Virus record (IMG/VR): IMGVR_UViG_3300025695_000113
Location: 1 to 21,508 of that record
Length of the DNA stretch: 21,508 nt
Source of the DNA: a virus
Direction: 5' to 3' (one strand)
This document shows positions 1 through 21,508 of this stretch, one piece after another. A program made the position numbers and the translations under genes. The notes under the pieces are model-generated. The model did no database searches and was not told where the DNA came from. It saw nothing but the letters and a program-made list of their open reading frames with translations. Within the stretch, counting starts at the first letter, position 1, and each line of letters opens with the position of its first letter.

Positions 1-353
1 CCCTCTGCGGCGACTGCCTCATATATACGAACAGTAATACCGCCGCCCGTGAGTCGGACACCCTTCAGAGAATCTACATCAGAGAATGCGTTATTAGGAT
101 CATTGGCAATCTTGATATATCCGTATTTATCATTTACTGAAATACCACCTGATTTTACAGGAACGCCGTCTTTCTGGAAAATGTTATCAGCAAACCGCTT
201 TATCTCTTGCTGAATAATAGTTTGCATCTGCGTAAGTTCACGCGCCTGTAACGCACGACCCGCATTGAATAGTACACGGTGATACCCATCACTATCTCTG
301 TGATCGTCCTTATAGGTAGATCTAAAGGTTTGTTCAGTAAATGTATTTGGCAT
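1..353 (-). CDS. DUF4815-like virion structural protein, N-terminal part
   Basis: Partial gene cut by the left edge; 117 N-terminal residues are visible, read by translating the minus strand from the ATG at 351-353. The protein begins MPNTFTEQTFRSTYKDD and has a stretch reading GRALQARELTQMQTIIQQEI. This is the pattern I recall at the start of DUF4815-type structural proteins in marine T4-like phages, which are thought to be baseplate or fibre components. An AGGA ribosome-binding sequence lies 7 nt before the ATG and overlaps the stop region of gp8 at 363-365. The gene is therefore probably the next cistron of the gp8 late unit. No late promoter is seen in front of it. The function beyond virion structure is not known, and the family call rests on remembered sequence pattern. 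Confidence 0.7.
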   Translation of the reverse strand, partial: MPNTFTEQTFRSTYKDDHRDSDGYHRVLFNAGRALQARELTQMQTIIQQEIKRFADNIFQKDGVPVKSGGISVNDKYGYIKIANDPNNAFSDVDSLKGVRLTGGGITVRIYEAVAAE

Positions 354-362
354 TTCTTATTC

Positions 363-1736
363 CTAGATAGTAATTACTATTTTCAAGTCTTCGGTCTGGT
401 CAGCAGAACGAGTTACTGAAGATCTGTTGTCAATATATAGTAGATCACCAGTGAAGGGATTGAAGTCCCCACTGTCAACACTCAGGATAGTACCGTTAAT
501 ACCAGTATTACCAACTACTTGAATCTCTTCTCCAACTTGGAACTTCTTAAATCCGGTGTCTTCGTTTTGGTGATATGTTACTGAAGACGAATCGTTAGTA
601 TCATCGATGATACCAACCGCACCAGAAATCGTACCTTGAATACGCGCTTTCTGTACAGTCGCCTTTACAAAACTATTTCCATCAGTAACTAGTTTATCTA
701 GTGCAAGTGCACTAGTGGTTGTTAACAGAGTACCAGAGGCACTGTCTATACGAGGATTACGTAGAAGCATAACTTGACGGAATATCTCATCACCGAGGAT
801 GAAGTCATCATTTTCTACACCATCTGGTTTGGTATTAAACATAATACCATTTGCTTTCAAGTCGATAACCGCATTTGCGCCAAGGCCATTTGGTTGTGCG
901 AAGATAGGCACTGCAGTAGCAGAGTCACCCCCACCCCCACTTATGACTACATTAGCATAGTTATATCCAGAACCGTAGTATGAATTACCAGAGTTACCCG
1001 CAGAGTCGGCCTTAACCCTGATATCTACAATTGCTTCACCCGCACGTGTTGCTAATGCAGTAGCACCTGAACCATCACCAATGACTTGAACAGTGGGGTT
1101 AGACGTATAACCAGAACCACCGTTAATTACCTTGTAACCAATGATCTGACCCTTCACTGCGTTATTCTGTACGATCTCTTGTTGTAGGTCTTCGGCAGGA
1201 GAGTCGGAGTCGGTTTCGGTAATAATGCGAACAGGCATATATGCAGACGACAAGAACTTGTCAGCACGTAAAGCACCGATAGAATACAAAAACTTCCATG
1301 TATAACCATCCGCAGTGCGGAAAGGTGTGCCAGTAGTATTCCCTGTTGGTTGAATAGTTGACAGTTCAGATGATCCGTCCTGCTTCTTACCCTGTTCCAG
1401 ACAAATATAAACCTCGTTGTTCGAGTTAATAACGTAGAATGGGTTCTCGGGGAAACCTACGTCATTATCATCGTAAGGAGAGTAAATAAGGTTCGCAACC
1501 CATGTGCGACGAGGGATCACATATGAAACATCTTCGATAAGTTTGACAGATTGCATAGAACTACGTGCCAGACGAAAAAGACGTGCATTGTTCGTCGGAA
1601 CAGTCGCAATATCAGAGTCATTCCAATCCTCTGCGCGACCAATAGCGGCGTAGTATCGGACGTTATCCGAATCCGCAAAATCGCTTAGAAGTTCATCGAG
1701 AACCTGTTTTTTAAATGTATCGCTAACTACTGGCAT
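363..1736 (-). CDS. 8: Baseplate wedge subunit gp8
   Basis: 457 aa. It matches T4 gp8 (334 aa), which forms a dimer in each baseplate wedge and contacts gp7, gp10 and gp6. Anchors shared with T4 gp8 are an N-terminal IGRAEDW (T4 FGRSEPW), VIPRRTW at about 73-79 (T4 VIPRRDW), VYICLE, DGYTWKFLYSI at about 143-153 (T4 DGYVWEYLFEI), and a C-terminal IDNRSSVTRSADQTEDLKI (T4 ENRPPIIMAMDQTEEINI). The extra length is an insertion at about residues 196-290 with two Gly-rich units, one containing NGGSGYTSNPTV and the other GSGYNYANVVISGGGG. Near residue 400 there is also a VGEEIQVVG segment. A variant late promoter (GATAAATA) lies 33 nt ahead of the start, inside the end of the previous gene. Confidence 0.93.
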   Translation of the reverse strand: MPVVSDTFKKQVLDELLSDFADSDNVRYYAAIGRAEDWNDSDIATVPTNNARLFRLARSSMQSVKLIEDVSYVIPRRTWVANLIYSPYDDNDVGFPENPFYVINSNNEVYICLEQGKKQDGSSELSTIQPTGNTTGTPFRTADGYTWKFLYSIGALRADKFLSSAYMPVRIITETDSDSPAEDLQQEIVQNNAVKGQIIGYKVINGGSGYTSNPTVQVIGDGSGATALATRAGEAIVDIRVKADSAGNSGNSYYGSGYNYANVVISGGGGDSATAVPIFAQPNGLGANAVIDLKANGIMFNTKPDGVENDDFILGDEIFRQVMLLRNPRIDSASGTLLTTTSALALDKLVTDGNSFVKATVQKARIQGTISGAVGIIDDTNDSSSVTYHQNEDTGFKKFQVGEEIQVVGNTGINGTILSVDSGDFNPFTGDLLYIDNRSSVTRSADQTEDLKIVITI

Positions 1737-1745
1737 TTTTTAATC

Positions 1746-2744
1746 CTACGCTAATGTTGCATTGTATGTATTTATCACAGACCACTGATTGTTAAACCAA
1801 ATCAAAGTGACTGCTCCATACGGTTGTATAGTGATAGTACTACCATTACGTATGTTACTACCTGTTTGTGCAACAGTGTTCACAACAGAACCCGAGTTCA
1901 CAATGTATTTTATTTCACCATTTAGTGAAGTAGTACCATCCGGTATAGTGTGTGCTGGCGTACCCGTGATTGCTGTAAGTTGAGTTACAGGTACGTTGAC
2001 GTTAATAGATCCCGAACCAGACAATCCTTGTGTTTTCAATGCAAGTCTAGAATCAACCTTAACAGCACCATTACCAGTACCACGTAATGACAATGAGGTA
2101 TTCGCTTCACCCGCGGCCTGTACACGTACAGGATTTCCAGACGTTGAGTTTCCTACACGAAGAAACCCTATCGCACTTGAAGAGTCTTGAAGGTGGAGCA
2201 ATTCATTACCAGAACTATCGTATATAAAAGATCCAATACGAGGGTTGTTGATCTGAGGTGCCTGTAGTGTCTTGTTAGATAATGTCTGAGTATGACTATT
2301 AAACGTAAATTCATCATCACCACTCAAGAGCGGTAATGTAATAGTACGGTCTGCACTTAGTGCGTTAACTGCAAAGATATATTGATGCTGGGCACTAGAA
2401 TCATTAATCTGAGGTGTTGTCAATACTGGACTTGTCAGAGTCTTGTTAGTAAGAGTCTGAGTATTAGTGTCCATAGTAAGAACACCCGTATGATTGGGTA
2501 TGGTAACCGCATTATCAGCAGAAGGATTTTCTGCTCGTAAACGGGTCTCGAAGTTGTTTTGAGTGCTACCCTCAAATACGATTGCATCTGAGTCAAAATC
2601 CAAAAGAGACATGAGGACATTACCATCCCCTAGTTTATTGTATATCTCTTGGAAGTTTTGCTCAATCTTCAATGATGCAGTACGGAGAGTATCACCCGTA
2701 CCATCATTTGCAATTGTGCCTCGATTTAAAACTTGTCTAGTCAT
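1746..2744 (-). CDS. Tail-fibre-like virion protein with TNKTL repeats
   Basis: 332 aa. The N-terminus, with RGTIANDGTGDTLRTASLKI followed by QNFQEIYNKLGDG, is the head module common to many marine T4-like fibre and appendage proteins. The body carries two short repeats, TQTLTNKTLTSPVL (about residue 95) and TQTLSNKTLQAPQI (about 152). It then becomes a beta-rich, low-charge region ending in SGSVVNTVAQTGSNIRNGST and a hydrophobic WFNNQWSVINTYN tail. Such tails are typical of trimeric fibre heads or particle-binding domains. It has its own perfect late promoter (2770-2777), 26 nt from the ATG, and sits between gp7 and gp8, so it is probably a baseplate-attached appendage. The receptor or partner cannot be told. 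Confidence 0.7.
   Translation of the reverse strand: MTRQVLNRGTIANDGTGDTLRTASLKIEQNFQEIYNKLGDGNVLMSLLDFDSDAIVFEGSTQNNFETRLRAENPSADNAVTIPNHTGVLTMDTNTQTLTNKTLTSPVLTTPQINDSSAQHQYIFAVNALSADRTITLPLLSGDDEFTFNSHTQTLSNKTLQAPQINNPRIGSFIYDSSGNELLHLQDSSSAIGFLRVGNSTSGNPVRVQAAGEANTSLSLRGTGNGAVKVDSRLALKTQGLSGSGSINVNVPVTQLTAITGTPAHTIPDGTTSLNGEIKYIVNSGSVVNTVAQTGSNIRNGSTITIQPYGAVTLIWFNNQWSVINTYNATLA
1769..1776 (-). promoter_or_regulatory. Probable T4-type late promoter for gp8 (GATAAATA)
   Basis: On the minus strand the sequence reads GATAAATA, one base from the T4 late consensus TATAAATA. It matches the NATAAATA form described for cyanophages. It lies 33 nt ahead of the gp8 start and inside the last codons of the fibre-like gene. 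The spacing agrees with the other late promoters in the window (26-40 nt). Confidence 0.55.
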
Positions 2745-2769
2745 TTCTCTTACCTAAAAGTATATTGTC

Positions 2770-2777
2770 TATTTATA
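2770..2777 (-). promoter_or_regulatory. T4-type late promoter for the fibre-like gene
   Basis: A perfect TATAAATA on the minus strand, directly after the gp7 stop (2778-2780) and 26 nt ahead of the fibre-like gene start at 2744. In T4 this -10 element is read by the gp55 sigma factor with gp33 and the gp45 clamp. Confidence 0.8.
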
Positions 2778-3905
2778 CTAGTAATCACCATCGATAATCT
2801 CTCGAAGTGATAATTCTGAGTCAGAATCACCAACAGAAAGTTGAGAGAGATCACTATCTAGGAGTAATGTGTTATCAGAATCTATACGTGAAACTTGAGG
2901 ATTCCAATCGAATCTCTCTTGGTCGATAGTCTCTGTGCTTGAAATGTCGAAACCTGCATACAACGCGGTTCCATCAGAATCTTCATCCAACGTTGGTGAG
3001 TTGGGTGACAAGAATTCAGCAGGATTTGAGTACAGCCTATCTAGTTGCTCAATAGTCAAGTCACTAATATCGTTCAGATCGTTACCCGTAAATGCTGGAT
3101 AGTCGGTCGATGGAGTTACACCGCCCCGACCAGATCCCATGATTGCTCTAAATTGCACACGCTCACCTGTAGTATCTGTTGGGTTATTGATATCAAAGAG
3201 TGCGGTGTGTTGTGCAAACGCGACCTCTTCAAAGTCAGCAGTACCTTCCAGTACAATAGGTGGTTTGACTGCTTCGCCTGGATCATACTGCAATGCATCA
3301 AATGCTCCAGTACCTACAATCTGAGTAAGTCCACCAAGATACATACCTGCAGGGTGCGTTAATAACTTATAAGCATCACGCCACTGTGCAACCGAGAGTT
3401 CGGATCGAATCTGAATTGCATATGTCTGATATAGTTTATTGTCCGTTAAATATCGAGCACTTTCTGCACCGATCTTTGACTCGCCAACTTTGAATATGTA
3501 TTGTTTGGTATACACCACATCCGGTTCAATATCAAAGAATGTTTTAAAGAATTGACGAATGCTATACTTAGTTCCCTTTGAACGGTACAAGTAACTTGAG
3601 TATTTTACTGCAGTTCTTTTGTCCTGAAATCCTTCGAAGTAATTCTGCCCCAGAAGGAAATCATCTTCAAAGTATTGTAGTAGGTCTAAGTCTGTTTGAG
3701 TCACATCTCGCGTCTCGAACATGTTGTTAATAAAACGAGTCAACGAAATATTCTGCTCTTCAAACTCGAAGTAGTGCTTCAAGAAAGAAACGAACTTAGG
3801 ATATTCGTCTAAGATATACGAAGGTAAGAGCGACTCAACTTGAGGTTCTCTTATGTTGATATCCCTTCGGTCAGTATCCTTTAATGTTTTATCAGAAATT
3901 GACAT
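2778..3905 (-). CDS. 7: Baseplate wedge subunit gp7-like, short form
   Basis: 375 aa, matching only the C-terminal third of T4 gp7 (1032 aa), the wedge protein that starts wedge assembly with gp10 and holds gp6, gp8 and gp53. Shared elements are the segment PSYILDEYPKFVSFLKHYFE (T4 PDSYLLQDSNFEAFCEAYIQ), the DKRTAVKYSSYLYRSKGTK block near 98-116 (T4 DKRDAVARFFESRSYDFYSTKG), and RSELSVAQWRDAYKLLTHPAG near 168-188 (T4 SNLPSSRWKSDVIRFVHPVG). The N-terminal domains of T4 gp7 are absent. The last 70 residues are rich in Asp and Ser with repeated DSD motifs. The ATG overlaps the gp6 stop by one base (TAATG), which indicates translational coupling within the gp25-gp6-gp7 unit. Confidence 0.88.
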   Translation of the reverse strand: MSISDKTLKDTDRRDINIREPQVESLLPSYILDEYPKFVSFLKHYFEFEEQNISLTRFINNMFETRDVTQTDLDLLQYFEDDFLLGQNYFEGFQDKRTAVKYSSYLYRSKGTKYSIRQFFKTFFDIEPDVVYTKQYIFKVGESKIGAESARYLTDNKLYQTYAIQIRSELSVAQWRDAYKLLTHPAGMYLGGLTQIVGTGAFDALQYDPGEAVKPPIVLEGTADFEEVAFAQHTALFDINNPTDTTGERVQFRAIMGSGRGGVTPSTDYPAFTGNDLNDISDLTIEQLDRLYSNPAEFLSPNSPTLDEDSDGTALYAGFDISSTETIDQERFDWNPQVSRIDSDNTLLLDSDLSQLSVGDSDSELSLREIIDGDY

Positions 3906-5902
3906 TAGTTATTCGCCGTAGTTCTTAGACCCCGTGCGGTCAATCGAGTATTATCGTAGTTCAGGATATACTCACGCTCGGGAACGATTGCACTTGGGTT
4001 GGCCGGAGTGGCAGATATCTTAATAGATTTAGTCTCATCACTGAGAAACCCAACCAATCGTATGATACCCGAACTAGGAGTGTACTCACCAATATTACTG
4101 ATCAAAACGTTGCCTGTTGCAGTATCGATGACTTGTAACTTCAATCCCTTGGTAAGTGATACTTGACTTGCTGCCGAGGCCGTGGTAGATGAAGATCCAC
4201 CAACAGCAACACCCACAACACTTGTCACTTGACCAAGCGCATTTGTTTGTTCAACAACGGGAAGACGACCACTCTGAGAAACCGTCAACGTAGTAGTGGT
4301 TGTTGGTTGAATCAGTTGGTTTCGAATTTTACAGTTTTTACCATCATACTTAAATGTTGAACTTTCAACTATATAGTTAACATCATCAGGAACCGAGATA
4401 GGTACAGGGAAGTCGAAACTGAAGTTCTGTTCTACATTAGCAGATGGAGTGAATCGTTGTTGCATCTTAATCTCAACACGAGACGAAAGGATTGCACGAC
4501 TGACCTCATCTACTTCACTAAGAAGATTTGACCTACGAAATGCTTGACCGAACTTACCAGTACTTCTGTTGAAGTAATCAGTCATCTTAGTCTTTACTCG
4601 ATCCTGCAGTGCATTGATTGACAGGTTAGTGTAATCAGGATTAAACTGGAAGAAGAGTGTACTCTCAATGAACGTAGTAACAGGATCAGAAAACTTCAAA
4701 TCAAAAGAAGCAATAGAGAGTTGCCCTACTAGTACTCGAATGTTGTCCTTGATGATTGACTGTAAAGAAGGTTGAATATCATCATTAAACACAATTGATA
4801 AAAAGGTCGTGCCGAACTCAGGAGATAAATTATCCTCTCCGCCCCATGCAATGATGTCTTTAATATAAGTACCGTACTCACGTAGAATTAAGTTAGCATA
4901 ATCTACGTGGGTTACCATTCGGTTCTGCGTTGCATATCGGTAAGGTGCATTGCGTCGAATACTATCTAAAGACTCTTTTTCTGCACCGCCAGCAGATCTG
5001 GCCGAAGTGGATGTAATAGGTAAACGACGAAGACCAACACCGCTAGGTGGTTCAGTTACCTCAATTTCATTAACAGGTTCGAATGTAAGAGCACCATTCG
5101 CATCTTTACCTGCAACTGAAAGATATTCTACGGTAATCTTAGATCCGGCGCGTGGTACTGCACCCAAGGTAGAACCATTACCAAACGTCAACTCGAAGTA
5201 TCCGTTAGGTGCCTCTTTTAGTATATAAGCGGGGGTCGTTGCGGTAATGTTAGTTGCAGTCTCTAGGTTGACATAAGTGGTGAAGTCAGAAGATACTGCA
5301 CTTTCGTAAATTTTTACAACAGCAGTCTTGCGATCCATGTTTCGATCTGGTATAATGTATATCGTTGCTTCGCCATCTTCTCCCGCAAAGAAAGTCTTAG
5401 TTTTTGCAATACCTTCATATACAGGAATATTGGTGTTACCATCCAGTGTCTTGAACTGGAAGAAGTTATTCCCATCATTTAGTGCTTCAATCAACTCTTG
5501 AGTTTGAAATGTATAGGAGGTATCATCAACAGATGCGGTGAACTTGTAACCCGATGTGATCTGTAATTTCTCTGGTACGTCTGGTTGATCAATACCAATA
5601 TTAAAAGACAGGTTTAGCGTTGCCATAGCGCCAGTGCGCGATTGAGGAACATACCCCAGTGTCTCTGCATGAGATACCACAGAACTGCGCAACTGAGCAG
5701 TGTTCAGGAAAGACTCATTCAGGGCCATGTTTGCGGTCAACCCATTCATGTGCGTGTTGTACGCAAGAACATCAAGAACATTGGATAATGCAGATGCTTC
5801 GAAGTCATAGTCAGAAAACTCCGACTGTTGCTTCAGATACGTCTTTAGGTTATTCTTGATTGCGTTAAAATCTAACGCAGATGAATTAATAGTTGTCGCC
5901 AT
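3905..5902 (-). CDS. 6: Baseplate wedge subunit gp6 (baseplate J-like)
   Basis: 665 aa, almost the same length as T4 gp6 (660 aa), the baseplate-J family protein whose dimers form the continuous inner ring of the wedges. The N-terminus has the characteristic block with SEFSDYDFEASALSNVLDVL, then AYNTHMNGLTANMALNESFL (about 47-66) and ETLGYVPQSRTGA. The middle contains the usual baseplate-J segment RRNAPYRYATQNRMVTHVDY (about 314-333) and DIIAWGGED. Near 565-585 there is a low-complexity Ser/Ala/Gly stretch (GGSSSTTASAASQ) that I do not recall from T4. The gene overlaps the gp25 stop by one base (TAATG). Its TAGGTTA ribosome-binding site is inside the last gp25 codons. Confidence 0.95.
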   Translation of the reverse strand: MATTINSSALDFNAIKNNLKTYLKQQSEFSDYDFEASALSNVLDVLAYNTHMNGLTANMALNESFLNTAQLRSSVVSHAETLGYVPQSRTGAMATLNLSFNIGIDQPDVPEKLQITSGYKFTASVDDTSYTFQTQELIEALNDGNNFFQFKTLDGNTNIPVYEGIAKTKTFFAGEDGEATIYIIPDRNMDRKTAVVKIYESAVSSDFTTYVNLETATNITATTPAYILKEAPNGYFELTFGNGSTLGAVPRAGSKITVEYLSVAGKDANGALTFEPVNEIEVTEPPSGVGLRRLPITSTSARSAGGAEKESLDSIRRNAPYRYATQNRMVTHVDYANLILREYGTYIKDIIAWGGEDNLSPEFGTTFLSIVFNDDIQPSLQSIIKDNIRVLVGQLSIASFDLKFSDPVTTFIESTLFFQFNPDYTNLSINALQDRVKTKMTDYFNRSTGKFGQAFRRSNLLSEVDEVSRAILSSRVEIKMQQRFTPSANVEQNFSFDFPVPISVPDDVNYIVESSTFKYDGKNCKIRNQLIQPTTTTTLTVSQSGRLPVVEQTNALGQVTSVVGVAVGGSSSTTASAASQVSLTKGLKLQVIDTATGNVLISNIGEYTPSSGIIRLVGFLSDETKSIKISATPANPSAIVPEREYILNYDNTRLTARGLRTTANN

Positions 5903-6351
5903 TATCGTAACCTATTAAGTCTTGTAGTGAATTCAACTTGCTTGTTGGTGTTCACAATGGTATAAATTATCGTTATAGTAAGTTGATTGTTATTATCATC
6001 AAGGTCTGTAAAAACCCTAACCGAAGAAAAATCGATTCTCGGTTCGAACACGCGAATGTTTTCTTTAATTGCCCGTTCTATATCACTAACAGTTTTCTTG
6101 TCAGCGAGTTCGAATAAGTATGTATTTAGATTAGCACCAAAGTAAGGAGAAAATGGTTTCTCGGTTCGATTGGTCAACAGCAAGACTTTTAGTGCTTGAT
6201 TGACCGAAGCAACTGCAGTCTTCTTGTACACATCACCAGATCCCTTAGCGGCGAACGCAAGGTCTAGATCCACATACTCACGGTTGCGCGTTGTGCGTAC
6301 CGTAGTGTGTTTTGATAGTCCGCCATCTTCGACGGAAAAAGCACGTGCCAT
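5902..6351 (-). CDS. 25: Baseplate wedge subunit gp25 (GPW/gp25 family)
   Basis: 149 aa (T4 gp25, 132 aa). This is the small lysozyme-like-fold protein that sits at the inner baseplate and starts sheath polymerisation. The family signature is clear: RTEKPFSPYFGANLNTYLFE at about 62-81, the ERAIKENI helix, then the conserved EPR motif (VFEPRIDFSSVRV, about 101-113), and a C-terminal LTITIIYTIVNTNK strand pair. The EPR-type core is shared with type VI secretion TssE. A perfect late promoter lies 32 nt upstream (6383-6390). It therefore heads the gp25-gp6-gp7 unit, each gene joined to the next by a TAATG overlap. Confidence 0.95.
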   Translation of the reverse strand: MARAFSVEDGGLSKHTTVRTTRNREYVDLDLAFAAKGSGDVYKKTAVASVNQALKVLLLTNRTEKPFSPYFGANLNTYLFELADKKTVSDIERAIKENIRVFEPRIDFSSVRVFTDLDDNNNQLTITIIYTIVNTNKQVEFTTRLNRLR

Positions 6352-6382
6352 TATTCTAACCTAATTGAAATTAGTCTAGTTC

Positions 6383-6390
6383 TATTTATA
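6383..6390 (-). promoter_or_regulatory. T4-type late promoter for gp25-gp6-gp7
   Basis: A perfect TATAAATA on the minus strand, directly abutting the stop of the preceding 200-aa gene (6391-6393) and 32 nt ahead of the gp25 start. Confidence 0.82.
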
Positions 6391-6993
6391 CTAATTATCA
6401 ACAACTTCTATGAGTTCATTTGCACTAAAAAGATGCCCGTTGAAATTTGTTTCGACCTTCATTCCGAAATCTACGTCAAATGATTCCGGAATCTTTGGAA
6501 TTTCTACTGCTACCTGTGCGTTAAGTTTACCAGAAGGATCCCATTTATCGTATTCCAGACTCAACTTCTCATATACCATATAGTCTTTCCAATAGTCTGC
6601 CAGATCGAAAGTGCGTTCATAGTCAATCTCGCCGTCTTCTCCAAACACCTTATACACAACCAGAAGTCCATCCTGCTTCTTCTGATTGTCTCCCCCGATA
6701 AGTTCGAGCGGCCCACCACGATAGACACCTTCTGACACTACGAGTCGAACATCCTTAAACATATCCACATTACCATTGATAGATCGAAACAGTTCTGCGT
6801 GTATGTACAGATTACGTGCAAGTTGCACACGTGCATCTTGATTAGTTCTGTATTTCGCAATGCTAGTCATGCTACATGGGTTGCCCTTACTACCAAAGAA
6901 CTTAGATATAGATACGCCCGGCGCAAGTTTGGTCGTCGTTGTAACCTTGTCCAAGTGGTTTGGATTATATACCGGATCGGGAATAATTATCAT
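6391..6993 (-). CDS. Hub-operon protein, possible degenerate M15-type peptidase fold
   Basis: 200 aa, not matched to a T4 gene. It overlaps the spike gene by 4 bases (ATGA), so it is the last cistron of the hub operon. The layout suggests a peptidase M15_A (D-Ala-D-Ala carboxypeptidase-like) fold. VSISKFFGSKG resembles the family's opening FTLxE segment. A helix (VQLARNLYIHAELFRSINGN) is followed by VRLVVSEGVYRG, where the family has itSGYRS. KLSLEYDKW followed by AQVAVEIP stands where the family has the IlEf and WVHvs strands. The His and Asp zinc ligands expected around SxHxxGxAxD and in WVH are not seen, so an active enzyme is unlikely. This reading is an inference from pattern. The protein is probably a structural part of the hub or spike. 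Confidence 0.5.
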   Translation of the reverse strand: MIIIPDPVYNPNHLDKVTTTTKLAPGVSISKFFGSKGNPCSMTSIAKYRTNQDARVQLARNLYIHAELFRSINGNVDMFKDVRLVVSEGVYRGGPLELIGGDNQKKQDGLLVVYKVFGEDGEIDYERTFDLADYWKDYMVYEKLSLEYDKWDPSGKLNAQVAVEIPKIPESFDVDFGMKVETNFNGHLFSANELIEVVDN

Positions 6994-8432
6994 TTGAATC
7001 TCTTACCTCTATTATTCACAGAATTGCCCAATGCAATATAACCATAACGGGGAGTTACCTCGTTACCTTTTGATATACGGTTGACCTTTGGTGGGAAGAT
7101 GTTTACATTCCAATCAGCACTCAGCATATTTTTCTGAACCATCACATCAACAACCTTAGTGTCTTGGTAATTCTTTAATTCTTTGTTAGCAGGATCTCTC
7201 AAAGAAGAACGAATCTCATCTATGGTAGGTTCTTTCTCATACAGATCACCATAATCGTCACGAAGAAGAATGCTGTATAATAACTTATCTTCCTCATCGA
7301 TAACAATAGGTTTGATAGATAGGTGACCACTCATCAACAAGTTGGCAACCGCATCTGTCTTTGGTACAGGTTTGACCGGAGTGGGCCCCTCCATTCTCTT
7401 AGGACACTCGGGAGCACCCCCTTCTGGTTGTCCCGCCTTTTCCTTGGATGCAACCATTGCGGTTTTGGCATTTTCTGCTTTGTATGCAAAACCTGAGTTA
7501 ATCGCTTCTAGTGCTTGTCCGTGGAATGAACCGTAGAATGCAGCACCAGATGCAAATGCCTTTGCTCCCTTAGGCCCCATATAGACTGGCCCTGTAAACT
7601 CTACTGCCTCACCTCCGATTGCACCCCTCATGCCCAGTATAGATATGTCGGTTGCTTGGATGTTTGCGTTAAGTGCAGACATGCCAATGTGCTCTTCTGC
7701 AGATACTTGGAATCTGTTGGCAGTAAACATCTCAATCTCTGCACCAACATTATTCTTATAGTACCCCTTAACAACATGATCTTCGTTGCCAAGAATCAAT
7801 CGTGCTTCATGCTCTACCGTCTTGTAGGTGGCAGTACCCTTTGTGGTGTACTTTGTATTTAATCCAACCTGTGTAACATTGCTTCTACGAATATTAGTCT
7901 CAGAGTTACCGTCAACATTGACTCTATAGTCACCACCTACATTAACATTGTAGTCACCAGTGACTTCTAATGTCAAATCTCCGTTATAAACTAATTTACC
8001 GTTACCTTCCACAATAACAGTTTGATCGCCACCAGTAACCTCCACCTTGTTCTTGAGTGCAGATATAACTACCGAACCATCCGCACGTATCTCCACACCC
8101 GCACCCTTACGGTGCTTGATGAGAATGCGTTCACCGCCTGGAGTATCGTCGTAAGAAATGACATGTCCGGAAGCGGTCTCTTTGACTTGGTTGAACGGGA
8201 AACGAGAAGGTTCTTGGTCTTCCAAGTTTAGTGGATTGGCAGGAGAACCACCTCCAAGATAAAGGTTTTCTACTTTGAGTCCACGTGCTGATCGGTTGAT
8301 AGAAGACCCATAGTGATACTCTCGCTTGGGGTATTCACCAGTAGGATCTTGGAAACCATCAAGAGGTACCCCTTCGGTATTTTCTACTGCGGGGTTATCT
8401 CCGAGATTAATTTTCTTTATCTGTGTAGTCAT
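6990..8432 (-). CDS. Central spike beta-helix protein (gp5 C-terminal/VgrG-like)
   Basis: 480 aa. Residues about 90-200 carry the short repeating strands of a trimeric beta-helix spike: GERILIKHRKGAGVEIRADG, then GGDQTVIVEGNGKL, GDLTLEVTGDYNVNVGGDYR, VNVDGNSETNI. This is the pattern of T4 gp5C and VgrG spike shafts. The N-terminus (HYGSSINRSARG) is not an OB fold; that domain is in the separate gene at 11178-12044. The last 150 residues (after about 330) are Pro and charge rich and do not continue the helix, which is unusual for a piercing spike. The start overlaps the stop of the amidase gene by 4 bases. In T4 the gp5C shaft comes from self-cleavage of one gp5 chain; here it is a separate gene. 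Confidence 0.8.
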   Translation of the reverse strand: MTTQIKKINLGDNPAVENTEGVPLDGFQDPTGEYPKREYHYGSSINRSARGLKVENLYLGGGSPANPLNLEDQEPSRFPFNQVKETASGHVISYDDTPGGERILIKHRKGAGVEIRADGSVVISALKNKVEVTGGDQTVIVEGNGKLVYNGDLTLEVTGDYNVNVGGDYRVNVDGNSETNIRRSNVTQVGLNTKYTTKGTATYKTVEHEARLILGNEDHVVKGYYKNNVGAEIEMFTANRFQVSAEEHIGMSALNANIQATDISILGMRGAIGGEAVEFTGPVYMGPKGAKAFASGAAFYGSFHGQALEAINSGFAYKAENAKTAMVASKEKAGQPEGGAPECPKRMEGPTPVKPVPKTDAVANLLMSGHLSIKPIVIDEEDKLLYSILLRDDYGDLYEKEPTIDEIRSSLRDPANKELKNYQDTKVVDVMVQKNMLSADWNVNIFPPKVNRISKGNEVTPRYGYIALGNSVNNRGKRFK

Positions 8433-11167
8433 ACTGGTTTCTTCTTAATAATGTCTGTTGGTTTCAATGCAGGTTCAGTCAATGGATCATTGTAGACCGA
8501 CTTCTTACCAAACTTGTTCTCGACAAAAGTAATTACGTCAAAGTATGGGTCTTCATTAGATGCATCGATTGAGTTATGTCCTAATACTTGACCGCCTGGG
8601 TACTTCTGATAGAACACCTCTAGTAGATGCTCAAGTGTTTTCATTTGTGCTTGTGTAAACGACTGCGCAGATCTATTGAGTAGCGGGTTCTCTGATTCAC
8701 TAGGAACATTAACACCACCAATCAAGCATACATCTACAGAGACTTCTTTGTGGCCACGTACATTGCTCGCATCCGTCCTATTGTCTAACGGCACACCACG
8801 CTGTAATCTACCGTCACGGCGAATTACATAATGATATTGAATACCATCATGACCCGCTTCGTTGTGTCGAATATGCAGTTCTTCTGAACCAATATTTGCA
8901 TTGGTGTATGTTTCACTAGCATGAACAATCACCTCACTGATATCACGCGTGACTTTGGTAAACTCTAATCCTAGTTCTTCCTTCGAGTCAACATAAGGGA
9001 AAGACTCGGTTTGTGAACGAAGATATCTTTTAACCAATTCTGCCAGATCAGTATCCTCTGTATAATAGTCACCGACTTCTGATACAATCTGTCCCGCAAT
9101 TGTTGTATTAACTTTGTCCAATGCTGATTCAATATTATCAATATTTGACTTAAAGTTTGAGATCTCGTCGGCACTAATGCCAGCACTCGCCGCTCGGTTA
9201 GATACTTGCTCAGTAAACGTCTTGGCATCACTGGCCGGAGTAGTCGCAATGATGCTCTTGAGTTGTGGACTAAAGTCATTGCTGGCAAGTGCAAGTGTTT
9301 TCGTAGCATTACCTTTTGCGGCCGGACTACCATCCAACAGATCATCTAATATGCCATTAACAATATCATCACCAATGCTAATAGCACCACCGAATAGGTT
9401 CTGAAACTCACTTGCAACAGATCCAGTCAAATCCTCGAATAGATCCTGCGCGGTACCAAATCCGGTGTCAATTGCTGTTTCTATAATATCACCAAAGTCA
9501 CTGAGAGCATCATCGACGACACCCAAGACATCACCGGCGACATCATCAATTATTCCACTAACCAATGCAGAACCCGTCACTACACCAACGGCCGCATTAG
9601 TTACGTCACTGAGTAGGGATGAATCGTCTTTACCCACAAGTTGAAGTGCATTTTCAACAGCACTGCTATCCGCAGATGATCTCCTTTGGGGTATATTTGC
9701 GGGTGGAGTTTCTAAAACAAATGAGCACTCGACATCATACGGAACCGCGTTTTCGGCATCGAACGTAGTCACCTCAAAGTTTAGATAGTATGATTTCATC
9801 TTTTCTGAAATAGTCCATTGTCTCGCTCCCGCACCTGCAGAATTACCACTGAAGACGGGATCATTATCACCAAATTTATCTTGATTTTGAGTCCACTCAA
9901 TAATTAAAGGGTTTTTATCATTCGATATTAGTTCGAATTTTTTACCGAAGAACGAAACGGGACTGCCTGATTTTGTTTCCGATAACCACACTTTGAAGTC
10001 AGCAGAATCTCTTAGAGTATCAGTCAATTTCGTTATTTCAAACTTACCAGATGCTTTTTTATCATCGAGAGTACTAAATCGAATATAATCCTTAAACTCG
10101 TTGCCCAGATTTAGAGAAACGTCAACTTCTTTCGAATCATTCGTACCCGTTGTGGTAACTGCTCCACCATACCATTCCGTAACTATTTCGGTTTCTCCAG
10201 TATCAGAATCTCCACCGCCACTCCACGTTTCCTTCATTGTGGCCAAACTGCCTAAGAACCCCGCACTCAAACCCTCAACCGAGACAGCACCCGCTACGGA
10301 TGATATTTGATCAATTAGACTCAATTTACGTGCGGCCGAAACTTCCACAGCACCCACTAACTGAGCAATAGAAGCACCGCCCATCGAAACAATATCAATA
10401 CTCTCATCCGGAGGTGTAATGCCAGTCAGGGTTTTAATTGTGGTGTTTACAGGTGTTGGAACTTTATCACTCCCAGAGGAAGTTCTAACTAACCCCCCAC
10501 TAAAAGTAATATTACCAATAGTAAGTGAATATCGGTCAGGACTATCCGTGACATCGACAGTGGTGCCGCTGTCTGTTGTGACAGTCACCGTCACCGCGTC
10601 TTCCTCTCTGTATCCAGTGCCGCCAAAAGTCAGACCGCCCTGATCATTATTCACAGTAATTGACGGATCAGAAGAATCTGCTGAAATGGTAACTTCATCT
10701 CCATCCAAATTAGTTGTGAGACTAATCAAATTTCCATCAGAATCATACACACCACTAGACCCGTCCAGTGGCAATATAGGTTTCTCAACTAAATTGCCGT
10801 CACTGTCTACTATAGGCACTCCACCAGCACTATCCATCACTAGTGTGGTATAAGGTAGTCCAAATATGTTAAAAGAAAATATCCCTGCACTCACGTTAGA
10901 AATTGTGTACAGTGGATTATGTGAGGGCATCAACGGAGAATTGGTTTGTATGCTAGTCAATAAAGAATTCGTGTAATTAGACGTATGTAGAACGTCCAAC
11001 GACTGAATACCACTGATATTAACGAGCGAGTTTGCATTACCAACCTTAGTAACGTTGTTGGCAACATAAATATTGTTCGCTTTATCAACAGCAGCCTTTA
11101 TATCAGACTGAGATGTATTATTCTTATTTGCTAATGCATTATTAAGTTTGTTGACTGCATCAACCAT
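8429..11167 (-). CDS. Baseplate hub protein with C-terminal N-acetylmuramoyl-L-alanine amidase domain
   Basis: 912 aa. The C-terminus (about 740-885) is an amidase_2/T7-lysozyme-type domain. It has VHASET (H749), IRHNEAGHDGIQYHYVIRRD (Y778), VDVCLIGGV, FTQAQMKTL and LGHNS...EDPYFD (H864, D873). These line up with T7 lysozyme H17, Y46, H122 and the C130 ligand, which is Asp here as in AmiD/AmpD. The T7 K128 position appears to be Asn. The domain should cleave the bond between muramic acid and L-Ala. The rest is not recognised: two DSDGNL motifs near 121 and 142, a beta-rich region to about 510, and a long Ala/Gly/Asp-rich amphipathic stretch (about 525-720). Its position between the OB-fold and spike genes suggests a tail-tip enzyme. 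An AGGGA ribosome-binding site precedes the ATG. Confidence 0.82.
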   Translation of the reverse strand: MVDAVNKLNNALANKNNTSQSDIKAAVDKANNIYVANNVTKVGNANSLVNISGIQSLDVLHTSNYTNSLLTSIQTNSPLMPSHNPLYTISNVSAGIFSFNIFGLPYTTLVMDSAGGVPIVDSDGNLVEKPILPLDGSSGVYDSDGNLISLTTNLDGDEVTISADSSDPSITVNNDQGGLTFGGTGYREEDAVTVTVTTDSGTTVDVTDSPDRYSLTIGNITFSGGLVRTSSGSDKVPTPVNTTIKTLTGITPPDESIDIVSMGGASIAQLVGAVEVSAARKLSLIDQISSVAGAVSVEGLSAGFLGSLATMKETWSGGGDSDTGETEIVTEWYGGAVTTTGTNDSKEVDVSLNLGNEFKDYIRFSTLDDKKASGKFEITKLTDTLRDSADFKVWLSETKSGSPVSFFGKKFELISNDKNPLIIEWTQNQDKFGDNDPVFSGNSAGAGARQWTISEKMKSYYLNFEVTTFDAENAVPYDVECSFVLETPPANIPQRRSSADSSAVENALQLVGKDDSSLLSDVTNAAVGVVTGSALVSGIIDDVAGDVLGVVDDALSDFGDIIETAIDTGFGTAQDLFEDLTGSVASEFQNLFGGAISIGDDIVNGILDDLLDGSPAAKGNATKTLALASNDFSPQLKSIIATTPASDAKTFTEQVSNRAASAGISADEISNFKSNIDNIESALDKVNTTIAGQIVSEVGDYYTEDTDLAELVKRYLRSQTESFPYVDSKEELGLEFTKVTRDISEVIVHASETYTNANIGSEELHIRHNEAGHDGIQYHYVIRRDGRLQRGVPLDNRTDASNVRGHKEVSVDVCLIGGVNVPSESENPLLNRSAQSFTQAQMKTLEHLLEVFYQKYPGGQVLGHNSIDASNEDPYFDVITFVENKFGKKSVYNDPLTEPALKPTDIIKKKPV

Positions 11168-11177
11168 TTAATTTTCC

Positions 11178-12044
11178 CTAAATATCAGAATTCTTATATA
11201 AAGAATATATTCTACTTACTTCGGCGGTATAATCGGCAGTAACAGGTGCGTAATATCTACCTATGATCTGACCAAGCGATTTGCCCTTTGCTGGATCAAT
11301 GATATCCGAATTCAATATGCGAATGTTTGCATCCACGTGTGTTGTATTTAGTTCGAACAGTATGAATGCTAACTGTGAAGAAAACCACCACCAGTTATTA
11401 TTAAACTGCTTTAGTCGAGTGAACCTAACATCACTCCAACCCAAAAGGCCTGTACCATTGACTGTTGGGTATATGGTAGAGAAACTAGGATCATGTTGGG
11501 ATATGCAACCAACAATCGCACACGACTGCTTTATGGTATAACCGTTAGAGAGAAAGAATCTCACTGCAGTATCCCTGCGAGCGTTGCTCGCAGCACTATC
11601 AATTGGATCTTGTGTGTAATTATCCAGTGCGGGGTTGTCTTCATCAACAGCAATCGTTGATTGATTGTAGAAATCGATATCTGGATTAACTCGCTCTAGT
11701 AAATCTTGATATGCTAGAGATAATTGAACCGAAGAAGGAAACTCTGTACGAGGAAGAGATCCGATTACCACAGGAACCTGTGACTCTTTACCATCCATGA
11801 ACAACCCAAAGACAAGCGAACCCGCTTCTAGTTTTGGAGTGCTACCTATGCCGCTAACTCCACCTTCGGTCGTAGGTAGAATACACTGCGCCCAAGGCAA
11901 ATCATTCTGCTTGATTTCTCGATTAGATGGATTGTGTACTCCGTGTATGCGCACACGTACGCGACCCTCAAATCCGTATGGAGGAGTTGTATCAATAACG
12001 TCAGCAACAAACCAACGGAAATTGTCGCCGTAATACTTCATCAT
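11178..12044 (-). CDS. 5: gp5-like hub protein: OB fold plus tail-lysozyme-like domain
   Basis: 288 aa. Residues about 8-100 form the gp5/VgrG OB fold: FRWFVADVIDTTPPYGFEGR, VRVRIHGVHNPS, DLPWAQCILP, then GSLVFGLFMDGKESQVPVVIG. This is the platform that sits on the gp27 trimer. Residues about 155-275 resemble the phage tail lysozyme family (Phage_lysozyme2): AIVGCISQHDPSF, then GTGLLGWSDVRFTRLKQF, SSQLAFILFEL and RYYAPVTAD. Family members usually have GNxxAES with the catalytic Glu; here the matching place reads QHDP, so activity is doubtful. The beta-helix of T4 gp5 is missing and encoded separately. The start overlaps gp27 (ATGA). A second ATG one codon later is possible. Confidence 0.8.
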   Translation of the reverse strand: MMKYYGDNFRWFVADVIDTTPPYGFEGRVRVRIHGVHNPSNREIKQNDLPWAQCILPTTEGGVSGIGSTPKLEAGSLVFGLFMDGKESQVPVVIGSLPRTEFPSSVQLSLAYQDLLERVNPDIDFYNQSTIAVDEDNPALDNYTQDPIDSAASNARRDTAVRFFLSNGYTIKQSCAIVGCISQHDPSFSTIYPTVNGTGLLGWSDVRFTRLKQFNNNWWWFSSQLAFILFELNTTHVDANIRILNSDIIDPAKGKSLGQIIGRYYAPVTADYTAEVSRIYSLYKNSDI

Positions 12045-13444
12045 GACGAAGGCCCTCTCTCTAATTTAACCACGGTCATAGCAACGTCATGACGAGTGTC
12101 TTTAAAGGTGTGTCTTGTATTCATAATAAGGAAATCACCACTACGTATGCGATCAAGTGGACTAGGTGTTTCTGGATCGTTGTTATCCGACAGTACATGA
12201 ATACGAATTTTATCACCCACCGTACCTCCAGACTTAATAAACCCTGGGCCTGGCACAGTCACATCGTATGCATTCTTTCCGAGTGCTTGTCTGTACGCCA
12301 TGCTCTCAATCTTCTTTAAATACATCTCTTTACTAACTTCGTCATGTAGAGATTTGTTCTCTCCGTATACCCCACGCGACACAACACTATGCATAATCTC
12401 AGCATCAGCATCTTGCATTGAAGTAGATTCTATATTGACCAATTCAACCGCAGGAGTTTGATATTGCCAATCAAGAACGTTTTGTTTTGTTATGTCGATC
12501 AACCCCTGTTTGTCTGCGGACACCAGAGAATTATAAAAATTAAAATGTTGAGACGTGGACTTACCTGTACTCAAATCAGTTACCGTATATCTAGACCCAA
12601 TGCCACCGTTACTCAATTGCTTCATGGTGTTCTGTATTTGGGTGACTTTCATTGACTGCACTTGAAAATATTGTAGAGTGGGGTCACCATTTTCTTCCTG
12701 CGCTTGTGTATTTGCAGGGGAGAATATAAACGGTATATCCGCATTCCATGCGGGTTGTTGTAACAGGACATCAAGACTTGCAAAACGTAATCGCTCATCG
12801 TGCATCGAAGCGTAAAGGAAATACGGCATTCCTGAGATTGTTGTGCATTTTTTAGTCAACCAACTCGCGGCCTCAAGAGGATGCATATAAGGAATGATTC
12901 CTTTAAACCCACTCTGTGCAGGAGTAGAAAGAAAGGATAAATCAATAGTTTTACCTAGTTCGTTATCACACAATTTAAAGATTTCGAGAGGCAGATCATT
13001 TTTAATCGATCGAGATATAAGTCGAGTCTTACTCACCACAGCATGTTCGTCAATAAAACCAAACACATATATCGAGGATTGGCCTGAATTAGATGACTTA
13101 ACTATTGTGTCGATGTGCGTCAATATAAAACTACGACTCATCACCTCCCCAGTTTTTTTGCCCTGCTGGGTTGGCGGAGTTTCCCCTGTTTTCTGAGTCG
13201 GGTTTTTCTCCTTGGCATTGTCTGACAACATTGTTATGTGGAGTCTTTCAGTTCCACTGAAGTTCAGTCCATCAAATGTGCCTTGATCGTCCGAGATTGC
13301 AATCTGACCCGTCATGAACGGTTTGTCAATCGCTTCAAAAAACACAAGTTCTACGATTAACTGGCGGACATCAAATACAAAATCTCCTAGTCTATCAGCA
13401 GAGATCTCAGCACGTTCATATTTAAACTGTTGTTCTTTACTCAT
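12041..13444 (-). CDS. 27: Baseplate central hub protein gp27-like
   Basis: 467 aa (T4 gp27, 391 aa). gp27 forms the trimeric cup of the hub that joins the tail tube to the gp5 spike and belongs to the late-control-D/VgrG N-terminal fold. Supporting features are the opening YERAEISADRLGDFVFDVRQ, followed by VFFEAIDKPFMTGQIAISDD, then LNFSGTERLHITM, and an FILTHIDTIVKSS block. The end is IRSGDFLIMNTRHTFKDTRH followed by VAMTVVKLERG, the closing strands seen in marine T4-like hub proteins. A polar low-complexity loop (about 78-100, rich in Lys, Thr, Gln and Pro) is inserted after the first domain. It starts on a TAATG overlap with gp53 and ends on an ATGA overlap with the gp5-like gene, as expected for partners made together. 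Confidence 0.82.
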   Translation of the reverse strand: MSKEQQFKYERAEISADRLGDFVFDVRQLIVELVFFEAIDKPFMTGQIAISDDQGTFDGLNFSGTERLHITMLSDNAKEKNPTQKTGETPPTQQGKKTGEVMSRSFILTHIDTIVKSSNSGQSSIYVFGFIDEHAVVSKTRLISRSIKNDLPLEIFKLCDNELGKTIDLSFLSTPAQSGFKGIIPYMHPLEAASWLTKKCTTISGMPYFLYASMHDERLRFASLDVLLQQPAWNADIPFIFSPANTQAQEENGDPTLQYFQVQSMKVTQIQNTMKQLSNGGIGSRYTVTDLSTGKSTSQHFNFYNSLVSADKQGLIDITKQNVLDWQYQTPAVELVNIESTSMQDADAEIMHSVVSRGVYGENKSLHDEVSKEMYLKKIESMAYRQALGKNAYDVTVPGPGFIKSGGTVGDKIRIHVLSDNNDPETPSPLDRIRSGDFLIMNTRHTFKDTRHDVAMTVVKLERGPSS

Positions 13445-14505
13445 TATTGTCTCATTAGTTCATTGAACTTATTCGCAATACCGTTCACTGCGTCTGCTCT
13501 AATATATTTGATCTGTCTCAATTCTTCATTTTTAGATCTCAGATATTCTAAGTGACTAATCGCAGTTGCACCATTTTTGTTTTGATCAATCGGATTGATA
13601 TCTACCCAATTACCATCCGCATCTTCGTAGTGATGGACACCATCATATTGAGCACTCTCATTAAATACGATCATAGATGTTGCGGTACCTGCGGGATTGA
13701 TATAGGACAATTCTTCTCCAACAATAAACCTACCATCTGTCAAGTTCTTGGTATTGATGAAGTATGTCACTTCATATGTAGATGTGGGATCAAACGGGAT
13801 ATCATAGATTGTTGCACTTCGAGCAAAACGTGCTATTTCGACACGCGCAGTATTGACGGGAAGACCATCTTTGAATACAGTCCATAATAGCGGAGAAGTA
13901 AATGACTCTCTACCCGATGCATCACTGCGTGTCAATGTGATCTGGCCATTAGAGTTAGGGGTGACTGATTGGTGTGCAATCTCAGATGTGGTAACAACAT
14001 TTTCGGTATCAATCACGAAAGTTCCCAATGCTAGGTCTCGTTTAATAATGATTCCACGGGTAGTGGATTGGTTACCTGTAACGATAGAACCCACTTCGAA
14101 TTGATCTGGTGCACTACCGACTAACTTAGTGCGATAGATTGGTTTGTTGTCATCATCGTAGTATTCGATAACATCTGGTTGTTGTAACTTGACCGTAACC
14201 ATTCGATGTGGATATCGCTTCTTTACCGCTTCATCTACCTCATGGGTAGTGAGGGGCCATCCATTCTCACGAAGATGATCGTTGGCAAGAAAGAACGTCC
14301 AGTAATAGTTAGTATTTCCATACAGTCGGAATGCCGTTTGATCTGGGCGCTCGTTCGCAGGGATAGTATAATCTTCAAAGAACAACAACTCTTCTTTGAT
14401 TTGATCGATGATATCAACATACTGCGTAAGATTGGTTGCTAGTGCATAACTAGTCTCGTTACCAAACTTATATGCAACAGGATTAAAATTCTTAAAGTAA
14501 CTCAT
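13444..14505 (-). CDS. 53: Baseplate wedge subunit gp53 with a large internal insertion
   Basis: 353 aa against 196 aa in T4. gp53 clamps neighbouring wedges around the hub. The N-terminal half (FKNFNPVAYKFGNE, IPANERPDQTAFRLYGNTNYYWTFFLAND split across two neighbouring segments) matches T4 gp53's RPEELANAIYGNPQLYWVLL block. The C-terminus (YLRSKNEELRQIKYIRADAV, about 321-340) matches T4 ENEKLRQIKIIAKSDI. Between them, about residues 112-300 are an insertion made of beta-rich modules, two of which contain FEVGSIVTG and FIVGEELSYINPAGTATS. The gene overlaps the gp48 stop by one base (TAATG) and has an AGGTTA ribosome-binding site inside the last gp48 codons. Confidence 0.88.
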   Translation of the reverse strand: MSYFKNFNPVAYKFGNETSYALATNLTQYVDIIDQIKEELLFFEDYTIPANERPDQTAFRLYGNTNYYWTFFLANDHLRENGWPLTTHEVDEAVKKRYPHRMVTVKLQQPDVIEYYDDDNKPIYRTKLVGSAPDQFEVGSIVTGNQSTTRGIIIKRDLALGTFVIDTENVVTTSEIAHQSVTPNSNGQITLTRSDASGRESFTSPLLWTVFKDGLPVNTARVEIARFARSATIYDIPFDPTSTYEVTYFINTKNLTDGRFIVGEELSYINPAGTATSMIVFNESAQYDGVHHYEDADGNWVDINPIDQNKNGATAISHLEYLRSKNEELRQIKYIRADAVNGIANKFNELMRQ

Positions 14506-15620
14506 TAATAACCTGCCTCTATGTCTTTACGTGTTAATGCAGCGGTCTCTTGGAAACTCAAAGTCATGTCAATCTCCATAAAGTTACCGTCAGAATGCAT
14601 TGCCATTTGAGATGCATTATACGTAGTAGATACATCACGCAAATAACAGGGTTTAATCTGAGCGAGACCTTTTATAGGTGCGCCGTCATATTCGAATTGT
14701 ATGTTAAACTTGTTAGGAAACTTATAACCTAAAGATAACCCGCCTACGCTCTTAATTTCGTCGGGGTACAGTTCGGTACGAAGGAATTTAACAATCTGGT
14801 TAACTTGGTCTGCTTCTTTCGCAGATCGCGCAACAAACTTAAATGCAAATGCGAACTCACGAATGTTGGGTTGTTTGAAAAGCACACGTGTATTTGGGTT
14901 GAGGGTAACACCACCTGCAAGTTTCTGAACTGCGGCCGCTTCTGCACCGAATGAACCAAACTTAGATGCAAGTTGAACTCCCGCAAGTTTAGCAACGTCT
15001 GCTCCACCGCCTCCGGTAAGACCAGTTACAAAAGAACCCACACCCTTAACCATAGACTCGGCAAACCCAAGACCCGCTTCCATTGCACCGCCCACAGCAC
15101 CCAAGTCAAAGTTCTCGTATGTCACGTTATCTCGAAATGCAAGACCCGCAGGAAGGTACAAGGAGATCTGTCTACCATCAACCTCAATAGTTTCGCCCAC
15201 AGCAGATTGATTCTGCTGACCTCTATATTCTTTTATCTGCTCTTGTAGACCACGGATCTGTGCAGTTATGTTGTCAATCTCTGCTTGAAATTCTGCTTGA
15301 GTTTTATCACTACTGTCGATATCAGATCGTATCTCATCAAGTTGTCTCTTTAATGCGTCGATATCTGATTGATTTTTTGCGATTAACTCACTAAATGCGT
15401 CACCTGCCGCATCACCAGTCGATTCTGTTGAAACTAAAGAAAAAATAACCCGCGCTTTATAGTCAGTATCGTCTAGAGGGTAACGAAGTGTGTTGGTATC
15501 TTCTGGTGTTTCTGATGTTGCACCACCATTGTCACCACTGCCTGCTGCAGCGGCATTGCCACCGCCTGCAGCAGCAGCCTGCCCATAATCGTCTGCGTTG
15601 TCTAAAGTTAATAAGGTCAT
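14505..15620 (-). CDS. 48: Baseplate tail-tube cap gp48
   Basis: 371 aa (T4 gp48, about 364 aa). gp48 sits on the hub and, with gp54, forms the platform on which the tail tube grows. The core match is the segment NIREFAFAFKFVARSAKEAD (about 250-270; T4 VFTWDLTPRSTEDL), with FLRTELYPDEIKS, and the ending IKPCYLRDVSTTYN...MEIDMTLSFQETAALTRKDI (T4 GPCQIQSIRFDKTPNG...FTLEITMREIITLNRASL). The N-terminus is an Ala/Gly-rich low-complexity stretch (about 15-33), followed by a predicted coiled coil at about 75-135 that I do not know from T4. A perfect late promoter 40 nt upstream heads the long hub operon. Confidence 0.85.
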   Translation of the reverse strand: MTLLTLDNADDYGQAAAAGGGNAAAAGSGDNGGATSETPEDTNTLRYPLDDTDYKARVIFSLVSTESTGDAAGDAFSELIAKNQSDIDALKRQLDEIRSDIDSSDKTQAEFQAEIDNITAQIRGLQEQIKEYRGQQNQSAVGETIEVDGRQISLYLPAGLAFRDNVTYENFDLGAVGGAMEAGLGFAESMVKGVGSFVTGLTGGGGADVAKLAGVQLASKFGSFGAEAAAVQKLAGGVTLNPNTRVLFKQPNIREFAFAFKFVARSAKEADQVNQIVKFLRTELYPDEIKSVGGLSLGYKFPNKFNIQFEYDGAPIKGLAQIKPCYLRDVSTTYNASQMAMHSDGNFMEIDMTLSFQETAALTRKDIEAGY

Positions 15621-15630
15621 TACTCGTATC

Positions 15631-15638
15631 CATAAATA
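15631..15638 (+). promoter_or_regulatory. Probable T4-type late promoter for gp4 (CATAAATA)
   Basis: Plus-strand CATAAATA, one base from the consensus and of the NATAAATA form. It is 29 nt ahead of the gp4 start, the same spacing as the other late promoters. It faces the minus-strand promoter at 15660-15667, so transcripts from the two would overlap at their 5' ends. Confidence 0.55.
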
Positions 15639-15659
15639 GGTTTATAGTTATCTAAATTC

Positions 15660-15667
15660 TATTTATA
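15660..15667 (-). promoter_or_regulatory. T4-type late promoter for the gp48 hub operon
   Basis: A perfect TATAAATA on the minus strand, 40 nt ahead of the gp48 start. Its upstream base overlaps the first base of the gp4 start codon (15667) on the other strand. Confidence 0.8.
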
Positions 15668-16179
15668 TGAAAACGTACAAAGGATTATATAAAATAAAAA
15701 ACCCCGACAAATATCGGGGTGACGCGCAGAATGTCGTCTATCGGTCTGGATGGGAGATGGCAGTCTGTAACCATCTTGACACTTCACCTTCAGTTGTTGA
15801 ATGGTCAAGTGAAGAGGTTATTATACCATACTTATGCGAAACTGACAAGAGAATGCATCGATATTTTGTAGATTTTTATGTAAAATACCGTAATGGCAAG
15901 TCAGTGTTAATAGAAGTTAAACCACACAAAGAGACTATGCCACCCAAGGGTTCAGGGAAGGGGGTATCACGTAGACGAATGCTCACCGAAGGAATGACCT
16001 ATATAAAGAACATATCAAAATGGAAGGCAGCAAAGGATTACTGTGCTGATCGTGGTTGGCACTTTGAGATATGGACAGAGAATGAACTACGTGCAATGAA
16101 CCTTCTACCCAAACCACTAGGTAAGAAACCTTTCAAACCACTGAAGAAAATGAAACCCTATAGGAAACCAAAGAAGTGA
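15667..16179 (+). CDS. 4: Head completion nuclease-fold protein gp4
   Basis: 170 aa. T4 gp4 (50/65) finishes the head before tail joining and has a TnsA-like restriction-endonuclease fold. Here the motif order is intact: VVYRSGWEMAV (E30), VVEWSSEEVIIPY, HRYFVDF (D69), then VLIEVKP (E83 and K85), which is a PD-(D/E)XK active site. A Lys-rich 20-residue tail (GKKPFKPLKKMKPYRKPKK) could bind DNA. The start matches the family's usual beginning (YKGLYKIKNPDKYRGD), but no clear ribosome-binding site precedes the ATG. The stop overlaps the GTG start of the next gene (GTGA). The NPDKYRGD codons also form a hairpin that reads as a terminator on the opposite strand. Confidence 0.9.
   Translation: MKTYKGLYKIKNPDKYRGDAQNVVYRSGWEMAVCNHLDTSPSVVEWSSEEVIIPYLCETDKRMHRYFVDFYVKYRNGKSVLIEVKPHKETMPPKGSGKGVSRRRMLTEGMTYIKNISKWKAAKDYCADRGWHFEIWTENELRAMNLLPKPLGKKPFKPLKKMKPYRKPKK
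15691..15720 (-). terminator. Minus-strand intrinsic terminator embedded in the gp4 coding sequence
   Basis: Positions 15701-15707 (ACCCCGA) and 15714-15720 (TCGGGGT) form a perfect 7-bp stem with a 6-base loop. On the minus strand the stem is followed by TTTTTTATTTT (15701 down to 15691), the form of an intrinsic terminator. It lies 24 bp before the minus-strand late promoter, so it would stop leftward antisense transcription before the gp48 operon starts anew. Confidence 0.6.
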
Positions 16180-16748
16180 AGAAAGTCTTTATTATTGGAT
16201 TTAATCGAACCGCAACCAAAGCCCTACACAACTTATTTAAGAACTCTGGTTATTCCTCTGCCCACTACAGTCTAGCAGATCCTACGGGTGGGTCGATTAT
16301 TATTGCAGATCAGATGGTAGAGAACCTTAGATCATATAAACCATTAATGCATCGCATGGATCATATACAAGTGTTTTCTGATATGTTCTGGCATCGAGAA
16401 GACACTTGGATTGACGGCAACAGGTATTACCATGAGTTACACTGTGACTATCCAAACGCATACTTCATCATGAATACACGCGACATGGATGGGTGGTTAA
16501 ATAGTAAACGTAATCACAAGAATGGTGCATACCTTAAACGATGCATGGAATATCACAACCTCACCGAACCTGATATGTTGGATTGGTTCCGAGAAAATAG
16601 AGACCGTGTAGAAAGTGAGATGCGTACTTATTTTAAAAACAATGATAGATTCATTGAGTTTGATGTGAATAATGATCCTATATCTAAACTCGTCAATTTC
16701 CTCAAACCCAACTTCTTTTTGAAAGAAAGTGCATGGGTTCGTGTATAA
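16176..16748 (+). CDS. Sulfotransferase-family protein
   Basis: 190 aa. The N-terminus VFIIGFNRTATKALHNLF (about 4-21) fits the 5'-phosphosulfate loop of PAPS-dependent sulfotransferases (family form GxPRTGTTSL). FIMNTRDMDGWLNSK (about 97-111), with R102 and S110, fits the 3'-phosphate-binding strand and helix. The C-terminal part (EMRTYFKNNDRFIEFDVNND) matches the usual end of the bacterial Sulfotransfer_4-like group. It would move sulfate from PAPS to an unknown acceptor, for example a glycan or protein on the host or virion. The start is GTG, overlapping the gp4 stop, with AGGA about 10 nt upstream. The stop lies inside the next late promoter. It is an accessory gene in a structural block, and it could be diverged and inactive. 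Confidence 0.72.
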   Translation: MKKVFIIGFNRTATKALHNLFKNSGYSSAHYSLADPTGGSIIIADQMVENLRSYKPLMHRMDHIQVFSDMFWHREDTWIDGNRYYHELHCDYPNAYFIMNTRDMDGWLNSKRNHKNGAYLKRCMEYHNLTEPDMLDWFRENRDRVESEMRTYFKNNDRFIEFDVNNDPISKLVNFLKPNFFLKESAWVRV

Positions 16749-16751
16749 ATA
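16744..16751 (+). promoter_or_regulatory. T4-type late promoter for the gp54-gp26-tape measure block
   Basis: A perfect plus-strand TATAAATA. The stop codon of the sulfotransferase gene (TAA, 16746-16748) is part of the motif. The next gene starts 28 nt downstream. Confidence 0.82.
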
Positions 16752-16778
16752 GAGGAAGAGTATTTAAAGGGTAATTAG

Positions 16779-17363
16779 ATGTCCGACATCTTTGACAGAT
16801 TAGAACGACAAGCATTTCGTGCGGGGATCACTCCACGCACCGAAGAAAGTCGTAAGTGGTTTCAGAAGAAAGCGTCTAATCTGAGATCCATCAACCGTGA
16901 AGAGTTGATGAAAGAAGAACCAATCAAGTCTAGGTCTAAACAGATCGTGGGCGGTATGTACATGTTCTTCTATGACCCAAAGACTAAAGAACAACTACCT
17001 TACTTTGATGCGTTCCCTCTGGTAATTGTTGTTGGCCCTGCGCCTGGAGGGTTCTATGGTATTAATTTACATTACCTACCACCAACATTACGTCTACAAT
17101 TTTTTTCAGCATTGATGGACATTCAGGGCGACAAGCGTTTAACAGATGATGCTAAGTTTGCATTGACATATCGCACATTAAAGAAATCAGCAAAGTTGAG
17201 ATATTTCAAACCGTGCTTCAAGCATTATTTGAACTCTCAAGTACAGAGTCGTTTTGCCGAGGTACCTGCACCTGAATGGGAGATTGCTACATTCCTACCA
17301 ACCGCACAGTTCCGTAAGGCGAACAACTATAAAGTTTATTACGACAGTAGGAATCAGATCTAA
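16779..17363 (+). CDS. Conserved T4-like myovirus late protein, function unknown
   Basis: 194 aa. A central block, MYMFFYDPKTKEQLPYFDAF followed by PLVIVV, then GGFYGINLHYLPPTLRLQFF (about 92-112), is a conserved pattern I recall from marine T4-like phages, but I cannot attach a tested function to it. The N-terminus (IFDRLERQAFRAGITPRTEE) is basic and helical. The C-terminus, WEIATFLPTAQFRKANNYKV, is also distinctive. No membrane segment, signal peptide or catalytic motif is seen. It has a clear AAAGGG ribosome-binding site and a late promoter directly ahead. It is joined to gp54 by a TAATG overlap, which suggests a tail or baseplate assembly role. A hub subunit (T4 gp28 position) is one possibility, not shown by the sequence. 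Confidence 0.6.
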   Translation: MSDIFDRLERQAFRAGITPRTEESRKWFQKKASNLRSINREELMKEEPIKSRSKQIVGGMYMFFYDPKTKEQLPYFDAFPLVIVVGPAPGGFYGINLHYLPPTLRLQFFSALMDIQGDKRLTDDAKFALTYRTLKKSAKLRYFKPCFKHYLNSQVQSRFAEVPAPEWEIATFLPTAQFRKANNYKVYYDSRNQI

Positions 17364-18091
17364 TGGCAGCAGGATTTGGAATCGACGAACTAAAGGCACA
17401 GATTGGTCAGTCGGGTGGTCTCGCTCAGGCACATCAGTTTATGGTCAAACTACCTCAGTTACGAACATTTAAGGTTGACGCACAAGAATTAAGTCTACTA
17501 TGTTCTGCTACTGTATTGCCTGGCCGACAGATTATGTCGTTGGATTATGCAATAGGTACAACCAACCGCAAGATTGCGAATGGGTTTGCAATCACAGACG
17601 TGACATTGACCTTCATTGTTGCTAACAACCATATTGTACGTCAGTACTTCGAAGCATGGCAAAACGAAGCACATGATCCGGTAACAAAAGAAATTGGTTA
17701 CTACGATGACTATACATATGATGTGAGCATTTCTACTATGCAACGTGGATTGCGACAATCGTTGTTCAAAAAACAAATTGGTGGGTTGAACAAGATCCCC
17801 TCGTCAATACGCAATCGTTTACCTAGCATTGGCCCTCTTGATTTGAGTCAAGGTGAGGTAGACGCAGGTATACAATTCAAGATGAAGGAAACGTTTACCT
17901 GTAAACTATTAGAGTGTTATCCAACAACAATGAATGAACAAGCATTGGGTAATGCTCAAGAAGGTGTTATGGAATTTTCTGTGCAGTTGTCATACAGCAA
18001 TTGGGAAAGTAAAGTTGGTAAGTTTACCAGCAACAATGAAGGACTAGGACAATCTTTAATTGGTGGAGTTCTAGGAAAAATACTTGGTTAA
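17363..18091 (+). CDS. 54: Baseplate tail-tube initiator gp54
   Basis: 242 aa (T4 gp54, 320 aa). gp54 adds on top of gp48 and starts polymerisation of the gp19 tube, sharing the tube fold. The matching segment is FAITDVTLTFIVANNHIVRQ followed by YFEAWQNEAHDPVT (T4 LDPLVISFRMDSEACNYRAM, then QDWVNSVQDPVTG). Further matches are FTCKLLECYPTTMNEQAL (T4 MFTGCIPISVSAPEL) and a closing MEFSVQLSYSNWES strand (T4 TTFDVTFAYRVM). The early LCSATVLPGRQIMSLDYAIG fits the tube-protein N-terminal hairpin. The start shares one base with the previous stop (TAATG). The C-terminus ends in a Gly-rich tail. Confidence 0.8.
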   Translation: MAAGFGIDELKAQIGQSGGLAQAHQFMVKLPQLRTFKVDAQELSLLCSATVLPGRQIMSLDYAIGTTNRKIANGFAITDVTLTFIVANNHIVRQYFEAWQNEAHDPVTKEIGYYDDYTYDVSISTMQRGLRQSLFKKQIGGLNKIPSSIRNRLPSIGPLDLSQGEVDAGIQFKMKETFTCKLLECYPTTMNEQALGNAQEGVMEFSVQLSYSNWESKVGKFTSNNEGLGQSLIGGVLGKILG

Positions 18092-18106
18092 TAATTGGAG
18101 AATATT

Positions 18107-18811
18107 ATGGCGTTACCTCAGTTAAATTCAAGTCCTCAGTATACGACGAAGATACCGTCTACAGGACTAGAGATCTCATACCGCCCTTACCTTGTTAAGG
18201 AAGAAAAGGTATTGATGATCGCATTTGAAACTGGTGATCAAAAACAAGCACTACGAGCAATTGTTGATACGATGAATGCATGTATCACCGACGATATCGA
18301 TATCACCAAATTGACTACATTTGATGTTGAGTATTTATTCACCCAAATTCGCTCAAAGTCCGTAGGTGAAGTGGCAACTGTTTTATTATCATGCTCTTCG
18401 TGTGAACACAAGAATGAAGTTGATGTTGACCTGTCCACTATCGAAGTGGTCAATGGAGACAAGTCGAACATCATTCAACTGACCGACGATATATCAGTGG
18501 AAATGCAATATCCATCATACAAGTCTATTATGAATCTAGACATGGAAAAGCAAAACACTGAACTTGGTTTTGAAATGCTCATTAACTGTGTTGGTGCAAT
18601 TTGCACCGAGGAAGAGCGCATTGACACTCGCGATATCAAGCGACAAGATGTGCAAGACTTCATAGAGCAGATGACTACAGAACAGTTTAAACGAGTGTCT
18701 GATTTTATGTCAGATATGCCAGTGGTCAAGAAAGATATTACGTTCCCGTGTGTATCGTGTAATGAAACAAATAATCACACACTACAGGGAATTAACGATT
18801 TTTTATCATAA
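18107..18811 (+). CDS. 26: Baseplate hub assembly protein gp26 (T4_baseplate family), likely tail-assembly chaperone
   Basis: 234 aa from the ATG at 18107 (T4 gp26, 208 aa). I chose this start because GGAG lies 6 nt ahead; the frame is open to a TTG at 18095 that has no such site. The family pattern is visible: LEISYRPYLVKEEKVLMIAF, then FDVEYLFTQIRSKSVGE, and two CxxC knuckles, CSSC at about 96-99 and CVSC at about 215-218, which could bind zinc. The gene ends GINDFLS with a UUUUUUA slippery heptamer (18799-18805) two codons before the stop, and AGGGA at 18786-18790. A -1 shift would extend it by 64 residues through the next ORF to give a 297-aa product. The tape measure follows directly. 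Confidence 0.85.
   Translation: MALPQLNSSPQYTTKIPSTGLEISYRPYLVKEEKVLMIAFETGDQKQALRAIVDTMNACITDDIDITKLTTFDVEYLFTQIRSKSVGEVATVLLSCSSCEHKNEVDVDLSTIEVVNGDKSNIIQLTDDISVEMQYPSYKSIMNLDMEKQNTELGFEMLINCVGAICTEEERIDTRDIKRQDVQDFIEQMTTEQFKRVSDFMSDMPVVKKDITFPCVSCNETNNHTLQGINDFLS
18786..18811 (+). promoter_or_regulatory. Candidate programmed -1 frameshift site (AGGGA plus U UUU UUA)
   Basis: The heptamer TTTTTTA at 18799-18805 is in the correct X XXY YYZ phase for gp26 (codons GAT TTT TTA TCA TAA). AGGGA at 18786-18790 lies 8 nt upstream, like the internal ribosome-binding stimulator of dnaX. After a -1 slip the next codons (ATC ATA AAC CTC TCG) stay open to 18999. A weak 5-bp hairpin (TTGGT 18829-18833 with ACCAA 18847-18851) follows at some distance. 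Confidence 0.7.
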
Positions 18812-18999
18812 ACCTCTCGCACGACAATTTGGTTAATCATTATAAGACCAATTTTTCGTTAATGCAACATCATCATTATAGTCTGACAGAACTTGATATG
18901 ATGATGCCGTGGGAGAGGGAGATTTACGTTAGTATGTTAGTTGATTGGGTGAAGGAAGAGAATGATCGCATAAAACAAGAGCAGATGAAAAACGGATAA
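18805..18999 (+). CDS. Small gp51-position ORF, probably the -1 frameshift extension of gp26
   Basis: The frame is open from 18796 to the TAA at 18997-18999. If reached by a -1 slip it adds 64 residues from 18805. The coding pattern (LSHDNLVNHYKTNFSLMQHH, YSLTELDMMMPWEREIYVSM) resembles a conserved piece that I recall downstream of gp26 in marine T4-like phages. The only independent starts are ATG at 18862, which would cut the conserved YKTNFSLM segment, and TTG at 18829. Neither has a good ribosome-binding site. In T4, gene 51 follows gene 26 and encodes a hub-assembly factor, but I cannot show homology to it. Independent initiation remains possible. Confidence 0.65.
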   Translation: MINLSHDNLVNHYKTNFSLMQHHHYSLTELDMMMPWEREIYVSMLVDWVKEENDRIKQEQMKNG

Positions 19000-19006
19000 T
19001 AAAAAA

Positions 19007-21184
19007 ATGGCGGATCCAATAGTCAGTGTAATTAACAAATTACGCGATGATAATATAAGACAGCAAGAGCAGAGTAAAGCCGCAGACGATCAGCGTTTGG
19101 GTGAACTGCGTCTAATTTCTCAGGTGCTTTCTGAAAATCTTAAAATGACCAAACAAGGTCTCTTGGATGCTGAAGAGGGAAGACGAGAGAGTGCTAAAAA
19201 AGGTGGGGGTGGCACTGGCACTGGCACCCCAAGTGCTAAAAGTCCAGTTGAACCTGACGACTTTGATTTAAGTGGCACTCTTGCTATTTTAGGTGGTATC
19301 GGTGCATCAGTCGCAGGATTTGCTGTAGGTCTAGTTCAAGGATTCAATGGGATACTAAAGTTAGTCACAGGTAGATTCCTCGCACCTTTCCGTGCAATCG
19401 CAGAAGTATTCGAGAAACGTGGTACAAGTAAGTTCCTCAAAGCAGATTCGTATAAGGCACTAGGAAAAACCACAAAGTTCTTCAGAAATCTTGCTGATAC
19501 TTTTGCTAGGTTAGAGAAATCAACTAAGAATATTCTGAAACCTGTGGGCAATCTGTTCAAAACCATACGATCATATGCGGGTATGATAGGTAACAGCATC
19601 AAAGGTATCAGTGGTGTTGGTATCGACAAGATCACAAAACCATTCAAAGACTTTGGTAAGTTCTTGGGTAGTATTCAGAAAGCAGTTGTTGGACTACCTT
19701 CTCCAAAAGAAGGTAGTGCAATTGCTGGTCTTATTGATAAAGTAACAAAACCATTCAAGAACCTCATGGCAGGTATCAAAGGTATCGCCGAGGGTTCATC
19801 TAGGATTGGTAAAACTCTGGGAAGTTTCTTTTCTGCATTCAAGGTAATCGGACGATTCGTTGCATTTCCTTTAACTATTATCATGGGCATTATCGATGGT
19901 TTCAAGGGACTATTAGCAGGTGCGGATCGTCAGTCTGGTATGGTTAACAAACTAATCGGCGGTGCTATTGGTGCAATCACTGGTGTTCTCAAGGGACTGG
20001 TTGCTGTTCCGCTTGACATGCTAAAGAGTGCAGTATCGTGGATTGCAGGTAAATTAGGTTTCACTGAGTTTGAGAAGTTACTCGACTCGTTCAGTTTTGC
20101 CGATGCATTCCAGAAGGTAGGTGATGCTATAGCAGATGGATTTATTAAGTTCTTTGATGGCCTTAGATATGTATTCTCTAATTTTGTAGACGGGTTGATG
20201 AAACCATTCGAGGGAGGATTCAGTTTTGGTGGACTAGCAGAGTTCATATTTACTCTACCTAACAAGATAATGTTTGGTTTGTTTGACTTGGTAAAAAACG
20301 GTGTTTCTGCACTATTGAGTATTTTTGGTGCAACAGACGCGGCCGGCGCAGTAGACGACTTTAGTTTTATTGACACATTTGAGGGTATGATAGATTGGGT
20401 TAAATCATTACCAAGCAAATTGATTGACGCAATGTTAGGGTTATTCGAGGGGTTTGATATAGCAGCATCATTAAACGGTTTAGGTGACTTTGCTACTCTA
20501 GCAACACAAAAGTTGAAATCTATGCTGATTTCTTTGCTACCCGAACCCGACAGTTTAGCGGCCGCAATCGTACCAGATGCTCTATATGAGTGGGCAAACC
20601 TAACTCCAGCAGAACCGCCCGCACCATCATCTGACCCCGCAGTAAGTGCTGCTGCAGAAGCACCCATAGCAAGTGCTCCTGCAGAACCTCCATCGACATA
20701 TACTGGAAGTATGCGAGATGCCAAAACCGCCGCTATTATGGATGCTGAGTCCGCATCATTCTTTGCAGAGATTGATTCGGAGAAAGGTCGAAAGGAAATC
20801 GAAGACAAGGCTGCAGAAAGAAATAAACGCATGGAGCAGATGGAAGTACAGGCAAATGAAGCACTCCTCGCTAAAGAACAACGGTATAGGGATGCTATTG
20901 CTTCTGGAAAACTATCGGGTGATAGACTATTGCAGGCACAGGGTGCACTAGAAAAGATTGACACGATCAAAGCAGAAAGACCGTTGAGTACCCAACGTAC
21001 TGCTAATGGTCAAGAGTTGCAAGATAAGTCTAGAGAGAATGCACAGGCCGCTGGTGGAGCAACGAATGTTGTAGTTAGTGCTCCCCAGAGTAATCAGACT
21101 AGTGTCAACAACTCCACTTCTGCGATTATGGACACTAATCTACCGACATCTAATAACCAAGAATACTCTTGGGCAGCGATATAA
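19007..21184 (+). CDS. 29: Tail tape measure protein, gp29-like
   Basis: 725 aa (T4 gp29, 590 aa). It has no clear sequence match by eye, but composition and position fit a tape measure. It has a charged helical N-terminus (about 1-65), a Gly/Thr/Ser linker encoded partly by a GGCACT tandem repeat, hydrophobic segments at about 89-118, 280-303 and 314-336, and long Gly/Lys/Phe-rich helices. There is a small internal duplication (IDKITKPFKDF near 206 and IDKVTKPFKNL near 243). An Ala/Pro/Ser linker (about 535-575) and a charged coiled-coil (about 580-660) follow. The Asn/Ser/Gln-rich end is SNQTSVNNSTSA. In T4, gp29 sets the tail length and lies inside the tube. It follows the gp26/frameshift ORF, the expected place after a tail chaperone. 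Confidence 0.78.
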   Translation: MADPIVSVINKLRDDNIRQQEQSKAADDQRLGELRLISQVLSENLKMTKQGLLDAEEGRRESAKKGGGGTGTGTPSAKSPVEPDDFDLSGTLAILGGIGASVAGFAVGLVQGFNGILKLVTGRFLAPFRAIAEVFEKRGTSKFLKADSYKALGKTTKFFRNLADTFARLEKSTKNILKPVGNLFKTIRSYAGMIGNSIKGISGVGIDKITKPFKDFGKFLGSIQKAVVGLPSPKEGSAIAGLIDKVTKPFKNLMAGIKGIAEGSSRIGKTLGSFFSAFKVIGRFVAFPLTIIMGIIDGFKGLLAGADRQSGMVNKLIGGAIGAITGVLKGLVAVPLDMLKSAVSWIAGKLGFTEFEKLLDSFSFADAFQKVGDAIADGFIKFFDGLRYVFSNFVDGLMKPFEGGFSFGGLAEFIFTLPNKIMFGLFDLVKNGVSALLSIFGATDAAGAVDDFSFIDTFEGMIDWVKSLPSKLIDAMLGLFEGFDIAASLNGLGDFATLATQKLKSMLISLLPEPDSLAAAIVPDALYEWANLTPAEPPAPSSDPAVSAAAEAPIASAPAEPPSTYTGSMRDAKTAAIMDAESASFFAEIDSEKGRKEIEDKAAERNKRMEQMEVQANEALLAKEQRYRDAIASGKLSGDRLLQAQGALEKIDTIKAERPLSTQRTANGQELQDKSRENAQAAGGATNVVVSAPQSNQTSVNNSTSAIMDTNLPTSNNQEYSWAAI
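19211..19227 (+). repeat. GGCACT tandem repeat in the tape measure linker
   Basis: Nearly three copies of GGCACT (ggcact ggcact ggcac) encode the Gly-Thr-Gly-Thr-Gly-Thr linker between the charged N-terminus and the first hydrophobic segment of the tape measure protein. Copy number could vary between strains. Confidence 0.6.
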
Positions 21185-21209
21185 AAAAAGGGGGACTTGA
21201 TGTCCCCCT
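21183..21209. terminator. Hairpin terminator between convergent tape measure and gp32 genes
   Basis: A perfect 8-bp stem (AGGGGGAC at 21189-21196 with GTCCCCCT at 21202-21209) has a 5-base loop. On the minus strand it is followed by seven T, so it is a strong terminator for gp32. On the plus strand the following ATCTTTT is weaker, so it may work in both directions. Confidence 0.85.
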
Positions 21210-21215
21210 AATCTT

Positions 21216-21508
21216 TTAGTCTTCTTGTGCCATCTGAGCAAAGTAAGATAAGGTATCTTCCTCATCATCCTCTGCACCAACCGCAGGAGAAGGAGCAGAG
21301 ATAATCTCAGGTTGTGGAGCAGAACGTCCAACGTCTGATTCAGCAGTTTGAGACAATGCTTCATTCTTAGCAGTGACATTAGAACCTACCGCAGTACCTA
21401 GTACAAGACCAAGACGTGCTTCGAGTTCGTCATAAGACTTGAAGTTTGCAGGATCGATAAACTCATTCAGATCATGCATCTGATTGTAGGTTGCTTCTAG
21501 ACGAGTTT
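21216..21508 (-). CDS. 32: Single-stranded DNA-binding protein gp32, C-terminal part
   Basis: Partial gene cut by the right edge; 96 C-terminal residues are visible. The frame continues upstream of the Met at 21477-21479 (TRLEATYNQ precedes it), so that Met is not the start. DLNEFIDPANFKSYDELEAR followed by LGLVLGTAVGSNVTAKNE closely matches T4 gp32 DLKDVTSSKKFKSQEELNTK, then FGQVMGTAVMGGAAATAAKK. The tail (GAEDDEEDTLSYFAQMAQED) is the acidic C-terminus by which gp32 recruits replication and repair proteins. The stop is 7 bases from a strong terminator. gp32 is an early/middle replication gene in T4, so it marks the edge of the late tail block. Confidence 0.9.
   Translation of the reverse strand, partial: TRLEATYNQMHDLNEFIDPANFKSYDELEARLGLVLGTAVGSNVTAKNEALSQTAESDVGRSAPQPEIISAPSPAVGAEDDEEDTLSYFAQMAQED

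Follow-up and report, generated by a model that had tools for sequence, protein, structure and literature searches.

A conserved slip site at the end of gene 26 points to a frameshifted tail assembly chaperone pair in a marine T4-like phage

In phage lambda, a short protein and its frameshifted long form are tail assembly chaperones (TACs) which bind the tape measure and tube proteins (PMC5009743), and the same review describes frameshifted tail chaperones as conserved across long-tailed phages “except T4”. The locus analysed here raises the question of whether gene 26 of a T4-like phage and the small open frame following it, at the position of gp51, are two genes or a single one decoded in two ways. 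An earlier note on this DNA had proposed that they form a frameshift pair of the G/GT type, a proposal that is supported at the sequence level, gp26 being assigned to T4_baseplate and the extension to PHROG 634.

The gene 26 locus and its slip site

The window, i.e. the whole stretch of DNA analysed (21,508 nucleotides, IMG/VR record IMGVR_UViG_3300025695_000113), comes from a marine phage that its gene content places with the T4-like phages, and the closest named relative of its gp26 is that of phage C48C1 (Kyanoviridae). The order at the locus is tail tube, gp26, extension and tape measure candidate, with the following features:

17363..18091, + strand: tail tube-like gene, directly upstream of gene 26 (PHROG 45 tail tube, 3.9e-29)
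18107..18811, + strand: gene 26, TAC-N candidate, 234 aa (Pfam T4_baseplate, 1.2e-52; PHROG 150, 1.2e-56)
18786..18790, + strand: AGGGA, Shine-Dalgarno (SD)-like, possible frameshift stimulator, 8 nt before the heptamer
18799..18805, + strand: slippery heptamer T TTT TTA in X_XXY_YYZ phase (from the sequence; kept in relatives)
18805..18999, + strand: -1 frame extension, gp51-like C-domain, 64 aa (PHROG 634, 2.4e-27)
join(18107..18805,18805..18999), + strand: predicted fusion, 297 aa (from the reading frames)
19007..21184, + strand: putative tape measure gene, 725 aa, directly downstream (from position and length only)

Gene 26 starts with an ATG preceded by GGAG, and in the profile search the Pfam T4_baseplate match spans residues 10-233 of its product. 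The same type of search gave no Pfam match for the putative tape measure gene; for a gene at a nearby position in phage phiM12, the annotation gives a similarity to tape measure proteins.

The zero-frame end of gene 26 reads GAT TTT TTA TCA TAA. The earlier note had described a T TTT TTA heptamer in phase for gp26, an AGGGA 8 nt ahead of it, the gp26 stop two codons past it and a -1 frame open for 64 codons to 18999. The position of the heptamer is exact to the base and the other elements were all recovered, with the AGGGA at 18786-18790, TCA followed by the TAA stop at 18809-18811, and a -1 frame open from 18796 until its own stop at 18997-18999, which leaves 64 aa past the heptamer. The window contains many TTTTTT runs, 21 against an expected 26, and such a heptamer in one sequence therefore proves little.

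Gene 26 and the gp51-like segment very probably constitute one TAC locus expressed via -1 programmed ribosomal frameshifting, and the conservation of the site in related phages brings the frameshift reading close to certainty. Most ribosomes would end at the gp26 stop and produce the 234-aa short form, while a minority would slip by -1 on U_UUU_UUA and read on in the -1 frame, producing the 297-aa fusion, which ends in a small domain made of helices. If the two products act like those of lambda G/GT, the short one would coat the tape measure protein, and the long one, present in small amounts, would recruit tail tube subunits. The occurrence and efficiency of slippage at this locus are inferred, as is the role of its products as chaperones; in E. 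coli, U_UUU_UUA slips less than A_AAA_AAG (PMC5009743).

The signals surrounding the slip site were compared among relatives. SD-like tetramers are concentrated between -15 and -12 nt, mostly due to a conserved Gly codon, and an upstream SD match of 4 or more is found in 92% of cases versus 28% elsewhere in gp26. The SD signal reaches 4.33, versus 4.15 after synonymous randomisation, with 0 of 200 randomisations as high; as the conserved protein sequence accounts for almost all of this signal, it lends weak support to an SD stimulator. Downstream fold z-scores are -1.6 versus -0.8 for gp26 controls and single hairpins are suggestive. A conserved downstream RNA structure was rejected, no common helix emerging from RNAalifold or from pair statistics on 110 clusters of relatives, and the Rfam search returned no match. 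Frameshift sites can function without a downstream RNA structure.

Conservation of the heptamer and coding in the -1 frame

Following the suggestion of the earlier note, gp26 and its downstream region were aligned over 264 related loci, gathered from the nearest IMG/VR relatives, six further scans (one of them empty) and named phages. The heptamer, its phase and the -1 open frame proved to be conserved: an in-phase TTTTTTN is present at the gp26 end in 254 of the 264 loci and in all 80 of the nearest IMG/VR relatives (40-68% identity), and the extension measures 56-73 aa where complete. These three elements persist in relatives with as little as about 25-40% identity in gp26 and span several host groups, the heptamer being found in Kyanoviridae, Emdodecavirus, Otagovirus, Schizotequatrovirus, Menderavirus, Cinqassovirus and Rhizobium phage LG08. 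The stop past the heptamer varies in nature (TAA, TAG or TGA) and in position (7-31 nt from the heptamer start), whereas the heptamer and its phase are invariant. Leaving aside T4's own subfamily, Tevenvirinae, nearly every T4-like phage shares this putative gp26 slip-site arrangement.

The heptamer loci were grouped into 110 clusters below 80% identity. The P-site codon is TTT in 110 of 110 clusters against a background of 67% (probability about 1e-19) and the codon before the slip Phe ends in T in all of them as well (probability about 1e-25), two values which overstate the case somewhat because the clusters were chosen for the heptamer, the unselected rate being 254/264. Among the remaining ORFs of these loci that reach 150 aa, an in-phase XXXYYYZ occurs within the last 12 codons in 24 of 341, and is combined with a -1 frame open for 50 codons in 5 of 341, as compared with 110 of 110 gp26 genes, here again preselected for the heptamer (254/264 unselected). 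The combination of the heptamer with an open -1 frame is not due to chance.

The extension behaves as protein-coding sequence from the slip site onwards. Its in-frame starts in the window are a TTG at codon 8 (18829) and an ATG at about codon 19 (18862), and an SD-like sequence was found at neither, in agreement with the claim that the extension is deprived of a good start and ribosome-binding site. A further claim, that its conserved segment begins ahead of the first ATG, was also borne out. Between the slip site and the most frequent first ATG lie 18 codons, over which pN/pS amounts to 0.27 for the -1 frame versus 1.27 and 1.76 for the other frames. The predicted structure of the extension (pLDDT 87) consists of three helices, the first of which covers residues 9-23, so that a product started at the first ATG of the window's extension would miss most of it. 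PHROG 634, the gp51 family, matches all 46 extensions scanned. The extension also matches PHROG 150, the gp26 profile, towards its C-terminus (positions 235-276), and this family therefore probably includes some proteins holding both parts; among the 60 phage records listed, no natural in-frame fusion of gp26 with the extension was noticed. No meaningful structural match was found for the extension model. About 30% of the 110 clusters have an ATG within the first seven codons of the extension, and an independent product is thus possible in these.

A reading of the extension as a small gene in its own right (gp51), translated by reinitiation or from an alternative start just past gp26, appears improbable. 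Most database records do annotate short ORFs there, an ATG is found at codon 3 of the extension in some cyanophages, and a TAATG is present at the gp26 stop of KVP40-type phages as well as in Vibrio phages D531, K444 and K471, which keep it while the heptamer is lost. However, the first ATG of the window's extension lies in the conserved segment, within the first predicted helix, the codons ahead of it are under selection, neither candidate start comes with an SD, some records annotate no ORF at the extension, and an independent gene leaves the invariant heptamer unexplained. Slippage of the RNA polymerase on the T run, whereby an added U would let part of the mRNA encode the fusion in one frame, would have an identical protein outcome and could take place on the same run of 6-7 T, but we regard it as very unlikely: in 81 of the 110 clusters the run stops at six T and the next base is C, which is short for slippage during transcription, and the conserved X_XXY_YYZ phase is a requirement of tandem tRNA slippage.

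The T run could also be a protein-driven coincidence, gp26 having to end with Phe-Phe or Phe-Leu and the downstream frame being open by chance. T-rich codons are indeed common, and gp26 of T4 carries a Phe-Phe near its end although it has no downstream extension. This Phe-Phe is however encoded by TTC TTT, which forms no heptamer, whereas in the related loci synonymous choices always preserve the six T; purifying selection moreover acts on the -1 frame, and a protein family of its own, PHROG 634, corresponds to it. These observations refute a coincidence, to which we give practically no credit, and -1 ribosomal frameshifting is retained as the reading of the locus.

Phages without the heptamer and the status of T4 gp51

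Of the ten exceptions among the 264 loci, eight are of Tevenvirinae type and the other two are Vibrio phage D531 and Stenotrophomonas phage IME-SM1. The latter has five T versus six in the 99%-identical Ps15, its gp26 frame runs on, and the shorter run is probably a one-base indel or a sequencing error. In Vibrio phages D531, K444 and K471, the heptamer is absent and the ORF at the gp51 position opens with the ATG of a TAATG that overlaps the gp26 stop, which suggests that stop-start reinitiation may have taken over from the frameshift. In three KVP40-type phages, one and the same junction combines a TTTTTTC heptamer with a TAATG overlapping the gp26 stop. The earlier note had held that loss of the heptamer in close relatives with the ORF intact would speak against its proposal; such a loss was only encountered in the distant Vibrio group of D531, K471 and K444 and in Tevenvirinae, which have gp51 as a complete gene of its own on the opposite strand.

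The gp26 of T4 is homologous to that of the window, and T4-type gp51 aligns with gp26 plus the extension. T4 differs from the window by the missing heptamer and by the location of genes 26 and 51 on opposite strands, gp51 being encoded by a separate gene of its own (249 aa). A profile of the fused protein matches gp51 of T4, Cronus and STP4-a, and a profile of the extension alone matches these three gp51 and not gp26, the E-values being those of a six-sequence database; for Cronus gp51, the fused profile gives a single alignment over positions 24-284 of 297. As the fusion profile matches gp51, the T4 protein would be the long form become a gene of its own, and is best read as a genetically separated counterpart of the whole frameshift fusion.

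In the gp26 tree, which is unrooted and has weakly supported deep branches, the heptamer-free groups of Tevenvirinae and Vibrio phages are separate clades, implying two changes. It is possible, and to us nearly as plausible as its opposite, that T4-type phages have three interchangeable means of making an abundant short chaperone along with a scarce long one, i.e. -1 frameshifting in most lineages, a duplicated, full-length, opposite-strand gp51 in Tevenvirinae and the TAATG overlap in a Vibrio group, the frameshift having been lost at least twice.

Proposed chaperone role, known systems and annotation

The predicted structure of gp26 (pLDDT 93.5) was compared with solved structures by Foldseek, and its most probable matches were HK97 gp13 (2ob9; probability 0.84, E-value 0.25), a tail assembly chaperone, and 3fgx (probability 0.66, E-value 1.1), named as a TAC (PMC9603447). 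The poor E-values make this fold match to TACs only suggestive, and sequence searches against solved structures found no relative. Given that the plausible solved matches of the model are TACs, weak as they are, gp26 and gp26-51 would most likely be a TAC-N/TAC-NC pair, like lambda G/GT and P2 E/E+E'.

The slippery sequence of lambda G/GT differs from that of the window, and its protein sequence is unrelated. What the window locus would have in common with lambda is a short major and a long minor form, with a -1 frameshift just ahead of the tape measure gene, as described for lambda (PMC5009743). Phage P2, which has a contractile tail and served as positive control, possesses an annotated -1 frameshift TAC, E/E+E', with a T TTT TTG in the same phase as in the window (Christie et al. 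2002), and the likeness extends to the location of the heptamer near the gene end, the short -1 extension and the tape measure gene, putative in the window, directly after it. Alignment of the extension with P2 E' was not above shuffles (32 of 500 as good) and Pfam GpE matched none of the 46 extensions. Vandenendeviridae and Andersonviridae, which are other myovirus families, display a poly-T at the TAC-N end (motif GTTTTT), an open -1 frame and a misannotated downstream ORF (PMC12846349).

The TAC genes of T4-like phages have been identified by Vladimirov, Gautam and Davidson (2022, Virology 566:9-15), as cited in PMC10885494 and PMC12846349. With reference to this work, the PRFect paper (PMC10885494) mentions that a separate fused gene replaces the frameshift in some T4-like phages, and the Adele paper (PMC12846349) mentions that TAC-N genes of T4-like phages have slippery sites of the poly-T kind. 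As the title of the 2022 study is about TAC genes of T4-like phages, the genes identified by Vladimirov et al. are very probably of the gp26 locus type. The impression conveyed by the earlier note, that such a frameshift is absent from the standard annotation of T4-like phages, holds for the deposited records, and the idea itself is not wholly new, judging from what the two citing papers say of the 2022 study. Among 18 heptamer-bearing public records, none annotates the joined product, 15 annotate a short separate ORF and 3 annotate nothing; the conserved extension is unannotated in S-WAM1, ACG-2014e and Aeh1. The locus of the window is an unannotated, well-conserved and misannotated case of an already known mechanism, of limited novelty.

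The extension is present in 543 INPHARED records; in hundreds of entries, from cyanophages and pelagiphages among others, the gene is probably split or missing. With the frameshift reading, gp26 and gp51 of T4-like phages, which carry the labels “baseplate hub” and “hub assembly catalyst”, would fit the tail chaperone scheme from which T4 had seemed to depart.

Elsewhere in the window, the parts of the T4 gp5 spike seem to be spread over separate genes (6990-12044, - strand), according to domain matches:

11178..12044, - strand: Gp5_OB and a weak tail lysozyme match
8429..11167, - strand: 912-aa ORF with an Amidase_2 domain
6990..8432, - strand: weak match to the gp5 trimerisation domain

A gene with a sulfotransferase domain (16176-16748, + strand; Pfam Sulfotransfer_4, 2.7e-11) is flanked by the head-closure and DNA end protector genes.
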